NCBI GenBank assembly: GCA_903907985.1
Contig: CAIVQG010000072.1
Coordinates: forward strand, 1 to 64,000
Origin: an uncultured delta proteobacterium
GTDB lineage: Bacteria > Desulfobacterota > Syntrophia > Syntrophales > Smithellaceae
DNA: 64,000 bases
Reading direction: 5' to 3'
A program made the position numbers and the translations under genes. The notes under the pieces are model-generated. The model saw only the letters and a list, made by a program, of their open reading frames with translations, was not told where the DNA came from and did no database searches. This document shows positions 1 to 64,000 of this stretch, in pieces (within the stretch, counting starts at the first letter, position 1; each line of letters starts with the position of its first letter).

Positions 1-36
1 AAAATACATTCTTGAAGAAAGAAGGAGGAATTTAAC

Positions 37-378
37 TTGACATCTTTAGCATACGCAATGGGCAGTATGCCGGGCGCAACTGGCGCATCCGGTGGCGGCG
101 ATTGGGGATTCATCATTACGATGGTGGTCATTTTCGTGATTTTTTATTTTCTCATGATTCGGCCACAGCAGAAAAAACAAAAAGAATTGAAAGCCATGCT
201 GGATAACCTTGCTTATGGAGACACTGTAATTACAACCGGCGGAATTTACGGCAAGGTGAGCGGTTTGGCCGATGCTGTAATCACATTGGAAATTGCCGAC
301 AAAGTACGGATCAAAGTCTCCCGCAGTGCTATTGGCTCAATAACCCAGAAAGCAGGAGCACCGGCGCCAAAGGAATAA
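37..378 (+). CDS. yajC: YajC, accessory subunit of the Sec translocon
   Basis: A 113-residue inner-membrane protein with one hydrophobic segment at about residues 24-41, followed by the family hallmark IRPQQKKQKE and a cytoplasmic beta domain (GDTVITTGGIYGKV). YajC joins SecDF in the holotranslocon that helps drive export. The start is TTG at 37: AGGAGG at 23-28 sits 8 bases upstream, and no ATG is as well placed. It is followed at 20 bp by secD and then secF, the usual operon order. Identification is firm. The 36 bases before it hold only the ribosome-binding site; the upstream gene lies outside the window. Confidence 0.95.
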   Translation: MTSLAYAMGSMPGATGASGGGDWGFIITMVVIFVIFYFLMIRPQQKKQKELKAMLDNLAYGDTVITTGGIYGKVSGLADAVITLEIADKVRIKVSRSAIGSITQKAGAPAPKE

Positions 379-397
379 CTTAGAAAGGGGCAATTTC

Positions 398-1999
398 ATG
401 ATCAAATCTTTAAAAATCAGGATAGCGATTACGGTGGCTGCTTGTCTCGTAGCGCTTTACTTTTTAGTACCGACGTTCATCACCCAGATTCCTTCTCCCT
501 GGAATGACTATTTCCCCAAGGAAAAAATTCATCTGGGACTTGATTTGCAAGGCGGAATGCATCTGGTTCTGGAAGTTGACGCCGATAAGGCTTTGGAATC
601 CATGGCTGAAAGAATGTCCGTCGATCTCAAAGAATCATTAATGGAAAGTAAAGTCCGCTTCCGGAAAATCGAACGGGCAACCGGCGCAACCATTTCTCTG
701 GAATTGACTGAAGGCTCGGGCAAGGCTACTTTGGAGAAAATATTGAATGAACAATATTCTGATTTAGAAATTGCCTCATCGACACCGCGTGAGGGCGGAG
801 TGCTGGTCGGTTTAAAAATAAAAGATAAAAGAGCTGTTGATCTCAAAAAGCTGACGATTGAACACAGTCTGGAAACAATTCGCAACCGCGTTGATCAATT
901 CGGCATTGCCGAGCCGGAAATAATTCCGGAAGGAGACAACCGTATCCTGATTCAGTTGCCGGGTATTAAAGACCCGGAAAGGGCTAAAAACCTTATTGGA
1001 AAAACCGCCCTGCTGGAGTTTAAAATAGTCGATGACGAAGGCTCTCTGGATGAAGCCCTGAAGGGCAATATTCCGGAAGGATCAGTTATTGCATACGGTT
1101 CGCGCACCGACAAGTCGACCGGGCAGAAAGGCTCCCAACCTTATTTACTGAAAAGCAAGGCGCTGATGACCGGAGCTTCTCTGGAAACGGCTAAAGTGCA
1201 AATTTCCGACCGTTTTGGCGAACCAAACATTTCCATAAAATTTAATTCGCAGGGCGCAGCTGATTTTGACCGGATCACCGGCGATAATGTGCGCAAACGT
1301 CTGGCCATTGTTCTGGACGGTGTTGTCCATAGCGCACCGGTCATCCAGGAGCGAATCTCCGGCGGCCAGGCGCAGATTACCGGCAGTTTTACCATGGACG
1401 AAGCGCGCGATTTAGCTATTGTCCTGCGTGCCGGCGCCCTGCCCGCACCGGTAAACATTCTGGAAGAAAGAACTGTCGGCCCTTCTCTGGGCAGCGATTC
1501 GATTAAACAGGGCATCATGGCAACATTAATAGGTTCACTTCTGGTTATTATATTTATGGTAGTTTATTACCGGCTTTCCGGCGCTGTTGCCGACCTTGCC
1601 GTCATCATTAACATCTTCCTGGTTCTGGCAGTTCTTGCGGCCTTCCGGGCAACCCTTACATTGCCGGGCATCGCCGGCATGCTCCTCACAATCGGCGTCG
1701 CGGTTGATGCGAATATCCTGATCTTTGAAAGAATCCGTGAAGAACTGCGAACGGGAAAAACCATCCGACTGGCTCTTGACACGGGCTATAACAGAGCTTT
1801 TATCACAATTATTGATACGCATATAACGGGTATCGTATCTGCCATTTTCCTGATCATTTTCGGCACCGGTCCGATTAAAGGGTTCGCGGTAACAACGATC
1901 ATTGGTCTTCTGGCCAGTCTTTTTACCGCCGTTTTTGTAACAAGGGTGATTTTCGATTATGTTACCGGGAATTATAACATCAAGAAATTGAGCATCTAA
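398..1999 (+). CDS. secD: Protein translocase subunit SecD
   Basis: A 533-residue RND-family membrane protein that uses the proton gradient to pull preproteins through SecYEG on the periplasmic side. A first membrane segment (about residues 9-28) is followed by the SecD signature LDLQGGMHLVLEVD near residue 50, a large periplasmic domain, and five membrane segments from about residue 370 to 525 that include the conserved IGVAVDANILIFERIREE. Length is normal for the shorter SecD forms. ATG with AAAGGGG eight bases upstream. It lies between yajC and secF, so the three are probably co-transcribed. Confidence 0.97.
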   Translation: MIKSLKIRIAITVAACLVALYFLVPTFITQIPSPWNDYFPKEKIHLGLDLQGGMHLVLEVDADKALESMAERMSVDLKESLMESKVRFRKIERATGATISLELTEGSGKATLEKILNEQYSDLEIASSTPREGGVLVGLKIKDKRAVDLKKLTIEHSLETIRNRVDQFGIAEPEIIPEGDNRILIQLPGIKDPERAKNLIGKTALLEFKIVDDEGSLDEALKGNIPEGSVIAYGSRTDKSTGQKGSQPYLLKSKALMTGASLETAKVQISDRFGEPNISIKFNSQGAADFDRITGDNVRKRLAIVLDGVVHSAPVIQERISGGQAQITGSFTMDEARDLAIVLRAGALPAPVNILEERTVGPSLGSDSIKQGIMATLIGSLLVIIFMVVYYRLSGAVADLAVIINIFLVLAVLAAFRATLTLPGIAGMLLTIGVAVDANILIFERIREELRTGKTIRLALDTGYNRAFITIIDTHITGIVSAIFLIIFGTGPIKGFAVTTIIGLLASLFTAVFVTRVIFDYVTGNYNIKKLSI

Positions 2000-2026
2000 A
2001 ATACATGCGCAGTCAGGAGATATAGT

Positions 2027-2935
2027 ATGGAGTTTATAAAACCAGGTATTCACTTAGATTTTGTCGGGAAGATGAAGTACGCCATTATTTTCTCGACCAT
2101 TGTCGCAATCATCAGCATTGGGTCGGTTATCCTTCACCGAGGTCTAAACCTCGGTATTGATTTCGCGGGCGGTTCGATAATACAGATTAAATTTCAGAAG
2201 GATGTTTCTGCTGACCAGATTCGATCAGCACTGAAATCGACGAAGCTGGAAAGCAGCATCATTCAGCAGTTCGGTGAAAAAGAATTCCTGATTCGCACGC
2301 ATGAGTCTTTCTCCGATCAAACGATTCTGGCCACCAACGTGGTGCAGCCCTTGACTACGGCTTTCAATAAGGACTTCGAAATTCGGCGCGTGGAAGTCGT
2401 TGGCTCTAAGGTTGGGGCAGATTTCCAGCGAAAAGCAATTTTAGCGGTTATTCTTTCCTGGCTGGCCATGCTAATTTATGTTGGTTGGCGTTTTGAGTTC
2501 CGCTACGGATTGGGAGGAATTATCGCTCTGATTCATGACGTTATTATCATTATCGGCACGGTTTCTATTTTGAATATGGAATTTACCATAACGATTCTGG
2601 CGGCTATATTCTTTATCATCGGTTTTTCGATTAATGATACTATCGTTGTGCTCGATAGAATCCGGGAAAATGTCAAGCTCAATCCCAAGCAAAAGCTGGC
2701 CGACATCATCAATTTGAGCGTTAACCAAACCCTCAGTCGAACTATTTTAACCTCGTTGACAGTTTTTCTCACGGTTTTGGCTCTGTTCTTTTTCGGCGGA
2801 GCAGTCATCCACGATTTTGCTCTTGCTCTGCTGGTCGGTGTCGTATTCGGAACTTATTCTTCCGTCTTCATTTCCTGCCCGATTGTGCTGCTTTTTGAAA
2901 ATATGCAGATTTCCCAATTGAAGAGGAATAAATAA
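2027..2935 (+). CDS. secF: Protein translocase subunit SecF
   Basis: A 302-residue partner of SecD. It has one N-terminal membrane helix, the signature GLNLGIDFAGGSIIQIKF, a short periplasmic domain, and five membrane helices with the conserved FSINDTIVVLDRIREN motif (about residues 202-218). The ATG at 2027 has AGGAGA upstream. It ends one base before the next gene, so that gene is probably translationally coupled. Confidence 0.97.
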   Translation: MEFIKPGIHLDFVGKMKYAIIFSTIVAIISIGSVILHRGLNLGIDFAGGSIIQIKFQKDVSADQIRSALKSTKLESSIIQQFGEKEFLIRTHESFSDQTILATNVVQPLTTAFNKDFEIRRVEVVGSKVGADFQRKAILAVILSWLAMLIYVGWRFEFRYGLGGIIALIHDVIIIIGTVSILNMEFTITILAAIFFIIGFSINDTIVVLDRIRENVKLNPKQKLADIINLSVNQTLSRTILTSLTVFLTVLALFFFGGAVIHDFALALLVGVVFGTYSSVFISCPIVLLFENMQISQLKRNK

Positions 2936-2936
2936 A

Positions 2937-3449
2937 TTGTCAACTTTCGCCGCAGTTGGCTTTGCTGTTTTTATTTTTATATTGTTTATCGGCGTTTATT
3001 TATCTTTGCTTGGTTTGCCGGGAACGGCAGTCATTTTTGCCGATGTCCTGGCCTATGCCGCCGTTACCGGTTTTGACCGAATCGGTTTCAAAATCATATT
3101 ATTTCTTCTGTTTTTTTCTATAATAGCCGAAATGATTGATTTCTTCCTGGGGATATCCGGCGCACTGGTGCCCATGCCTTCAAAAAAATTATTTTGGGCA
3201 TCGGCAATCGGTGCGATAGCCGGTTCATTTATTTTAACCCCGTTTTTATTGGGGTTGGGTACTTTTGGAGGTTTTTTTTTAGGATGTTTTGCCGGAATTC
3301 TGCTTGCGGAATTTGTCCGGCAATCAAACCTGCAGACTCCTTTTAAGGCATCTAACCGTGACATTATTATTATGATTGGAGGAAAGATGGTTAAGGGATG
3401 TATAGCTCTGATCATGATTGCTCTTTCCTTAGCCAATATTTATTCATAG
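2937..3449 (+). CDS. DUF456 family membrane protein
   Basis: A 170-residue, very hydrophobic protein with about five membrane segments and the glycine-rich repeats (GIYLSLLGLPG-type and GAIAGSFILTPFLLGLGTFGG) typical of DUF456 proteins, whose function is unknown. The start is TTG at 2937: AGAGGA at 2922-2927 precedes it by 9 bases and the secF stop ends at 2935. The position between secF and lepB suggests a passenger of the export operon. Glycine-zipper-like stretches could mean oligomeric packing, but no biochemical role can be read from the sequence. Confidence 0.75.
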   Translation: MSTFAAVGFAVFIFILFIGVYLSLLGLPGTAVIFADVLAYAAVTGFDRIGFKIILFLLFFSIIAEMIDFFLGISGALVPMPSKKLFWASAIGAIAGSFILTPFLLGLGTFGGFFLGCFAGILLAEFVRQSNLQTPFKASNRDIIIMIGGKMVKGCIALIMIALSLANIYS

Positions 3450-3462
3450 AAAGATTATTGAT

Positions 3463-4098
3463 ATGCAAAAAGATAAATCTGAAAAAATAATAAAAACAAA
3501 ATCAAAGATGCAGGAATATATAGAAGCAATAATTGTTGCCATTCTAATCGCCGTATTTATCCGAACATTCATTATGCAGGCCTATAAAATACCATCCCGT
3601 TCAATGGTGCCCAAACTGGTTGTCGGTGATCACCTGCTCGTCAATAAATTTATTTACGGAGTAAAAATCCCGTATTTCAGAAAAACCATCATCCCGATTA
3701 CCGATCCCCAAAGAGGCGATATCGTCGTTTTCATTTATCCTAACGACCGTTCCAAAGATTTTATTAAACGGGTCATCGGTGTCGCCGGTGATAAAATTGA
3801 AATTAAAAACAAAAAAATATTTCTCAACGGTAAAGAATATACCGACTCTTACGGCATTTATAGTGACAGCGTCACCTACCCCGGCGTCATGCAGCCCCGC
3901 GATAATTTCGGTCCGGTTACTGTGCCTGCGGCATCGCTTTTCGTGATGGGTGACAACCGGGATGAAAGTGCGGACAGCCGTTACTGGGGTTTTGTGGATT
4001 TGAAAGATGTCGAAGGCAAAGCCTTGATTATTTACTGGTCATGGAACAGCGAAGACCATAACCTCCGCTGGCAACGCATAGGTAATTTACTGAATTAA
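3463..4098 (+). CDS. lepB: Signal peptidase I
   Basis: A 211-residue type I signal peptidase that removes signal peptides from exported proteins at the outer face of the inner membrane. One N-terminal membrane anchor (about residues 20-38) is followed by box B IPSRSMVP with catalytic Ser47, and by the box D region FIKRVIGVAGD with general-base Lys102. Box E, MGDNRDESADSRYWG, is present. The protein has one anchor rather than the two of E. coli LepB. It follows secDF and DUF456 by 13 bp, so an export operon is likely. It faces the next gene tail to tail with only 5 bp between them. Confidence 0.95.
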   Translation: MQKDKSEKIIKTKSKMQEYIEAIIVAILIAVFIRTFIMQAYKIPSRSMVPKLVVGDHLLVNKFIYGVKIPYFRKTIIPITDPQRGDIVVFIYPNDRSKDFIKRVIGVAGDKIEIKNKKIFLNGKEYTDSYGIYSDSVTYPGVMQPRDNFGPVTVPAASLFVMGDNRDESADSRYWGFVDLKDVEGKALIIYWSWNSEDHNLRWQRIGNLLN

Positions 4099-4103
4099 GC
4101 CTA

Positions 4104-5363
4104 TCAGAAAAAGGCCGATACGACCATCGTCACCGACAGCCCATTGAGAACAATAACCGTCACCCAGGAAATAACGTTCATCATCCTGCTATTAACATAA
4201 TCCCCCATGATGCGTTTATCGTTAATCAGAAGCAGCATGAAAATTAAAATAAAGGGCAACAGGAGTCCATTAATAACCTGAGAATAATACATAATGGAAA
4301 TCAGAGGCACATTGGGTAGCAGAATAATTCCCGCTCCCAGAAAAATCATAAAAGAATAAAGTCCGTAAAATTGCGGTGCCTCCAAAAACTTAGAATTCAG
4401 GCTCGATTCCCAGCCAAATGCTTCACATATCGTATAAGCTGTCGAAAGCGGCAGGATCGAGGCCGCGAAAAGCGAAGCATTCAGCAAACCGAAAGCAAAC
4501 AACCAGGAACAGTAGACTCCGGCCAGTGGAGCCAGCGCCAACGCCGCATCTTTTGCCGTATCAATTTTAAGGCCGTTTTGAAAAAGCGTAACCGCACAGA
4601 GCATAATAATAAAAAACGCTACTACATTGACTGTTATCGAGCCAAAGATAACATCCATCCGGGCATATTTATAACTTTCGGCTTTCAGTCCTTTATCCAC
4701 AATTGATGACTGTAAATAAAACTGCATCCACGGTGCAATGGTTGTTCCAATAATACCAATAGCCATCGTCAGCATTCCGGTGTCAAACTTCAGAGTGGGC
4801 GTAAATGTGGCCATTCCGATTTCCGGCCAATTCGGTTGCACCAGAAATCCGGAAATAATATAGGAAAGATAAAAGATACAGGCCAGTAAAAACGCTTTTT
4901 CCACTGATTTATAATTTCCCTTGACCACGAGCCACCATACAAAAAAAGCGCCCACGGGCACGGAAATATATTTGCTGACGCCGAAGATTTCCATACTTGC
5001 GGCAATGCCGGCAAACTCCGAAACAGTGTTGCCCATATTAGACAAAAAAAGAATTATCATGAGGTAAAAGGTAATCTTGGCGCCAAAGCGCTCCCGAATC
5101 AGGTCCGAAAGACCTTTGCCGGACACGACACCCATCCGGGCGCTCATTTCCTGAATGACGATTAAAGCAACGGTTACAGGGATCAGTATCCAGAGCAGTT
5201 TTAATCCATACTGAGCGCCGGCCAGAGAATATGTCGTAATACCGCCGGCGTCATTATCAACCATGGAAGTAATAATTCCGGGACCAATGAATGCAAAAAA
5301 TATCCCCAGTTTCCAGAGGCCGGTTTGCAGCATTTTTTTCCAAAGCTGTGTGATATTTTCCAT
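4104..5363 (-). CDS. Nramp-family transporter lacking the canonical metal motifs; probable Mg2+ or related transporter
   Basis: A 419-residue, eleven-helix SLC11/Nramp fold protein. In helix 1 the canonical DPGN is DAGG: the aspartate (Asp38) is kept and the asparagine is lost. In helix 6 the A-x-x-M-P-H motif reads TTIAPW, so the metal-binding methionine is Ala210. Loss of that methionine is known from Nramp-related magnesium transporters, where the site takes a larger hydrated ion. Its start codon overlaps the stop of the upstream PRC/MgtE_N/CBS gene (TAATG), so the two are translationally coupled. That partner has a Mg-sensing domain type, which supports Mg2+. Mn2+ or another divalent ion remains possible. 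Confidence 0.8.
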   Translation of the reverse strand: MENITQLWKKMLQTGLWKLGIFFAFIGPGIITSMVDNDAGGITTYSLAGAQYGLKLLWILIPVTVALIVIQEMSARMGVVSGKGLSDLIRERFGAKITFYLMIILFLSNMGNTVSEFAGIAASMEIFGVSKYISVPVGAFFVWWLVVKGNYKSVEKAFLLACIFYLSYIISGFLVQPNWPEIGMATFTPTLKFDTGMLTMAIGIIGTTIAPWMQFYLQSSIVDKGLKAESYKYARMDVIFGSITVNVVAFFIIMLCAVTLFQNGLKIDTAKDAALALAPLAGVYCSWLFAFGLLNASLFAASILPLSTAYTICEAFGWESSLNSKFLEAPQFYGLYSFMIFLGAGIILLPNVPLISIMYYSQVINGLLLPFILIFMLLLINDKRIMGDYVNSRMMNVISWVTVIVLNGLSVTMVVSAFF

Positions 5364-6625
5364 TACTTTCCTAAATGCGGAGCCACCACATCCAAAAGAT
5401 TTTTAAATATTATTGTACCCTGCATCCGGTCATTTTCATCAACTACCGGTATAGCGGTCAAGGCATACTTGGCAAAATGTTCGGCAATCGTATCATCTTT
5501 GTCATCGAGCTTTAGTGAAATAATCCGCTCATCCATAATTTCTTCGAGCCTTGTCCCGGACTCAGCCAGAATCAAATCGCGTAGCGTTATAACTCCCAGC
5601 AAGCGCTCTTCGTCGTCGGTTATATATACGTAATAGACCATATCGACATCTTCTGCTTCTTTGCGCAATACGTCCATTGCCTCACCGACCGTAATCTGCG
5701 GACGGAAACTCAAATAAGACGTAGTCATCATACCACCGGCTTCTCTTTCCGGGTGCGCTAAGAGCTCTTTGACATCCTCGGCAATGTCTTGTTCCATTTC
5801 ATTTAAAATACCTTCTGCTTTAGCCCGAGGCAAATCACCCAACAAGTCGGCAGCTTCGGAAAGCGACATTTCTTCTATAATATCAGATGCATCTTCCGAA
5901 TTGAGATTATTAATTAAGCTTACCTGAATCTTGGGATCTGTTTCTTCGAGTGCCTCTGCCGCTGTTTCCACATCGAGAGACTGGAAAACGGCATTGCGTT
6001 GTTTGATATCAAGATCTTCAAGAATATCAGCCAGATCAGCGGGGTGTATTTGGTTGAGTTTATTCTGAGCTATACTCAATCGCAAACGATCAGGTGAAAG
6101 AAGCGGCTGCACAAGTTTCCAGGAAATAAGCTGATCGGATAACTGATAATCGAAAAGGCCCAGTGATAAAATATCCATCGCTTTATCCAGACCAATTCTG
6201 CGGCTCAAACCGCGAAATCCGACATCGACATGGACCAGATGCAATCTGTTTTTTGTTTCCAGGAACTGGAGGTCATTTACCCGCCGGACTTTTGCCCCAT
6301 CGGTATCGACAATCTGTTTATCTAATAGATCATCCCGCAATAATAGCTCGTTTACTTGCAAATTCAACTCAGCCAGTTCACTCGCTGAGTCTACAGCCAC
6401 AATTATATCGTCATCTAAACCGACAACATTTTTCCAGGGCAGGAAGAGCGGCTTTTTTTTCTGGGCGGAACCAAGGGTCAAACCGGTGACTAATGGATAA
6501 GGCTCGACAAATTCAGCAGTGATATCATAAACACGGCCGATTACCTTACCTGTTTCCTCAACAATTTTTTTCCCCAGCATCTCACCTAAAAACAAAAATA
6601 CCTGAGGTTCGCGGTTTACTGCCAT
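5363..6625 (-). CDS. PRC-barrel / MgtE N-terminal / CBS-pair protein, putative regulator of the Nramp-like transporter
   Basis: A soluble protein of 420 residues. Two PRC-barrel-like beta domains (about residues 5-160; note GKVIGRVYDITAEFV) come first, then an MgtE intracellular N domain of helical repeats (about 175-285; HPADLADILEDL) and a CBS pair (about 290-410). In MgtE the N and CBS domains bind Mg2+ and gate the channel; here they have no membrane part of their own. I place the start at the ATG at 6625: GGAGG lies 8 bases upstream, while the upstream ATG at 6640 has no good site. It is coupled by TAATG to the transporter. Inference: it senses Mg2+ and gates its partner. Confidence 0.8.
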   Translation of the reverse strand: MAVNREPQVFLFLGEMLGKKIVEETGKVIGRVYDITAEFVEPYPLVTGLTLGSAQKKKPLFLPWKNVVGLDDDIIVAVDSASELAELNLQVNELLLRDDLLDKQIVDTDGAKVRRVNDLQFLETKNRLHLVHVDVGFRGLSRRIGLDKAMDILSLGLFDYQLSDQLISWKLVQPLLSPDRLRLSIAQNKLNQIHPADLADILEDLDIKQRNAVFQSLDVETAAEALEETDPKIQVSLINNLNSEDASDIIEEMSLSEAADLLGDLPRAKAEGILNEMEQDIAEDVKELLAHPEREAGGMMTTSYLSFRPQITVGEAMDVLRKEAEDVDMVYYVYITDDEERLLGVITLRDLILAESGTRLEEIMDERIISLKLDDKDDTIAEHFAKYALTAIPVVDENDRMQGTIIFKNLLDVVAPHLGK

Positions 6626-6711
6626 ATTTATGGCCTCCATTATTCGGCCTATATCATCATTTATTTTTAAACAAAAGTTTTTTTGACTTTTTTACCTTTT
6701 AACTTTTTACC

Positions 6712-6740
6712 TTGACACTACCGTTGCTTCGTTGTATGAA
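6712..6740 (+). promoter_or_regulatory. Sigma-70-type promoter of the pyr operon
   Basis: TTGACA (6712-6717), a 17-base spacer and TATGAA (6735-6740). Transcription should begin near 6747, just before the PyrR-type hairpin. The -35 is perfect and the -10 matches 4 of 6. Confidence 0.75.
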
Positions 6741-6755
6741 AGCCTCGAATTTACA

Positions 6756-6788
6756 CCTTTTAAATTAATCCGGTGAGATTGAAAAAGG
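6756..6788 (+). promoter_or_regulatory. PyrR-binding RNA hairpin in the pyr leader
   Basis: Arms CCTTTT (6756-6761) and AAAAGG (6783-6788) enclose AATCCGGTGAGATT (6767-6780). This matches the PyrR loop consensus ARUCCNGNGAGGYU at 13 of 14 positions. pyrR is the first gene of the operon, so the site is very likely functional. Its 3' arm contains the likely ribosome-binding site of the short leader ORF, so PyrR binding would both stabilise this hairpin and hide that site. AAAGG at 6784-6788 could also pair with CCTTT at 6823-6827, which would form an antiterminator. Confidence 0.75.
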
Positions 6789-6793
6789 AACTG

Positions 6794-7439
<646 letters not shown>

Positions 7440-7462
7440 ATTTAATATTTTAAGGCATGCTT

Positions 7463-8389
7463 ATGAAATTTGATCGCAAAGATATTCTCGGCATTAAGGA
7501 TCTTTCCGTTGACGAAATAAACGTTATTTTGGAAACAGCCGAATCCTTTCTGGAAATTTCGACCCGCGAAATTAAAAAAGTACCGACATTGCGCGGCAAA
7601 ACCATCATCAACCTGTTTTTTGAAGCCAGTACTCGCACAAGGACATCTTTTGAAATCGCCGGTAAACGACTCAGTGCCGATACTATTAATATCTCCGCTT
7701 CCACCAGCTCCGTTGTCAAAGGAGAAACACTAATCGATACGGCGCGCAATCTGGAAGCCATGAATCCTGATGTCATCGTCATCCGCCACAGCGCCGCCGG
7801 CGCCCCGCACCTTCTGGCAACTCTGGTTAAACAATCCATTATTAATGCCGGTGACGGCGCTCACGAGCATCCTACGCAGGCGCTCCTCGACATGATGACG
7901 ATTAAAGAAAAGAAAGGAACGCTCACCGGACTGAAGGTTGCCATTGTCGGTGATATCGCGCACAGCCGCGTTGCCCGCTCCAATATCTACGGCTTAGCCA
8001 AAATGGGTGCCCAGGTTGTTCTGGCGGGTCCGGCGACAATGCTGCCCCGCGGCATCGAACAAATGGGCGTTCAGGCTTTTACAAAACTGGAAGATGCCAT
8101 TGTTGACGCTGACGTTGTGATGATGCTGCGTATTCAGCTCGAACGCGAAAAGCAAAATATTTTCCCGTCTCTTAGGGAATATTCTCAACATTACTGTCTG
8201 AACAGCCGCAATATCAAACTGGCGAGGCCAGATGCCATCGTCATGCATCCCGGCCCTATCAACCGGGGTGTGGAAATATCGCCGGATATCGCCGACGATT
8301 TATCCCGCTCGGTAATTCTCGATCAGGTGAATAAAGGCGTCGCTGTACGCATGGCGCTGCTTTATTTACTCACTGGAGGCAACGAATGA
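7463..8389 (+). CDS. pyrB: Aspartate carbamoyltransferase catalytic subunit
   Basis: A 308-residue protein that condenses carbamoyl phosphate with aspartate, the second step of UMP synthesis. The carbamoyl phosphate loop [18 protein letters not shown] (about residues 52-69), HPTQALLDM and the aspartate-domain motif [10 protein letters not shown] are all intact. I prefer ATG 7463 over ATG 7457 because AAGG at 7452-7455 is 7 bases from the former and only 1 from the latter. Its stop overlaps the pyrC start (ATGA). No pyrI regulatory subunit is present, so it is probably the class that works with dihydroorotase or alone. Confidence 0.96.
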
Positions 8390-9693
8390 AAATGCTTTTA
8401 ACCGGTGCCAGGGTAATCGACCCCGGCCAAAAGATAGATGCAATAATGGACGTAATGCTTGCAGACGGGAAGATCTGCCAAACAGGCGTTGATCTTCTCA
8501 AATCGGTAAAATCCAAAGACTCAGCAAAAACCAAAGTTATTGACCTGTCAGGGATGGTGCTGACTCCCGGTTTAATCGATATGCATACCCACCTGCGCGA
8601 ACCCGGCCAAGAATACAAAGAAACAGTGGCTTCCGGAGCGAAAGCAGCCGTGGCCGGAGGTTTTACCTCCATTGCCTGTATGCCGAACACTGATCCCATC
8701 AATGACAACCGTTCGATCACTGAATTCATTAAAAGAAAAGCTCTGGAAGCAGACATGGCTAATGTTTATCCGATCGGCGCCATCAGCAAGGATTCCGCCG
8801 GCATTAAGCTTGCGGAATTCTGGGACATGAAAGAAGCGGGTGCAATCGCATTTTCCGACGACGGCAAACCGGTTATGGATGCAGCACTGATGCGGCATGC
8901 GATGGAATATGCTTGGTCGCTTAGCCTGCCTGTTATTTCGCATTGCGAAGACACGAATCTTTCCGCCGGCGGCCAGATGAACGAAGGCTATTATTCCACA
9001 ATACTGGGACTGCGCGGCATTCCCGTTATTGCCGAAGAAGCAATGATTGCCCGCGATATTTTAATTGCCGAATTCACTAAAACCTCTGTGCACATCGCCC
9101 ATGTCAGCACCGAAGGATCTGTGCGCCTGATTCGCGCAGCCAAAAAAAGAGGTCTGAAAATAACCGCGGAAACTGCACCACACTATTTCACTCTGACCGA
9201 TGAAGCACTCCAGACGTACAACACCAGTTTAAAAGTCAATCCGCCACTACGCAGCGCCGCCGACATTGCTGCTATCAATGAAGGATTGGCCGATGGAACT
9301 CTGGATGCCATTGTCACCGACCATGCACCGCATGCCCGCACGGATAAGGAACTGGAATTTGAATACGCTGCCAACGGTATCAGCGGACTGGAGACATCGC
9401 TCGGTTTAAGTTTGAGGCTGGTGCGAGAAGGTGTGCTCACCTTGCCGGAGCTGATAGCTAAAATGAGCCTCAATCCCGCACGAATCCTGAACTTGCCCAA
9501 AGGCAATCTGGAGACGGGAGCAGATGCCGACATCACGGTAATTGACCTTCAATTGCCGTGGACTGTTGATGTCCATACATTTTATTCCAAAGGCAAAAAC
9601 TCTCCCTTTCAAGGTTGGGAGATGCAAGGAAAGGCTATTTTGACGATCGTCGGCGGAGAGATTAAGTATGCCGATCCCAGACTTAATTTATGA
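8386..9693 (+). CDS. pyrC: Dihydroorotase
   Basis: A 435-residue class I dihydroorotase (amidohydrolase fold) that closes carbamoyl aspartate to dihydroorotate. Zinc-binding motifs [31 protein letters not shown] and IVTDHAPHA are complete. ATG at 8386 overlaps the pyrB stop, with GGAGG six bases upstream. The stop in turn overlaps the recO start. Class I enzymes often form a complex with PyrB, which fits the coupled translation seen here. Confidence 0.96.
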
Positions 9694-10463
9694 GTGCCAG
9701 GGAAAGCCATAAAACTACCGGGTTTGTGCTCCGTTCATTTAGTTATGGAGAATCAGATCTTATTGTTACCTTTTACAGTAATGATTTCGGCAAACTCAAA
9801 GGAATAGCCAAAGGCGCCAAACGCAGCAAAAAAAGATTTGCCAATGTCTTTGAACCCTTTTCCCTGACCAATATTATCTTTACCCGTAAAAGCCGCGATA
9901 TGCTTGCTTTTATCGAATCCTGCGAAATCATCGACCATTATGACGCCGTCCGCCGGGATTTGGGAAAAACTTTGATCGCCTCATATTTCATCGATCTTAC
10001 CGACCATTTCAGCCCGGAAGGGAAAAAGAATGATAAAATATTTGAGCTCCTGCAAACTTTTTTAACACTGCTTGGCACCGAAAAAGCATCGGACGCCGTA
10101 GTGCGGTTTTTTGAAATGCGGCTATTGAAATTAGCCGGATTTGAACCGGCGTTAGACCACTGTATCATGTGTAAAACACCCGTTACCAATGGCCTGGCCT
10201 ATTATTTCTATGCCACCGAAGGCGGGATTAAATGTGCAGACTGCGCCAAGCCCCAGCGCTATGATCAATCAATTTCTGCCGGAACTGTTCGAACATTGCT
10301 CCTAGGCAAAGATATGGACATTGATAAAATCAAACTAATCGCTTTATCCGATTCACTGGCCAAGGAATCCCGCAATATTCTTGTAGGCTTCATTTCTCAT
10401 GTATTGAGCCATGAAGTGAAGTCTCTGAAAGTCATGGAACAAGTGCAAAAACTTTGTTTGTAG
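9690..10463 (+). CDS. recO: DNA repair protein RecO
   Basis: A 257-residue RecO. The N-terminal OB fold (about residues 1-80; TTGFVLRSFSYGESDLIVTFYS) is followed by a helical domain and a zinc-type four-cysteine cluster (CIMC near residue 154 and CADC near residue 180). RecO loads RecA onto SSB-coated single-stranded DNA in the RecFOR pathway. Its ATG overlaps the pyrC stop (ATGA), so it is translated as the last gene of the pyr operon. In many deltaproteobacteria recO is next to glyQ; here glyQ is about 33 kb away. Confidence 0.93.
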   Translation: MSARESHKTTGFVLRSFSYGESDLIVTFYSNDFGKLKGIAKGAKRSKKRFANVFEPFSLTNIIFTRKSRDMLAFIESCEIIDHYDAVRRDLGKTLIASYFIDLTDHFSPEGKKNDKIFELLQTFLTLLGTEKASDAVVRFFEMRLLKLAGFEPALDHCIMCKTPVTNGLAYYFYATEGGIKCADCAKPQRYDQSISAGTVRTLLLGKDMDIDKIKLIALSDSLAKESRNILVGFISHVLSHEVKSLKVMEQVQKLCL

Positions 10464-10477
10464 GGAGTACCATCAAC

Positions 10478-10509
10478 AAGGGAAAGGCATTCAGGTTCAG
10501 CTTTCCCTT
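10478..10509 (+). terminator. Hairpin after recO, possible weak terminator
   Basis: AAGGGAAAGGC (10478-10488) pairs with GCTTTCCCTT (10500-10509) with one bulge. There is no T tract after it, so termination would be weak or factor-assisted. It marks the end of the pyr operon. Confidence 0.45.
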
Positions 10510-10537
10510 GACAGACAAGACCTAATAAAAATATAGT
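10508..10537 (+). promoter_or_regulatory. Promoter of the DEAD-box helicase gene
   Basis: TTGACA (10508-10513), an 18-base spacer and TATAGT (10532-10537, 5 of 6). This would give an untranslated leader of about 120 bases before the ATG at 10666. Long leaders are common for cold-inducible helicase genes, but no cold-shock element was recognised. Confidence 0.6.
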
Positions 10538-10665
10538 CCAACCGGGAACAAGCAATGTTTTATTCAAAGAACAAATAAAAGGCTTAAGCAGATTTTATGT
10601 TCCCGGAATATTTGATCCGGCTTCAACTGTATTTAACATCCCCATTGACAGTATATCGAGGTGCC

Positions 10666-11913
10666 ATGAAGTTTGAAAAATATCATATCTCCGAAGCCAT
10701 AAAAAAGAACCTGGCCCAACTGGGTTTTAAGAGGCCGACGGATATCCAGTTTAAATCCATCCCGTCCATCCTGAAGGGAGAAGACGTCCTGGCGATCGCC
10801 CAGACGGGAACAGGTAAAACAGCGGCATTCGCCATTCCTCTAATCGATAAAATCCATCGGGGAAAAAACAGCAAACGCGATGCAGGCATCAAAGGCCTGG
10901 TCATGGTGCCGACCCGTGAACTGGCCATGCAGATCGGGGATGTCTTTACCAGCATCGCCAAACATACCAAGGTTAACACGTTTGCCCTCATTGGCGGTGT
11001 CGAGCAGGAAGCACAGCTCCAGAAACTGCAGGAAGGCATCGATATTTTGATTACCACACCGGGACGAATGTTTGATCTCATCCATCAGGGTCACATTAAT
11101 CTGGAGCACGTTGATACGCTGGTTCTGGATGAAGCCGACCATATGCTGGATCTGGGTTTCATCAAAGACATTCAGTATGTAAAAAAAATGCTGACCCGCA
11201 GGCATCAAACCCTTTTCTTTTCAGCAACCATCAATCCTGAAATTAAAAAACTGGCTTTCTCCCAGGTTAAAAGCACAGCCATCCGTATTCAAATATCCCC
11301 CGATGATCCGGTGTCCGCAAATGTCTCACACGCCGTCATGTTTGTCGAGATGGATGATAAGCGGTTTTTTCTGGAGAGCTTCATCAAGGAAAATCCTGAA
11401 AGTAAAATCATCATCTTTGTCCGCACCCGTGTCCGCGCCGAGCGGGTGGCCAAAGCCATGGAGCGCGTCTCTATTCCCTCCATCACGATCCACGGCGAGA
11501 AGGATCAATCGGAAAGATCCGAGGCGATGAGAAATTTCAAAGAGGGGAAATGCCAAATCCTCATTGCCACAGACGTCAGTGCGCGCGGCATTGACATTCC
11601 GGATGTTAACTATGTAATCAACTATGATTTGCCCGACAAGGTAGAAAACTATGTCCACCGAGTGGGCCGAACAGGACGGGGTGTCCGTAAGGGCATTGCG
11701 CTTTCTTTTTGCAGTGCCGAGGAGAAAGAGATCCTCTCCGAAATCCAGCAGTTTCTAAATAAAGAAATTGAAGTGATCAAGCTCGGCAAAAAAGATTACG
11801 CCAGGACTTTGGATATTGCCAAAAGGAATAACGATAACGACTTGCAGGCGCTGATCGCCGACCATGAGGCCTGGCTGGCGACTAAGAAGAGGAAACCATC
11901 CCGGAAGAAGTAA
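10666..11913 (+). CDS. DEAD-box ATP-dependent RNA helicase (RhlE-like)
   Basis: A 415-residue two-domain helicase core with a short basic tail. Motifs in order: Q motif (FKRPTDIQFKSIP), AQTGTGKT, PTRELAMQ, TPGRMFD, DEAD, SAT, ATDVSARGID and HRVGRTGR. The tail ends in KKRKPSRKK, which could bind RNA. I choose the ATG at 10666 because GAGG sits 5 bases upstream; the frame opens further upstream at 10597 without a ribosome site. Such enzymes remodel rRNA or mRNA structure. It is not in an operon with the convergent signalling genes that follow. The RhlE subgroup is a best guess. Confidence 0.9.
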   Translation: MKFEKYHISEAIKKNLAQLGFKRPTDIQFKSIPSILKGEDVLAIAQTGTGKTAAFAIPLIDKIHRGKNSKRDAGIKGLVMVPTRELAMQIGDVFTSIAKHTKVNTFALIGGVEQEAQLQKLQEGIDILITTPGRMFDLIHQGHINLEHVDTLVLDEADHMLDLGFIKDIQYVKKMLTRRHQTLFFSATINPEIKKLAFSQVKSTAIRIQISPDDPVSANVSHAVMFVEMDDKRFFLESFIKENPESKIIIFVRTRVRAERVAKAMERVSIPSITIHGEKDQSERSEAMRNFKEGKCQILIATDVSARGIDIPDVNYVINYDLPDKVENYVHRVGRTGRGVRKGIALSFCSAEEKEILSEIQQFLNKEIEVIKLGKKDYARTLDIAKRNNDNDLQALIADHEAWLATKKRKPSRKK

Positions 11914-11930
11914 AGTAACACTGTCCCTGT

Positions 11931-12932
11931 TCAATTGTAATCAGTATCTGAAATGATCTGGCAGAAAGCTGGTTCGCATTTTTCAAAGGCTTCCACAACC
12001 AGCGGATCAAAATGCGTTCCTTTATCACCTATAATGATTGATTTTGCGACTTCATGAGAAAATGCATTCTTGTATATGCGTTTACTAACCAGCGCATCAT
12101 AAACGTCAGCAAGCGCAACGATCCTTGCTGAAAGGGGGATTTGCATCCCTTTTTTACCGTGGGGGTATCCGCTGCCGTCATATTTCTCATGATGAGACTC
12201 GGCAATCTCCGCACTCATGCGCAGATAGTCCGCTGCGGGATATTTAAGCAATGCTTTGTTGAGCGCCTCAAAGCCGATGGACGAATGGGATTTCATGATT
12301 TCAAACTCTCGATCATCCAGTCGGCCGGCTTTGAGCAACACGTAATCGGGAATACCGATTTTGCCGATATCGTGAAGTGGACTGGTAAGCACAATGTTTT
12401 CGATAAAAAACGGGGTAATTTCCGGCAGTGGATTGTCGCCAAGCAACATGGTTTCGGCAAGTATTTTCGAATAACGGCGTATGCGGTGCAAATGGTCACC
12501 TGTTTCCGAATCGCGCGACTCGGCCAGGTTGGCCATGGAAAAAATGACAATATCGCGTGATTCAAAATGAATGATCCGCTCGCCGGCCTTCAGTCTGACG
12601 TATAGCTCTTCCTTGATAAATGGTTTGGTGATAAAATCGTCCGCTCCAGCTTCCATACCGGCAACCACATTATCAGTACCTCCCTGAGCGGTTACCATTA
12701 TGATGTACACATACCGGCTTCCCTGCCGCCGCCGGATCTGCTGAATCAATTCCAGTCCGTTCATCTCCGGCATGAACCAGTCGGTAATGACTATGCTGGG
12801 CTGGGCACTTTCCCATATTTTGAGGGCCTCTTTTCCGTTGGACGCACTGAGAGCTTCGTGTCCTGCCGTTTCCACCAGTTTTTCCAGCTTTTTACGACTT
12901 ACCAGTTCGTCTTCGGCGATTAATATTTTCAT
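11931..12932 (-). CDS. Response regulator with HD-GYP domain, cyclic-di-GMP phosphodiesterase
   Basis: A 333-residue protein. An N-terminal receiver (residues 1-120) with acceptor Asp51 in ITDWFMPEMNG is followed by an HD-GYP domain (about 140-325) with LHDIGKIGIPD, ESHHEKYDGSGYPHG and ALADVYDALVSKR. HD-GYP proteins hydrolyse cyclic-di-GMP, so phosphorylation would lower this messenger. It lies downstream of a CheY-like gene and the giant hybrid kinase on the same strand, with gaps of about 50 and 80 bp. Inference: all three are one pathway, with this gene as the output. Confidence 0.9.
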   Translation of the reverse strand: MKILIAEDELVSRKKLEKLVETAGHEALSASNGKEALKIWESAQPSIVITDWFMPEMNGLELIQQIRRRQGSRYVYIIMVTAQGGTDNVVAGMEAGADDFITKPFIKEELYVRLKAGERIIHFESRDIVIFSMANLAESRDSETGDHLHRIRRYSKILAETMLLGDNPLPEITPFFIENIVLTSPLHDIGKIGIPDYVLLKAGRLDDREFEIMKSHSSIGFEALNKALLKYPAADYLRMSAEIAESHHEKYDGSGYPHGKKGMQIPLSARIVALADVYDALVSKRIYKNAFSHEVAKSIIIGDKGTHFDPLVVEAFEKCEPAFCQIISDTDYN

Positions 12933-12982
12933 AAGTTAATACCTTCTCCAACAAGATATTTTCTGAATTACTTCTTGCAAAG

Positions 12983-13393
12983 CTAGTGTCCGATGCCAAA
13001 ATTCGGGAATAATCCCCGAATGGAGGCAAGCAATTTCTCTTCCGTGATAGGTTTGGGCAGATAATCGTCGCAAAGCGATTTGAAAGCCGTCATCATGTTA
13101 TGGGTGTCATCAAGGTATGTGGTCATGATAATTTTTACCCCCTTGGGATAGATGATTCCCCAATCCTCTTCTTCAATTTTCCTTATATTTTTGACCACTT
13201 TCTGTCCGTCCATTTCGGGCATCATCACGTCGAGGAGAATAAGGTCATAGGGCTTTCCTTCCGTAATCCCGTTGTTAAATGCTGCTACTGCTTCCCTGCC
13301 GTTGATCACCACATCACATTGTGCGTAGGGCTCAAGAAGTCGCTGGATGATCAGGCGACAGGTAAAATCGTCTTCGGCTATCAGAATTTTCAT
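12983..13393 (-). CDS. Stand-alone receiver (CheY-like) protein
   Basis: A 136-residue receiver domain only: AEDD near residue 7, acceptor Asp55 in LILLDVMMPEMDG, and the lysine of YLPKPITEEKL. It has no output domain, so it must act by protein contact or as a phosphate shuttle. It lies between the hybrid kinase with two HPt domains and the HD-GYP regulator, a fitting place for a phosphorelay intermediate. The start is a clear ATG (MKILIAEDD). Confidence 0.9.
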   Translation of the reverse strand: MKILIAEDDFTCRLIIQRLLEPYAQCDVVINGREAVAAFNNGITEGKPYDLILLDVMMPEMDGQKVVKNIRKIEEEDWGIIYPKGVKIIMTTYLDDTHNMMTAFKSLCDDYLPKPITEEKLLASIRGLFPNFGIGH

Positions 13394-13474
13394 CGGTTAT
13401 CCCTCTCTCTTTTGGTTGTATTAGCCGCAATAGCGGGCAAGTTTTGCCATGCCCACCCTAAAATAAATCAAACG

Positions 13475-16400
13475 CTACAAAGTATGAGTAACGTTAAAAT
13501 GCTCCTGAAGCTCTTTAATAAGAGCATCGACTTTCACCAGATCATTCTCTTTGGTGGCCAGCTGAATCTGCTCGGCCAATGAGGCTGCCTGATTGGCGCA
13601 CATGGTGGCCGCAGCCCCTTTAAGGCGATGGGCAAGACCTCCCAACACAACAAAATCACCGCCGGCCAGCGCTTGCGTCATTGCCTGAATCTGGAGGGGA
13701 ACGTCCTTGAGAAAATAGTCAATCAATTCATTGACAATTTTCTCCTTGCCCCCCACACTGCGGGACAAGGCTTCCCTGTCCAGGAAACCTTCGCGGGAAT
13801 GCGGCGTTTCCAGAACCCCGTTCTGGAGAAAGTTCTCTTGAATATAGCGCTGCAATGCCGCAAATTCCCTCTCCAGGCTATCCACTATCTCGCCCGCTCC
13901 ACTCAGGTCTTTACTTTTCCCTTTGAGCTCGAGCTCTGCCGCGACTTGTGAGAGATTGCCTGCTGTAAGGCTGGACGCTCCACCCTTGATGGAGTGTGCC
14001 TCTCTTTGCACTGTTTCCGCATCATTACTCGACAGCGCCGCACGAAGAGTTCTTATCTGCTCAATGACCTTCTGGGTAAAACCAGCAATGACTTCAGTCA
14101 CGAGTTCCCGGTCCCCCTCAAATTCATCAATTGCCCTGGCCAGATCAATGGGCGAACCGGGCAGGATTGCTTTGGGTGGGACATCCTGACCGGTATCGCC
14201 AATTGGATTCAGGGTCGCAGGTTGTGATTTCACGTTAACCCATTTTGCCGCCATTTCCAGCAGCTCTTTTCTGGTCAGTGGTTTGGAGATGAAGTCATCC
14301 ATGCCGGCCTCAAGGCAAAGCTCTTTATACTCCTGCAGGGCGTGGGCTGTCATCGCAACAATCGGGACCCTGGGCATTTTCTGATAGACGTTTTCATTTT
14401 CCTTCGTGGCAGACTTTGCTTCAATCTCCCGAATTGCTTTAGTGGCCTGGAATCCATCCAGAACGGGCATTTGTACATCCATGAAAATCAGATCATAATG
14501 CTTGCCCTTAAATGCCTCCAGGGCCAGTTCCCCATTTCCCGCTATATCCACGGAATATCCGGCACGCTCCAAGTGTCTTCTGGCAATCTCCTGGTTTGTC
14601 GGATAGTCTTCTGCCAGCAGGATCATAGTCTCTTTTCTTTCACTCTCTGCGCTGGTGTGTCTGGTTACCAGGTCAATTTCTTTATCGCGATCGGCGCTTC
14701 CCCTCGGCCAAAGAACGTTCTCTATGGCACTGCGAAGATCACTTACGCTGATCGGCTTGGTCAGATATCCCTCTATCCCGATGTCGCGGCAAGTCTTGCC
14801 ATCACCGGGATTACCATAACCAGTGATGATGATAATCGGAATTGATCGTAAGGATTCCAATCTTTTGATTTCCCGGGCAAGCTCAAACCCGCTCATCTCC
14901 GGCATGATGAGATCGCTCAAAACAAGTTTGATCTGTTCCCCACCGGCCACGGCTCCCTTGAGGATGGAGAGGGCTTCTTGTGCGCTGGCTGCTTCCACAG
15001 GGACCGCGCCCCATAACCTGATGTATTCGGTGATGAGTTGGCGGTAGATTTTGCTGTCATCAACAACAAGCACCCTTACATTATCCAGTGGAGCTTCTTT
15101 TCTTCTTGGCAGCTCAGTCTCGCGCTGTTTGGAAAATACAGAAGTAAACCAGAAAGTGGAACCTTTTCCTTCCTCACTGTCCAGGCCCATTTCTCCTCCC
15201 ATAAGTTCGGCCAGTTGCCTGGAAATGGTGATGCCCAGACCTGATCCCCCGTACTTTCTTGTTGTCGATCCATCCGCCTGGGTAAAGCTTTCAAAAACGA
15301 GGGCCCGCTTTTCTCTGGGGATGCCAATGCCCGTGTCTTTTACCAGAAATCGCAATTTGATGCCATCTTCGCCTTCGCCGGACTGGAAAGTCCGGCATAT
15401 CGACACCGGCTCGGCTTTAATAACGATCCGGCCCTCATGGGTGAACTTGATGGCATTGCCGATCAGGTTCTTCAGTATCTGTCTTAAGCGCCCGGGGTCG
15501 CCAACAATCCGGGTCGGTGTTTCAGGCGAAATAAAGGATATTAACTCCAGCCCTTTTTTAGTCGTCCGCTGCGAAAAACTCTCTGTCACCTCTTCAAAAA
15601 GTATTTTCAAGTCAAAGGGAATCCGCTCAATCTCCAGTTTTCCCGCCTCTATTTTAGAAAAGTCAAGAATTGCATTGATGATCTCCAGAAGTGAACCGGC
15701 CTCCTTGTTGATAGTGCCTATGATGTGTTGTTGTTCCTTATCTAGCTTTGTTTCCAGGCACACTTCCACCATGCCGATAATTCCATTAATAGGTGTCCGG
15801 ATCTCGTGACTCATGCTAGCCAGGAACTGACTTTTGGCTTTGCTTGACGCTTCCGCTCGCAGCTTTGCCTGTTGGGCCGCCTCTATCATTTTCCTCTCGG
15901 TGATATCGCGGGCAATGCCCCGAAATCCGGTTGGCTTCTCCCCCGGATTTATGATGAGAGAAACTGACACCTCGATATACCTTATGGCGCCGTTCTTTTG
16001 AATAACATCCCACTCAAAACCCTTTTGAGGGATTCCCGTTGTATAGACTTCGTTAAATGTTCGAAAGACCTTCTTTTCAGTGTCGGGGTTCATAAATGCC
16101 CTGTTGTTCATGCCCGTCATTTCCTCTGCGGAGTAACCAAGCATCTTGGACAAGGCAGGGTTGAAGAATGTGAAATTACCGGCCAGATCAACTTCAAAAT
16201 ATCCGTCCTCGATATTTTCCAGGATGTTTCGATATCTTTCCTCGGATTCTTGAAGTTTTTTCTCCGCCTGCTTGTGTTCGGTGACATCAATAGAAACACC
16301 CAATATTGAAGACATATTTGTCCCTGATGCCGTAAATGGTATTTTGGTGGTATTAAGTATTCTCTTTAATCCTTTGGAATCCGTAATGCATTCTTCAATA

Positions 16401-19400
16401 TTGTATTTACTAATACCACTTTCAATGACGTTTCTGTCATCATCGCGAAAATGTTCAACTTCATCAATGCTTGGGTCGAAATCAACATCACCTTTCCCAA
16501 TCAGATTTTCAACTGTTGTTCCATAGGCACCGGCAACAGCTTCGTTAGCCAATATAAATTTCCCGCTGTTATCTTTGGCAAAGATAAAATGCGGAACCAA
16601 ATCGATAACTTGTCTCAACCGTTTTTCGCTCTCCCGCAGCGCCTCCTCGGCACGTTTGCGTTCGTTGATGTCCCGGCCTTCGCACAGGAAGTACAGGGGG
16701 TTTCCGCTCTCGTCTTTGATGAGGCTGAACGTGATTTCCGTCCAGACGGTTGGGCCGTCCTTGCGGTAGAACTCTAGTTCCAGCGTGCGCAAAAAAGAAT
16801 AAGTTGGATCGGCCTGTACCCTGGCCATTTCCTCACCGAAAGTTTCCAGCATCAGTTCCAGGGAGGCTGGAGTGAGGTGCTGGTCGAGCGGCATCTGCTC
16901 AATCTCGGCTACAGTGTATCCCCTGGACTTTTGCACGGAAGGGCTGCAGTAGGTTGTCTTCAGGTTCATGTCCATGAGCCAGACAGTGTCGCGCATGTGG
17001 TCGGCCAGCAGCCGGTACTCGGCTTCGCTCGCCCTCATCGCCTCCTCCGCCCGCTTGCGTTCGGTGATATCCATCGAATTACCCAGTATGGCTTTTCTAC
17101 CATTGTATTGAATAGACGTGACCGTTTCCATTATCCAGCGGATCTGTCCATCCTTCGTTACAATCCTGAATTCATATGGCGATGTATCTTCCCCATTCAG
17201 CATCTTCTTCGCTTTTCCTCCGATTATTCCTCGATCTGCAGGATGAACGATGCTGTCCGATTGCCTGCCGATAAGCTCTTCCGATTTATAGCCGGAAAAT
17301 GAAGCCGCATTGTCGTTTAAGAACATGAAAAGGCCATCCTGAACGACATAGACACCTGCAAATGATTTATCGACAAAGTTCTTGTAACGTTCTTCACTTT
17401 CCCGCAGGGCATCCTCCGCCTGCTTTCTCTCGGTGACATCCTCGATGGTTTCCACAGCGCCGACAAGATAACCGTGGGAATCCCGGATGACTGCCACTGT
17501 AAAACGAAGCCAGCGGCCCTTCTCCCCAAGAGTGGGGAAGAAATCCGTCGCTTCATATGCCCCGTCAATCAAACTGGACTTGACATACTTCCCCTCGTAC
17601 CACTGTGGTATCTTATCGATGAACTCGTCCACGAGCAGATCCGCCATGCAGGGCCGTGCCTGAGCGTAGAATGCACGCCAGTGCTGATTGGTACTAACCA
17701 CCTTCGCGGCGGAGATCTTGCTGAGCTTCTCCAGAGCCAAATTCCAGTAGAGAACATTGTGGTCCTTCCCGATCACGAAGGCAGGGATGGATAAGCCCTG
17801 GACGATGCTTGAGAGCTTCTTTTCGCTTTCCCGCAGCGCCTCCTCGGCCCATTTGCGTTCGGTGATATCCTGGTAAATTACTTGATCTTGTTTTTTCCCG
17901 TTCCAAATAATTTCCTTGCGATAGTTTTGCAGATGAAGGACTTCACCATTTTTTCTGACGATGCTTATGGCATATTCGGTTGGAACATAATCACCTCGTT
18001 TTCTTTTCTCACGCCTGATCTGAAATTCGGCATAGCTCTCCTTGGTATAGCGCTTGTTCGCAGGAGTTGTTTTCAATTCTTCGATGCTTTCATAACCATA
18101 GATATTCAGAATGGTCTGATTGGCATAAATGGTTTCTCCTTCTTCGGTCACGATGCGTACGCCAAGCGGGGAATCATCCAGAGACCGGCGATAATTCTCT
18201 TCGCTTGTCCGCATCGCTTCCTCCGCCCGCTTTTTGTCGGTGATATCGCGCGCCACGGCCTGAAAGCCGATCACACGGTCATCTTCCATAATCAATTGCA
18301 TGTTCTGCCCAACCCAGATTTCATGACCTTCTTTCGTGATGATTGGTAATTCGTAATATGAATTGGGGATTTTTTTCATCAACTGATTAGCGAAGAATGT
18401 AATGGCTTCTTTGAACATTTCAGGACGCACTATCAGCTTATAGTGTTTTCCGATCATATCCTTTGCTTCGTATCCTGTAACGCTGATTACTGACTTATTG
18501 ACGAAAGTGAAGTATCCGTTTTCGTCCGTTCTGTAGATCATATCACGCGCATTTTCCACCACTGTCCGATAGCGCTCCTCACTCTTCTGCAGCGCCTCCT
18601 CCGCCAGTTTGCGCTCGGTGATGTCCCTGCCTTCGCACAGGAAGTACCGTGGTTTTCCGCTCTCTTCGCGGATAAGACTGAAGGTGCTTTCCGCCAGGAC
18701 GATTGTGCCGTCCTTGTGGTAGAACTCGATTTCCAGCGTGCGCTCAACAGAACAGGTTGGATCTGCCTGCACCCTGGCCATTTCCTCCAGGAAAGCCGCC
18801 CACGCCAGTGCTAAGGAGGCTTTCGTGACTTGCTGGTCGAGCGGCAATTCCAGAACCTCTGCCGAAGTGTATCCCCTGAACTTTTGCACGGAAGGGCTGC
18901 AGTAGGTTATCTTCAAGTTCATGTCCATGAGCCAGACAGTGTCTCGCATGTGGTCGGCCAGCAACCGGTACTGGGATTCGCTCTCCCGCAGCTTATACTC
19001 GGTCAGATTGCGTTCAGAGACGTCACGAACAATAGCCTGAAGGTAGTATTTACCACCATTGTTGAAGGCGCTCAGACTGACCTCGGCATCAAATGGAGTA
19101 CCATCGTAACGACTGTGCTTCCATTCAAAGAACTGCGGCTGATCACTGAACGCCGCCACGATCTTCTCCCGCGCTTTTTCCATGGATTTCCTGCCATCCG
19201 GTTGAAGTTCCGGAGAGAACAGATAAGGGGACTGCCCGATGATCTGTTCCCGAGAACAGCCAAACATCGCCAGAGCCTTTCGGTTGCAGTCAATAAATAT
19301 TCCCTGATCCATCACGAAAAAAGCATCGTTGGCAGATTCAAAAAGCGTTCGGAATTTGGCTTCACTATCCTGAAGGGCTCTTTGTGAGTTTTCTTTTTCC

Positions 19401-20572
19401 TGGAGCAAATTATCCAAATCCGTTTTGATGACTGCCAGAGCATCCATGACCGGTTTAAATGGGTGTTCCTCGCTCATGTTATCAAACGATATTCCTTGCT
19501 GATCCCAATTGATCCCTCCGATCACCTGGAGGATCTCGTTGGCATAATCGTTAAGCTCCACCTCTGTGTATGTCTTGGTCTCTTGCTTCTGCCTTTTTCC
19601 TGCTGATCGGCCTCCTGTTTCCTTTTCTTTCTCTCTTTCCATGATCTCCAGGGCTTCCAGAAGATCATTCGCAACGAACACCGGAATTGAAACAAATGGC
19701 CTGTTGATTAGGACCAGCGCCTTCATGAATTTGTTGAGACCAAAAATCACCGACAATTTGCAGGGTGTTTTCTTGTTTAACTTTTTTAAACCATCCAGAT
19801 ACATGTGTCTGGCTTTCCAAGAGGAGCTATCAAATCTCTCCCAGTTGACTATCCGGCGATAATAGCCCTTTTGGTTTAAGCCCGCCTCCTCGAGTACATT
19901 CTCGTACAAATTAATAAACTGCTCAATATATGATTCTTTCAAGTCTCCATGGGCAATTGTGTAGAGAATATCATCTCCGATCAGTTCAAATGATATTCCG
20001 TACCCGTCCAGTTCCAACTCCCACCCATCTTTCTTGATTCGGGTATAGAGCTTCGAGCCTGCATCAACGCCATTTTGCCGCAAAACATTCAAGGCATTCC
20101 CGACGGCTTCCGTATAATCTTTGACTGCGTCGATCGGAATAAAAGTTTTATGCATCCTCAACCCGGCCCGCAACATGTACCTTATAATGAGAGATGCTCC
20201 AAACACCCAATACCCTTGAAGATGTCCTGCTGATCCTTCTTTGAGCAAAAAATTTGTCAGGACCATCCGTGCCCCTTTGGACGGTTTGCCCGACAGCAGC
20301 CGATAATCTCTGATCTCAGCATATTTCTTGTCCGACAGGCCGGTCGCAATTAAGACCTCCTCCCTTTTTTCCAGCAGCGCTTTTGCTCCCTCTTCACTGG
20401 GGTAACCTTTCGGAGTTACCAGGAGAATCGCTTTGCCAATGATGCTGAATGTCACGGAGTAATCAGAATCCAGTGAGATGTCTTCCCACTCGGGCTTGAT
20501 TGTGATGGGTAAACCTGTGGCAGGGCAACTGGGAATTGGGATGGTGTTAAAAAGCTGATCGCGGCTGGCCAT
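13475..20572 (-). CDS. Giant hybrid sensor histidine kinase with nine PAS, two receiver and two HPt domains
   Basis: A soluble protein of 2365 residues with no membrane segment. An N-terminal region of about 330 residues that I do not recognise is followed by a short linker and nine PAS domains, starting near residues 403, 533, 665, 795, 918, 1060, 1184, 1320 and 1446, most ending in a DITERK-type PAC motif. Then come HisKA with His1589 (FLASMSHEIRTPING), an ATPase domain (about 1690-1815), receivers with Asp1887 and Asp2032, and HPt domains with His2193 (AHSIKGGA) and His2315 (AHRLKGAA). AGGAG precedes the ATG by 7 bases. PAS 2 and PAS 7 are near copies. It probably feeds the CheY-like and HD-GYP proteins downstream. 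Confidence 0.92.
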   Translation of the reverse strand: MASRDQLFNTIPIPSCPATGLPITIKPEWEDISLDSDYSVTFSIIGKAILLVTPKGYPSEEGAKALLEKREEVLIATGLSDKKYAEIRDYRLLSGKPSKGARMVLTNFLLKEGSAGHLQGYWVFGASLIIRYMLRAGLRMHKTFIPIDAVKDYTEAVGNALNVLRQNGVDAGSKLYTRIKKDGWELELDGYGISFELIGDDILYTIAHGDLKESYIEQFINLYENVLEEAGLNQKGYYRRIVNWERFDSSSWKARHMYLDGLKKLNKKTPCKLSVIFGLNKFMKALVLINRPFVSIPVFVANDLLEALEIMEREKEKETGGRSAGKRQKQETKTYTEVELNDYANEILQVIGGINWDQQGISFDNMSEEHPFKPVMDALAVIKTDLDNLLQEKENSQRALQDSEAKFRTLFESANDAFFVMDQGIFIDCNRKALAMFGCSREQIIGQSPYLFSPELQPDGRKSMEKAREKIVAAFSDQPQFFEWKHSRYDGTPFDAEVSLSAFNNGGKYYLQAIVRDVSERNLTEYKLRESESQYRLLADHMRDTVWLMDMNLKITYCSPSVQKFRGYTSAEVLELPLDQQVTKASLALAWAAFLEEMARVQADPTCSVERTLEIEFYHKDGTIVLAESTFSLIREESGKPRYFLCEGRDITERKLAEEALQKSEERYRTVVENARDMIYRTDENGYFTFVNKSVISVTGYEAKDMIGKHYKLIVRPEMFKEAITFFANQLMKKIPNSYYELPIITKEGHEIWVGQNMQLIMEDDRVIGFQAVARDITDKKRAEEAMRTSEENYRRSLDDSPLGVRIVTEEGETIYANQTILNIYGYESIEELKTTPANKRYTKESYAEFQIRREKRKRGDYVPTEYAISIVRKNGEVLHLQNYRKEIIWNGKKQDQVIYQDITERKWAEEALRESEKKLSSIVQGLSIPAFVIGKDHNVLYWNLALEKLSKISAAKVVSTNQHWRAFYAQARPCMADLLVDEFIDKIPQWYEGKYVKSSLIDGAYEATDFFPTLGEKGRWLRFTVAVIRDSHGYLVGAVETIEDVTERKQAEDALRESEERYKNFVDKSFAGVYVVQDGLFMFLNDNAASFSGYKSEELIGRQSDSIVHPADRGIIGGKAKKMLNGEDTSPYEFRIVTKDGQIRWIMETVTSIQYNGRKAILGNSMDITERKRAEEAMRASEAEYRLLADHMRDTVWLMDMNLKTTYCSPSVQKSRGYTVAEIEQMPLDQHLTPASLELMLETFGEEMARVQADPTYSFLRTLELEFYRKDGPTVWTEITFSLIKDESGNPLYFLCEGRDINERKRAEEALRESEKRLRQVIDLVPHFIFAKDNSGKFILANEAVAGAYGTTVENLIGKGDVDFDPSIDEVEHFRDDDRNVIESGISKYNIEECITDSKGLKRILNTTKIPFTASGTNMSSILGVSIDVTEHKQAEKKLQESEERYRNILENIEDGYFEVDLAGNFTFFNPALSKMLGYSAEEMTGMNNRAFMNPDTEKKVFRTFNEVYTTGIPQKGFEWDVIQKNGAIRYIEVSVSLIINPGEKPTGFRGIARDITERKMIEAAQQAKLRAEASSKAKSQFLASMSHEIRTPINGIIGMVEVCLETKLDKEQQHIIGTINKEAGSLLEIINAILDFSKIEAGKLEIERIPFDLKILFEEVTESFSQRTTKKGLELISFISPETPTRIVGDPGRLRQILKNLIGNAIKFTHEGRIVIKAEPVSICRTFQSGEGEDGIKLRFLVKDTGIGIPREKRALVFESFTQADGSTTRKYGGSGLGITISRQLAELMGGEMGLDSEEGKGSTFWFTSVFSKQRETELPRRKEAPLDNVRVLVVDDSKIYRQLITEYIRLWGAVPVEAASAQEALSILKGAVAGGEQIKLVLSDLIMPEMSGFELAREIKRLESLRSIPIIIITGYGNPGDGKTCRDIGIEGYLTKPISVSDLRSAIENVLWPRGSADRDKEIDLVTRHTSAESERKETMILLAEDYPTNQEIARRHLERAGYSVDIAGNGELALEAFKGKHYDLIFMDVQMPVLDGFQATKAIREIEAKSATKENENVYQKMPRVPIVAMTAHALQEYKELCLEAGMDDFISKPLTRKELLEMAAKWVNVKSQPATLNPIGDTGQDVPPKAILPGSPIDLARAIDEFEGDRELVTEVIAGFTQKVIEQIRTLRAALSSNDAETVQREAHSIKGGASSLTAGNLSQVAAELELKGKSKDLSGAGEIVDSLEREFAALQRYIQENFLQNGVLETPHSREGFLDREALSRSVGGKEKIVNELIDYFLKDVPLQIQAMTQALAGGDFVVLGGLAHRLKGAAATMCANQAASLAEQIQLATKENDLVKVDALIKELQEHFNVTHTL
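16650..17035. repeat. Internal PAS-coding repeat, copy 1 (PAS 7)
   Basis: About 380 bp closely matching 18605-18980 in the same gene. Long identical runs cover the segment encoding RLLADHMRDTVWLMDMNLK and the PAC segment. It points to a recent domain duplication or gene conversion. Confidence 0.8.
18605..18980. repeat. Internal PAS-coding repeat, copy 2 (PAS 2)
   Basis: Direct-repeat partner of 16650-17035, about 1.95 kb apart and in the same frame. Five to six PAS units lie between the copies and could be lost by recombination. Confidence 0.8.
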
Positions 20573-20647
20573 GAGTATTCTCCTTGGGAATATTTCTACC
20601 GATAGCCTTGATAATTAATTGATATGGCATTGCTTTTTCACATTTGA

Positions 20648-20676
20648 ACCATAATAATTTCGGTCTTGTATGTCAA
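20648..20676 (-). promoter_or_regulatory. Promoter of the giant kinase, within a duplicated 30-bp element
   Basis: On the minus strand, TTGACA (complement of 20671-20676), a 17-base spacer and TATGGT (complement of 20648-20653). The surrounding 20656-20685 is identical at 29 of 30 bases to 30239-30268, which also forms a promoter. Confidence 0.7.
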
Positions 20677-20691
20677 GAGCATTTTAAATAT

Positions 20692-21540
20692 TCAGGATTG
20701 CTTGATCTGGTAGAAAACGGAACGCAGGTATCTCCTGGGCTCGAAAGGGATGTTCAGACCCGTCAAGGATTCCGTCGAGCCGATCATCAGATAACCGTCT
20801 GTTTCCATTACCCCCTTGATTTTGTTGAACAGCTTGATTTTGTCTTCTTCCGTAAAATAAATCGCCACATTGCGGCAAAAAACAATATCAAACTTGCCCA
20901 TCCCGATAAAATTTTCCATCAAATTGATCTTCCGGAAGGTCGCCACGGCGCGAATTTCATCCCTGATTTTCCATTCATCCTTTTCCTGGGTAAAGTATTG
21001 GGTCAGCTTCTCCTTGCTTATTCCCCGGTCGATCTCGAATTTGTTGTAATGGCCGCGACTGGCAAGAGCAATGGCCGCATCGGAAATATCCGTTCCCAGC
21101 AGGGTAATCTTGTATTTGCCAAGATCACCCAGTAACTCTTTGAGCACGATGGCAATGCTGTAAACCTCCTGACCGGAAGAACAGGCCGCACTCCAGATCC
21201 GAATGCCGGTAGAGGCAAGGCGGCCCGCGGGCTTTGTCCGCCGGTCGATCAGGTCGGGCAGAACCTTGAACTGGAGCATCTCAAAAGGAGCTGTGTCCCG
21301 GAAAAACAGCGTTTCTCGCGTTGTAATGGCATCGATGATCTTCCGCTGGAGAATCCTGGCCGGATCGGATGTCGCCTTGTAGTAAAACTCACTGAAAGAG
21401 GAACATCCCGACTCTTCAACGAGTTTCCCCATCCGGGTTTCGACCAGATACATTTTCGAATCATCAAGGTGGATGCCTGTCATCGTATAGACATATCGGG
21501 AGATGACTTTGAATTCATCGGGATTGAGCTTGATTGGCAT
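20692..21540 (-). CDS. cheR: CheR-type chemoreceptor methyltransferase
   Basis: A 282-residue protein with the CheR N-terminal helical domain (about residues 5-75) and a SAM methyltransferase domain containing IWSAACSSGQEVYSIA and FDIVFCRNVAIYF. It would methylate glutamates of the MCP encoded three genes upstream. The start codon lies one base after the cheB stop, so translation is probably coupled. It is the last gene of the rsbU-rsbW-STAS-cheA-mcp-cheW-cheB-cheR run; the next gene has its own promoter. Confidence 0.94.
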   Translation of the reverse strand: MPIKLNPDEFKVISRYVYTMTGIHLDDSKMYLVETRMGKLVEESGCSSFSEFYYKATSDPARILQRKIIDAITTRETLFFRDTAPFEMLQFKVLPDLIDRRTKPAGRLASTGIRIWSAACSSGQEVYSIAIVLKELLGDLGKYKITLLGTDISDAAIALASRGHYNKFEIDRGISKEKLTQYFTQEKDEWKIRDEIRAVATFRKINLMENFIGMGKFDIVFCRNVAIYFTEEDKIKLFNKIKGVMETDGYLMIGSTESLTGLNIPFEPRRYLRSVFYQIKQS

Positions 21541-21541
21541 G

Positions 21542-22651
21542 TTAATATTTCACCGTTTTCATGATCTCTCCGGCAATCTTGTCCAGCGGGGCCACAATAT
21601 CTACCACCCCTGCCTCTATTGCTTCCCTGGGCATGCCGAAAACCACGCTGGTGGTTTCGTCCTGGGCGATAACGGCCGCTCCGCTGCGCTTCATGAGGCG
21701 AAGCCCGAGGGTGCCGTCGTTCCCCATTCCCGTCATAATGATGCCTGTGGCGCAACCCACGTAATGGTGGGCGAGGGAACGGAAAAGATAATCCACGGAT
21801 GGTTTGCAGTTATTCTCCGGCGGATCATCGGTGATACGGATGATCTTTGTGACCGCGTTTGCCCCCAGTGTCACCTTCATCTGCCTGCCTCCGGGGGCGA
21901 TGTAAACGACATTGTTCTTGATGGCTTCTCCATCCTCGCCTTCTTTGACCGTCAGGGCCGATTTGGCGTCGAGGCTGGCCGCGAGTGATTTTGTAAACAC
22001 CGGCGGCATGTGCTGGACAACGAGAACGGGGACGTTGATATCACCGGGCAGAAGCGGCAGCATGGCCGCCAGGGCATTGGGACCGCCCGTGGAAATGCCG
22101 ATGCCGATGACTTCCGCTTTTATCCCGACGGCGATATTGTTCATCCTGGTAACAGCAGACGGAACCGCCTGCCTGACCGGCGTTTCCCCTTGTGGTGGCG
22201 AACTTTTCCCGGAAATATGTGTCCCCCGCAGGATTGAAGAGATCTCCCGGCGATGGGCGTAGGCCTTGATCAGGGGCTCGAGGGCGCGTTTTATTTCCCT
22301 GCGGTTTTCCTCGAGTGATGGCCCGTCCGGTTTCGTAATGAAATCGAAAGCCCCCAATTCCAGAGCCTTCATGGTCATCTCCCCGCCCCTGACGGTCAGG
22401 TTGGAAAGAACAATGACCCCAACATCGAGTTTCTCCGCCTTCAAGGCCTGAAGAACCGCCAGTCCGTTCATCTCCGGCATTTCGATGTCCAGGGTGAGGA
22501 GATCCGGTTTTATCGCCTTGATCCGGGCGAGGGCGATTTTACCATTACTCGCCGTTCCTGATATCTCCACACCGGGGATTTCCGCCAGGATGTCACTGAC
22601 AATCTTGCGATAAACAATAGTGTCGTCAACGATGATGACCTTCAGGTTCAT
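21542..22651 (-). CDS. cheB: CheB, chemoreceptor methylesterase response regulator
   Basis: A 369-residue protein: receiver (residues 1-125) with acceptor Asp55 in LTLDIEMPEMNG, then a linker, then the methylesterase domain (about 180-365). Its catalytic triad regions GISTGGPNAL (Ser), VVQHMPP (His) and GMGNDGT (Asp) are present. Phosphorylated CheB removes receptor methyl groups and gives adaptation together with CheR. It begins 3 bases after the cheW stop. Confidence 0.95.
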   Translation of the reverse strand: MNLKVIIVDDTIVYRKIVSDILAEIPGVEISGTASNGKIALARIKAIKPDLLTLDIEMPEMNGLAVLQALKAEKLDVGVIVLSNLTVRGGEMTMKALELGAFDFITKPDGPSLEENRREIKRALEPLIKAYAHRREISSILRGTHISGKSSPPQGETPVRQAVPSAVTRMNNIAVGIKAEVIGIGISTGGPNALAAMLPLLPGDINVPVLVVQHMPPVFTKSLAASLDAKSALTVKEGEDGEAIKNNVVYIAPGGRQMKVTLGANAVTKIIRITDDPPENNCKPSVDYLFRSLAHHYVGCATGIIMTGMGNDGTLGLRLMKRSGAAVIAQDETTSVVFGMPREAIEAGVVDIVAPLDKIAGEIMKTVKY

Positions 22652-22654
22652 TGG

Positions 22655-23113
22655 CTATTTGTCCGTATCCGCAAGCACCTTGTCCACATCCACAATCGCC
22701 ATCAGATGGTCATTAGCATTGTAAACGCCTTCGAGAAAATGTCCTTGACGTTCCTTAATGCTGGGAGGCGGCGGGATGAAGTTATTCCGGTCGGCATAAA
22801 CAGCATCATGAATGCGGTCAACGAGCAGTCCGACATATTCGTCATTCCACTGGACGATGATAATGCGGCTGTCTGGCGTAATTTGGGACTCGAAAAGGTC
22901 CAGCTTTCTGGCCAGATCAACAATGGTCACGATCCGTCCCCGGAGATTAATGATTCCCAGGATATGCTCCGGAGCATGAAAGACCGTCGTCATTTCGATT
23001 ATCCTGATTACTTCCTGCACACACACCGTATCAATCCCCATCAGGGTGTCTCCCAGGTAAAAGGTGGAGATGAGAATCTGTTTGCCGCCGTCGGACTTGG
23101 TCATTGCTGACAT
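22655..23113 (-). CDS. cheW: CheW coupling protein
   Basis: A 152-residue single CheW domain (GIDTVCVQEVIRI, ILGIINLRGRIVTIVDLARKL). It links the MCP to CheA in a signalling array. GAGG lies 7 bases before the ATG. It sits between mcp and cheB. Confidence 0.93.
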   Translation of the reverse strand: MSAMTKSDGGKQILISTFYLGDTLMGIDTVCVQEVIRIIEMTTVFHAPEHILGIINLRGRIVTIVDLARKLDLFESQITPDSRIIIVQWNDEYVGLLVDRIHDAVYADRNNFIPPPPSIKERQGHFLEGVYNANDHLMAIVDVDKVLADTDK

Positions 23114-23131
23114 AAATGGTCCTCGCTTTTT

Positions 23132-24796
23132 TTACACTTTGAATTTTGCCATAAAGGCCTGAATCTGCTCCGCCACTTTAGACAATTCAGCGGCACTGAT
23201 CTTTACCTGGGAGCTGCTCGACGACATCTCGCCGGCGGCCTGATTCACATCGGCGATATCCTGGGCGATGCTTCCGGCCACCGTGGACGTCTGGGCGACA
23301 TTACTGTTGACCTCCTGGATTCCCATTGCGGCCTGAGCGATATTGCCGGCGATATCCTTTGTGACGACCGTCTGCTCCTCAATGGCAGCGGCAATCGTTG
23401 TCACGATTTCATTGACCTCCTTGATGGTTTGGGAGATCTTTTCAATATCCGATACGGCCATTGTCGTGAAACCCTGAATGCCTCCGATCTTGTTCTTGAT
23501 ATCTTCCGTCGCTGTGGCGGTCTGCTGGGCCAGCTCCTTTATTTCGTTGGCGACGACGGCAAAGCCCTTCCCCGCCGCTCCGGCCCTGGCTGCTTCGATA
23601 GTGGCATTGAGAGCGAGCAGATTTGTCTGGGCGGAGATCGCCGTGATGGCCTCCGTGATTTTGCCAATCTCCCGGGCGGCAATGCCCAAATTATTTATTT
23701 TGTTGTTGATCTCTACGGACTGTCCGACCGCCGTAGCTGTGATGTTCCTCGCTTTCTCCGTATTTCGGGAAATCTCGCCAATTGTGGACGTCATCTCCTC
23801 CGTTGCCGTGGCTACGGTATGGATGTTTGTTGACGCCTGTTCCATCGCTGCCGCCACGGAAGACATATTGGAGCTCAGCTCTTCCGCCGCAGTCGCGACC
23901 ATGTTGGCCTTGCCGGAGGTCTGTTGGGCCCCCTGGGACATCTGACTGGAAATTGCGGACAGTTCCGTCGTGGCGGATGTCACAGTATGCACACCGGTAA
24001 CGATATCCTTAAACATCTGTCTTATGTTGGCGCCCATCTTGTTGAGGGCTTTGGCCAGTTGACCGATCTCATCGCGCTGTTCGATGTCGAGGCTGTTGGT
24101 CAGATCGCCGTCGGACATCTTCTGGGCAAAGTCCACACCCTTGATAATAGGTTTTGTTACACTGACCACGGCAATCCAGGACAAGGTTCCGATGATGAGC
24201 AGGATAATGAAGAGCACCAAGGCGGAACGTCTGGCTTTGCTCCAGAAAAGGGCGTCCAAGTCATCGATGTAAATGCCCGATCCGATGATCCACCCCCAAG
24301 GTTCAAAGCCTTTTACATAAGATATTTTTGCGACAGGATCCTTTACATTGGGTTTCGGCCAGTAATAGTCAACAAAGCCGGCCTTTTCATTTTTTACCAC
24401 TTTGACGAATTCGTTGAATAGCATCTTTCCGTTGGGGTCTTTATTCTCGGAAAGATCCTTTCCTTCCATTTCCGGTTTGAATGGATGCATGATCATGGTC
24501 GGCTTCATATCGTTGATCCAGAAATACTCCGATCCCTCGTAACGGATGGCTCTTAAGGTATTCGCCGCCCCGAACTTACCTTCAGCCTCGCTAATCTTTT
24601 TCTGCGAAACAAGCTTGTAGTAGTATTCGACGACACCGTGGGACGTTTCCACTACGTTCTTCACCTTCAGCTTCTTTTCCTCGAGCAGATTGCTCTTTAG
24701 AGAGAAGAGAGCGAGCGACTCCTGGAGCAGAAGACCAAAGATGACCACAGCGAAGATGATGAGCAGTTTGTTGGCGATTTTAATATTTTTCAGCAT
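23132..24796 (-). CDS. Methyl-accepting chemotaxis protein with a single Cache sensor domain
   Basis: A 554-residue receptor. Membrane helix 1 (about residues 10-30), a periplasmic sCache_2-type domain (about 35-185; [15 protein letters not shown] and [13 protein letters not shown]), membrane helix 2 (about 188-210), HAMP (about 212-265), and the signalling domain with hairpin tip [19 protein letters not shown]. sCache_2 domains usually bind small carboxylates. I prefer the ATG at 24796: AGGAGG is 10 bases upstream, while the in-frame TTG at 24805 is only one or two bases from it. It is the only receptor in the cluster, so it is the likely input to this CheA. Confidence 0.92.
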
Positions 24797-24842
24797 AAAC
24801 GACAATCCTCCTTGAGATTATTTTTATTATGATCACTTTGGT

Positions 24843-27800
24843 CTATGTATCCTGGCGTTCCGCAACGTCCTTCAGGCGACGCATGAAGGTGATAATGCTC
24901 TTCAGCAGTTTCTCCCGGTCCAGTTTCACCTGATAATCGTCGATCCCCGCCTCTTTCCCCCGGGCGAAGTCATCTTCCCCAGCCAGTGAGGTCACGGCGA
25001 TGATCGGCAAATGGGCGAACCGGCGGTTTGCCCGGATATTCCGTGCCAGGCCGAAACCGTCGAGACGGGGCATTTCGATATCCGTGACGACAAGGTTAAT
25101 CTCTTTCTCCTTTTCCTGAAGGAGCTCCCATGCCGCCATACCGTCTTCGGCTGCGAATACTTTGTATCCGGCGCTTTCAATGAATTTCGTGACCTGATGG
25201 CGAAAGAATTCCGAATCCTCGGCAAGGAGGATCGTGAAATCCTTGTCCATACCCTGAACCAGACGCTCTCGTTCGGCAAAAAGTTCCGGGAAAGCAGTTT
25301 CCACCAGTTCATGCATGTCGAGAACCAGGGTGGTGTGTTTACCGATGATGGTGGAACCCATGATTCCCTTCTGCTTCAGGGTAGTGCGGTCAAGGCTGAT
25401 CTTGACCTCCGTGATGTCCAAAGGTGTTGTTCCGAGCAGACCGACCTCTTTCCCTGTCAGGGAAAAGACGATGACGATGTAATCCTTCTGATCAGGGACG
25501 GGGTGGATATTCCCGACTACATCGTTCACACAGAACAGGGGCATGCTTACCCCCCTGTACTGCATGACCTTTCTGCCCCCGATTTTCTCGATTTCCGCTG
25601 CCTTGATTTGCTCGATCCGCTGCACGAGATCGAGGGGCACGGCGAGCTGTTCTTCCGGCGTGTTCGAAAAGAGGAGGAAGGACTGAATATCCTGGAAATT
25701 ATCCCGTCTGCTTTCATCGGCCAATTCCATCGCCCGCGTCGTTCCCGCTAGTGACGTCATGCCGGACAGGGCGGCCAGACCATTCACGTCGATGATCAGG
25801 GCGACTTTGCCGTCCCCCATGATGGTCGCCCCGGCATATTCCCGGAGGGCTTTAAGGTGCCTGCCCAGGGGTTTGACAACAATCTCAATGGAGTCATGGA
25901 GCCCCTCCACGACAAGACCATACTCAAAGGCGCCGCTGGTGACAATCACGATATTGAGGTCGCTTACGGCATGAAACCGGCGGTCCCCTGTCAGTCGTTT
26001 GCTCTGATCGTTGCTCATGTCCTTTATGGCAGAAGGTACGTTTTCACCAAAGCCGTCAACCACAGCGGTCTTCGCCTCGGGAAACAGGGCGCTGACCCGC
26101 GACCGCCTGTTGGCAATTTGAATACGCCGTTCCGGTTCACGCCCGCCATCCGGGGGGGCCGGATAAGTCCGTGGCATTCCCAGGGCGCGCGCAAGATTCA
26201 AAATGGGTATCATTTTTCCCCGGAGAATCAGGACCTCCGCAGCGCCGACCAGTTCTATCTTCTCCTTGATCTGGGCGGCGCGGATGCGGATGAGCTCTTC
26301 GACATTGGCCTGGGGGATGGCAAAACGTTCATCGCCCGCGGATACGAACAGGCAGGGGATGATGGCCAGGGTCAGCGGGAGCTTGATCCGGAAGGTTGAG
26401 CCTTTACCGATCTCCGATTCGATCTCTACCTGGCCGCCCAGACTGTCCAGATTGGTTTTGACGACGTCCATGCCGACGCCCCGACCCGAGATGTCGGTAA
26501 TCTTCTCCGCCGTTGAAAATCCCGGCAGGAGTATAATGGCCATCTTCTCCTTGTCGGACATGATCCGGGCCTGCTCCGAGGTGACAAGACCACGGGCGAT
26601 GGCGGCAGCGACAATCTTCTGTGGATCAATTCCCTTGCCGTCATCGCTGATCTCGATGTTGACCTGTCCCGCCCCGTGGTATGCCCGGAGGTTGACTGTC
26701 CCGGCGGGCTTTTTATCTGCTTGAATTCGTATTTCCGGTGTTTCCACACCGTGGTCAACAGAGTTTCTAATGAGATGGGTCAAGGGATCGCTTAAGCCCT
26801 CGATAATGGTTTTGTCCATCTCCACTTCCTTGCCCTCAATGTTGAGGATTATCTCCTTCCCCAGATTTTTCGCCATATCCCGGACTACCCGGGGGAATTT
26901 GTTAAAGATGTTGCTGATGGACTGCATGCGGGTCTGCATGATCGCTTCCTGAAGCTCGGAAGTCACAATGCTGATCCGCTGTCCCGCCAATTTGATGGCC
27001 CGGGCTTCGTTCTGGGCAATGGCCTGGTAAAGCTGGTTTCTGCCGAGGACCAGTTCTCCCGCCAGATTCATAAGGGACTCCAGAAGCTGGACGTTGACGC
27101 GCAGGCTCGTTTCCTGAGACGTATCCGCCTTTCGCTCCTGTTTTGTCTTTTCCGTCACGTTGGTGCTGCCTTGTTCCGGTTGTGGCGGCGGGATGTCTTC
27201 CCGCGCTGCCGGCATTTTCGCCACAATCGTTTCCGGCTGAGCCGCCGGTTTGGCTGTCAAAGGGGATACGGTGATCTTGCGTATGGCGTTGCCATCTAAT
27301 TGCAGAAAACCCGGCATGATGTCCGGTTCAAGAATCGTCCCGTAAAGGATATAAAAGGGAAAGAGCCGGGAAGGTTCATCGTCCAGGGTACCTATCGCCC
27401 CCATATCGACAACGGACTCCAGAATCACCCCCGCCTCTATCATGTTTTTCAGGATGTCCAGAGGTGTTTTGCCAAGGCGCTGGACATCGTTGAGCAGATC
27501 ATAGACTATCAGGTAAATGAACTGGCCGCCCATCTGCGCGTGATTCAGGTCAAATTCGGAAATATGCATGACGATGCGGCCGTCGGGAAGCGCAATATCT
27601 ACCATATTGCTGACGCTCTGCTTCTCGGCTACCGGAAGATTGGCGGCTGTCAATCCCGTCAGGGACACCACAAATTCGGAAATATCAACGTCATTGCTCG
27701 TATCCACACTGTTGATCATCTCCCGCAGACAATCGAAAGACAAAAGCAGAATATTAATCACTTCGGGATTGGGAACCAGTTCGCGGGCACGGATCATATC

Positions 27801-28025
27801 GAGAACGTTTTCCATCTTATGGGCCAGTTCCTTGATGCGGATCAGGTTGAGGAAAGCGGCGCCCCCCTTCAGGGAATGTGCTGCCCGGAATACCTTATTG
27901 ACCAGCTCGTCATCGATATCCGCACCTCGATCCTCGATCGCCAGCAGGTCCGCTTCAATATTAGCGAGATGTTCCCGCGATTCGTCAACGTACATCTTCA
28001 GGATTTCGTCATCCATAACCGTCAT
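24843..28025 (-). CDS. cheA: Hybrid CheA histidine kinase with HPt, two CheW-like domains and a C-terminal receiver
   Basis: A 1060-residue protein. HPt with His50 (FRAAHSLKGGAAF); an unassigned domain (about 145-260); a proline-rich linker; dimerisation helices (about 300-365); an ATPase domain with LIRNSVDHGVETP and GRGVGMDVVKTNL; a first CheW-like domain (about 545-760, with a long charged insert); a second (about 785-925); and a receiver with Asp982 in VVTDIEMPRLDG. A CheA-receiver fusion is typical of chemosensory systems that do not drive flagella. No separate cheY or flagellar gene is nearby. The operon instead also carries partner-switching genes. Confidence 0.92.
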   Translation of the reverse strand: MTVMDDEILKMYVDESREHLANIEADLLAIEDRGADIDDELVNKVFRAAHSLKGGAAFLNLIRIKELAHKMENVLDMIRARELVPNPEVINILLLSFDCLREMINSVDTSNDVDISEFVVSLTGLTAANLPVAEKQSVSNMVDIALPDGRIVMHISEFDLNHAQMGGQFIYLIVYDLLNDVQRLGKTPLDILKNMIEAGVILESVVDMGAIGTLDDEPSRLFPFYILYGTILEPDIMPGFLQLDGNAIRKITVSPLTAKPAAQPETIVAKMPAAREDIPPPQPEQGSTNVTEKTKQERKADTSQETSLRVNVQLLESLMNLAGELVLGRNQLYQAIAQNEARAIKLAGQRISIVTSELQEAIMQTRMQSISNIFNKFPRVVRDMAKNLGKEIILNIEGKEVEMDKTIIEGLSDPLTHLIRNSVDHGVETPEIRIQADKKPAGTVNLRAYHGAGQVNIEISDDGKGIDPQKIVAAAIARGLVTSEQARIMSDKEKMAIILLPGFSTAEKITDISGRGVGMDVVKTNLDSLGGQVEIESEIGKGSTFRIKLPLTLAIIPCLFVSAGDERFAIPQANVEELIRIRAAQIKEKIELVGAAEVLILRGKMIPILNLARALGMPRTYPAPPDGGREPERRIQIANRRSRVSALFPEAKTAVVDGFGENVPSAIKDMSNDQSKRLTGDRRFHAVSDLNIVIVTSGAFEYGLVVEGLHDSIEIVVKPLGRHLKALREYAGATIMGDGKVALIIDVNGLAALSGMTSLAGTTRAMELADESRRDNFQDIQSFLLFSNTPEEQLAVPLDLVQRIEQIKAAEIEKIGGRKVMQYRGVSMPLFCVNDVVGNIHPVPDQKDYIVIVFSLTGKEVGLLGTTPLDITEVKISLDRTTLKQKGIMGSTIIGKHTTLVLDMHELVETAFPELFAERERLVQGMDKDFTILLAEDSEFFRHQVTKFIESAGYKVFAAEDGMAAWELLQEKEKEINLVVTDIEMPRLDGFGLARNIRANRRFAHLPIIAVTSLAGEDDFARGKEAGIDDYQVKLDREKLLKSIITFMRRLKDVAERQDT

Positions 28026-28040
28026 AACATCTCCCTGCTT

Positions 28041-28343
28041 TCAGTCCCCCCGAACGGTAAAATGCTTGTCTAGGCGCATATTTTTAAACAGTTCCTGCAG
28101 ATTTTTCGACGCCTTGATGACTTCGAGCTTGCCGCTTGCTTTGGATAAGGAATTGTGAACCGAGATGAGAAGTCCCAGCCCTACTGAATCGATCACATCC
28201 ACACCTGACAAATCCACAGATATTTCCGTCGTGCCGCTCCCGACAAGGTTCTTGAACTCCAGCCTCAGGTCTGCCGCAATGGTAGACACAATATCCTTCC
28301 CCGGTTTGACAACAACCTTCTTCCCGTCCCTGATGATTTCCAT
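28041..28343 (-). CDS. STAS-domain anti-sigma factor antagonist (SpoIIAA/RsbV-like)
   Basis: A 100-residue STAS domain with the phospho-acceptor serine in VDVIDSVGLGLL (Ser53 from this start). In partner switching, the dephosphorylated form binds the RsbW-type kinase and frees its target. Tandem ATG codons at 28346 and 28343 both follow GGAG; the second has better spacing. It lies between the RsbW-like gene and cheA. Confidence 0.88.
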   Translation of the reverse strand: MEIIRDGKKVVVKPGKDIVSTIAADLRLEFKNLVGSGTTEISVDLSGVDVIDSVGLGLLISVHNSLSKASGKLEVIKASKNLQELFKNMRLDKHFTVRGD

Positions 28344-28359
28344 CATGTCTCCTTCCGAT

Positions 28360-28791
28360 TTACGATTTGATGATATGATGATTGATATCGACCTTCAGCG
28401 CCACGCGATTTCCCTTTTTGTTGAAAACAACTTCTTTAGCATAGGTTCTCAGAAGCTCCATTCCCCGTCCCGATGGATCAAGGGGATTGGCAACCTTTTC
28501 GAGTTGGGAGCGCCAGTCGAAACCTGTTCCCTGATCCTGGACGGATGCCGATATTTCGTTTTTCCCAACTTGAAAAGTCACTTTTATCGTCTTTGCCGGA
28601 TCGCTGCCGCTGCCGTGAACTATGGCATTGTTCACGGCTTCCCGGATAATGAGCTGTAGCGAAAACAGGTGCCCGGAAAGACCGCAAGTGCCTATAATCT
28701 GCCTGATCTCACCGCAGAGAATATCGACATTTTTGAAGGCCGCTGAAAAGACGGCCGTGAATTTCTCTTTTTCTGCATGCGATTCATACAT
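28360..28791 (-). CDS. RsbW/SpoIIAB-like serine protein kinase
   Basis: A 143-residue GHKL ATPase with N box REAVNNAIVHGSG, G1 box VQDQGTGFDW and G2 box GRGMELLRTY. Such proteins phosphorylate the STAS antagonist and hold a sigma factor or another partner. GGAGG is 7 bases before the ATG and the gene starts 2 bases after the rsbU-like stop. No sigma factor gene is in the window, so the held partner is unknown. Confidence 0.88.
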   Translation of the reverse strand: MYESHAEKEKFTAVFSAAFKNVDILCGEIRQIIGTCGLSGHLFSLQLIIREAVNNAIVHGSGSDPAKTIKVTFQVGKNEISASVQDQGTGFDWRSQLEKVANPLDPSGRGMELLRTYAKEVVFNKKGNRVALKVDINHHIIKS

Positions 28792-28793
28792 TA

Positions 28794-29927
28794 TCAGACC
28801 TCCACGCCAAGAAGGACCAGGTCGTCTTCGGGCAGGCCGCCATCGGGGAAGATTTCTTCGATAATTGTCTTGAGAGCCTCTGGAATTGACAGATGATGTG
28901 TTTTCTCACAAGCAGCCATAAGGGCGTCAATTCCCTCTGAACGAGTCCTTTTCCGCCCGCTGAAAGCCTCAATTAATCCATCGGTGTAAAGAAAAAAACG
29001 GTCACCTTTATTAACTTTTCTTTCCACCGGTTCAAAAGACACCGCATCAAAAACGCCCAGAATATCACCATCAGCATGGATGGCTTCCGCTGATCCTTCC
29101 CGGGGCAAATAAAGTAAAGGTGGATGACCGGCGCTGACAAAAGATAAATGGGATCGTTTGCGGTTCAGACAGGTGTAGCACAGGGTCAGATGCTGGCCGT
29201 CCTTCAGTATCGTTCGCATCACATCGTTGATCATCTTCACCGTTTCCAACGGCGTATAGAGAGGCGTCGCATTCTGCTTAATCAGACTCTTCAGGGCTGC
29301 GGTCACGAAGGATGCCCCAAGATCGTGGCCGCTGATATCGGCAACGAAGAACCCCCAAATGTCGTCGCCCATGGGAACGACGTCGTAGAAATCGCCGCCC
29401 GCTTCATGAAAAGGACGAAAATAAACGTCAAATCCAGCCTGGGGATAATCGGACGGATGCACCAGAATGGCCTGTTGGGCGTCGCGGATCTGGAGGAGTT
29501 TGGCCTTCTGTTCCTCAATCAGGCCATGGTAGGCATGACGCAGCCGGATGTGGATGCGAACCCGGGCCATAACTTCTGTTTTTTCAAATGGTTTTGTGAT
29601 GTAGTCCACGGCCCCGAGGGAAAATCCCCGGATCTTGTCTTCCGTTTCCATCAGCGCCGTCAGGAAAATGATGGGGATGTCCGCTGTTTCGCCATACTGC
29701 TTCAATTTTGTGCAGGTTTCAAAACCGTCTTCCCCGGGCATCATGACATCGAGGAGGATCAGATCTGGTCGGGCATCGCGGGCGATCTGCCTGGCCTCGA
29801 CGCCGTTTGTCGCCTTCAGGACATGGAATCCTTCTTTTTCCAGAACCGCCCCGAGTTTCATTAGATTGACCCGCTCGTCATCTGCGATCAGGACAGTCGG
29901 TATCCGATCCTCTCCGTTTTCAGTCAT
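28794..29927 (-). CDS. Response regulator with PP2C-type serine phosphatase domain (RsbU-like)
   Basis: A 377-residue protein: receiver (about residues 10-128) with Asp60 in LILLDVMMPGEDG, a coiled linker, then a SpoIIE/RsbU phosphatase (about 170-375) with metal-site motifs FVADISGHDLGASFVTAALK and FLYTDGLIEAFSG. It would dephosphorylate the STAS protein when its receiver is phosphorylated. It opens an operon that runs through RsbW-like, STAS and the che genes, so the hybrid CheA is the obvious phosphate donor. AGGAG lies 5 bases before the ATG; a long inverted repeat sits about 40 bases further upstream. Confidence 0.9.
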   Translation of the reverse strand: MTENGEDRIPTVLIADDERVNLMKLGAVLEKEGFHVLKATNGVEARQIARDARPDLILLDVMMPGEDGFETCTKLKQYGETADIPIIFLTALMETEDKIRGFSLGAVDYITKPFEKTEVMARVRIHIRLRHAYHGLIEEQKAKLLQIRDAQQAILVHPSDYPQAGFDVYFRPFHEAGGDFYDVVPMGDDIWGFFVADISGHDLGASFVTAALKSLIKQNATPLYTPLETVKMINDVMRTILKDGQHLTLCYTCLNRKRSHLSFVSAGHPPLLYLPREGSAEAIHADGDILGVFDAVSFEPVERKVNKGDRFFLYTDGLIEAFSGRKRTRSEGIDALMAACEKTHHLSIPEALKTIIEEIFPDGGLPEDDLVLLGVEV

Positions 29928-29966
29928 CAGTTCTCCTGACAGACCAACATCGTATTCGGAGTATTA

Positions 29967-30070
29967 GGAGCCGTTACGAAATAACCTGTTCTTTTTCTCT
30001 ATTTCGTTACGGCTCCTGATGCCGTTTGCTATAATTTTATGATCAGGTTGCTTTTGAGCAACGGCTTACG
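29967..30070. repeat. Dispersed 105-bp element, copy A
   Basis: A perfect 17-bp inverted repeat (GGAGCCGTTACGAAATA at 29967 and its complement ending near 30015, 16-base loop) is followed by a second imperfect pair, GCCGTTTGCT and AGCAACGGC. A related copy, including the downstream half ending in AACGGCTTAC, is at 44220-44327. It encodes no protein. It could be a small mobile (MITE or REP-like) element or a structured RNA. Confidence 0.7.
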
Positions 30071-30102
30071 TATTCAACATGCCAAGAAAGGGCGCCGGTA
30101 AG

Positions 30103-30213
30103 TTAGGTTGCCATGTTATGGATCAGCTTCAGCTTGCGAAGCTCATCCAACAATTTAGAGTTGCCGACGGGTTTGAAGAGGTAGCCGTCGATTGATTTGA
30201 TAAGACAAGATAT
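30103..30213 (-). pseudogene. Remnant of a response-regulator receiver domain
   Basis: The minus strand encodes about 36 residues, including SIDGYLFKPVGNSKLLDELR, then a stop. This is the C-terminal end of a receiver domain with its conserved Lys-Pro. No start or N-terminal part exists. A promoter nearly identical to that of the giant kinase lies about 20 bp upstream, so the remnant looks like a deleted gene that kept its promoter and tail. Confidence 0.6.
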
Positions 30214-30230
30214 TGCTTATTTGGAGTTAA

Positions 30231-30259
30231 GTTATAAGAATTTCGGTCTTGTATGTCAA
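30231..30259 (-). promoter_or_regulatory. Second copy of the duplicated promoter
   Basis: On the minus strand, TTGACA (complement of 30254-30259), a 17-base spacer and TATAAC (complement of 30231-30236, 5 of 6). The 30-bp block 30239-30268 matches 20656-20685 at 29 positions. It now reads into the receiver remnant and then the rsbU-che operon. Confidence 0.65.
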
Positions 30260-30359
30260 GAGTATTTTGGCAATAGCCAGATAATGCACAAATCATATTG
30301 TCGATAACTGTCACGCAGGGGACAAGATTGACCCGTATTAGCACCAGTTTAATGCCTTA

Positions 30360-32759
30360 TTAATCTGCCTTTTCCGGTTGCGGGGCGACTTCTTGCTCTG
30401 ATAAAGGGAAAAAGACCAGAAATGTGCTCCCCTGCCCAGGTCTGCTCTCCACCGTGATAACTCCGCCGTGTACCCGTACAATCCCCATAACTACCGGCAA
30501 TCCCATGCCCCTTCCCGTGAACTTGCTGGAATAAAACGGGTCGAAGAGCTTTTCGATATCCTTATCCGCGATCCCACAGCCCGTGTCCGTCACTTCCAGA
30601 CAGGCATAGGCATTGCCTTGCGGTTGCCAGTCCAAGGGAAAGCGTTGCGCCGCAGATATTTGTGCCCGAGAAACTGTTTTAACTCTCAGGGTAATAATGC
30701 CCCTATTCTTACCGATTGATTCCTGGGCATTGGTGACCAGGTTGGTCAGTACCTGCTCGATGTGCTTCGTGTTCGTGTTAATGGCCGGACCGGGTAAGGC
30801 CAAATCGGTTTCCAGAACAATGTTTTCGGGTATAACGCCCTGGAGTTCAGGCAGGTTCCGGCGGCAGGCCTCGGAGAGATCCAACGGCTCCCGTTTGTCG
30901 AACGATTGACCGAGGTAGGTCAGCATCAGACTGCTCATCTGGGCTGCCGTGCTGGAAGCTTTCATTGCTGTTGTAATATTTGCTTGCGGCCTCGTCCCTT
31001 TTGGCAGTTCCAACAGAGCCAGTTCCAGATTCCCCATCACCACGCCCAGCTGATTGTTGAAGTTATGGGCAATGGCCCCGGCCATCCGGCTCAGGCTTTC
31101 GGTTTTCTGGAGTTGCCGGTTTTTGTCTTCGCTGGCTCGCAGCGCAGTTTCCGCCTGCTTGCGCATCAACGCCGATCCTATATGCGAGGCAATTCCTTCC
31201 AGGGCCTCCACGGCATCAATGGTGAAACGTCCTTTGTGCCTATCGTTGAGCTGGATCAGGCCAACAATTCTGTCCTGGCTGCGAATGGGTATCAGAGCTA
31301 TGGAGGCATAGCCCTGATGAATGCAATGGTTGCGGGGATTGTGCCGGGGATCATCCCCGATCGGGATATCCAGAATCGGGAAGGAATCATTCGTCCAGGC
31401 GCTTCCCCTCTCGGTAAAAAGCGGATTTAGCGGGTCGGTCTTGCCGGAAATGACCAGACCGCAGGTACATTCCAGACTGGCGTTGCCGTCTTTGTCCCGG
31501 CAGACCCCGCCATCCGCAGCACGCTCGACCAGCGTATTTTCCGTCAGCAGAAAATCATCGGAAAAGCCTTGCTGGACGAAATACGGGAAATCATCTCCGT
31601 CTTGCAGGCGAATGCCCACGGCATCGAACCCGGTACGCGTCTTCAATGCGGCGAGGACGCGCGAGATGGATTCCTGTAAATCTCCCGGTTCGTTAAGTAT
31701 CTGCAGAATCTCCCGACCCATTTCTCGATATTCATCAGCCTGCTTGCGCTCGGTAATATCACGGACCACACAAATAATATGGGGGATGCCTTGGAGAGTG
31801 ATAATCTTGGCAGACATTATCGCTGTTAGTTGGCTGCCGTCTTTGTGCCGGAAGCCGGTTTCCAGGTTTTCACAAAAACCTTTTTCTTTCAGCGATGTGA
31901 CAAACTGTTGACGCTCCGCCGGATTTTTCCAGATATTGATATCCCGGCTGGACTTGCCAATCACTTCGGCACGGGTGTAACCGGTCAGCGCTGTAAATCC
32001 CTCGTTCAGATCCACAGAATAATCTTCAGTCCAGCGCGTAACCAAAACTGCATCGGGGATTGTGTTGAAAATCAGCTCCAGGTTTTCTCTGGCTTCACGA
32101 TTTTCCGCATTCAACCGCTCATTGACCATGATAATCAAACCGAATGTCAGTAAAATACCTTGAACAAATAAAAACAGAAAGGAAACAGTTTGCACCACCG
32201 TTGAGTTGAATAAGCCGGAAACAGGGTCAACGGTGAGGGTAAACACGGCGCGGAATGCAAAATAACAGCCATTGATCAGGAAAAGCGCGGTGTTGAAGTA
32301 TAGGGCAGTTGTGACCAAGTACGCCTTATTAAAGAGGAGAATCTGCGCAGTAAAAAGTGAAATCGCTGCCAGAGCCGAGTAAATAATCACTGTCCGTAAG
32401 GTTATATTATTATCAAAATAGGTATAATAAAAGAAAGATAGGATAAAAACAGTAAAGATAAAAATAACAATTGAGCGATTCTCTTTTTTATTCAAAAAAC
32501 GCAGGATGCCGATGTATATAAAAATCAATCCTGACAGGACCAGGGCATTAGCGAAGATGATGGTGATCAGTCTAATGGGAACAATATCACGCAGGAAAAG
32601 GAATCCGTACCCGATTGCCATCGAAGTAAAGCCCAGCAACCACCAACCAATTCCCGGAGTGGTTTTATTCACCCGATATTGGAGAAAAAGGGCGATGACT
32701 TGCAGGAGACTGCTGACAGTAATGATAATGACAAGCGTACGAATATCAATAATGTTCAT
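30360..32759 (-). CDS. Membrane-bound PAS/GAF sensor histidine kinase
   Basis: A 799-residue kinase. Seven predicted membrane helices (residues about 5-225) form the sensor, followed by PAS (about 235-355, ending DITERK), GAF (about 365-555), HisKA with AGAIAHNFNNQLG, and an ATPase domain with LVTNAQESIG, DTGCGIA and GRGMGLPVV. The phospho-site box is of the AHxFNN class, usual for kinases in this group. No response regulator is adjacent, so it is an orphan; its partner may be one of the receivers 10-17 kb away. Divergent from the U32 gene across a 287-bp gap. Confidence 0.9.
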   Translation of the reverse strand: MNIIDIRTLVIIITVSSLLQVIALFLQYRVNKTTPGIGWWLLGFTSMAIGYGFLFLRDIVPIRLITIIFANALVLSGLIFIYIGILRFLNKKENRSIVIFIFTVFILSFFYYTYFDNNITLRTVIIYSALAAISLFTAQILLFNKAYLVTTALYFNTALFLINGCYFAFRAVFTLTVDPVSGLFNSTVVQTVSFLFLFVQGILLTFGLIIMVNERLNAENREARENLELIFNTIPDAVLVTRWTEDYSVDLNEGFTALTGYTRAEVIGKSSRDINIWKNPAERQQFVTSLKEKGFCENLETGFRHKDGSQLTAIMSAKIITLQGIPHIICVVRDITERKQADEYREMGREILQILNEPGDLQESISRVLAALKTRTGFDAVGIRLQDGDDFPYFVQQGFSDDFLLTENTLVERAADGGVCRDKDGNASLECTCGLVISGKTDPLNPLFTERGSAWTNDSFPILDIPIGDDPRHNPRNHCIHQGYASIALIPIRSQDRIVGLIQLNDRHKGRFTIDAVEALEGIASHIGSALMRKQAETALRASEDKNRQLQKTESLSRMAGAIAHNFNNQLGVVMGNLELALLELPKGTRPQANITTAMKASSTAAQMSSLMLTYLGQSFDKREPLDLSEACRRNLPELQGVIPENIVLETDLALPGPAINTNTKHIEQVLTNLVTNAQESIGKNRGIITLRVKTVSRAQISAAQRFPLDWQPQGNAYACLEVTDTGCGIADKDIEKLFDPFYSSKFTGRGMGLPVVMGIVRVHGGVITVESRPGQGSTFLVFFPLSEQEVAPQPEKAD

Positions 32760-32849
32760 AAATTCTCGGCTGATTGCTCTTCGTCATCCATATCACATTC
32801 ATGATAAACATAGCATAAACGATTTCGCATTGAAATCAAATATTTTGCG

Positions 32850-32878
32850 GTGTCAGAAGCAGATTTTCTCCCTGACAC
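32850..32878. promoter_or_regulatory. Inverted repeat in the divergent kinase/U32 intergenic region
   Basis: GTGTCAG (32850-32856) and CTGACAC (32872-32878) flank a 15-base centre in the 287-bp gap between divergent genes. TTGACA at 32939-32944 could be the -35 of the U32 gene, but no good -10 follows. It could be an operator or hairpin; nothing else was seen in this gap. Confidence 0.3.
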
Positions 32879-33046
32879 ACAAAATCGTATTTCTTCTTTT
32901 CAATCAGGCATACGCAATTAATAATCAAACAAAGATTTTTGACATCCTCTTTGCCGGGAAGAAAAATGTGCCTTGTATCTTCTTCTTATCCGTCATATAA
33001 ACAGAAAGCTTCTATGGGGCATTTTTTGCCGTAAGGGATTATTTAA

Positions 33047-34306
33047 GTGACTGTAACGAAGAAGATCAACATAAAGAAACCGGAATTGCTGATTCCCGCA
33101 GGCAATCTGGAGAAGCTGCACACGGCGGTGCTTTACGGCGCGGATGCCGTTTATATCGGGATTGCCGGTTTAAGCCTGCGCGCGCAATCTGCCGAAATGT
33201 CCCTCGCCGATTTGGCCGACGGCGTCCGCAAAGCGCATGCCCGCAATGTAAAGGTCTATGGAGCTGCCAACACATTTGCCCGCAATGCCGATCTGGAGCA
33301 GGCACGCCAGATTATTCCCGAGCTTACGGGAATCGGGCTGGATGCTCTTATCGTCAGCGATCCCGGAATGATCAAACTGATTCGCTCTATAGTGCCGCAA
33401 CTGCCCATTCACTTAAGCACTCAGGCCAATACCACTAATGCCGAAGCAGTGCGCTTCTGGCGCGATCAGGGAGTGCGGCGCATTGTGCTCGCCCGGGAAT
33501 TGAATTTAAAGGAAATCGGTGAAATTGCGGCGGCGGTTCCGGAAGTTGAGCTGGAGCTTTTCGTCCACGGCGCAATGTGCATGGCCTATTCGGGACGCTG
33601 TTATTTATCAGCCTTCTTTAACCGTAGGAGCGCCAACCAAGGCGATTGCAGTCAGCCGTGCCGCTGGGAGTACCGGCTGCAAGAGGCCACCCGGCCTGCC
33701 GAACCGCTGCTTCTAGAAGAAGATGAACGCTACAGTTATTTATTGAGTTCTAAGGATTTATGCCTGATTGAACATCTCCCGGAAATAATATCTTCCGGTG
33801 TTGTTAGTCTGAAAATTGAAGGCCGGATGAAATCATCCTATTATGTGGCGATGGTGACTCGAACATACAGACAGGCACTCGATAGTCTGTCGCAGAATCC
33901 CGAAGGTTATCATAACAACCCGCAATGGATGGAAGAGCTAAACAAAATATCCAACCGGGGCTACACAACCGGCTTTGCTTTTGCCGCCGAAAAAATAAAC
34001 GCGACCAATCCGGATATCAAACATATTCAGACTCACGAACCGGCGGGAACGGTGCTGGAATATGACGCCAGCCAAAAAAGGATTCTGCTGGATGTCCGCA
34101 ATCATCTGGCTGCCGGTGATGAACTGGAACTTTTACTGCCACAGGAGACGGTTAAAATACATACCGGAACGATGATTGATTTGAACGGGGATAATCTTTC
34201 CGCAGCCCATGGCGGTAATCGGATTTATCTGCCTCTGGATGGCGAGGCACCGGTCGGCGCTCTGGTACGCAAGCAAGTTAATTGTTCCGGGAATCACTCA
34301 TTATGA
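33047..34306 (+). CDS. U32 family protein, probable tRNA hydroxylation (TrhP-like) or related Fe-S enzyme
   Basis: A 419-residue U32 protein. It opens with ELLIPAGNLEKLHTAVLYGADAVY and carries the family signature in pieces: FVHGAMCMAYSGRC, then CSQPC about 18 residues later, giving the four cysteines that bind a cluster in related enzymes. The family is annotated as peptidase, but characterised members such as TrhP and RlhA hydroxylate tRNA or rRNA using prephenate-linked chemistry. Start is GTG with AAGGGA about 8 bases upstream. Size and order fit TrhP better than UbiU/UbiV. No partner gene is adjacent. The exact substrate is an inference. Confidence 0.8.
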   Translation: MTVTKKINIKKPELLIPAGNLEKLHTAVLYGADAVYIGIAGLSLRAQSAEMSLADLADGVRKAHARNVKVYGAANTFARNADLEQARQIIPELTGIGLDALIVSDPGMIKLIRSIVPQLPIHLSTQANTTNAEAVRFWRDQGVRRIVLARELNLKEIGEIAAAVPEVELELFVHGAMCMAYSGRCYLSAFFNRRSANQGDCSQPCRWEYRLQEATRPAEPLLLEEDERYSYLLSSKDLCLIEHLPEIISSGVVSLKIEGRMKSSYYVAMVTRTYRQALDSLSQNPEGYHNNPQWMEELNKISNRGYTTGFAFAAEKINATNPDIKHIQTHEPAGTVLEYDASQKRILLDVRNHLAAGDELELLLPQETVKIHTGTMIDLNGDNLSAAHGGNRIYLPLDGEAPVGALVRKQVNCSGNHSL

Positions 34307-34454
34307 AATCACGAGTGCAGCACTTTCTAATTCCTGTGACCGCCGCTTATTCCAGTTCAGCTTTTATCGATTATAGCCCTTGTGGTTTTATGGTAAATTT
34401 GCCATGATAATTATTAGATCGTCGGACGCAAGCATTTATTACATACTTTAAACT

Positions 34455-36326
34455 ATGACTATAAAAACACTTCTGATCACGCCTCCCTTTACACAGCTCA
34501 ACACCCCGTACCCGGCAACGCCTTATTTAAAATGTTTTCTGCAATCGCAAGGCTATGAAGTTTTTCAGGTTGACCTGGGCATTGAACTGATCAATACAAT
34601 TTTTTCCCGGGCCGGCTTTCACAAACTATTCGACTCTATTTCGCCTGCCGGCAGGAAGCTTTCCCGAAATTCACGTCACATTCTCAAGAACAAAACAAAC
34701 TACGTGCAGACCATAGAGCAGGTCATGAGTTTCCTGCAGTATCGAGATAACACCCTTGCTCTCCTCCTCTGCAATGAAAATTATTTACCGCGTGCTTCCC
34801 GATTTAGTTCCCTGCCTGATCTGGAATGGTCATTCGGCAACAGCGGGGTGAATGATAAAGCCCGGTTTCTGGCGACACTTTATATTGAGGATGTCGGCGA
34901 TCTCATCAAAGATGCGGTAACACCCTATTTTGGTTTCAGCCGCTACGCTGAAACGCTGGGAATGTCGGCGCATTCTTTTGCTCCACTGGATTATGCCCTA
35001 CAGCAGAAGGAAAATATTATTGAAGTCTGGTTGCTGGAATTGCTCGCCAAACATATTGAGCAGTATCGTCCCGCTGTTGTGGGGATAACCCTGCCCTTTC
35101 CCGGAAATCTCTATGCGGGATTGAAATGCGGCCAATATATTAAAAAATATTTTCCTCACATTACAATCGTTGCCGGGGGCGGATTTGTCAATACGGAACT
35201 GCGCAATTTAGCCGAACCGGCGATCTTTAATTACCTGGATTTCATTACCCTGGACGATGGCGAACGTCCTTTTTCAAGCATCGTCGAGTTTCTCCAGGGG
35301 AAAAAGAAGCAGGAGGAGCTAACAAGAACGTTTATCCGGATTGACGATGAAGTGCGCTTTATCAATGATGACAAGGAACCTGATTTTCATCATGCTGATA
35401 CCGGCTATCCGGATTACTCGAACCTCCTCCTGGATAAGTACCTTTCTCTTATTGAAATGGCCAATCCGATGCACCGCTTGTGGAGCGACGGATGCTGGAA
35501 TAAGCTTACCCTTGCTCACGGTTGTTACTGGCATAAATGCTCTTTTTGCGATACCTCGCTTCCTTACATAAAGCATTTTGAGAGCGCCCCCGCCTCTGTC
35601 CTGGTGGACAGAATCGAGCGGGTGATCGCTCAAACAGGACACCGTGGTTTTCATTTTGTGGACGAGGCGGCGCCGCCTTCAGTTCTCAAAGAAGTAGCCA
35701 AAGAATTGCTGCAAAGAAAAATCGGGATTTCCTGGTGGACCAATATCCGCCTGGAAAAGGCTTTCAACGAGGATCTATGCCGCTTATTGGCAGAGTCTGG
35801 CTGCATAGCCGTGACAGGAGGACTGGAAGCGGCCGCGGACAGACTTTTGCAGTTAATGAACAAAGGGATGACCATTCGTCAGGCGGCACAAGTGTGTGAC
35901 AATTTCAGCAAGGCCGGTATCATGGTGCATGCATATCTGATGTATGGATTCCCGACACAAACGGAGCAGGAAACCATCGATGCCCTGGAGATTGTCCGTC
36001 AGTTCTTTGATGAGGGACTTATCCAATCTGCATTCTGGCATAGGTTTACCGCCACGGCGCATAGTGATGTGGGGAAAAACCCGCGGAAATATTCTTGCAC
36101 GGTAGTGGACCAGCCAGTCGGCAGGTTTGCCCGAAATGATCTCGTCCACAAAGATCCCAGTGGCTGTGCGCATCATTTTTTTGCGCCAGGCTTGAATAAA
36201 GCGGTTTATAACTTTATGCATGGTATCGGTACAAACATGGCGATTAAAGATTGGTTCGATTTTCCCGTCCCGGCAATTTCAGTAAAAATAAATTATGTAA
36301 AACAGGCGATCAAGGTTCATCGATAG
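34455..36326 (+). CDS. B12-binding-domain radical SAM protein with CX4CX2C cluster motif
   Basis: A 623-residue protein. An N-terminal B12-binding-like region (to about residue 290; TPPFTQLNTPYPATPYL and VGITLPFPGNLYAGLKCG) precedes a radical SAM barrel. The cluster motif is GCYWHKCSFCDT: Cys357, Cys362 and Cys365, spaced CX4CX2C instead of the usual CX3CX2C. GGLEAAADRLLQLMNKG and AYLMYGFPTQTEQE are typical later motifs. The cobalamin-binding DxHxxG motif is not evident, so B12 use is uncertain. It stands alone between the U32 gene and the convergent dinB. The substrate is unknown; relatives modify lipids, peptides or cofactors. Confidence 0.8.
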   Translation: MTIKTLLITPPFTQLNTPYPATPYLKCFLQSQGYEVFQVDLGIELINTIFSRAGFHKLFDSISPAGRKLSRNSRHILKNKTNYVQTIEQVMSFLQYRDNTLALLLCNENYLPRASRFSSLPDLEWSFGNSGVNDKARFLATLYIEDVGDLIKDAVTPYFGFSRYAETLGMSAHSFAPLDYALQQKENIIEVWLLELLAKHIEQYRPAVVGITLPFPGNLYAGLKCGQYIKKYFPHITIVAGGGFVNTELRNLAEPAIFNYLDFITLDDGERPFSSIVEFLQGKKKQEELTRTFIRIDDEVRFINDDKEPDFHHADTGYPDYSNLLLDKYLSLIEMANPMHRLWSDGCWNKLTLAHGCYWHKCSFCDTSLPYIKHFESAPASVLVDRIERVIAQTGHRGFHFVDEAAPPSVLKEVAKELLQRKIGISWWTNIRLEKAFNEDLCRLLAESGCIAVTGGLEAAADRLLQLMNKGMTIRQAAQVCDNFSKAGIMVHAYLMYGFPTQTEQETIDALEIVRQFFDEGLIQSAFWHRFTATAHSDVGKNPRKYSCTVVDQPVGRFARNDLVHKDPSGCAHHFFAPGLNKAVYNFMHGIGTNMAIKDWFDFPVPAISVKINYVKQAIKVHR

Positions 36327-36344
36327 TTTAATTATTTGTCAATT

Positions 36345-37403
36345 TCACTTCTTGCTTTTTTCCAGATTACTTGCCCGCACACCAATCAACCGGACTCGTT
36401 TATTCAAATCAATTCGTTTCAGACAGGCAAATGCCACCTTGCGCATCTCTTCTTCGGAATCCATGTAATCAACCATCGTTTTGGCCCGGGTCAAGGTCTG
36501 AAAATCACCAAACCGAATTTTGATAGTAACGGTTTTGGCTACGAATCCGCTATCGCGCATATCCGCGGCCACTTCCCTGGTAAGATTAGCCAGGGTTTTG
36601 GCGATGGCCTGCCAGTCATGCACATCCTTCTGAAAAGTAGTCTCGCGGCTGATTGATTTTGCTTCCCAGTGGGTAATCAAAGGGCTGTCATCAATTCCTC
36701 TGGCGGAGTCATAAAGATATTGACCGTAAGAATTGCCAAAATGTTCCAGCAAATTTTCCCGTGTCAGTGCTGCCAGTTGTCCGATGGTTTCGATACCGAT
36801 GTTTTTCAGATACGACTCTGTTTTCGGTCCGATTCCATACAACTTTCTTGTTGGCATCGGCCACAAACGGCTTTCAATATCTTCTTCAATCAGAATGGTC
36901 AGACCATCGGGTTTTTGCATATCCGAAGCAATTTTGGCCAGAAGCTTGTTAGGAGCAATGCCGACCGAACAGGTCAATCCGGTTTTTTCTTTAATCCCGG
37001 ATTTGATTCGTTTCACGATAATATCGGAAATGTCCGCCACTTCCGAGACATCCAGGTAAACTTCATCAATGCCGATATCTTCGATTATCGGTGTAATGGC
37101 TAGAAGTGTAGATTTAAATTGCCGGGAAGCCGCTATATAAGCTTCATAGTCCACAGGAAGGAAAACAGCGTGGGGACAAAGCTTATGCGCAATCATCATG
37201 GGCATTGCCGAACGGATGCCGTATTTTCTGGCTTCATAGTTGGCCGTTGAGACGACTCCCCTTTTAGTCGGATCACCCCTGCCGCCGATGACAACCGGTT
37301 TTCCGGCAAGCAGCGGATTACGCTGCTCCTCCACCGCGGCGAAAAAAGCATCCATATCAATGTGAATTATTCTTCTTTGGGCGGGCTTATTGGCGGTTGT
37401 CAT
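36345..37403 (-). CDS. dinB: DNA polymerase IV (Y-family translesion polymerase)
   Basis: A 352-residue Y-family polymerase. Catalytic motifs IIHIDMDAFFAAVEEQ (start) and IDEVYLDVSEVAD (about residue 103), helix-hairpin-helix PTRKLYGIGPKTESYLKNIG, and the little-finger ending RVRLIGVRASNL are present. It ends only six residues after this, so the usual C-terminal sliding-clamp peptide is absent. Translesion activity is expected, with clamp recruitment weaker or by another route. No LexA-type box was recognised upstream. A broken fragment of a related gene lies at 43161-43250. Confidence 0.93.
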   Translation of the reverse strand: MTTANKPAQRRIIHIDMDAFFAAVEEQRNPLLAGKPVVIGGRGDPTKRGVVSTANYEARKYGIRSAMPMMIAHKLCPHAVFLPVDYEAYIAASRQFKSTLLAITPIIEDIGIDEVYLDVSEVADISDIIVKRIKSGIKEKTGLTCSVGIAPNKLLAKIASDMQKPDGLTILIEEDIESRLWPMPTRKLYGIGPKTESYLKNIGIETIGQLAALTRENLLEHFGNSYGQYLYDSARGIDDSPLITHWEAKSISRETTFQKDVHDWQAIAKTLANLTREVAADMRDSGFVAKTVTIKIRFGDFQTLTRAKTMVDYMDSEEEMRKVAFACLKRIDLNKRVRLIGVRASNLEKSKK

Positions 37404-37540
37404 TGTGGTTTTTCAACTTATTGTTTATTGATTTCCTCAGATTACATATCAAGATGCCAGGAAAGTAAAGCAGGAATAATAAGTCCGGAAATGATTATTT
37501 TTACAGTCTTTTTTCCTGTCTTGCAAGCACCCCTGAAGCT

Positions 37541-37633
37541 TTAACCTTGCGCTTCACCGGCCAGCCCAAAGCATATCGTTATCACCAGAGACAGGCCTGC
37601 GGTTGCGATACATGCTTTCCAGACAATCCTCAT
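37541..37633 (-). CDS. Candidate 30-residue membrane or secreted peptide, ATGA-coupled
   Basis: A short ORF beginning MRIVWKACIATAGLSLVITI and ending AGEAQG. Its ATG overlaps the stop of the secreted-protein gene (ATGA), the pattern of translational coupling. It has a charged start, about 18 hydrophobic residues and a short polar end, like a single-pass micropeptide or a bare signal peptide. No homologue is known to me. It could be a chance ORF or the stump of a lost lipoprotein gene. Confidence 0.35.
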   Translation of the reverse strand: MRIVWKACIATAGLSLVITICFGLAGEAQG

Positions 37634-39126
37634 TTTGTAGCCCCACCAGATTTCGCGTTCGGAAAAAAGAAGTGCTTTGTATCGGGCAGATGCAGTGATT
37701 CCTGAACTGGTGTGGAGTAGATATACGCCGGGGCACTGGTATACCCATCAAGGCCACGCAACTTGATAAGTGCCTTGCGTTGTTCAGTGGTTAGAGTTCT
37801 GCTCACCTTCGCAAAAGCGGTTGCATAATAGTAGGACATCTCCCCGTCCAGTTCACCATAGCGCCGGCCTAGAGCGAGCACCTTTTCCCTATCTGCTTTT
37901 TCGCCCTTGAGGAACTTGCGCAATTCTGCGGCGATCGCGCGCCGTAGATTGATGGTTTCCCGGAGCGCTTTGCGTTGCCTGTCGGGTATGGCGATGATGT
38001 TATTGCGCTGATTCCCGGTGAGGACGTTGAGGAACTCTTTGCCGCTATCGCCGGTCACCGACGTGCTGATATCATAATCGCGTTTACCCATCGCGGGCAT
38101 GTCCTTCATGTAGAAGCCGCCGAAGTAGGTGCCGTGCCGTTCCGGACAGAAGTATGTGTCCGCCTCGACCGAACCGGCATACCAGCTGAAAAACTCGCTG
38201 GCGTGGGTCATGTAAGCCACGTTAACGAGTTTTTCCGTGCCTCTGGGCAACTTGTATTTTTCCACATCGATGGCCGGCCAGGTGTTGAAATCGCCGAATT
38301 TCATCCTACCCATACGGGCCTTCTGTTCAGGCGTGAAGGACGCGGCAAGTTGCCCGAAAATTTGTGCACGCCGATAGCTCAACTGCGCATCAAAGGCGAA
38401 GATTTCACCCACGTACCTCTTCACCGCATCCTTGTTCAATCCCCTGCTTCCAGACGGAATGTCACCGCCCAGTTCCCGGTAGAAAGCCTTGATCAGCGGA
38501 AGGCGCATCTCGGCAAGAACCTTCATTTGCCTCGCTTCCTCGCATGATGCTTTCTCCAACAGTGCGCGCTGCCCGTCATTCAGAGTATAAAGCACGTTTC
38601 CCGCGACGCGATTAAGGAAAATGGGATTGTGCCCTTTCTGGGCCACATCAATGTCGCGCATGTACTGGAAGCCAAAGAAATCGCAGACCTTGCCCGGAGG
38701 TATGAAGGTTGCCGCGCCGTAGCTGCCGGTGATGAACGCCAGCCCGCTGAATGCTATCGTATGCAGCTGCGCCTGATCGGAAATAGCCTGCTCGATGGAG
38801 TATTGCTGCGCGTTGTTCCGGGACTGCTGTTCCTGTCGGGTGGTATCCTGAGACAATCGGACATCTGGTTGGGCACCCGCTTGCCGGTTGGGACGTGCCA
38901 CTAGGCCCTGAGATGAATCCACACAAGTGGCGGTAACCATACCTTCCCTTGTAGTATGCTGAACCGTCTCGCCGGCCCTCTTCCCCCGACAATCTTCATA
39001 GGCTTGAGGCGGCGGCTCATGCACTGCCTGTTGTTCCAATCGGGGTTGCGTTGACTGTGCCATCGCATTACATGCGTATAAGCTCACGACCAGCGCGAGG
39101 ATTGTCATCGTCAATTTCGTTTTCAT
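37630..39126 (-). CDS. Secreted protein with a Cys-pair module and LTxxQ-like segments; function unknown
   Basis: A 498-residue protein with a clear signal peptide (cleavage after ACNAMA, about residue 23). Residues 42-79 form a small module, YEDCRGKRAGETVQ, then TATC and GLVARP, with two cysteines likely to bond. The rest is helical, rich in charged residues, and contains SFTPEQKARM and TLTTEQRKAL, which resemble the LTxxQ motifs of Spy/CpxP chaperones. The Cys module recurs in the sensor kinase at 40621-42342, suggesting both sense or bind the same thing in the periplasm. It follows the 90-residue membrane protein on the same strand. Confidence 0.7.
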   Translation of the reverse strand: MKTKLTMTILALVVSLYACNAMAQSTQPRLEQQAVHEPPPQAYEDCRGKRAGETVQHTTREGMVTATCVDSSQGLVARPNRQAGAQPDVRLSQDTTRQEQQSRNNAQQYSIEQAISDQAQLHTIAFSGLAFITGSYGAATFIPPGKVCDFFGFQYMRDIDVAQKGHNPIFLNRVAGNVLYTLNDGQRALLEKASCEEARQMKVLAEMRLPLIKAFYRELGGDIPSGSRGLNKDAVKRYVGEIFAFDAQLSYRRAQIFGQLAASFTPEQKARMGRMKFGDFNTWPAIDVEKYKLPRGTEKLVNVAYMTHASEFFSWYAGSVEADTYFCPERHGTYFGGFYMKDMPAMGKRDYDISTSVTGDSGKEFLNVLTGNQRNNIIAIPDRQRKALRETINLRRAIAAELRKFLKGEKADREKVLALGRRYGELDGEMSYYYATAFAKVSRTLTTEQRKALIKLRGLDGYTSAPAYIYSTPVQESLHLPDTKHFFFPNAKSGGATK

Positions 39127-39175
39127 TATTTCTTCTCCTTTTCATAGTTGGATTATGACTGGTCATCGCGATTTT

Positions 39176-39259
39176 TCAACCGCCCGGTTTCGATTTCACC
39201 ACTGCTTCAAGGTTCAAATCAGCAATTGTCGATTCATGTACTGGAAATCGAGTAGCCAT
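39176..39259 (-). CDS. Candidate 27-residue peptide ORF
   Basis: Starts at the ATG four bases after the stop of the 90-residue membrane protein gene, with AAGGA 8 bases upstream. It reads MATRFPVHESTIADLNLEAV and ends KSKPGG. Close coupling and a good ribosome site support it; length and lack of a known family do not. It ends 50 bp before the start of the next secreted-protein gene. Confidence 0.3.
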   Translation of the reverse strand: MATRFPVHESTIADLNLEAVVKSKPGG

Positions 39260-39263
39260 ATTC

Positions 39264-39536
39264 CTATTCCTTGTGAAAATAAAGGCAAACTGTTGCCAGC
39301 AGAATATTGATGACCACAAATACCGCCAGCAGCAGTACTGGCCCGCTGATGCTCGATTCGATGACATTGCTGAAGAAGGAAAAATTCAGCAGATGACCAC
39401 AGTATATGATCATGAAGTAGTTTATTATCACAACCAGTTTTATCCGGCCCATAATCAGAAGTATCGTGCTGATTATCAGCATATAGAGAAACCGGGAAAC
39501 GGGTATCTCTACTATTGTTGCCATTATTGCTTCCAT
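39264..39536 (-). CDS. Small membrane protein, unknown
   Basis: A 90-residue hydrophobic protein with about three membrane helices (residues about 12-29, 32-52, 62-84) and a short polar tail ending YFHKE. GGAG lies 7 bases before the ATG. It belongs to the minus-strand run of envelope genes between two secreted proteins. I recognise no family. Confidence 0.6.
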   Translation of the reverse strand: MEAIMATIVEIPVSRFLYMLIISTILLIMGRIKLVVIINYFMIIYCGHLLNFSFFSNVIESSISGPVLLLAVFVVINILLATVCLYFHKE

Positions 39537-39769
39537 AACTGAGCTCCTTTCTATTCGAGATTTGCCGCCAGACTCACAAACTCTAATTTTACATCAAATC
39601 ACTATCATTTATCCGGGGAGAGGTCCTTGGTTACCTGGTACATTGCTGAATAAGGGGACGCCGGTCTGGCTGATTTCCGCGATGGTTAATATACTCCCTC
39701 CCGGCATCCCTTGTCTTACCTTTCTGAATGTTCTTTCCTGACCTATGGTGGCCTCAACCACAGTTGCAA

Positions 39770-40489
39770 TTACCGGCCTTGCCTTTTGTCATGTCCGGGA
39801 CCTCTGCCGTCGCTACCATTGCCGCCTCTATCTTGAGGCCACTCCCAACGATCCTGACCAGATCCCCTGCGTTCCCGATCGTTATTGCCATTTTCCCGCC
39901 GTTCTTCCTGACGATCACGACCCAGATCGTGTTGATCCTGAGCAACTTCCCGACGATCGCCACGCATCTCATCCCTTCTACCTCTGTCACCGTGCCCACG
40001 GGGATGATCTTGCGGCCCCACATCACCCTCACCTTGCCGGCCCCTGTTAGATTCACGCTGATCCCGCCTGAATTCCTGACGGTCACGATTCAATTCTTGC
40101 TTGTCCTGATTAATCTCACGGCGATCTCTGCTGATCTCGCGATTCAAATCCTTAAGTCTGGCTCTTGCGGCATCGGCCCCGACCTTGTCTCCGGACTTCA
40201 TTTTCTGCTGAATTTCCTTCTCCAACTTCTGGCGCTCGCGTAGGTCCTGCTGCAGTTCCTGACGATCACGATCCAGCTCGCGCTGATCTTGGCTGATTTC
40301 CCGTCGGTCGTCACGCATCGCATCCCTTCTTCCTCCCTCGCTCTGCCCGAGCGGAGGCCATTGCGATCTCCCTTCGCCCTCACCTTGCCGAATCTTTGAT
40401 CCTTCCTGATCACGCTGGTCAACCTGTTGTGCATAAGCACTGCCTGCAACAAGAAACACCAGGCACATCAGCATTGTAACTTTTTTCAT
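39770..40489 (-). CDS. Secreted low-complexity protein rich in Arg, Asp, Gln and Glu
   Basis: A 239-residue protein: signal peptide (residues 1-20, ending AGSAYA) followed by tandem imperfect repeats of the type RREISQDQRELDRDRQEL, which should form a long, highly charged coiled coil. A glycine/arginine-rich tail ends GHDKRQGR. AGGAGG precedes the ATG. The same R/D/Q-rich style appears in the periplasmic domain of the neighbouring sensor kinase. The opposite strand also has a long open frame, but it lacks a ribosome site and is a by-product of composition. The function is unknown; envelope stress protection is a guess. Confidence 0.65.
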   Translation of the reverse strand: MKKVTMLMCLVFLVAGSAYAQQVDQRDQEGSKIRQGEGEGRSQWPPLGQSEGGRRDAMRDDRREISQDQRELDRDRQELQQDLRERQKLEKEIQQKMKSGDKVGADAARARLKDLNREISRDRREINQDKQELNRDRQEFRRDQRESNRGRQGEGDVGPQDHPRGHGDRGRRDEMRGDRREVAQDQHDLGRDRQEERRENGNNDRERRGSGQDRWEWPQDRGGNGSDGRGPGHDKRQGR

Positions 40490-40590
40490 ATTCTTTCCTC
40501 CTTAAGTGATTTGCCGGACGGATAAATGGACAGCTCCGTTCGTTTGATAGGAGGTTAACAAAAGAACATGAAAGACAGATGTGCGGGATT

Positions 40591-40610
40591 ATTAAAAAAT
40601 TGTAATGTTT
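40591..40610 (-). promoter_or_regulatory. Possible response-regulator site upstream of the R/D/Q-rich gene
   Basis: AAAAAATTGTAATGTTT shares TTGTAATGTTT with the palindromic site at 43077-43095 upstream of the regulator gene. It lies about 100 bp before the start at 40489. It may bring this gene under the adjacent OmpR-type regulator. Confidence 0.35.
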
Positions 40611-40620
40611 ATATTCATCA

Positions 40621-42342
40621 TTAGATAGTGATGGGCAACATCAGGACAAAGGAAACCATGTTACCGGGCTCAGGCTGGAGACGGAGATCGCCGCCATGGG
40701 CAAGGACAATCTCCCGCGCGAGGCTTAAACCCAAACCGGACCCGGACACTGTTTTGCTGCGTGATTGATCGACCCTGTAGAAACGGTCGAATATCTTTTC
40801 ACGGTCTTTCTCAGGAATCGGCATGCCGGTATTGGAAATGGTAACGTGGGCATTATTATTACGAACTGACAATTGGAACCTGATTAGGCCGTTATCCTGG
40901 TTGTACTTAATTGCATTGGATGTGAGGTTCCGAACTACCTGGCCCAGCAGATCAGAATCTGCTTTGACGATAACACCGGGAACTATCTTCCTCTCAATTT
41001 TCAAATGCGGAGCAATGGCGCCCGCATCTTCAACCGCGGATTCAATCATGGCACTCAGATCCATTGTCTCGAGACGCAAGGCCAGTCTGCCAGCGTCTGC
41101 CCGCGCAAGGATCAGGAGTTTCTGTACGATCACCTTCAGCCGCTGCACTTCTTCCAGGAGTCCGCCATATCGCTGCTGCTCTTCCGACCCCACCGGTGCG
41201 TGCTGGACAGCATCATCAAGCTCTCCCTGGAGAATTGTGAGCGGGGTCTGCAATTCATGGGCCGCATCGCCGCTGAACCTGATCGCCTGACCGAAGCTCT
41301 TTTCCAGACGATCGAGCATGCCGTTGATAACCTCCACCAGCCTGGATAATTCGCTATCCGCGTCAGTCAGTGGAATCCGCTGATCGAGTGCGCGAACAGT
41401 AATTGCCTCTGCCGTCCGAGTGATCAGGGTAATTGGTTTGAGCGCCCGCCGTGCAATCACCCACCCTCCCACAGCTAGAAGAAGCAGTGCTATCGGTATA
41501 GTACTGAGAAAGGCCCGGCGATAGCTTTCGGCATCCTTGTAGAAGTCGGCCATATTCATTCCGACCATCATGGTAATACGTTCACTTCCCATAATCCCGG
41601 TCCGCCACACGCCCGATGTTGTTTTTATAGTCGCAAAGTACGGCCTTTTGATCTGCGGCTGTGGCTTATCCGGTTGACTTAATACCGGGGGAGTGGAAAA
41701 TGGCTCGTCCTGGCGTCTGTCATTGTTCTGTGCCTGCCTGTCAGGCCTGTTCCGATCCGGTCGCAATACCAGTCTTCCATTCTCTTCCTCACATATCCCC
41801 TGCAACGCCTCTCCGCGTTGGTCTATGAACTGCGCTGAACTTCCCACACTTTTACCCACACAGGCTCTATATGCCTCGGAAGGCGGACCACGGCGGCGAT
41901 CTTCCCGGGCATCATCGCCACGGTTCGCAGGAGGTCGCTCTGGAGCACCGGGCGGTGAACCGAGTCGTGAATCAGTCGGCCGGTTTTCGATAACACGCGG
42001 GCGGACATCCATTTTACTATCGAAATCAGGAAAGGCATCTGCGGTTATTTCTGCCGGCCAATTAGATGATTGGAAAAGAACCTCATTCCCGGGGTCTTTG
42101 ATCTGGACGATCAGGTTTTCCGACCGTCCTTCTCGATATATAAAGCGGAGAGACTCCTCGAAGTTCTGCCAGTATCCCCGTGGCGGTCCGACAGCAAGAT
42201 GACCTTGCCCCAAAGTAAGTATTTCCCGGTCGATGCGGTCCATGTTCACCTTGTTCATAACGGAAAATGAATAAAGACCGAAACCGACGAGTACCAGGCC
42301 CGAAAGCAGGACGGAAAGCAGTGCTATCTTTACACGAAACAA
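40621..42342 (-). CDS. Sensor histidine kinase with HAMP domain and Cys-module periplasmic sensor
   Basis: A 573-residue kinase. Membrane helix 1 (about residues 8-28), a periplasmic domain to about 280, membrane helix 2 (about 283-300), HAMP (300-352), HisKA with His362 in DAAHELQTPLT, and an ATPase domain with NLTSNAIKYN and SGSGLGLSLA. The periplasmic part includes YRACVGKSVG, then GIC and GRLVLRP, the same module as in the secreted protein at 37630-39126, and an Arg/Asp-rich stretch like the other secreted protein. The HAMP-kinase half resembles CusS/CzcS-type metal sensors. It starts 7 bases after the regulator stop. Confidence 0.88.
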   Translation of the reverse strand: MFRVKIALLSVLLSGLVLVGFGLYSFSVMNKVNMDRIDREILTLGQGHLAVGPPRGYWQNFEESLRFIYREGRSENLIVQIKDPGNEVLFQSSNWPAEITADAFPDFDSKMDVRPRVIENRPTDSRLGSPPGAPERPPANRGDDAREDRRRGPPSEAYRACVGKSVGSSAQFIDQRGEALQGICEEENGRLVLRPDRNRPDRQAQNNDRRQDEPFSTPPVLSQPDKPQPQIKRPYFATIKTTSGVWRTGIMGSERITMMVGMNMADFYKDAESYRRAFLSTIPIALLLLAVGGWVIARRALKPITLITRTAEAITVRALDQRIPLTDADSELSRLVEVINGMLDRLEKSFGQAIRFSGDAAHELQTPLTILQGELDDAVQHAPVGSEEQQRYGGLLEEVQRLKVIVQKLLILARADAGRLALRLETMDLSAMIESAVEDAGAIAPHLKIERKIVPGVIVKADSDLLGQVVRNLTSNAIKYNQDNGLIRFQLSVRNNNAHVTISNTGMPIPEKDREKIFDRFYRVDQSRSKTVSGSGLGLSLAREIVLAHGGDLRLQPEPGNMVSFVLMLPITI

Positions 42343-42349
42343 AATGCGG

Positions 42350-43030
42350 TTACTCCTCTTCCGGCTTGATCATCCGGTAGCCGACACCCCGGACGGTTTC
42401 GATAAGCGGTGCGTCAGACTCCAAATCAATCTTGCTGCGCAGCCGCCGGACGTAAACGTCAACAACATTTGTCTGCGGATCGAAGTCGTAACCCCAGACA
42501 TGCTCTAATATCTGCGTACGCGTGAAAACACGGTTAGGGGAGCGCATCAGCAATTCCAGAAGGCTGAATTCGCGGACAGTCAGTTCCACTTTTTCCTTCC
42601 CGAGCTTGACCTCGCGGGTAATGAGATTGACTGTGAGATGACCAACCTGCATAAGGCTCAATTGATCGCCGCTCGCTCTTCTTGTCACGGCGTGAATCCT
42701 CGCCAGAAGCTCCTCCATGTAGAAGGGCTTGCTTAAATAGTCGTCGGCACCGATGTTCAGACCTTCCACACGCTCCCGCAAGGCAGAACGTGCCGTAAGA
42801 AGAATCACGGGAACTGTGATCTTTTCCTCCCGCAGCGCACGCAGAATGCTGAGCCCGTCGCGACCTGGCAACATAATGTCCAGGACCACCACATCGTAGG
42901 CCTGTCCGGAGGCAAGATCGTACCCGTCATCGCCGTTTTCGCAGGAATCAACGATAAACCCCTGCTCTTTGAGCCCCTTCTTCACAAACGACGATATCTT
43001 CCGGTCATCTTCAATAAGCAATACTTTCAT
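42350..43030 (-). CDS. OmpR-family DNA-binding response regulator
   Basis: A 226-residue protein: receiver with Asp51 in VVVLDIMLPGRDG and a winged-helix output domain (VELTVREFSLLELLMRSPNRVFTR in two parts, then ILEHVWGYDFDPQTNVVDVY). I choose the ATG at 43030 (MKVLLIEDD), with AGG 5 bases upstream; the longer frame adds 14 residues outside the fold. It is co-transcribed with the sensor kinase. A palindrome about 50 bp upstream suggests self-regulation. Confidence 0.9.
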   Translation of the reverse strand: MKVLLIEDDRKISSFVKKGLKEQGFIVDSCENGDDGYDLASGQAYDVVVLDIMLPGRDGLSILRALREEKITVPVILLTARSALRERVEGLNIGADDYLSKPFYMEELLARIHAVTRRASGDQLSLMQVGHLTVNLITREVKLGKEKVELTVREFSLLELLMRSPNRVFTRTQILEHVWGYDFDPQTNVVDVYVRRLRSKIDLESDAPLIETVRGVGYRMIKPEEE

Positions 43031-43076
43031 GCAACCTATAATAGCAGCATTCACTGATAATGAAAAGCTCAAGTAT

Positions 43077-43092
43077 ATTACAATTTTGTAAT
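43077..43092. promoter_or_regulatory. Palindromic operator candidate upstream of the response regulator
   Basis: ATTACAATTTTGTAAT has 6-bp arms (ATTACA/TGTAAT) and is followed by GTTTCGG. The half-site TTGTAATGTTT is shared with 40600-40610. It lies 47 bp before the regulator ATG and is a plausible autoregulatory site. Confidence 0.45.
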
Positions 43093-43160
43093 GTTTCGGT
43101 ACAATTATATCCCAAAATAATGTTTTGGCTGCAATAATTCATTCGTTGCGTTTTCCAGAT

Positions 43161-43250
43161 TGCCGGCTTCATCCGTCATTCCTCTGGAGTAATCAAAAAA
43201 GTATTGACTGTAAGAATTGCAATATGTTCAATCATTTTTCCGAGTTTCTC
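43161..43250 (-). pseudogene. Frameshifted dinB fragment
   Basis: About 90 bp clearly resemble the dinB segment near 36685-36770; for instance TGTAAGAATTGC and ATTCCTCTGG both recur. On the minus strand the frame that encodes NSYGQYLYDSARGID in dinB reads NSYSQYFFDYSRGM here, after a one-base deletion. There is no start or end. It marks loss of a second Y-family polymerase gene just upstream of glyQ. Confidence 0.65.
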
Positions 43251-43266
43251 ATTTTGCCCTTTCATA

Positions 43267-43295
43267 TTGACACTATCGCGCTCTCATGCTAGGAA
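43267..43295 (+). promoter_or_regulatory. Possible glyQ promoter and leader hairpin
   Basis: TTGACA (43267-43272) with a weak TAGGAA -10 after 17 bases. A hairpin, CGCCAA-CTATT-TTGGCG (43310-43326), lies in the leader before glyQ; it has no T tract. No T-box was recognised. Confidence 0.35.
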
Positions 43296-43358
43296 CGCCC
43301 TTGTCTAAACGCCAACTATTTTGGCGGGTTCTTCGCTTAAAACCACAAGGAGGAAATT

Positions 43359-44237
43359 GTGACTTTTCAGGAATTGATTTTCGCCCTGGAACAATACTGG
43401 CATTCCCAGGGATGTGTAATTCAGCAACCTTACGATATGGAAGTCGGCGCTGGAACATTCCACCCGGCAACCTGCCTGCGCGCTCTTGGACCGGAGCCAT
43501 GGAACGTCGCCTATGTCCAGCCATCAAGGCGTCCAACCGACGGCCGCTACGGCGAAAACCCCAACCGTCTCCAGCACTACTATCAATATCAGGTGATTCT
43601 GAAACCATCACCGATTAATATTCAGGAGCTTTATCTGAACTCTCTCAAAAGCTTCGGCATCGATCCCCTGGATCACGACATCCGTTTTGTCGAAGATGAC
43701 TGGGAATCCCCAACTCTGGGCGCCTGGGGACTGGGCTGGGAAGTCTGGCTCGACGGCATGGAAATCTCGCAATTCACATACTTTCAACAGGTCGGCGGCT
43801 TCGACTGCAACCCCGTCTGCGGCGAGTTAACGTACGGAACGGAACGGATCGCCATGTACATCCAGGGCATCAACAATGTCTATGATTTACAGTGGACCGA
43901 CAAAATCAAATACGGTGACATTCATCATCAAGGCGAAGTCGAATTTTCCACTTATAACTTTGAAGTTGCCAATATTGAAATGTTAAGAAAACTCTTCGAT
44001 ATGTTCGAACAGGAAGCTCTGAGCATTGCCGAAAGAAAGCTGGTTTTACCGACCTACGATTATTGCTTGAAATGCTCGCATATTTTTAATCTACTCAACG
44101 CCCGCGGAGCAATCAGCGTTAATGAAAGGACTAATTATATCGGACGCGTCCGGAATCTGGCCAGAATCAGCGCCGAACTTTATTTAAAACAGCGCGAAGA
44201 AATGGGCTATCCGCTTTTAGGGGCCGTTACGAAATAA
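43359..44237 (+). CDS. glyQ: Glycyl-tRNA synthetase alpha subunit
   Basis: A 292-residue class II alpha chain that holds the aminoacylation site of the alpha2-beta2 enzyme. It contains the family core [23 protein letters not shown] in two adjacent parts, [21 protein letters not shown] and [12 protein letters not shown]. Start is GTG with AAGGAGG 5 bases upstream. Its last five residues (GAVTK) and stop lie inside copy B of the dispersed element, so the native C-terminus may have been altered by an insertion. glyS follows after 131 bp, an unusually wide gap caused by the element. Confidence 0.96.
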
Positions 44238-44327
44238 ATATTACATTTCTAGTCATATTTAGTTACGGCCCATTATGCCGGTCATGATATAATAATGTTA
44301 CAGTTATTATTGAACAACGGCTTACCG
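44220..44327. repeat. Dispersed 105-bp element, copy B
   Basis: Related over its whole length to copy A at 29967. The outer inverted repeat is GGGCCGTTACGAAATA against TATTTAGTTACGGCCC (imperfect), followed by ATGCCG, TATAAT and TGAACAACGGCTTAC in the same order and spacing as copy A. It sits between glyQ and glyS and supplies the end of the glyQ reading frame. Confidence 0.7.
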
Positions 44328-44368
44328 AAGAGCTAATACATACCGCAATGTAACACCGGGAGAAAAAA

Positions 44369-46441
44369 ATGAGTAAAGAACTGCTTTTTGAAATTGGAAC
44401 GGAAGAAATTCCCGCCGCTTTTTTGACCAAAGCCATCAAAGATATCGAAGAAATAGTCGGAAAATCACTTACCGAAAAAAGAATCCCGTATGCCGGCATT
44501 CAGGTTCTGGCAACACCGCGCCGCCTTTGCCTTTACATTGCCGAACTTGCTGAACAACAGGAAGACCAGACGATAGAGAAACTGGGACCGGCAAAAAAAG
44601 CTGCCTTTGACGACCAGGGCAATCCATCCAAGGCAGCCTTAGGTTTTGCCAAAGGGCAAGGCCTGGAAATGTCCCAATTGGAAACGATAACAACGGAAAA
44701 AGGCGAATATCTCGCGTGCCGGAAGACTATTGCCGGTGAACCGACCGCTGTTCTTCTACCAGAAATCCTGACGAAACTGGCGACATCAATTCCCTTCCGC
44801 AAATCCATGCGCTGGGCGGATTATGAGTTGCGTTTTGCCCGTCCAATTCATTGGATCTTGGCTCTTTACGGTGGCCAAATTGTATCACTGCATTTAGAAG
44901 CGGTACAAAGTTCCGATTCTTCTTATGGCCACCGCTTCCAGGCTCCTAATCCTTTTACTGTGAAGAATTTTGCCGACTATAAAGAAAAAACAAAACAAAA
45001 TTTTGTCATCGTTGACCCGTCCGAAAGAAAAAAGATAATTCTGGAAGAAGCACAACGAGCCGCCGGCGAAGTCGGTGGAAAGATTTTCTATACTGATGAT
45101 CTTCTGGAAACCATTACATTTATCGTGGAGTATCCGGTTATCGTTCGCGGCAGCTTTGATCAGGAATTCCTGCAAGTACCCAAAGAAGTTCTAACCACTA
45201 CAATGATTTCCCATCAGAAATATTTCCCGGTGACTGACGATGCAGGCAAACTGCTCCCCTATTTTATTGCCGTAAGCAATACAAACGCCCGCGACTTGAG
45301 CGTTGTCGCCCGCGGCAATGAAAAAGTTCTTCGTGCCCGTTTGGCTGATGCACGGTTCTTTTTTGAAGAAGACCAGAAAGTACCCCTGGAAAAGCGTCTG
45401 GACGCTTTAAAGAAAGTTGTATTTCACAAACTGTTAGGCACCTCTTACGATAAAGTCATGCGCTTTAGAAAACTGGCGGCGATAATTGCCGCTAGAGCAA
45501 ATCCGGCAATTCTTGAATCCGTTGATCGTGCAGCACAACTTTCCAAAGCGGATCTGGAGACACAAATGGTCGGCGAATTTGCCGAATTGCAGGGTATCAT
45601 GGGGCGGGAGTATGCCCTGCTCAATGGAGAAAACCCGGTAGTTGCCCGGGCCATCTACGAACATTATCTGCCAATAGCAGCAGGTGGCGATCTGCCGCAG
45701 ACGGACGAAGGAGCGATAGTCGGAATCGCCGATAAAATTGACACCATTACCGGTTTCTTCAGTGTCGGACTGCCACCCACAGGCACAGCTGATCCTTACG
45801 CTCTGCGGCGCCAGGCCTTGGGTGTCATTAATATTATTCTGGCGAAGCGCTATCCGCTGCCGCTCGATTTCCTCATTGATGAAAGCTTGAAATTATTGGA
45901 TAACTCTCTGAAAAAACCGGCGGCCGAGATCAAGAAAGACATTCGGGATTTCTTTGCCGGACGTTATCAAAATCAGTTAATCGCTCAAGGTTATGCCTAC
46001 GATACTGTGGAAGCTGTCCTCGCGGGCGGCTGGACTGATCTTGTGGAGGCATCGGAAAAGATTAAAGCACTGCAGACGTTTCGCGCCAATCCTGAATTTG
46101 AACCGATTTCCATCGCTTTTAAACGCGTGGACAATATTCTGAAAGACTTTAGCAACCCCAAAGTGGACACAGCGCTTTTTATTACTGATGCTGAAAGAAA
46201 TTTGTATTCGGCGGCAAACGAAATTCTGCAACAAATAACCGCCAGCATTGAAAAAAATGATTATAACCTGGCTTTAAAAGAAATGGCGCGGCTGCGTCCA
46301 CCGGTTGATGCTTTTTTTGATGGGGTCATGGTCATGGACAAAGATGAAAAGGTGAAATTTAACCGGCTGTCTCTGCTTTACGAGATATCGGCCACTTTTC
46401 ACAAAATTGCCGATTTTTCGAAGATAGTTACAGCAGGGTAA
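44369..46441 (+). CDS. glyS: Glycyl-tRNA synthetase beta subunit
   Basis: A 690-residue beta chain that binds tRNA-Gly. It starts MSKELLFEIGTEEIPAAF, has RKSMRWADYELRFARPIHW, the HD-like domain (KADLETQMVGEFAELQG), and a C-terminal DALR-type anticodon-binding domain (RVDNILKDF through MVMDKDEKVKFNRLSLL). Length is normal. It is paired with glyQ despite the inserted element between them. Confidence 0.97.
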   Translation: MSKELLFEIGTEEIPAAFLTKAIKDIEEIVGKSLTEKRIPYAGIQVLATPRRLCLYIAELAEQQEDQTIEKLGPAKKAAFDDQGNPSKAALGFAKGQGLEMSQLETITTEKGEYLACRKTIAGEPTAVLLPEILTKLATSIPFRKSMRWADYELRFARPIHWILALYGGQIVSLHLEAVQSSDSSYGHRFQAPNPFTVKNFADYKEKTKQNFVIVDPSERKKIILEEAQRAAGEVGGKIFYTDDLLETITFIVEYPVIVRGSFDQEFLQVPKEVLTTTMISHQKYFPVTDDAGKLLPYFIAVSNTNARDLSVVARGNEKVLRARLADARFFFEEDQKVPLEKRLDALKKVVFHKLLGTSYDKVMRFRKLAAIIAARANPAILESVDRAAQLSKADLETQMVGEFAELQGIMGREYALLNGENPVVARAIYEHYLPIAAGGDLPQTDEGAIVGIADKIDTITGFFSVGLPPTGTADPYALRRQALGVINIILAKRYPLPLDFLIDESLKLLDNSLKKPAAEIKKDIRDFFAGRYQNQLIAQGYAYDTVEAVLAGGWTDLVEASEKIKALQTFRANPEFEPISIAFKRVDNILKDFSNPKVDTALFITDAERNLYSAANEILQQITASIEKNDYNLALKEMARLRPPVDAFFDGVMVMDKDEKVKFNRLSLLYEISATFHKIADFSKIVTAG

Positions 46442-46468
46442 TTAGCAAAACCAAAACAAAACCGTTAT

Positions 46469-46497
46469 TTGACATTCCTAGCAAGCCCTGCTAGACT
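46469..46497 (+). promoter_or_regulatory. Promoter of the GAF-PilB gene, overlapping a hairpin
   Basis: TTGACA (46469-46474), a 17-base spacer and TAGACT (46492-46497, 4 of 6). The same stretch contains CTAGCA-AGCCC-TGCTAG (46478-46494) followed by a T run, so it may also work as the glyS terminator. One or both roles are possible. Confidence 0.5.
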
Positions 46498-46534
46498 ATT
46501 TTTTCCTTAAGATTAATAGGGAGCATTTTAATTA

Positions 46535-48835
46535 ATGAACGATCTGCCCAATCTCCAATCTGCAAATAGTATTGACGAAAAACTCCGCCTCAGCAAAGCT
46601 CTGCAGGACATAACCAACCGTATCCACGCAGCTCAAAACATCAAGCAGATTCTTGTCGACTTAAAAGATGGCATCCTCAATCTTTTCAATGCCCAATCTA
46701 TAACCATTTACGTGGTTGATAAACAACGCAACGAAATTTATTCTATGTTTCTGGCGGGCGGAACAGAATTAAAAGAAATTCGCGTTCCCATAAGCAATAA
46801 AAGCATTGCCGGATACGTTGCCAATACCGGGAAATTTGTGAACATCAAAGATGCCTACGACCAAAGCGAACTTAAAGCAATCGACAATGAACTGTCTTTT
46901 GACCAGAGCTGGGATAAAAAATCAGGCTACCGGACAAAACAAATTCTTGCCGCCCCGATTTTTAATAAAAATCAGCTCATGGGTGTTATTCAAATCCTCA
47001 ACAGAAAAGTCGGCCAGTTTAGTTTTACAGAAGAAGAAAAAGGTCTCTTACATGAAATCGCCGAAGTGCTGGGTGTTGCTTTTTTTAACCAGCAGCGTTT
47101 CGCCCGCCGCAGAAAAACAAAGTTTGATTATTTAATCAGTCATGATCTGCTCAAAGAAGATGAATTGGATAATGCCTGGGAAGAATCCCGTGAAAAAAAA
47201 GAAACCATGGAAACTTTTCTCATGGGTAAATACAAGATATCCAAAGAAGACATCGGACGTTCTTTCGAAGAATTTTATCACTGCCGCTTTCTCGTATATA
47301 ACGATAAAACGGTAATACCGGGAGATTTGATTAAAAATCTTAAAAAGGATTATTTACGCCGGGAACTATGGGTCCCTCTGGAAAAAAAGGACAACCACAT
47401 TTATGTAATCATCGATGACCCCAACAACATCTTAAAGAGAGATACCATCGAAAGCCTTTTAAAAACCAAGCAAGTCAAGTACGATATTGCTTTGCCGGAA
47501 GACATAATTAAATTTATCAATCTTTTTTATCACTCGCCGGAAGATGAACATTCCTTCACCGATATTTTGGGGAAACTGGACGATGAAGATACAGCCGTGG
47601 AAGACGAAGAAGGCGGTGATGTAGTTACCGAATCGGACAGTGTCATTATGCAGCTAGTTAATAAAATAATTAATGATGCCTATACCCGCCGTACTTCCGA
47701 CATTCACATCGAACCCAATATCGGCAAAAAAAATGTGGAAATCCGCTACCGCGTTGATGGTGATTGTGCGCTATACCAAACAGTTCCGTTCAGTTATCGG
47801 GCCGCACTTGTATCGCGAATTAAAATAATGTCCAATCTGGACATTACAGTGAAAAGACTGCCCCAGGATGGAAAAATCAAATTCCGGCGGCCCACCGGCG
47901 ATGAAATTGAGTTGCGCGTAGCAACTATTCCTACGCAAGGGGGAGTCGAAGACATCGTCATGCGTATTCTTGCCAAAGGCGAAACAATCCCTCTGGATAA
48001 TATGGGAATTTCCGAGCGCAACCTTCGGGAAATGAAAAATGTAATCAGCAAACCTTACGGCATGATTCTGGTTGTTGGACCGACAGGTTCAGGTAAAACA
48101 ACAACTCTGCACTCTGCTCTCCACGAGATCAACACTCCGGACAGAAAAATATGGACAGCGGAAGATCCCGTGGAAATTACTCAATACGGTTTGCGGCAAG
48201 TGCAGGTACAATCCAAAATAGGGTTTGACTTTGCCGCAGCCATGCGTGCGTTCTTGCGCGCCGATCCCGATGTTATCATGGTCGGTGAAATGCGCGATTT
48301 TGAAACGGCCAAAACAGGCGTGGAGGCCTCGCTTACCGGGCATTTGGTTTTCAGCACTCTGCACACCAACAGTGCCCCGGAAACAATTACCCGTCTTCTG
48401 GACATGGGGATTGATCCTCTTAACTTTGCCGACGCCCTGTTGGGTATTCTTGCCCAACGTCTCATACGAACTCTGTGCAAAAACTGCAAAGAAACATATC
48501 ATCCGACAAAAGAAGAGTACGAGGAAGTAGTGGAAACTTACGGAAGGGAAGATTTTGCCAAACTGAATATTCCTTATGACGATAATTTTACGCTGTCCCG
48601 TCCTAAAGGTTGTGATGTTTGTGATAAGTCCGGATATAAAGGTCGAATGGGAATTCACGAACTTCTGGTCGGTACCGATGATATTAAAAGACTTGTTCAA
48701 AAACACGCAACCGTCGAGCTGCTGCGTGAGCAGGCGATGAAAGAAGGGATGACCACACTTCTGCAGGACGGCATTTTCAAATCTCTTAAAGGATTTACTG
48801 ATTTCAAGCAGGTTCGCCGAGTCTGTATCAAATAG
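46535..48835 (+). CDS. Type IV pilus / type II secretion assembly ATPase (PilB/GspE-like) with an N-terminal GAF domain
   Basis: A 766-residue secretion ATPase. An N-terminal GAF-like domain (about residues 20-185; SITIYVVDKQRNEIYSM, SIAGYVANTG, LAAPIF) is followed by a MshEN/T2SSE_N domain (about 200-340) and the ATPase: Walker A GPTGSGKTT near residue 515, Asp box TAEDPVEI, Walker B DVIMVGEMRD, His box LVFSTLHTN, and a zinc site (CKNC and CDVC). No other pilus or secretion gene is in the window. GAF domains bind small ligands, so ATPase activity may be directly ligand-controlled. The fusion is known in scattered deltaproteobacteria but its role is not. Confidence 0.88.
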   Translation: MNDLPNLQSANSIDEKLRLSKALQDITNRIHAAQNIKQILVDLKDGILNLFNAQSITIYVVDKQRNEIYSMFLAGGTELKEIRVPISNKSIAGYVANTGKFVNIKDAYDQSELKAIDNELSFDQSWDKKSGYRTKQILAAPIFNKNQLMGVIQILNRKVGQFSFTEEEKGLLHEIAEVLGVAFFNQQRFARRRKTKFDYLISHDLLKEDELDNAWEESREKKETMETFLMGKYKISKEDIGRSFEEFYHCRFLVYNDKTVIPGDLIKNLKKDYLRRELWVPLEKKDNHIYVIIDDPNNILKRDTIESLLKTKQVKYDIALPEDIIKFINLFYHSPEDEHSFTDILGKLDDEDTAVEDEEGGDVVTESDSVIMQLVNKIINDAYTRRTSDIHIEPNIGKKNVEIRYRVDGDCALYQTVPFSYRAALVSRIKIMSNLDITVKRLPQDGKIKFRRPTGDEIELRVATIPTQGGVEDIVMRILAKGETIPLDNMGISERNLREMKNVISKPYGMILVVGPTGSGKTTTLHSALHEINTPDRKIWTAEDPVEITQYGLRQVQVQSKIGFDFAAAMRAFLRADPDVIMVGEMRDFETAKTGVEASLTGHLVFSTLHTNSAPETITRLLDMGIDPLNFADALLGILAQRLIRTLCKNCKETYHPTKEEYEEVVETYGREDFAKLNIPYDDNFTLSRPKGCDVCDKSGYKGRMGIHELLVGTDDIKRLVQKHATVELLREQAMKEGMTTLLQDGIFKSLKGFTDFKQVRRVCIK

Positions 48836-49037
48836 GAGTTTAGGCTGAAGGTTGTGGATGAAGCCGTACAGTGTAGTATTCCAAAAGATTATTACTGGAC
48901 CCTACTGAAAGAATTGCACGATAATCTAATGACTGGAGTTCTACTAGTAACTTCTCATTTTATAAAAACGCTGCTTGTATTGTAGAGATAAAAATTAAGA
49001 GTACTGACCAAGATTATCTGATCATCCCTAAATTAAT
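48836..49037. other. Intergenic stretch with one doubtful short ORF
   Basis: The 301 bp between the PilB-like gene and the next start hold a promoter at 49038 and, at 48854-48985, a 43-codon GTG-started frame (VDEAVQCSIPKDYYWTLLKE onward). It has only a poor ribosome site and no family I recognise. It may be a gene remnant or chance. Confidence 0.25.
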
Positions 49038-49066
49038 TTGACATCACGGGTATCATATTCTAGAAT
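49038..49066 (+). promoter_or_regulatory. Promoter of the nitronate monooxygenase-like gene
   Basis: TTGACA (49038-49043), 17 bases, TAGAAT (49061-49066, 5 of 6). It argues that the true start is the ATG at 49137 and not any of the upstream in-frame codons, since the longest frame would begin inside the -35. Confidence 0.65.
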
Positions 49067-49136
49067 TTCACATTATAAAGATGATCATTCTTTAAAGGCA
49101 ATTATTGCAGTTGGAAAGGATATGAGGATAAAAATT

Positions 49137-50186
49137 ATGTTTAAGACAAGAATGACACAAATGTTCGGCATCCGGCACCCCATTATGCTGGCCGGAATGA
49201 ACTGGATTACAGAACCCAAACTGGTCGCCGCCGTCTGCAACGCCGGAGGTCTGGGACTCCTGGCGATTGCTCGCTGCACCCCGCAGGAAACACGGGAAAG
49301 TATCCGGCAGATACGGCAGATGACAGATAAACCCTTCGGTATCAACCAGATTCTTATCGGACCGGGGGCAAAAGAAAATATCGCCGTTGCCATCGAAGAA
49401 AAAGTTCCCGTCATTAACTATTCGCTGGGGAAACCATGGTTTGTCAATGATGTTCACGCCTATGGCGGCAAAGTTGTCGGCACCATCGCCATCGCCAAGC
49501 ATGCGGCCAAGGCCGTGCAGATGGGATGCGACGCCCTGGTAATCACCGGTCATGAAGCCGCGGCACACGGCGCAGCAGCCACATCCATGGTGTTGATTCC
49601 AATTGTCGCTTCGATGGTCAAAGTCCCTTTGATTGCCGCAGGCGGATTTTACGATGGACGGGGACTCGCGGCAGCGCTGGCCCTGGGCGCCGACGGCATC
49701 TCCATGGGCAGCCGTTTCATGGTGGTCAAGGAAAGCATGGTACATGACAACTTCAAAATATTATGTATCGAGGCCACCGAACAGGATACTCTTTATGGCA
49801 ACGTGTTTGACGGGATGGACGGCCGCGTGCTGAAAACCAAGGAAGCCCAGGCGATGCTGAAACGCGGTTTCCCGGTGGTGGACGCCTTCAGGGGAGCACT
49901 CCTCATCAAACGCCTGATGAATCTGTCTTTTGCTAAATTTTTGGGTGTAAGCATCGAAATGCTGAGAGCCGAAGAAGGCCATCCACTGATGGTGCTGGCG
50001 CGTCAGGCGGTGGGCAACATGAAGCACCTCAAAGCACTCACCGAGGGCGACGTGGAAGGCGGTATCCTGTTCGCCGGACAGTGTTGCGGCGGCATCACCG
50101 ATAATCCGACAACCAAGGAACTGATCGACCGGGTCATCAGTGAAGCGGAAACGGCGCTGGCCAATATGAATAGTTTCAAAGCTTAA
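49137..50186 (+). CDS. Nitronate monooxygenase / FabK-like FMN TIM-barrel oxidoreductase
   Basis: A 349-residue flavin-dependent barrel: FGIRHPIMLAGMNWITEP at the start, AVCNAGGLGLLA, ITGHEAAAHGAA with the family histidine, IPIVASMVKVPLIAAGGF and ALGADGISMGSRF for phosphate binding. Family members oxidise alkyl nitronates or reduce enoyl-ACP (FabK). Sequence alone does not separate these here; in an anaerobe an oxygen-using reaction is unlikely, so a reductase or dehydrogenase role may fit better. GAGGA lies 8 bases before the chosen ATG. No operon partner on this strand. Confidence 0.8.
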   Translation: MFKTRMTQMFGIRHPIMLAGMNWITEPKLVAAVCNAGGLGLLAIARCTPQETRESIRQIRQMTDKPFGINQILIGPGAKENIAVAIEEKVPVINYSLGKPWFVNDVHAYGGKVVGTIAIAKHAAKAVQMGCDALVITGHEAAAHGAAATSMVLIPIVASMVKVPLIAAGGFYDGRGLAAALALGADGISMGSRFMVVKESMVHDNFKILCIEATEQDTLYGNVFDGMDGRVLKTKEAQAMLKRGFPVVDAFRGALLIKRLMNLSFAKFLGVSIEMLRAEEGHPLMVLARQAVGNMKHLKALTEGDVEGGILFAGQCCGGITDNPTTKELIDRVISEAETALANMNSFKA

Positions 50187-50374
50187 AAGACAACTACATT
50201 CAGGGGGTCACCGCTCAACATAATTGTTTTCAAAATATGGGCGCACCCCTTGTTTTATTCGTCATGGTAGGTGCTTCTGACACACAACTTTTGGAGATGT
50301 ATCGGAACAAGCGAGTGCATATAACTCATTACCAGCCGCTCCTCTATCATATTTGTTCTTCTCAGACCAACTCT

Positions 50375-51154
50375 TTAATAAATGTACGTAACGGAACCAC
50401 CGTCCACCACAATTATCTGGCCGGACACAAAGGATGAGGCATCGGAGGCAAGAAACAGGGCCGCGCCTTTCATGTCTTCAACTTCTGCGATGCGTCCCAG
50501 AGCCGTATGCTTCACGATACTCTTTTCCAGCCTGCCTTCGCCCATTTCCAGAGCGTCTTTGATCATATCCGTTCTCGTGGCACCGGGCGCCAGGACATTG
50601 ACCCGTATTTTGTGTTTGCCCAACTCAAAGGCCAGGATCTGGGCCAGGGCGTGTTCGGCAGCCTTGCTGACGGAGTAAACCCCCACACCCTTGTTGGGCT
50701 TGAAGCCGTTGGTGGAACCGACAAAGATAATGGACCCGCCGCCTTGGGGAATCATGATTTTGGCCACCTTTTTGGAGAGCAGAAAACAGCCCTTCAGATT
50801 CAGATTCATGACTTTATCCCACGCCCATTCTTCCGTTTCGATAATATCGGCAAACTGGGGATTGGTCGCAGCATTACAGACCAGTATATCTATTCTCCCC
50901 CATTCCTTGATTGTTCTATTGACGAGGTTATCCAATTCATCACTTTTCGCCGCATCTGCTGCAACAGTCAGGCAGCGGACTCCAAACGCAGATATTTCCT
51001 TTTGTGCTCCATCAAGATCAGATTGTTTTCTGCCTGAAATAACTACATTCGCACCGGCCTCCGCAAAACTCAGGGCGATCGCCTTGCCAATCCCTCGCGA
51101 TCCTCCAGTGATCAAAGCCACCTTGTTGTCCAGACGAAACTTGTCGAAAATCAT
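50375..51154 (-). CDS. Short-chain dehydrogenase/reductase
   Basis: A 259-residue classical SDR with the NAD(P) motif TGGSRGIG (residues 16-23), CNAATN, catalytic Tyr and Lys in YSVSK, and the C-terminal GQIIVVDGGS. AGGAG lies 6 bases before ATG 51154; the frame extends 13 codons further without support. It ends the tetR-DUF1295-DUF2284-SDR run on the minus strand, so the substrate is probably a membrane lipid or hydrophobic metabolite handled by the DUF1295 protein, but this is inference. Confidence 0.88.
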   Translation of the reverse strand: MIFDKFRLDNKVALITGGSRGIGKAIALSFAEAGANVVISGRKQSDLDGAQKEISAFGVRCLTVAADAAKSDELDNLVNRTIKEWGRIDILVCNAATNPQFADIIETEEWAWDKVMNLNLKGCFLLSKKVAKIMIPQGGGSIIFVGSTNGFKPNKGVGVYSVSKAAEHALAQILAFELGKHKIRVNVLAPGATRTDMIKDALEMGEGRLEKSIVKHTALGRIAEVEDMKGAALFLASDASSFVSGQIIVVDGGSVTYIY

Positions 51155-51202
51155 TTTCTTCTCCTTTTCTGAGTAAAACCGTGAACGGAACAAGCCACCC
51201 GA

Positions 51203-51745
51203 TTAGTCCACCAGCAGGAGACAATAATCATTATGCGTTTCTTCTTTTACACTGAGGGTTTTAATGAAAAAACCGTTATTGCGTGCTGTCTGAAAAACGT
51301 CGATACCGCAGGCCTCCATGGCCGGACGGACGTTCCCCATGTGAACGCAGGGATTATCACTCAGGATAGCGCATTTCTTGCATTTAAGGCAGGGACCGGA
51401 AAGAAAAACGAAGGCCTTGTAGTAGCCGTCCTTGAACAGAGTTCCCTCCAGTTCGACCAGCATGTCCATATAGGCCTTGTAACGCTTTCCCCGGCCTTCC
51501 GTTGCCGGGGCCTCGATGTGAAAAAGAATGGCCCTCTTGTATGAATCCAGAATAGCCCTAGTCTGGTCATACGTGGGCGTATGCGGAGGGCAGCAGTGTC
51601 CCATCCCATATACAGGACACCCATATTGGCATTTAATCCTTACCCAGGGTGCTGTTACAACGCTGCCAGGATCAATGGGAACGGCATCAGTCGCCCCTCT
51701 CTCCAAGGCCAGCCTGCAATACTTTTCCAGATCGTTTTGCGGCAT
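51203..51745 (-). CDS. DUF2284 cysteine-rich metal-binding protein
   Basis: A 180-residue protein with nine cysteines in the DUF2284 pattern: CQYGCPVYGMGHCCPPHTP near residue 40, then CLKCKKCAILSDNPCVH near residue 120. The pattern suggests one or two Fe-S clusters. Function is unknown; such genes are common in anaerobes. GGAGG is 9 bases before the ATG at 51745; a longer upstream frame is not supported. Lies between DUF1295 and SDR genes with gaps of 31 and 48 bp, so probably one transcript. Confidence 0.82.
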   Translation of the reverse strand: MPQNDLEKYCRLALERGATDAVPIDPGSVVTAPWVRIKCQYGCPVYGMGHCCPPHTPTYDQTRAILDSYKRAILFHIEAPATEGRGKRYKAYMDMLVELEGTLFKDGYYKAFVFLSGPCLKCKKCAILSDNPCVHMGNVRPAMEACGIDVFQTARNNGFFIKTLSVKEETHNDYCLLLVD

Positions 51746-51776
51746 ATGAATTATCCTCCTCAGAATTAATTTTGAA

Positions 51777-52640
51777 TTATTTTTTGGGTAACCAGGGAAT
51801 AAACATGCTGGTCTTACGCCTGTAATCTTCAAATCCCGGCAATACCCTGATAAGGTTTTCCGCCAGCGGCACACCGGAAACAAAGAGCAGCAAAAAAGAA
51901 ATCAACAACGGTCCGAAAAAGGCCAGCCATCCACCATGAAAACCGAGAGCAATAATGAAAATACCCCACCACATTGACGCTTCTCCAAAATAGTTGGGAT
52001 GACGCGAATACTGCCAGAGCCCTCCGGTCATGATTTGCCCCTGGCTTTGTGGGGCGGCAAGAAATGTTTTCAGCTGCTGATCGCCAATAATCTCGAATAA
52101 AAATCCAATTACCCATACAGCAACTCCGACCGGATAGTAGGGGAAAACGCCAATTTGCGGGGAGCAGTTGATAAATACAATAGGGGCAGCGATGATCCAA
52201 GCGAGAAAGCCCTGGGCAATGTAAATGCGCAAATAAGTTATCAGGAGTGCATGCTTCCCCGATTCCATCTGCTTTCTCATCTGCTGATACCTTGGATCTT
52301 CAGCTTTACCCACGGAGCGTAACATAATGTGCGTAAACAGCCGCAATCCCCAGGCAGTAACCATGGCCAGAACAATCCATTGTATCGTGGTATGTGTGTT
52401 CTGCATCCAGAAGGTGACCTGGGCAACAATGATGAAGCTCAGTCCCCAGGCAGTGTCAATGAAGGTATGATTTTTCAGTAATGATCCGATGACAAAAAAG
52501 ATGTGCACGGAAATCATCACTCCCAGCAGGGCCGCGCCGACAAAAGACAGGATACCGTATGAAGAAGCTAAAATCGGATAGAATATTAAGAAAACCAACA
52601 TCAGTAACAAATAGACTTTTAACGCTTGTTTTTGTGTCAT
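51777..52640 (-). CDS. DUF1295 family membrane protein (steroid 5-alpha-reductase-like fold)
   Basis: A 287-residue protein with about seven or eight membrane helices and the family motif GLWQYSRHPNYFGEASMWWG near the C-terminus, shared with 5-alpha-steroid reductases and isoprenylcysteine methyltransferases. These act on hydrophobic substrates in the membrane with NADPH or SAM. The neighbouring SDR and TetR regulator suggest a small lipid- or xenobiotic-modifying operon. The substrate is unknown. Confidence 0.82.
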   Translation of the reverse strand: MTQKQALKVYLLLMLVFLIFYPILASSYGILSFVGAALLGVMISVHIFFVIGSLLKNHTFIDTAWGLSFIIVAQVTFWMQNTHTTIQWIVLAMVTAWGLRLFTHIMLRSVGKAEDPRYQQMRKQMESGKHALLITYLRIYIAQGFLAWIIAAPIVFINCSPQIGVFPYYPVGVAVWVIGFLFEIIGDQQLKTFLAAPQSQGQIMTGGLWQYSRHPNYFGEASMWWGIFIIALGFHGGWLAFFGPLLISFLLLFVSGVPLAENLIRVLPGFEDYRRKTSMFIPWLPKK

Positions 52641-52705
52641 GGCCTTCTCCTTTGATGTAAATGTCTCCTGCTGTATTCCGCCGGTCAGTACAGTCTAGTC
52701 GACGC

Positions 52706-53278
52706 TTATTTTTTCAGAGACTGCTTGATCCGTCGAATAGCCATATCCAGATAAATCGTATCCGTTGCCCGAACCATCAGTGAGGCGCCCTGAAGGGCAG
52801 CCAATACAAAGACAGCTTGTTCTTTCGGTGTTCCGGAAAAAGAAAATGATCCCGCCTCCCTCCCTTCCTTCAAGAGTTTTTCCAGCCAGATGAGAAAATC
52901 AGCGATGAATGCCTTTGCTTCTTCCTGCATCTTCTCGGGAAGCGTGTTGAAATCATGCTCGAGGGCGCTTCCCAGACACACATGGCCTTCGAATTTCAGA
53001 AAGTCACGGAAGATGCCACAGAAGGCATCGAGTTTTTTGGCGAAACCCATGCTGCCCATCCGGGGATGAAGTGTCCACTTTTCGAACTGCTGTCGTGCTC
53101 TTTGAATAATGGCGACACCCAGCTCAGTTTTCGTGGGAAAGTGGTAATGGATGGCCGCATTCTTTACATTGAGGGCAGATGATATATGGGTATAGCTAAA
53201 CCCGTTGTAGCCGCGTTGCAGCAGGAGACTTTCGGCCAGATCGATAATCTGGTTTTTTGTATCGTTTATTGGAGTCAC
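52706..53278 (-). CDS. TetR-family transcriptional repressor
   Basis: A 190-residue regulator with the N-terminal helix-turn-helix typical of the family (LLLQRGYNGFSYTHISSALN, then AAIHYHFPTKTEL) and a helical ligand-binding domain. The start is taken as GTG 53278, with GAGGA about 10 bases upstream. It heads a minus-strand operon with DUF1295, DUF2284 and SDR genes. Its promoter carries a perfect 16-bp palindrome exactly in the spacer, so it should repress its own operon until a ligand binds. Confidence 0.9.
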   Translation of the reverse strand: MTPINDTKNQIIDLAESLLLQRGYNGFSYTHISSALNVKNAAIHYHFPTKTELGVAIIQRARQQFEKWTLHPRMGSMGFAKKLDAFCGIFRDFLKFEGHVCLGSALEHDFNTLPEKMQEEAKAFIADFLIWLEKLLKEGREAGSFSFSGTPKEQAVFVLAALQGASLMVRATDTIYLDMAIRRIKQSLKK

Positions 53279-53307
53279 AAGGGTTTATTCCTCTCTTTAG
53301 TGATGGC

Positions 53308-53336
53308 AGCATACTTACTAGTAAGTAAGTTGTCAA
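53308..53336 (-). promoter_or_regulatory. tetR promoter with palindromic operator in the spacer
   Basis: On the minus strand, TTGACA (complement of 53331-53336), a 17-base spacer and TATGCT (complement of 53308-53313). TACTTACTAGTAAGTA (53312-53327) is a perfect 16-bp palindrome lying almost entirely in the spacer. Confidence 0.8.
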
Positions 53337-53463
53337 GAACTTATTTTCAGAACTTTCGTGCTGAAAATATTTTTTGTAAATACCATATGATTGTCACCCC
53401 CTAACTGGCAAATGAAAATTACTCTAATATAACTCCGGAAATAATCAGCTTTGAATAAAGTAC

Positions 53464-53494
53464 TTGACCTGACTACCGCTTCATAGTTTATGCT
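53464..53494 (+). promoter_or_regulatory. MerR-type promoter with 19-bp spacer
   Basis: TTGACC (53464-53469), a 19-base spacer and TATGCT (53489-53494). Over-long spacers are the hallmark of promoters that MerR proteins activate by DNA distortion. ACTA and TAGT flank its centre. It lies directly before the merR-like gene and so controls it and probably the MerB-like gene after it. Confidence 0.65.
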
Positions 53495-53512
53495 GTATTT
53501 AAAGAGGTTAAC

Positions 53513-54085
53513 ATGACTACAGTCAAAACAAAACGACCTACTCCTGCACCTACTTTCGCCGGATCCATAAGTATCGGCCAATTGGCAAAGCGCTTCGGCC
53601 TATCCCGTAGCACGCTCCTTTACTACGATTCCATTGGGCTATTGAAGCCATCCGCAAGAAGCCGGGCAAATTATCGGCGATATACACAGGAAGATGCCGG
53701 GCGTCTGGAGATGATCTGCATGTATCGCCAGATAGGTCTCTCGATGTTGGAGATCGGCGAGATCCTCAACTCCCCGAAGAACAGTGTGCATGACATCTTA
53801 GAAAAGCGTTTGCTTAGTCTAGCCAAGGAGATCGGCCGTTTGCGTGAACAGCAGCACCTGATTATCCGCATGCTCGGAGATCGTTCACTTCGTAAGCGTA
53901 TCCCTGTTTTAGATAAGGAAGGCTGGATTGCACTCCTGAGGGCTGTTGGCCTTAATGATGATGCAATGCATAAATGGCATCAAGAGTTTGAAAAGTTCTC
54001 TCCACTGTTGCATAAGGAGTTTCTGGAAGGGTTGGGCATATCCGCCGAAGAGCTTGACCTGATCCGTCAATGGGCGCAAACCTGA
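53513..54085 (+). CDS. MerR-family transcriptional regulator
   Basis: A 190-residue regulator with a typical MerR winged helix (ISIGQLAKRFGLSRSTLLYY, IGLLKPSARSRANYRRY, then GRLEMICMYRQIGLSMLEIG) and a C-terminal helical domain. The mercury-binding cysteines of classical MerR are absent; the only cysteine is in the DNA-binding half. The inducer is therefore not simply Hg2+ bound in the MerR way. It precedes the MerB-like selenoprotein gene by 80 bp on the same strand and probably controls it. Confidence 0.88.
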   Translation: MTTVKTKRPTPAPTFAGSISIGQLAKRFGLSRSTLLYYDSIGLLKPSARSRANYRRYTQEDAGRLEMICMYRQIGLSMLEIGEILNSPKNSVHDILEKRLLSLAKEIGRLREQQHLIIRMLGDRSLRKRIPVLDKEGWIALLRAVGLNDDAMHKWHQEFEKFSPLLHKEFLEGLGISAEELDLIRQWAQT

Positions 54086-54165
54086 TATTGTAATCAAGGA
54101 TACCCCTTATTCGGAATAATGTGGGTAGTTCTTATTATCAATCTAACAAGAAAGGAGTTATCAAT

Positions 54166-54924
54166 ATGAATAATAAACTTATGATGGGATTATGGAAGTA
54201 TATGATCAATGTGCCTCCATTCCTTTGGGAAAAGCAAATTGCCAAAGGGAAAAAGAAATATGCAGACCACCTTACCTTTATGTCCGAGGACCATCGGTTG
54301 GTGCACCATTTTGTAGTCCGGGAACTCCCGCTTGCCGGCAAGCCATTATCAAATGAATTCATCGCGAATGCCCTGAACATTCCCATCCAGAGAACGATTT
54401 CTATTCTGGATGATCTGGAATCGCATATGACATTCATCTTCAGAAATGCAGCTGGTTCAGTTATCTGGGCGTACCCTGTGACAGTGGAAAAAACACCGCA
54501 CCGGGTAACTTTTCAAACCGTTGAGCAGATATATGCGGCCTGAGCAGCCGATGCTTTTGCGACGCCCTTCGTGCAAGGGCAACTGAGAAAAGAATTACTG
54601 TCGGTTGTTGTCAGGACAGAATGCGCCCATTCCGGAAGGGCAATGGAAATCCAGATCGACAGCGACCTGAACTGCCGTGTGAATGAAGAAGGATGCAATC
54701 CTATTGTCTTCGTACCTGACATCGATCTTATTAGACTTGAAGATAAAAGCATTATCAACGCTTTTTGACGGGAAAGCGTTTTCTTCTGGTCAGAAGAACA
54801 TGCAAGAGATTATCGGCAGAAGGTTCACCGTTTGCGCGGTGCGTACATGACAGTGGATCAGATGAGCAAGGTCACGAAAATGATCCAGAGCGCTATTTTT
54901 GCCTTTGATAAGGAAGATTTATAA
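54166..54924 (+). CDS. MerB-like (organomercurial lyase family) selenoprotein with two selenocysteines
   Basis: One continuous frame of 252 codons that contains TGA at 54541 (codon 126) and 54766 (codon 201) and ends at TAA 54922. The N-terminal half has the MerB winged-helix layout (LPLAGKPLSNEFIANALNIP, then SILDDLESHMTFIFRNAAGS). After the first TGA the text is AADAFATPFVQG, so the codon plus AAD aligns with Cys96-Ala-x-Asp99 of MerB. Cys153 in TECAHSG matches Cys117. The second TGA in AF-U-RESVFFWSEEHA aligns with Cys159. A SECIS-like hairpin follows each TGA. AAGGAG lies 8 bases before the ATG. Conventional gene calling would stop at 54543. Function as an alkylmercury lyase is inferred; the regulator upstream is MerR-family. 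Confidence 0.85.
54564..54580 (+). promoter_or_regulatory. Putative bacterial SECIS for Sec126
   Basis: A perfect 6-bp stem GCCCTT/AAGGGC with loop CGTGC, which has G at the second position followed by U. The loop begins 26 bases after the TGA, inside the usual bacterial range of about 16-37. Confidence 0.7.
54781..54798 (+). promoter_or_regulatory. Putative bacterial SECIS for Sec201
   Basis: A perfect 7-bp stem TTCTTCT/AGAAGAA with loop GGTC, 19 bases after the TGA. The loop GGUC is the SelB-contact sequence of the E. coli fdhF SECIS. Confidence 0.8.
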
Positions 54925-54950
54925 TTCTAAAACTAATAACAGACAATCAG

Positions 54951-54982
54951 GAAATATCAGGGACCGCTGTCCCTGATATTTC
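54951..54982. terminator. Long hairpin between convergent genes, likely bidirectional terminator
   Basis: A perfect 14-bp stem GAAATATCAGGGAC/GTCCCTGATATTTC with a CGCT loop, 26 bases after the MerB-like stop and 23 before the end of the convergent flavoprotein gene. It lacks a long T tract but is very stable. Confidence 0.65.
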
Positions 54983-55005
54983 GACCTGGCCAATAACAAC
55001 GGTGT

Positions 55006-55578
55006 TTACTTCAAAAGGCCGACACCCGCAGCATATGCTTTTTCTAATATTTCCCGGTTTCCCCTGGCAGCATCTTCTGCTCTCATCCCACCGGCAACTA
55101 TTCGCTCTTGCACCTTAAAACCGAGAAAAGCAAGTACTCCCTCATGCAGATCAAAGGAAGAAGCGAAAGCGCCTGCATCGGGCTGTCCCTGCGAATAAAC
55201 AGTAACCGTTTTCTTCGCTTTGATTTTGTTCCTGAAGTTTCCCGGTTGCCCGTCTTTGAGATACAGCAAAGCAAACAATCTATCGATAAATATTTTTGTC
55301 TGACCCGTCACCTGAAGCATAAAAACAGGAGTCCCCATAACAACGGCATCAGCAGTGAATACTTCATCATAAAGTTGCGTCATATCGTCTTTCTGGATGC
55401 ACTTTCCATCCGGTTTCTGACAATGGTAACAGGCCTGGCAGCCTCTTATGCTCAGAGCATTCAGATCAAAGATTTTTGTCTCGGCGCCGGCCTCCCCTGC
55501 CCCTCGCAGCACCTCATTAACGATTGTTGTTGTGTTTCCTTTTTTTCTGGGACTTCCTACAAATCCGACAACCTTCAT
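55006..55578 (-). CDS. Iron-sulfur flavoprotein / NADPH-dependent FMN reductase family
   Basis: A 190-residue flavodoxin-like protein: GFVGSPRKKGNTTTIV for FMN phosphate, then Cys47, Cys50, Cys53 and Cys60 in CQACYHCQKPDGKC (CX2CX2CX6C), which binds a 4Fe-4S cluster in the archaeal and clostridial iron-sulfur flavoproteins. VVMGTPVFMLQVTGQ and YSQGQPDAG follow the family pattern. It probably moves single electrons in oxidant or xenobiotic defence. The regulator gene next on this strand lies 99 bp upstream. Confidence 0.87.
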   Translation of the reverse strand: MKVVGFVGSPRKKGNTTTIVNEVLRGAGEAGAETKIFDLNALSIRGCQACYHCQKPDGKCIQKDDMTQLYDEVFTADAVVMGTPVFMLQVTGQTKIFIDRLFALLYLKDGQPGNFRNKIKAKKTVTVYSQGQPDAGAFASSFDLHEGVLAFLGFKVQERIVAGGMRAEDAARGNREILEKAYAAGVGLLK

Positions 55579-55677
55579 ATACGCCTCCCTAAAAATTTAA
55601 TTTAGTTCGCCACCGAACCAATTGAACAAAAATAACGGGGAGAATTAACCTCCCCACACCACGTTCTCATTTAATGA

Positions 55678-56106
55678 TCAGAAGTTCCTGCGCATTTTTT
55701 CCAGCCCCTGCATAAGAATTTCTTTTTCTTCTTCCGTGAAACCTTTATACGCCTTATCGATAAGTTTTTTAGAAATCATATCGAAGTCCTTTTTTACTGC
55801 CTTTCCCTTATCCGTCAATACTACGTAAGTACAGCGACCATCCACACAACAATTGATTTTATTCACATATCCGAGAGATTCCAGTTTGTTGACCAACTCG
55901 GTAACGGTAGACTTGGATTTGCTGATCTTCTTGGCCAGCTCCGTTACCTTAATTTGGCCTCCGCTCTGATAAAGGCAACTGAAGATAGAGCCGTGCGATC
56001 CGACGATACCTTCCATTCCACAGGCCATTAACTCCTCTTCGAGGAACTTGCTGTATCTTTCACGTAAATTTCCAATAAGACCGATAACGGTATTCTTTAA
56101 TATCAT
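55678..56106 (-). CDS. MarR-family transcriptional regulator
   Basis: A 142-residue winged-helix regulator (IKVTELAKKISKSKSTVTEL, then KLESLGYVNKINCCVDGR wing). The Cys pair in the wing could be a redox or metal switch, which is an inference. It heads a minus-strand unit with the flavoprotein and diverges from the FMN-binding protein at 56270. Its promoter spacer is a palindrome, so it is likely autorepressed. Confidence 0.88.
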   Translation of the reverse strand: MILKNTVIGLIGNLRERYSKFLEEELMACGMEGIVGSHGSIFSCLYQSGGQIKVTELAKKISKSKSTVTELVNKLESLGYVNKINCCVDGRCTYVVLTDKGKAVKKDFDMISKKLIDKAYKGFTEEEKEILMQGLEKMRRNF

Positions 56107-56115
56107 CGCGCGGGC

Positions 56116-56144
56116 AATATAGTTCGGCTCCGAACTATTGTCAA
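56116..56144 (-). promoter_or_regulatory. marR promoter with palindromic operator
   Basis: On the minus strand TTGACA (complement of 56139-56144), a 17-base spacer and TATATT (complement of 56116-56121). ATAGTTCGG (56119-56127) and CCGAACTAT (56130-56138) are perfect 9-bp arms filling the spacer. Confidence 0.8.
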
Positions 56145-56176
56145 GATATATTCTTTAGTATTCTATTCTGGAACAT

Positions 56177-56190
56177 TTATGATATCATAA
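56177..56190. promoter_or_regulatory. Palindrome in the marR/FMN-protein intergenic region
   Basis: TTATGATATCATAA is a perfect 14-bp palindrome 80 bp before the ATG at 56270. It differs from the marR operator, so it may bind another regulator or be AT-rich chance. Confidence 0.35.
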
Positions 56191-56269
56191 TTTAAAAGCA
56201 TTTTACCGCAATCCTTTACAATCGGATGAGGAGGCCTTAACTTATGACAACAAATCAAAAGGAGAAAAT

Positions 56270-56662
56270 ATGAAGCTAAACGAATATTTTGATAAAGCTG
56301 ATGGGTTTGGAGTTCTTTCCACCGCCGATAAAAGCGGCAAGGTTGATGCAGCAATATACGGCCGACCGCACTTTATGGACGAAGAAACAGTTGTTTTTAT
56401 TGCTGCCGACAAGCTTACTCACGCCAATCTGCAAGTTAACCCTCATGCCGTCTATATTTTCAAAGAAGCCGGACACTATGAAGGCCGCAGGCTCTATATT
56501 ACGAAGTTGCGCGAAGAAAAAGACAGTCCGTTGATAGAAGAAATCCGGAGAAAAAAATACCCCGAAGTGGCAGGTAAATACAAAACCGAATCCAAGTTTT
56601 TGATTTATTTTAAATTGGACAAGGTCTTGCCGCTTATCGGCGACGGGCAGTCAAAACAATAA
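56270..56662 (+). CDS. Pyridoxamine 5'-phosphate oxidase-like FMN-binding protein
   Basis: A 130-residue split-barrel flavoprotein: FGVLSTADKSGKVDAAIYGRP, DEETVVFIAADKLTHANLQVNP and AVYIFKEAGHYEGRRLYI. Small members reduce or bind flavins and F420 and act in redox defence rather than B6 synthesis. AAGGAG lies upstream at good spacing. It diverges from marR, which suggests control by that regulator. Confidence 0.82.
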   Translation: MKLNEYFDKADGFGVLSTADKSGKVDAAIYGRPHFMDEETVVFIAADKLTHANLQVNPHAVYIFKEAGHYEGRRLYITKLREEKDSPLIEEIRRKKYPEVAGKYKTESKFLIYFKLDKVLPLIGDGQSKQ

Positions 56663-56735
56663 ATATCATTGTTACCTGATATGTTATCATCCATGCTGCC
56701 TTTTTGCACCGGTGGTTTATTATTCCTCAATGCTT

Positions 56736-57143
56736 CTATGATTTATTGGATTGATTGTACTCCATGATCGCCGCAACAACTTTGCGGGGATCAAAATAAA
56801 CTTCATTGCGACGGATCTTCCCGAGATCGTCGAATTGCACCAGTCAAACACCGATGGATTCAATAACCTTTTCACCGACCGGTATCCGGGCCAGCCACTT
56901 GCAGAGAAAACCGCCTTCCATGGGAATCGCCTCAATCTGTGTCCAGACCCAATTGGGATTCTGGCCAAGCAGATTGCGGAAATGCGCAAGAAGCTTATCC
57001 TTGCCTTGTACTCCCTGAGGCACGAGATGATCGGCGTAAAAGGCATCGTCCGAATAAAAACCGGCCAGTTTCTCCGGATCATTGCCGGTCCAGGCAGGCA
57101 ACCAGCTCGAGGTAAACTCTTTTGCCTGTTCCTTTGTTCTCAT
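56736..57143 (-). CDS. SnoaL-like (NTF2-fold) protein, candidate selenoprotein
   Basis: The frame opens at ATG 57143 (AAGGAG 7 bases upstream), reaches TGA at codon 100 (56846-56844) and continues without another stop to TAG at 56738-56736, giving 135 residues, the usual family length. Before the TGA: SSWLPAWTGNDPEKLAGFYS and WARIPVGEKVIESIGV. After it: LVQFDDLGKIRRNEVYFDPR, the conserved last strands of SnoaL proteins. Related proteins often have Cys at this position. A strong hairpin follows the TGA at SECIS distance. Function is unknown; the fold binds small hydrophobic ligands. It lies downstream of the 3-hydroxyacyl-CoA dehydrogenase gene on the same strand. Confidence 0.7.
56805..56835 (-). 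promoter_or_regulatory. Putative SECIS of the SnoaL-like gene
   Basis: On the minus strand ATTCGACGATCT pairs with AGATCCGTCGCAAT (12 bp, two single-base bulges) around loop CGGGA, which has G at position 2. The loop starts 20 bases after the TGA. Confidence 0.6.
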
Positions 57144-57293
57144 ATTTTCGCTCCTTCTTATGTCTTATTTCAAATCTCGCTCTATCGGTTTCAGATTCTG
57201 ATCATCGGATCATCGCTACATTACATCCGGCCACCCGGTGATTTGTTGGAGACAATGGCGGATGGCCGGACGGAATTTTATTTTCTGTAATAT

Positions 57294-58448
57294 TTATACT
57301 TTAATATTTCCCGCTTTCATGGTCTTTGTGGCCACGAATACATCCAGAGGGAATTTTTTGTAAACTTCCTCCAACTTAGTCAGCAACACATTGTAACCGA
57401 TACTCTGGGCCAAAGCAAACGGCCCGAAAGGCGATCCGCCGCCGTTGGCCATCGCCAGATCGATTGCTTTGGGGTCGTCGGCAACACCTTCTTCCAGAAG
57501 TTTGGTTGCTTCATTGACCTGCAAGGAGATTAAATGGTTAACGTCAAATTCTTTGGTGGCTTTGGACAGATCAATACTCGGCCTACCCTTGGACCAGTCA
57601 TAGAACCCTTTCCCTGTTTTTTTGCCCAGATTACCGGATTTCAGATAAGACAAAATTGCGTCGGATGGTTTGTAGTCCTTGGAAAGAACCTGTGAAAAAT
57701 ATTCCATTCCGTGCACAGCGATATCTATACCCACATAGTCTACCAGTTCAAACGGGGGCATGGGCATGACCGGTTTGAGTGCTGCGTCAAATTCTTCCGG
57801 TGTAGGATGTCCCGCTTCCAGGATTTTGGAAACGAGCAGCAGCGTGGGCTCATTGACCCTGTTGTAAATAAAACCGGGGGAATCTTTCTTTACTATTACC
57901 GGCACTTTCTTGATCTTTTTGGCAATATCATACCCTATTTGAATCGATTCATCAGATGTTTTGCCGCCTTTTGTTACTTCGACCAGCTTCATGAGCAGAG
58001 CCGGATTAAAAAAATGATAGCCGATTACTTTTTCCGGACGGCCGGTGGCAGAGGCAATGTCCGTAATGCTGATATTTGATGTATTGGATGCCAGGATGGC
58101 ATGTTTGGGCGCGAATTTGTCCAGATCGGCAAAAACGCTTTTCTTGAGGTCGAGTTTTTCCGGCACGGCTTCAATAACGAAATCAGCATCTTTCACTGCC
58201 GTCTGAAGATCAACCATGGGGATCAGGCGCGCGAGCGCATCTGTATAAGCATCCGGCGTCATCTTGCCTTTTTCCTTGAATTTATCAAAACTTGCTTTAA
58301 TACCGGCCATGCCTTTATCTACATACTTCTGTTCAACATCCCGCAGAACAACCGTGTATCCGCCCATCAGGCAGCAGGCCGCAATCCCGTGCCCCATATC
58401 ACCCGCACCGATCATAGCAATTTTTTTTACATCTTCTGCTCTCATCAT
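57294..58448 (-). CDS. 3-hydroxyacyl-CoA dehydrogenase
   Basis: A 384-residue NAD-dependent enzyme: GAGDMGHGIA near residue 15, ADFVIEAVPEKLDLK, catalytic His in GYHFFNPALLMKLVEV, SPGFIYNR, then two C-terminal HCDH helical domains (GYDWSKGRP-type end of the first). It oxidises 3-hydroxyacyl-CoA to 3-ketoacyl-CoA in fatty acid or aromatic acid degradation, or runs in reverse. There is no enoyl-CoA hydratase fusion. GGAG precedes tandem ATGs. A central metabolic role fits a syntrophic lifestyle. Confidence 0.93.
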   Translation of the reverse strand: MMRAEDVKKIAMIGAGDMGHGIAACCLMGGYTVVLRDVEQKYVDKGMAGIKASFDKFKEKGKMTPDAYTDALARLIPMVDLQTAVKDADFVIEAVPEKLDLKKSVFADLDKFAPKHAILASNTSNISITDIASATGRPEKVIGYHFFNPALLMKLVEVTKGGKTSDESIQIGYDIAKKIKKVPVIVKKDSPGFIYNRVNEPTLLLVSKILEAGHPTPEEFDAALKPVMPMPPFELVDYVGIDIAVHGMEYFSQVLSKDYKPSDAILSYLKSGNLGKKTGKGFYDWSKGRPSIDLSKATKEFDVNHLISLQVNEATKLLEEGVADDPKAIDLAMANGGGSPFGPFALAQSIGYNVLLTKLEEVYKKFPLDVFVATKTMKAGNIKV

Positions 58449-58496
58449 GAATCTCCTTTTTCAGTATATTGTTGAATCTATTTTATATGTGCAGAG

Positions 58497-58535
58497 AAAA
58501 ATTGGGTCCACTACCTCTAATACAACCCAATTTTT
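58497..58535 (-). terminator. Intrinsic terminator between the zinc-ribbon gene and the dehydrogenase gene
   Basis: AAAAATTGGGT (58497-58507) and ACCCAATTTTT (58525-58535) form an 11-bp stem with a 17-base loop. On the minus strand the stem ends in a T run, which suits termination after the 63-residue protein gene. Confidence 0.6.
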
Positions 58536-58707
58536 ATTATAGAGGCAATTCTCTTAACACAAAAGTACCCTTCCGTCTATTGCCTTGCTGGGTATTGTGA
58601 ATCGGATAATGAAGGGCAACAATCCGTGCTAAACTTTTCATCAAACACTTCTATGCTTTCCACAACTCCCGTAAAGAAATAATAGTATAGCGTTCTCCGG
58701 AATATCT

Positions 58708-58899
58708 CTAAGCCTCATGGGCCTTTTTCGCATAAACTCTCTCATACGCCGCGCAGTATGGACAGACGCCATTCTCGATATTCTTGACAAACCAGTAAGC
58801 GATCCCGCGCTGTTTCTTACGGGCATAATTGCATACCGGACATTCGACGCAACGCCGGGCCATTTGTTTATCTTTTTCGGTTACAGAAGTTGATTTCAT
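58708..58899 (-). CDS. Small zinc-ribbon-like protein
   Basis: A 63-residue protein with CVECPVCNYARKKQ (residues 17-30) and CPYC near residue 46, likely a zinc knuckle. GGGGG lies 6 bases before the ATG. It follows the STAS gene by about 37 bp on the same strand. Family not recognised; a nucleic-acid- or protein-binding role is possible. Confidence 0.6.
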   Translation of the reverse strand: MKSTSVTEKDKQMARRCVECPVCNYARKKQRGIAYWFVKNIENGVCPYCAAYERVYAKKAHEA

Positions 58900-58936
58900 C
58901 TACAGCCCCCTTTTATTAATACAACTGCCTCTGCAA

Positions 58937-59491
58937 TTATTTCATATTTCTCCGGCCCTCTTTTCCTTTTTCTTCGTTTATGGTTGGCGATGGATGCGAG
59001 ACGGACGGCACATCATCCCGCAGAGCATCGAGAATGTTTTGAAACGCGGCCCGGTTCTTATCATTCAGATCACAGAGAATACGATGGGAATTATAGAGGG
59101 TTTTGGCCAGTTCGTCTCGATTCTCGTCACAGACGGCAATTCTTTCCATTTCGCAGGCCATTTGAAGATCGCTGTGGATGATGTTGAAAACGGCAGGGAA
59201 CCCGACTCCTTCGAGAATGCGGTCAATATCATCATGGAGGGAAAAGATCGTCGCCTTTCTACCGAAACGGTCATGGATGTAATTGGCGATTCTGGCCAGA
59301 AGGCCGAGACAGGTGCTGTCAATCATCCTGGTTTCCGTCAGATCGATCAGAATATCTTCAAAGTCTCCCCGGGCAAAAAGATGATCGAGGTAATCGTCCA
59401 GAGATGCACCCATCTGATAGCGGACTTTGCCCGTCAGTTTGAGGATAACTACATTGCCTGTCCTGGCGAAACAAACAGTCCCCCGTTCCAT
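58937..59491 (-). CDS. STAS-domain anti-sigma antagonist with C-terminal extension
   Basis: A 184-residue protein with an N-terminal STAS domain (about residues 1-110; acceptor Ser59 in RMIDSTCLGLLARI) and a charged helical extension. Its ATG overlaps the stop of the RsbU-like gene (TAATG), so the phosphatase and its substrate are translationally coupled. No RsbW-type kinase lies next to them; the one at 28360 is the only one in the window. Confidence 0.87.
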   Translation of the reverse strand: MERGTVCFARTGNVVILKLTGKVRYQMGASLDDYLDHLFARGDFEDILIDLTETRMIDSTCLGLLARIANYIHDRFGRKATIFSLHDDIDRILEGVGFPAVFNIIHSDLQMACEMERIAVCDENRDELAKTLYNSHRILCDLNDKNRAAFQNILDALRDDVPSVSHPSPTINEEKGKEGRRNMK

Positions 59492-60675
59492 TATCCGGCC
59501 CTCCTGCTGATGAGAAGTATGGCAATATCATCGGGTGGGCCGACGATATTATCTAGTCCCAGCTTTTCCGCGATCCCCTCAACTGTTGGATTGTCGCTGC
59601 CCGTAAGAAGCCCCGCTAGATATTCTTCCTTCTCCTTCAACGTTTCATGGGGAAGAATTTCCATAATGCCATCGGAAAAGAGAGCCAGATCGAATCGCTC
59701 CGGGAGGGAAATGGTCTCGGCATGGTATTCGGCATAAGGGAAGAGGCCTACCGGAACGTTTTTGCCCGCAATGAATACCGATTGTGTTCCATTCCTGAGA
59801 ATGGGACTCGGCGCCTGGCCACCGTTGGCGTACAGGAGCGTGTTATCCTTTATGGACAGAACGCCATAGAAGATCGTCGCATATTTGCCAATTTTTTCAC
59901 TGAGCAGGGCCCGGTTCAAAATATCGAGCAGGATGGTTGGTTTCAGGATGTCGTATTCCCTTCCCTGGGCAAATCGTCGGAGATAGCGGTTAATATGGCT
60001 GCGCAGAAGAACGGTCACAATCGCCGAAGACACGCCATGGCCGGAAACATCAACCATGTAAAAACCGGTATGTTCGTCGTCAATGATGAAGTAATCGATA
60101 AAATCCCCGCTCAGGTAAAGGGAAGGATAAAGGACGCGGCTGAAGCGATATGGTCCCCGTTCCTGGTGGTTATCGGGAAAGAGATGAAACTGCATTTTCC
60201 GGGCTGCCGATTCGCCTTCTTCAAGTCTCCGGAGACTCTCCGTCAACTGCCGGTTCGCTGTTTCGAGATGCTCGAGGTGTTCCCTGTTTTCCCTCAACAG
60301 ACGGGCGCGTTCCAGAGCTTTTTCGACGGCGTGCTTTATGACCATGATACCTTCAACGGGTTTGGCGATATAATCCCAGGCACCCAATTTGAGGGCCTTG
60401 ATCACATCGTCTATGATACCCGTTCCCGTCACCATGATGATGGGCATTTCAGGATATTCTTCAGTCACTGTCTGCAGGACCTGCATCCCGTCGATCTCCG
60501 GCATGCGTACATCACACAAGACAAGATCGGGATGTTCCCGGCGGCACATGTCAATACCGATACGGCCGTTTCCGGCTTCAATGACATCGTGGCCGATAAT
60601 TTTCAGAAAATCGGACAGAACCGCCCGCACGGAATCATCATCGTCAATGATCAGAATCCTGGCCTTTGTTCCCAT
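59491..60675 (-). CDS. Response regulator with PP2C-type serine phosphatase domain (RsbU-like), second copy
   Basis: A 394-residue protein: receiver with Asp55 in LVLCDVRMPEIDG, a coiled coil (about residues 125-175), then a PP2C/SpoIIE domain with GFYMVDVSGHGVSSAIVTVL and LALFSDGIMEILP. The start is ATG 60675, with GGGAG 5 bases upstream; the frame extends 20 codons further without support. Same architecture as 28794-29927 but a distant sequence, so a separate pathway rather than a recent duplicate. It is coupled to the STAS gene. Confidence 0.9.
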   Translation of the reverse strand: MGTKARILIIDDDDSVRAVLSDFLKIIGHDVIEAGNGRIGIDMCRREHPDLVLCDVRMPEIDGMQVLQTVTEEYPEMPIIMVTGTGIIDDVIKALKLGAWDYIAKPVEGIMVIKHAVEKALERARLLRENREHLEHLETANRQLTESLRRLEEGESAARKMQFHLFPDNHQERGPYRFSRVLYPSLYLSGDFIDYFIIDDEHTGFYMVDVSGHGVSSAIVTVLLRSHINRYLRRFAQGREYDILKPTILLDILNRALLSEKIGKYATIFYGVLSIKDNTLLYANGGQAPSPILRNGTQSVFIAGKNVPVGLFPYAEYHAETISLPERFDLALFSDGIMEILPHETLKEKEEYLAGLLTGSDNPTVEGIAEKLGLDNIVGPPDDIAILLISRRAG

Positions 60676-61065
60676 AGGATCTCCCTGATGATCCCCTGAA
60701 GAGCCAATGTGCGGGCAATTCACCTTCCCGCACATCCGTAAGCATTTCCCTGTATACAGCCGCCGATCCTATTCATCCCCGCCAATAGGACTGCGAGCTT
60801 TATTATACACCTTTTTTTAAAAAAAATGCTGCAATATTTCCGGAGAATTTCTTCCAATTTACTGGATAAGAACTTCCTTTGTGTGATAAAAAAACATAGC
60901 AATATCGGCCTTGTGCAATAGCGACCAGTCCGGCATGACCAAACAAACGTGAAATGTTTAGTAACATCAACTATATCCGTGTTAGACCATCCGCTCGCAG
61001 AAAATTTTCATTAAATCTGCACCTGCTAAACTTCTTCCCAAAAGCTTCTTCATGAACCAAGCGGA
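60676..61065. other. Intergenic region, no feature recognised
   Basis: About 390 bp between the second rsbU-like gene and the end of the acyl-CoA dehydrogenase gene. It is AT-rich around 60800-60840 and open frames there lack ribosome sites. No convincing promoter, terminator or RNA gene was seen. Confidence 0.5.
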
Positions 61066-62193
61066 TCAGGCCAAAAGCGCCGCACCGATCCTCTCCTGCC
61101 GCGTCAGCAGCCGCCGCTGGCTGAGAGAACAAAGGGCTGCAAGATCGGTCTGCAATCGCTCCTGCTCCGGATCGGGATCAATTCTTAAGCGTGCCAGGAT
61201 CGCCCTCAAGCGTTCCGGAAGCGTAGCGGTGAGGTGCATCCAGGGAATAAGTATCGACAGAGAGACCGGCGCCTCCGGGCACTCCAGATCATCAGCTGCC
61301 TTCCCCGCCAGGACCTGCAACATCTCGATCAAGGCATGCACATCTCCCAGCTCTTTTTGCAACGGGCGGTCCGCCACAGCCCCATGACGGCGGAGCGCCT
61401 CAATAGTAAGCACCTCCAGCCGGGCCAGCGCCCCTAAGATCGGTCCCGTCATCATCAGATCTTCATAACTGCTGAATGGGATCACCATCGTCTCGTAGGC
61501 ATTCCCTTCCTCGCCCAGAATAGCCGTTACCGGGAGGGAACAATCGGCAAGCACTATGCCGCCATGGGGCGACGGCTTGAGAAATGGCAAGGGCGAAGCT
61601 GCTGCCATGGCCAGCCCAGCAGTTTCCCGTGGCACTAGAAAGGCAGTGAATCGCTTTTTCCCCATTACTTCGGATGTAACAGCAATGACAATGTAGAGAT
61701 CGGCGATGGGTCCGTTCGTCAGATAGGCCTTTTCGCCGTTTAGGAGAAAGCGGGTACCGTCGCGTTGTGCTTTTGCGGCCAAGTGTTTGGGATGAGCCCC
61801 ATGGCCGGACTCCGAGACGGCAAAGGAAACAGTCAGATTTCCCCGGGCCATCTCCGGGAGAAGACGCTGCCGCTGTTCCTCATCGCCAAATCCGGAAATG
61901 AGAAAACGGGCCTCGACCTGTTGAACCAGCCAGGAGAGCGCCAGGCCAAGGTTATGGCCTTCGGCAACGAGTGCTTCACCGGCCACGATCAGGTCTCGCC
62001 AGTTCCCGCCGCATCCGCCGTAAGTTTCCGGAATGCCCACCTGGAAAAGGCCCCGATCCCCCATCCGCCGCCAGAGATCGAGGGGGAAAGATTCTGTGCA
62101 GCCAAGATCATCACGGCGGGCAATATTTTCTCCTGCAAACAACACAAAGCGGTCCCGCAGGAGTCGATTTTCTAAATCCCTATGCTCGGTCAT
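61066..62193 (-). CDS. Acyl-CoA dehydrogenase family protein
   Basis: A 375-residue protein with ACAD features: GIPETYGGCGGNWRD, SFAVSESGHGAHP, GEKAYLTNGPIADLY and a C-terminal helical domain. The MCAD-type catalytic Glu near the C-terminus is absent, but FSSYEDLMMTGPILG places a Glu where isovaleryl-type enzymes have theirs. It starts one base after the stop of the VWA gene, in an operon behind a MoxR ATPase. The coupling to MoxR/VWA suggests its activity or cofactor needs a chaperone. Substrate unknown. Confidence 0.85.
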   Translation of the reverse strand: MTEHRDLENRLLRDRFVLFAGENIARRDDLGCTESFPLDLWRRMGDRGLFQVGIPETYGGCGGNWRDLIVAGEALVAEGHNLGLALSWLVQQVEARFLISGFGDEEQRQRLLPEMARGNLTVSFAVSESGHGAHPKHLAAKAQRDGTRFLLNGEKAYLTNGPIADLYIVIAVTSEVMGKKRFTAFLVPRETAGLAMAAASPLPFLKPSPHGGIVLADCSLPVTAILGEEGNAYETMVIPFSSYEDLMMTGPILGALARLEVLTIEALRRHGAVADRPLQKELGDVHALIEMLQVLAGKAADDLECPEAPVSLSILIPWMHLTATLPERLRAILARLRIDPDPEQERLQTDLAALCSLSQRRLLTRQERIGAALLA

Positions 62194-62194
62194 A

Positions 62195-63580
62195 TTACAT
62201 CACCAATTCCTCGATGAAACTTATCAACTGGTTCAGATTCCTGCAAGGACGTACTTCATGACAATAGTGACTATATGTGAAAATCTCACTGTCCGCCGTG
62301 CCCCATATTGCTTCCGGCTCGGGATTGAGCCAGATCAACCGGCGACAGCGATCCCGCATTTCCCCCAGAATCGAATCCTCCGGATTAAGGTAATTGGAGC
62401 GCGCGTCACCGACAATAATCAGCGTCGTCTTCTTCGTCAGTATCTCCATGGAGTTCCGCTTGAAATGTCGGAAGGTCTCACCGTAGTCCGTCGTACCATC
62501 ATAATTGACATCCGCTTTCTTAAGAACAATCTCGATGGCCTCGTTGATATCGTTTTCCTCAAATGTTTCAGTTACCTCCGTCAGACGGTCGACAAAAACG
62601 AAACTGTTCACCCGGTCGAAGCAATCCTGCAGGGAATACAAGAGATTCAGCATGAAATGCGCGGCCGACCATACAGAGCCGGAAACATCGCAAAGGGTAA
62701 CAATCCGGCTCTTCCGGAGCGCCTTGCGCCGGTATTTCAATTCGAGGGGAACGCCGTTGTAGCGTGCCGCGGCCCGGAGCGTCTTCTTGACATCCAGATT
62801 TCCCCGGTTCCGGACGGCAAAGCGGCGGCTGCTGATGTTCTGGAGTTTGCGCACCAAAACACCGATGGCCTCGCGCATCTCCAAAGTCTCCTTGGCCGTG
62901 AAGGACGAAAATGGCTTCTCGCCCAGTTGTTTGAGTCTTTCTCCCGCCTCGTCGCTTTTTCTTAAGCCCTGCTGATCTGAGAGCGGCTCGAACATCAGCA
63001 ACTGCTGTGCCCGGGCGAGGCGTTCCTCAAAATGCCTGGCCAGCAAAAGCCGGCTCGGGGCATCAATCCCCTTGGAATTCTCTTTGATGAGCGCTTGGGC
63101 AGCGGAACCAGCGCGCACAATCTGCATCAGAATTTTCAGGCGGTTTCCCAACGGAGTCAGGTTGAACCTAACGGCCTGGGGTGAATCGTCGGACTCTGTC
63201 CGGATGCGATGCAACTCCTTCAGCAGAGAATGGGGGTCCCCCACCAGGAAATCTATAATGGCCTGATAATCGGCATCCGTAGGAGAATCCTGCTTGAGGA
63301 GGTTGGTCACTTGCCGAATCTGCTCCCCGATCTGCCCGGCCTGATCCATGTCGGCGGCATCGAGCCTCAGTTCGTGGAAGAAAAGGTGATAGAGGTGGTT
63401 AAAGTGATTAAGTTCCCGTATGCTCTTCGCGAAGTTCGCCCGCAGGGCCGCCCGGAATTCCGGTTCGCAGGTGCAATCGATCCGCTCCAGGTGACGTAGG
63501 CAGTCCAGGACCTCGGAAGTCGAGATCCTCATGCCCGACGCGCGGCATGAGGAAATAAATTTCAGTACAAGATTAACCAT
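62195..63580 (-). CDS. VWA-domain CoxE-like protein
   Basis: A 461-residue protein. A helical N-terminal region precedes a von Willebrand A domain with MIDAS motif VTLCDVSGSVWSAAHF, TTDYGETFRHF and IIVGDARSNYLNPEDS. CoxE-like proteins act with MoxR-type AAA ATPases to mature or remodel enzyme complexes. It starts 11 bp after the MoxR stop on the same strand and is followed at one base by an acyl-CoA dehydrogenase. Confidence 0.88.
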   Translation of the reverse strand: MVNLVLKFISSCRASGMRISTSEVLDCLRHLERIDCTCEPEFRAALRANFAKSIRELNHFNHLYHLFFHELRLDAADMDQAGQIGEQIRQVTNLLKQDSPTDADYQAIIDFLVGDPHSLLKELHRIRTESDDSPQAVRFNLTPLGNRLKILMQIVRAGSAAQALIKENSKGIDAPSRLLLARHFEERLARAQQLLMFEPLSDQQGLRKSDEAGERLKQLGEKPFSSFTAKETLEMREAIGVLVRKLQNISSRRFAVRNRGNLDVKKTLRAAARYNGVPLELKYRRKALRKSRIVTLCDVSGSVWSAAHFMLNLLYSLQDCFDRVNSFVFVDRLTEVTETFEENDINEAIEIVLKKADVNYDGTTDYGETFRHFKRNSMEILTKKTTLIIVGDARSNYLNPEDSILGEMRDRCRRLIWLNPEPEAIWGTADSEIFTYSHYCHEVRPCRNLNQLISFIEELVM

Positions 63581-63591
63581 AATGGACAGCT

Positions 63592-64000
63592 TTAGAGAAG
63601 GACTTTATCGAGATTTTTTCGTACCTTTTCGATGTCGCTCTGATACTTGCAGACAACATTTAAAGTGTCGGACACGACATCCGGAGACAGCGTTGCGGCC
63701 TGGAGCACCAACAGCGACTGTGCCCAATCGATGGATTCGGAGATGCTGGGATTCTTTTTCAGGTCCAGTGCGCGGATCCGGCGAATCGCTTCGACCAGGC
63801 CCTGCACAAGTTTCTCCTCGATCCCCGGTACCTTGAGCCTCACGATGCGGATCTCCAGATCCCGTTCCGGATAGTCGATGTACAGATGAACACAACGGCG
63901 CTTCAAGGCGTCGCTCATATCGCGGTAGTTATTGGACGTAAGCAGAACAAAGGGAATGTGTACAGCCTTGCGCGTGCCCAACTCGGGGATGGAGACTTGA
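63592..64000 (-). CDS. MoxR-family AAA ATPase (partial, continues beyond the window)
   Basis: The C-terminal 136 codons of a MoxR ATPase; the frame is open to the window edge. It includes VSIPELGTRKAVHIPFVLLT, SNNYRDMSDALKRRC (sensor and arginine-finger region) and the C-terminal lid. The Walker motifs lie outside the window. With the VWA gene it forms a standard MoxR-VWA chaperone pair. Confidence 0.88.
   Translation of the reverse strand, partial: QVSIPELGTRKAVHIPFVLLTSNNYRDMSDALKRRCVHLYIDYPERDLEIRIVRLKVPGIEEKLVQGLVEAIRRIRALDLKKNPSISESIDWAQSLLVLQAATLSPDVVSDTLNVVCKYQSDIEKVRKNLDKVLL

What the first reader, a model, noticed from the sequence alone, without database searches (positions are those of the whole stretch)
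54166..54924. MerB-like gene with two in-frame UGA codons at the catalytic cysteine positions and two SECIS-like hairpins
Seen directly: one 253-codon frame interrupted only by TGA 54541 and TGA 54766. The first aligns with Cys96 of MerB (UAAD against C-A-x-D, so Asp99 is also kept as Asp129); the second aligns with Cys159 before the VFFWS stretch; Cys153 matches Cys117. Each TGA is followed by a perfect hairpin, with loops CGTGC at 26 bases and GGTC at 19 bases. Known: MerB cleaves C-Hg bonds with Cys96, Asp99 and Cys159, and selenolates bind mercury very strongly. Inference: a diselenocysteine organomercurial lyase or related enzyme. Standard gene callers would report a 125-residue fragment plus an orphan ORF. 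I cannot say whether Sec-containing MerB homologues are already described.
Basis: partly seen in the sequence, partly recalled or inferred. Interest (0 to 1): 0.95.

Follow-up and report, generated by a model that had tools for sequence, protein, structure and literature searches.

The report
Two-selenocysteine MerB-type carbon–mercury lyase
This bacterial gene has UGA codons at exactly the two cysteine positions with which the detoxifying enzyme MerB handles mercury; both are predicted to be read as selenocysteine, so the protein would likely split carbon–mercury (or similar carbon–metal) bonds with selenium instead of sulfur, and standard gene calling cuts it in half.

Summary

All 26 loci parsed (window included) have TGA at both positions. 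The two hairpins are frozen at synonymous sites (codon identity 0.96 against 0.48 elsewhere), and the closing pair of hairpin 2 covaries. Long two-TGA matches lie in 13 family-level groups of one phylum.

Public protein sets mostly truncate it: 121 of 172 listed clusters end just before the first TGA. A second two-TGA MerB subfamily exists (22 loci parsed).

A one-Sec MerB relative, SaoL, is in print (PMC13188914). I found no form with both catalytic cysteines replaced; two key papers were not held. Carbon-mercury cleavage is the best guess but untested: MerA is not over its cut-off, and the neighbouring MerR-type protein has one cysteine. The genome does carry the mercury-methylation gene hgcA.

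The parts
54166..54924 (+). Two-Sec MerB-family gene (252 codons + TAA), subfamily A
   Evidence: (Pfam MerB 55.8 bits, cut-off 27)
54541..54543 (+). UGA codon 126, Sec position 1, aligned with MerB Cys96
   Evidence: TGA in 26 of 26 parsed loci, window included
54550..54552 (+). Asp129 codon, aligned with catalytic Asp99 of MerB
   Evidence: Asp in 26 of 26 loci
54564..54580 (+). SECIS-like hairpin 1: 6-bp stem, loop CGTGC, loop 26 nt after UGA
   Evidence: codons CCC TTC GTG .. GGG identical in 26 of 26 loci
54622..54624 (+). Cys153 codon, aligned with MerB Cys117
   Evidence: Cys in 25 of 26 at +27, the 26th (L080) displaced by an insertion
54766..54768 (+). UGA codon 201, Sec position 2, aligned with MerB Cys159
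   Evidence: TGA in 26 of 26 parsed loci
54776..54803 (+). SECIS-like hairpin 2: 4-bp lower stem, 1x1 internal loop, 7-bp upper stem (54781-54798), loop GGTC 54788-54791, loop 19 nt after UGA
   Evidence: compensatory closing pair
54153..54157 (+). Shine-Dalgarno-like AGGAG, 8 bases before ATG 54166
   Evidence: sequence
53513..54085 (+). MerR-type regulator directly upstream, same strand; found next to the gene in 8 of the 14 distinct relatives' loci scanned
   Evidence: only one Cys in 190 residues

Best explanation
This is a MerB-family gene whose two in-frame UGA codons, at the Cys96 and Cys159 positions of MerB, are predicted to be read as selenocysteine and whose product likely cleaves carbon-mercury bonds. 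Steps: (1) SelB with Sec-tRNA(UCA) would recognise the hairpin after each UGA and insert Sec twice (inferred from hairpins, machinery and conservation). (2) The protein folds like MerB (predicted). (3) By analogy with the MerB mechanism (recalled: two thiolates bind the organomercurial, Asp99 takes part in moving the proton to the leaving carbon), Sec126 and Sec201 would grip the metal as a diselenolate, Asp129 would help protonate the carbon, and the hydrocarbon would leave (inferred). Selenium should speed C-Hg cleavage: small-molecule selones mimic MerB faster than sulfur analogues (PMC11639659, passage). (4) In this presumably anaerobic bacterium, which also carries the mercury-methylation gene hgcA, the likely role is demethylation or detoxification of methylmercury or another soft organometal (inferred).
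Against: No selenium or enzyme activity was measured. No mer context: MerA is not over its cut-off in the genome (best 284.7 of 454 bits); no MerT was found, but that search rang in no control either; of 11 window genes sought in the relatives' flanks (mostly 1.5 kb) only the MerR-type gene recurs, plus one weak match in L017. The MerR-type neighbour has one Cys in 190 residues and scores 43.9 bits against 150.85 for the Hg-responsive MerR model, so mercury sensing is not indicated. The protein is far below the NCBIfam MerB cut-offs (54 of 193, 47 of 200). A diselenolate might bind Hg(II) too tightly to turn over. Hairpin 1 is no more stable than shuffles (z -0.48) and is not in the MFE fold of the window's own stretch; it is in the MFE fold of 12 of 15 loci. 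Three of 13 carriers have no HgcA match. Two of 13 carriers (G058, G146; 85% and 81% complete) have only weak SelB-model matches.
Confidence: 0.68

Rival explanations
1. [quoted passage not shown]
For: 60 of 73 rows of alignment A1 (window, 3 loci, 69 of the 120 clusters listed) match the SaoL model weakly. The neighbouring MerR-type protein has a single Cys. MerA is not over cut-off.
Against: SaoL cut-off not met (36.8 of 140 bits). No Sao family is in the lists shown for the five neighbouring proteins tested (for one protein 25 of 33 families were shown). The MerB mercury-handling columns are kept as Sec, Asp, Cys, Sec. hgcA is enriched among carriers.
Confidence: 0.22
2. A stoichiometric metal trap or sensor partner rather than a turnover enzyme: the diselenolate pocket binds Hg(II) or an organometal and does not release it, with the MerR-type neighbour as its regulator.
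For: Selenolates bind mercury very strongly (general chemistry, recalled). The MerR-type gene is the only recurrent neighbour found.
Against: The Asp99 equivalent is invariant in 26 of 26 loci, which a mere trap would not need.
Confidence: 0.07
3. A decaying merB pseudogene with two stop codons, or an assembly error.
For: Two in-frame stops; G022 has a copy split across two frames.
Against: The same two TGAs in 26 of 26 parsed loci from different genomes, none with TAA or TAG at these sites; identity of 84%, 76% and 76% across the whole length; hairpin codons frozen.
Confidence: 0.01
4. The organism reads UGA as Trp (table 4), so the sites are Trp.
For: 34 of 172 listed public clusters have Trp at both sites, most simply gene calls made under such a code.
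Against: TGA ends 12 of 45 long ORFs in the window; Sec machinery is present; Trp at metal-binding Cys columns has no precedent known to me; some relatives have Cys there.
Confidence: 0.01

Closest known systems
MerB organomercurial lyase (Pfam PF03243; PDB 1s6l, 3f0o, 5c17)
   Different: Both catalytic Cys replaced by UGA/Sec; 16-20% identity; about 20 extra N-terminal residues; MerA not over cut-off in the genome; below NCBIfam MerB cut-offs.
SaoL, MerB-like organometallic lyase of the SAO system (NF040728; Haft and Gwadz 2023, known to me only through PMC13188914 and recall)
   Same: MerB superfamily, selenoprotein; 60 of 73 rows of A1 match the model weakly.
   Different: Listed with one Sec, motif CU. 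Here two Sec at separate catalytic columns; cut-off not met, no Sao model in the lists for five neighbours.
Subfamily B two-TGA MerB relatives found here (22 loci among L041-L067)
   Same: UGA at both catalytic columns; a GGTC-loop hairpin after the second UGA.
   Different: Glu instead of Asp at the Asp99 column, 65-66 codons between UGAs instead of mostly 74-75; a separate clade (99/99) with Cys-type sisters.

Membership tests
Bacterial selenoproteins | In-frame UGA aligned with Cys of homologues | tested here: met
Bacterial selenoproteins | bSECIS geometry: loop 3-9 nt, stem 4-16 bp, G in first two loop bases, loop 16-37 nt from UGA | tested here: met
   both hairpins
Bacterial selenoproteins | bSECIS MFE <= -7.5 kcal/mol | tested here: inconclusive
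   Stretch 2: -11.3, with the hairpin. Stretch 1: -13.8, but that MFE fold is not the 6-bp hairpin; the 17-nt hairpin alone gives -7.4
Bacterial selenoproteins | selA, selB, selC, selD in the genome | tested here: met
Bacterial selenoproteins | Selenium in the mature protein | not testable with these tools
   needs 75Se labelling or mass spectrometry
MerB (Pfam PF03243) | Family profile over its gathering score | tested here: met
   55.8 bits against 27
MerB (Pfam PF03243) | Cys96/Asp99/Cys159 catalytic set as Cys, Asp, Cys | tested here: not met
   Asp kept, both Cys replaced by UGA: a Sec variant
MerB (Pfam PF03243) | MerB fold | tested here: met
   (predicted model)
NCBIfam MerB equivalog NF009710 | Curated cut-off 193 bits | tested here: not met
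   54 bits
mer operon member | MerA or MerT in the genome | tested here: inconclusive
   MerA not over cut-off; MerT none, but no control rang
SaoL (NF040728) | Curated cut-off 140 bits | tested here: not met
   36.8 bits
SaoL (NF040728) | SAO operon neighbours | tested here: inconclusive
   five neighbouring proteins tested, no Sao model in the lists shown
Organomercurial lyase activity | Cleavage of C-Hg bonds | not testable with these tools
   biochemistry needed

The most novel reading that the evidence does not exclude
Anaerobic bacteria, many of them mercury methylators, carry a widespread, unannotated class of selenium-dependent carbon-mercury lyases in which a diselenocysteine pocket replaces both catalytic thiols of MerB. 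It would supply a mer-operon-independent route for methylmercury demethylation, and it exists as two separate two-Sec clades that may have swapped Cys for Sec independently.
Probability: 0.45. Interest if true: 0.88.

Novelty: new variant of a known kind. Interest (0 to 1): 0.76.

Why it matters
If right, nature has solved C-Hg cleavage with two selenols in one active site, and a whole enzyme class has been hidden because annotation stops at the first UGA (121 of 172 listed clusters). It gives a concrete gene to test for methylmercury breakdown in bacteria that carry hgcA but show no MerA over its cut-off (tested in this genome only). It also offers a natural comparison of Sec and Cys at the same two catalytic columns: two-TGA loci, the Cys/TGA locus L040 and Cys/Cys loci such as L045.

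Tried and rejected
Pseudogene, sequencing error and Trp recoding were considered and rejected (see rivals). SelB co-occurrence was uninformative: 177 of 197 relatives have SelB over cut-off. Rfam at gathering scores gave nothing in the window; no tRNA in the window; no PHROG match. One search lists three places over the tRNA-Sec gathering score (77.4, 51.8, 47.4 bits); I checked only the best with ARAGORN. Search for a conserved operon: 11 window genes against the relatives' loci found the MerR-type gene and one further match (40% identity, L017), so no operon beyond it. One origin against several for Sec was not settled: the tree has long branches (C_L045, C_L040) and 11 open forks. I could not test where Sec lies in SaoL. 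The SaoL profile (159 positions) ends at residue 163 of L058, which is that protein's second UGA, so a SaoL Sec near the Cys159 column is suspected only. Literature: searches are the searches behind 'not found in print' for a two-Sec MerB; one search asked about hgcA with merB. Seen: PMC13188914 (passages, section 5, part 1 of 3 of section 7; both occurrences of 'MerB' are in the SaoL row), PMC9312934 (passages; a row 'Alkylmercury lyase MerB-like protein') and PMC11639659 (passages), PMC12013277, PMC5029168, PMC2398784 (term look-up only; supplements not read). Haft and Gwadz 2023 and Haft and Tolstoy 2025 are not held and I did not read them, so a mention there is possible.

Full report
Observation. 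The frame 54166-54924 (+) reads 252 residues with UGA at codons 126 and 201 and a TAA stop. An AGGAG lies eight bases before the ATG.

Can the cell decode UGA as Sec? The genome has SelB (367.7 bits, cut-off 242), SelA (607, cut-off 268), SelD (370, cut-off 125, itself with one TGA inside) and a tRNA-Sec of 77.4 bits with anticodon TCA. UGA is also an ordinary stop there: 12 of 45 window ORFs of 150 codons or more end in TGA.

Orthologues. A DNA scan of named genomes found three loci, 84%, 76% and 76% identical over almost the whole length, all with TGA at both positions. Among 197 genomes (own included) 13 match, all with two TGAs inside; four rows also show a TAA or TAG, which in the loci read lies at the protein's end; in G022 the copy is split over two frames. 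Among 395 genomes of the phylum 24 match: the 15 long matches (266-451 bits) all have two TGAs, and the nine weak ones (53 bits or less) have none or one. Of the 15, 12 are genomes not matched. Together the long matches lie in 13 family-level groups (f1, f2, f4, f9, f10, f14; f22, f30, f34, f36, f52, f76, f107). I parsed 26 loci, window included (15, 11). All have TGA at both columns, 74 or 75 codons apart (88 in L080, which has an insertion), and Asp at +3 (26 of 26). A 27th, L074, was read later and also has both. In public protein sets the two searches found 134 and 283 clusters; of the 172 listed, 121 stop at residue 125, 34 show Trp at both sites (gene calls under another code, inferred), 6 show Cys126 and stop before 201, 3 show Trp126 without 201, and 8 have other residues or frameshifted ends, among them P0065 with Ser126/Cys201 and P0021 with Gly126/Leu201. 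No listed cluster has Cys at both sites.

Hairpins. Both fit the bSECIS geometry quoted in PMC13188914. In 14 loci, codons in the hairpins are frozen at synonymous sites (mean identity 0.96 for 11 codons) against 0.48 for 107 other codons. In 26 loci the codons CCC, TTC, GTG and GGG of hairpin 1 never vary. In hairpin 2 the closing pair is U-A in 19, U-G in 2, C-G in 5 and broken in none: where Trp (TGG) has become Arg (CGG), the next codon is TCG in 5 of 5, a silent change that restores the pair (Fisher P 0.0003, not corrected for kinship). Against this, hairpin 1 of the window is no more stable than shuffles and the MFE of its stretch is a different fold; the hairpin is in the MFE of 12 of 15 loci, hairpin 2 in 15 of 15. 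Covariation in the rest of both stems is slight, because the sequences hardly vary there.

Surroundings. A MerR-type gene directly upstream was found in 8 of 14 distinct relatives' loci: L021 (same genome as L017), L022, L027, L018, L023, L025, L026 and L029, the last at 42% identity; not in L019, L024, L028, L030, L031 or the G022 locus. It has one Cys in the window and is far under the Hg-MerR cut-off, so mercury sensing is not indicated. MerA is not over cut-off in the genome. HgcA, the mercury-methylation corrinoid protein, is (471 bits, cut-off 275), and is over cut-off in 10 of 13 carriers against 76 of 184 non-carriers (P 0.018 uncorrected).

A second family. Pfam MerB over 197 relatives gave 40 matches in 37 genomes: 31 with two TGAs, 3 with one, 6 with none. 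Six of the 31 are subfamily A; this Pfam search missed 7 of the 13 carriers of A found. Of the other 25, I parsed 22 loci as subfamily B: UGA at both columns 65-66 codons apart, Glu instead of Asp at +3, and the core CTTCCGGTCGGAAG after the second UGA in 22 of 22; three were not fetched. In the tree B is one clade (99/99) whose sister is a Cys-type clade (100/96). Of five clusters with Cys126, two lie among A rows and three are unresolved beside them. A search with one B protein found 194 public clusters; of the 120 listed, my patterns read 42 with Cys at site 1 that stop before site 2, 41 with Trp at both, and 37 in other or unread classes.

Mechanism. Shown: gene architecture, conservation, machinery. 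Predicted: the fold. Inferred: Sec insertion at both UGAs, diselenolate binding, proton transfer with Asp129. The chemistry has a precedent: selones mimic organomercurial lyases faster than sulfur analogues (PMC11639659, passage). The substrate is the weakest link.

Known or new. A MerB-like selenoprotein is in print (SaoL, one Sec, motif CU). A text search of that review's main text finds 'MerB' only in the SaoL row; I read part 1 of 3 of the section with its table. My searches found no two-Sec MerB in the library, which lacks the two Haft papers. Hence: new variant of a known kind.

Noticed in passing
22 loci among L041-L067, e.g. L041:1291-1995: A second two-UGA MerB subfamily with Glu in place of Asp99 and a GGTC-loop hairpin after the second UGA; among the public hits to it are two 155-residue proteins named 'organomercurial lyase', one from a Dehalococcoidia bacterium.
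   Followed up: partly
L040:1264-1947: A MerB relative with Cys at site 1 and UGA at site 2 (one-Sec form), 94 bits to the MerB model.
   Followed up: partly
G000:C66:16328-17257 (L035): SelD of the same genome has an in-frame TGA, so it is probably itself a selenoprotein.
   Followed up: no
G000:C57:86908-87897: HgcA, the mercury-methylation corrinoid protein, over its cut-off in the same genome.
   Followed up: partly
L032, L033 (G022:C7): A copy of the gene split across two reading frames within an otherwise conserved sequence; described only.
   Followed up: no
P0065, P0021, P0038, P0047: Odd residues at the two sites: Ser126/Cys201, Gly126/Leu201, and Trp126 with the protein ending at residue 200.
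   Followed up: no
L039, L052, L053, L056: About 300-residue MerB relatives without UGA and with Cys at site 1 followed by Glu, sister to subfamily B.
   Followed up: partly
L080: A subfamily A orthologue with an insertion between the first UGA and the Cys117 equivalent, so that the UGAs are 88 codons apart.
   Followed up: no
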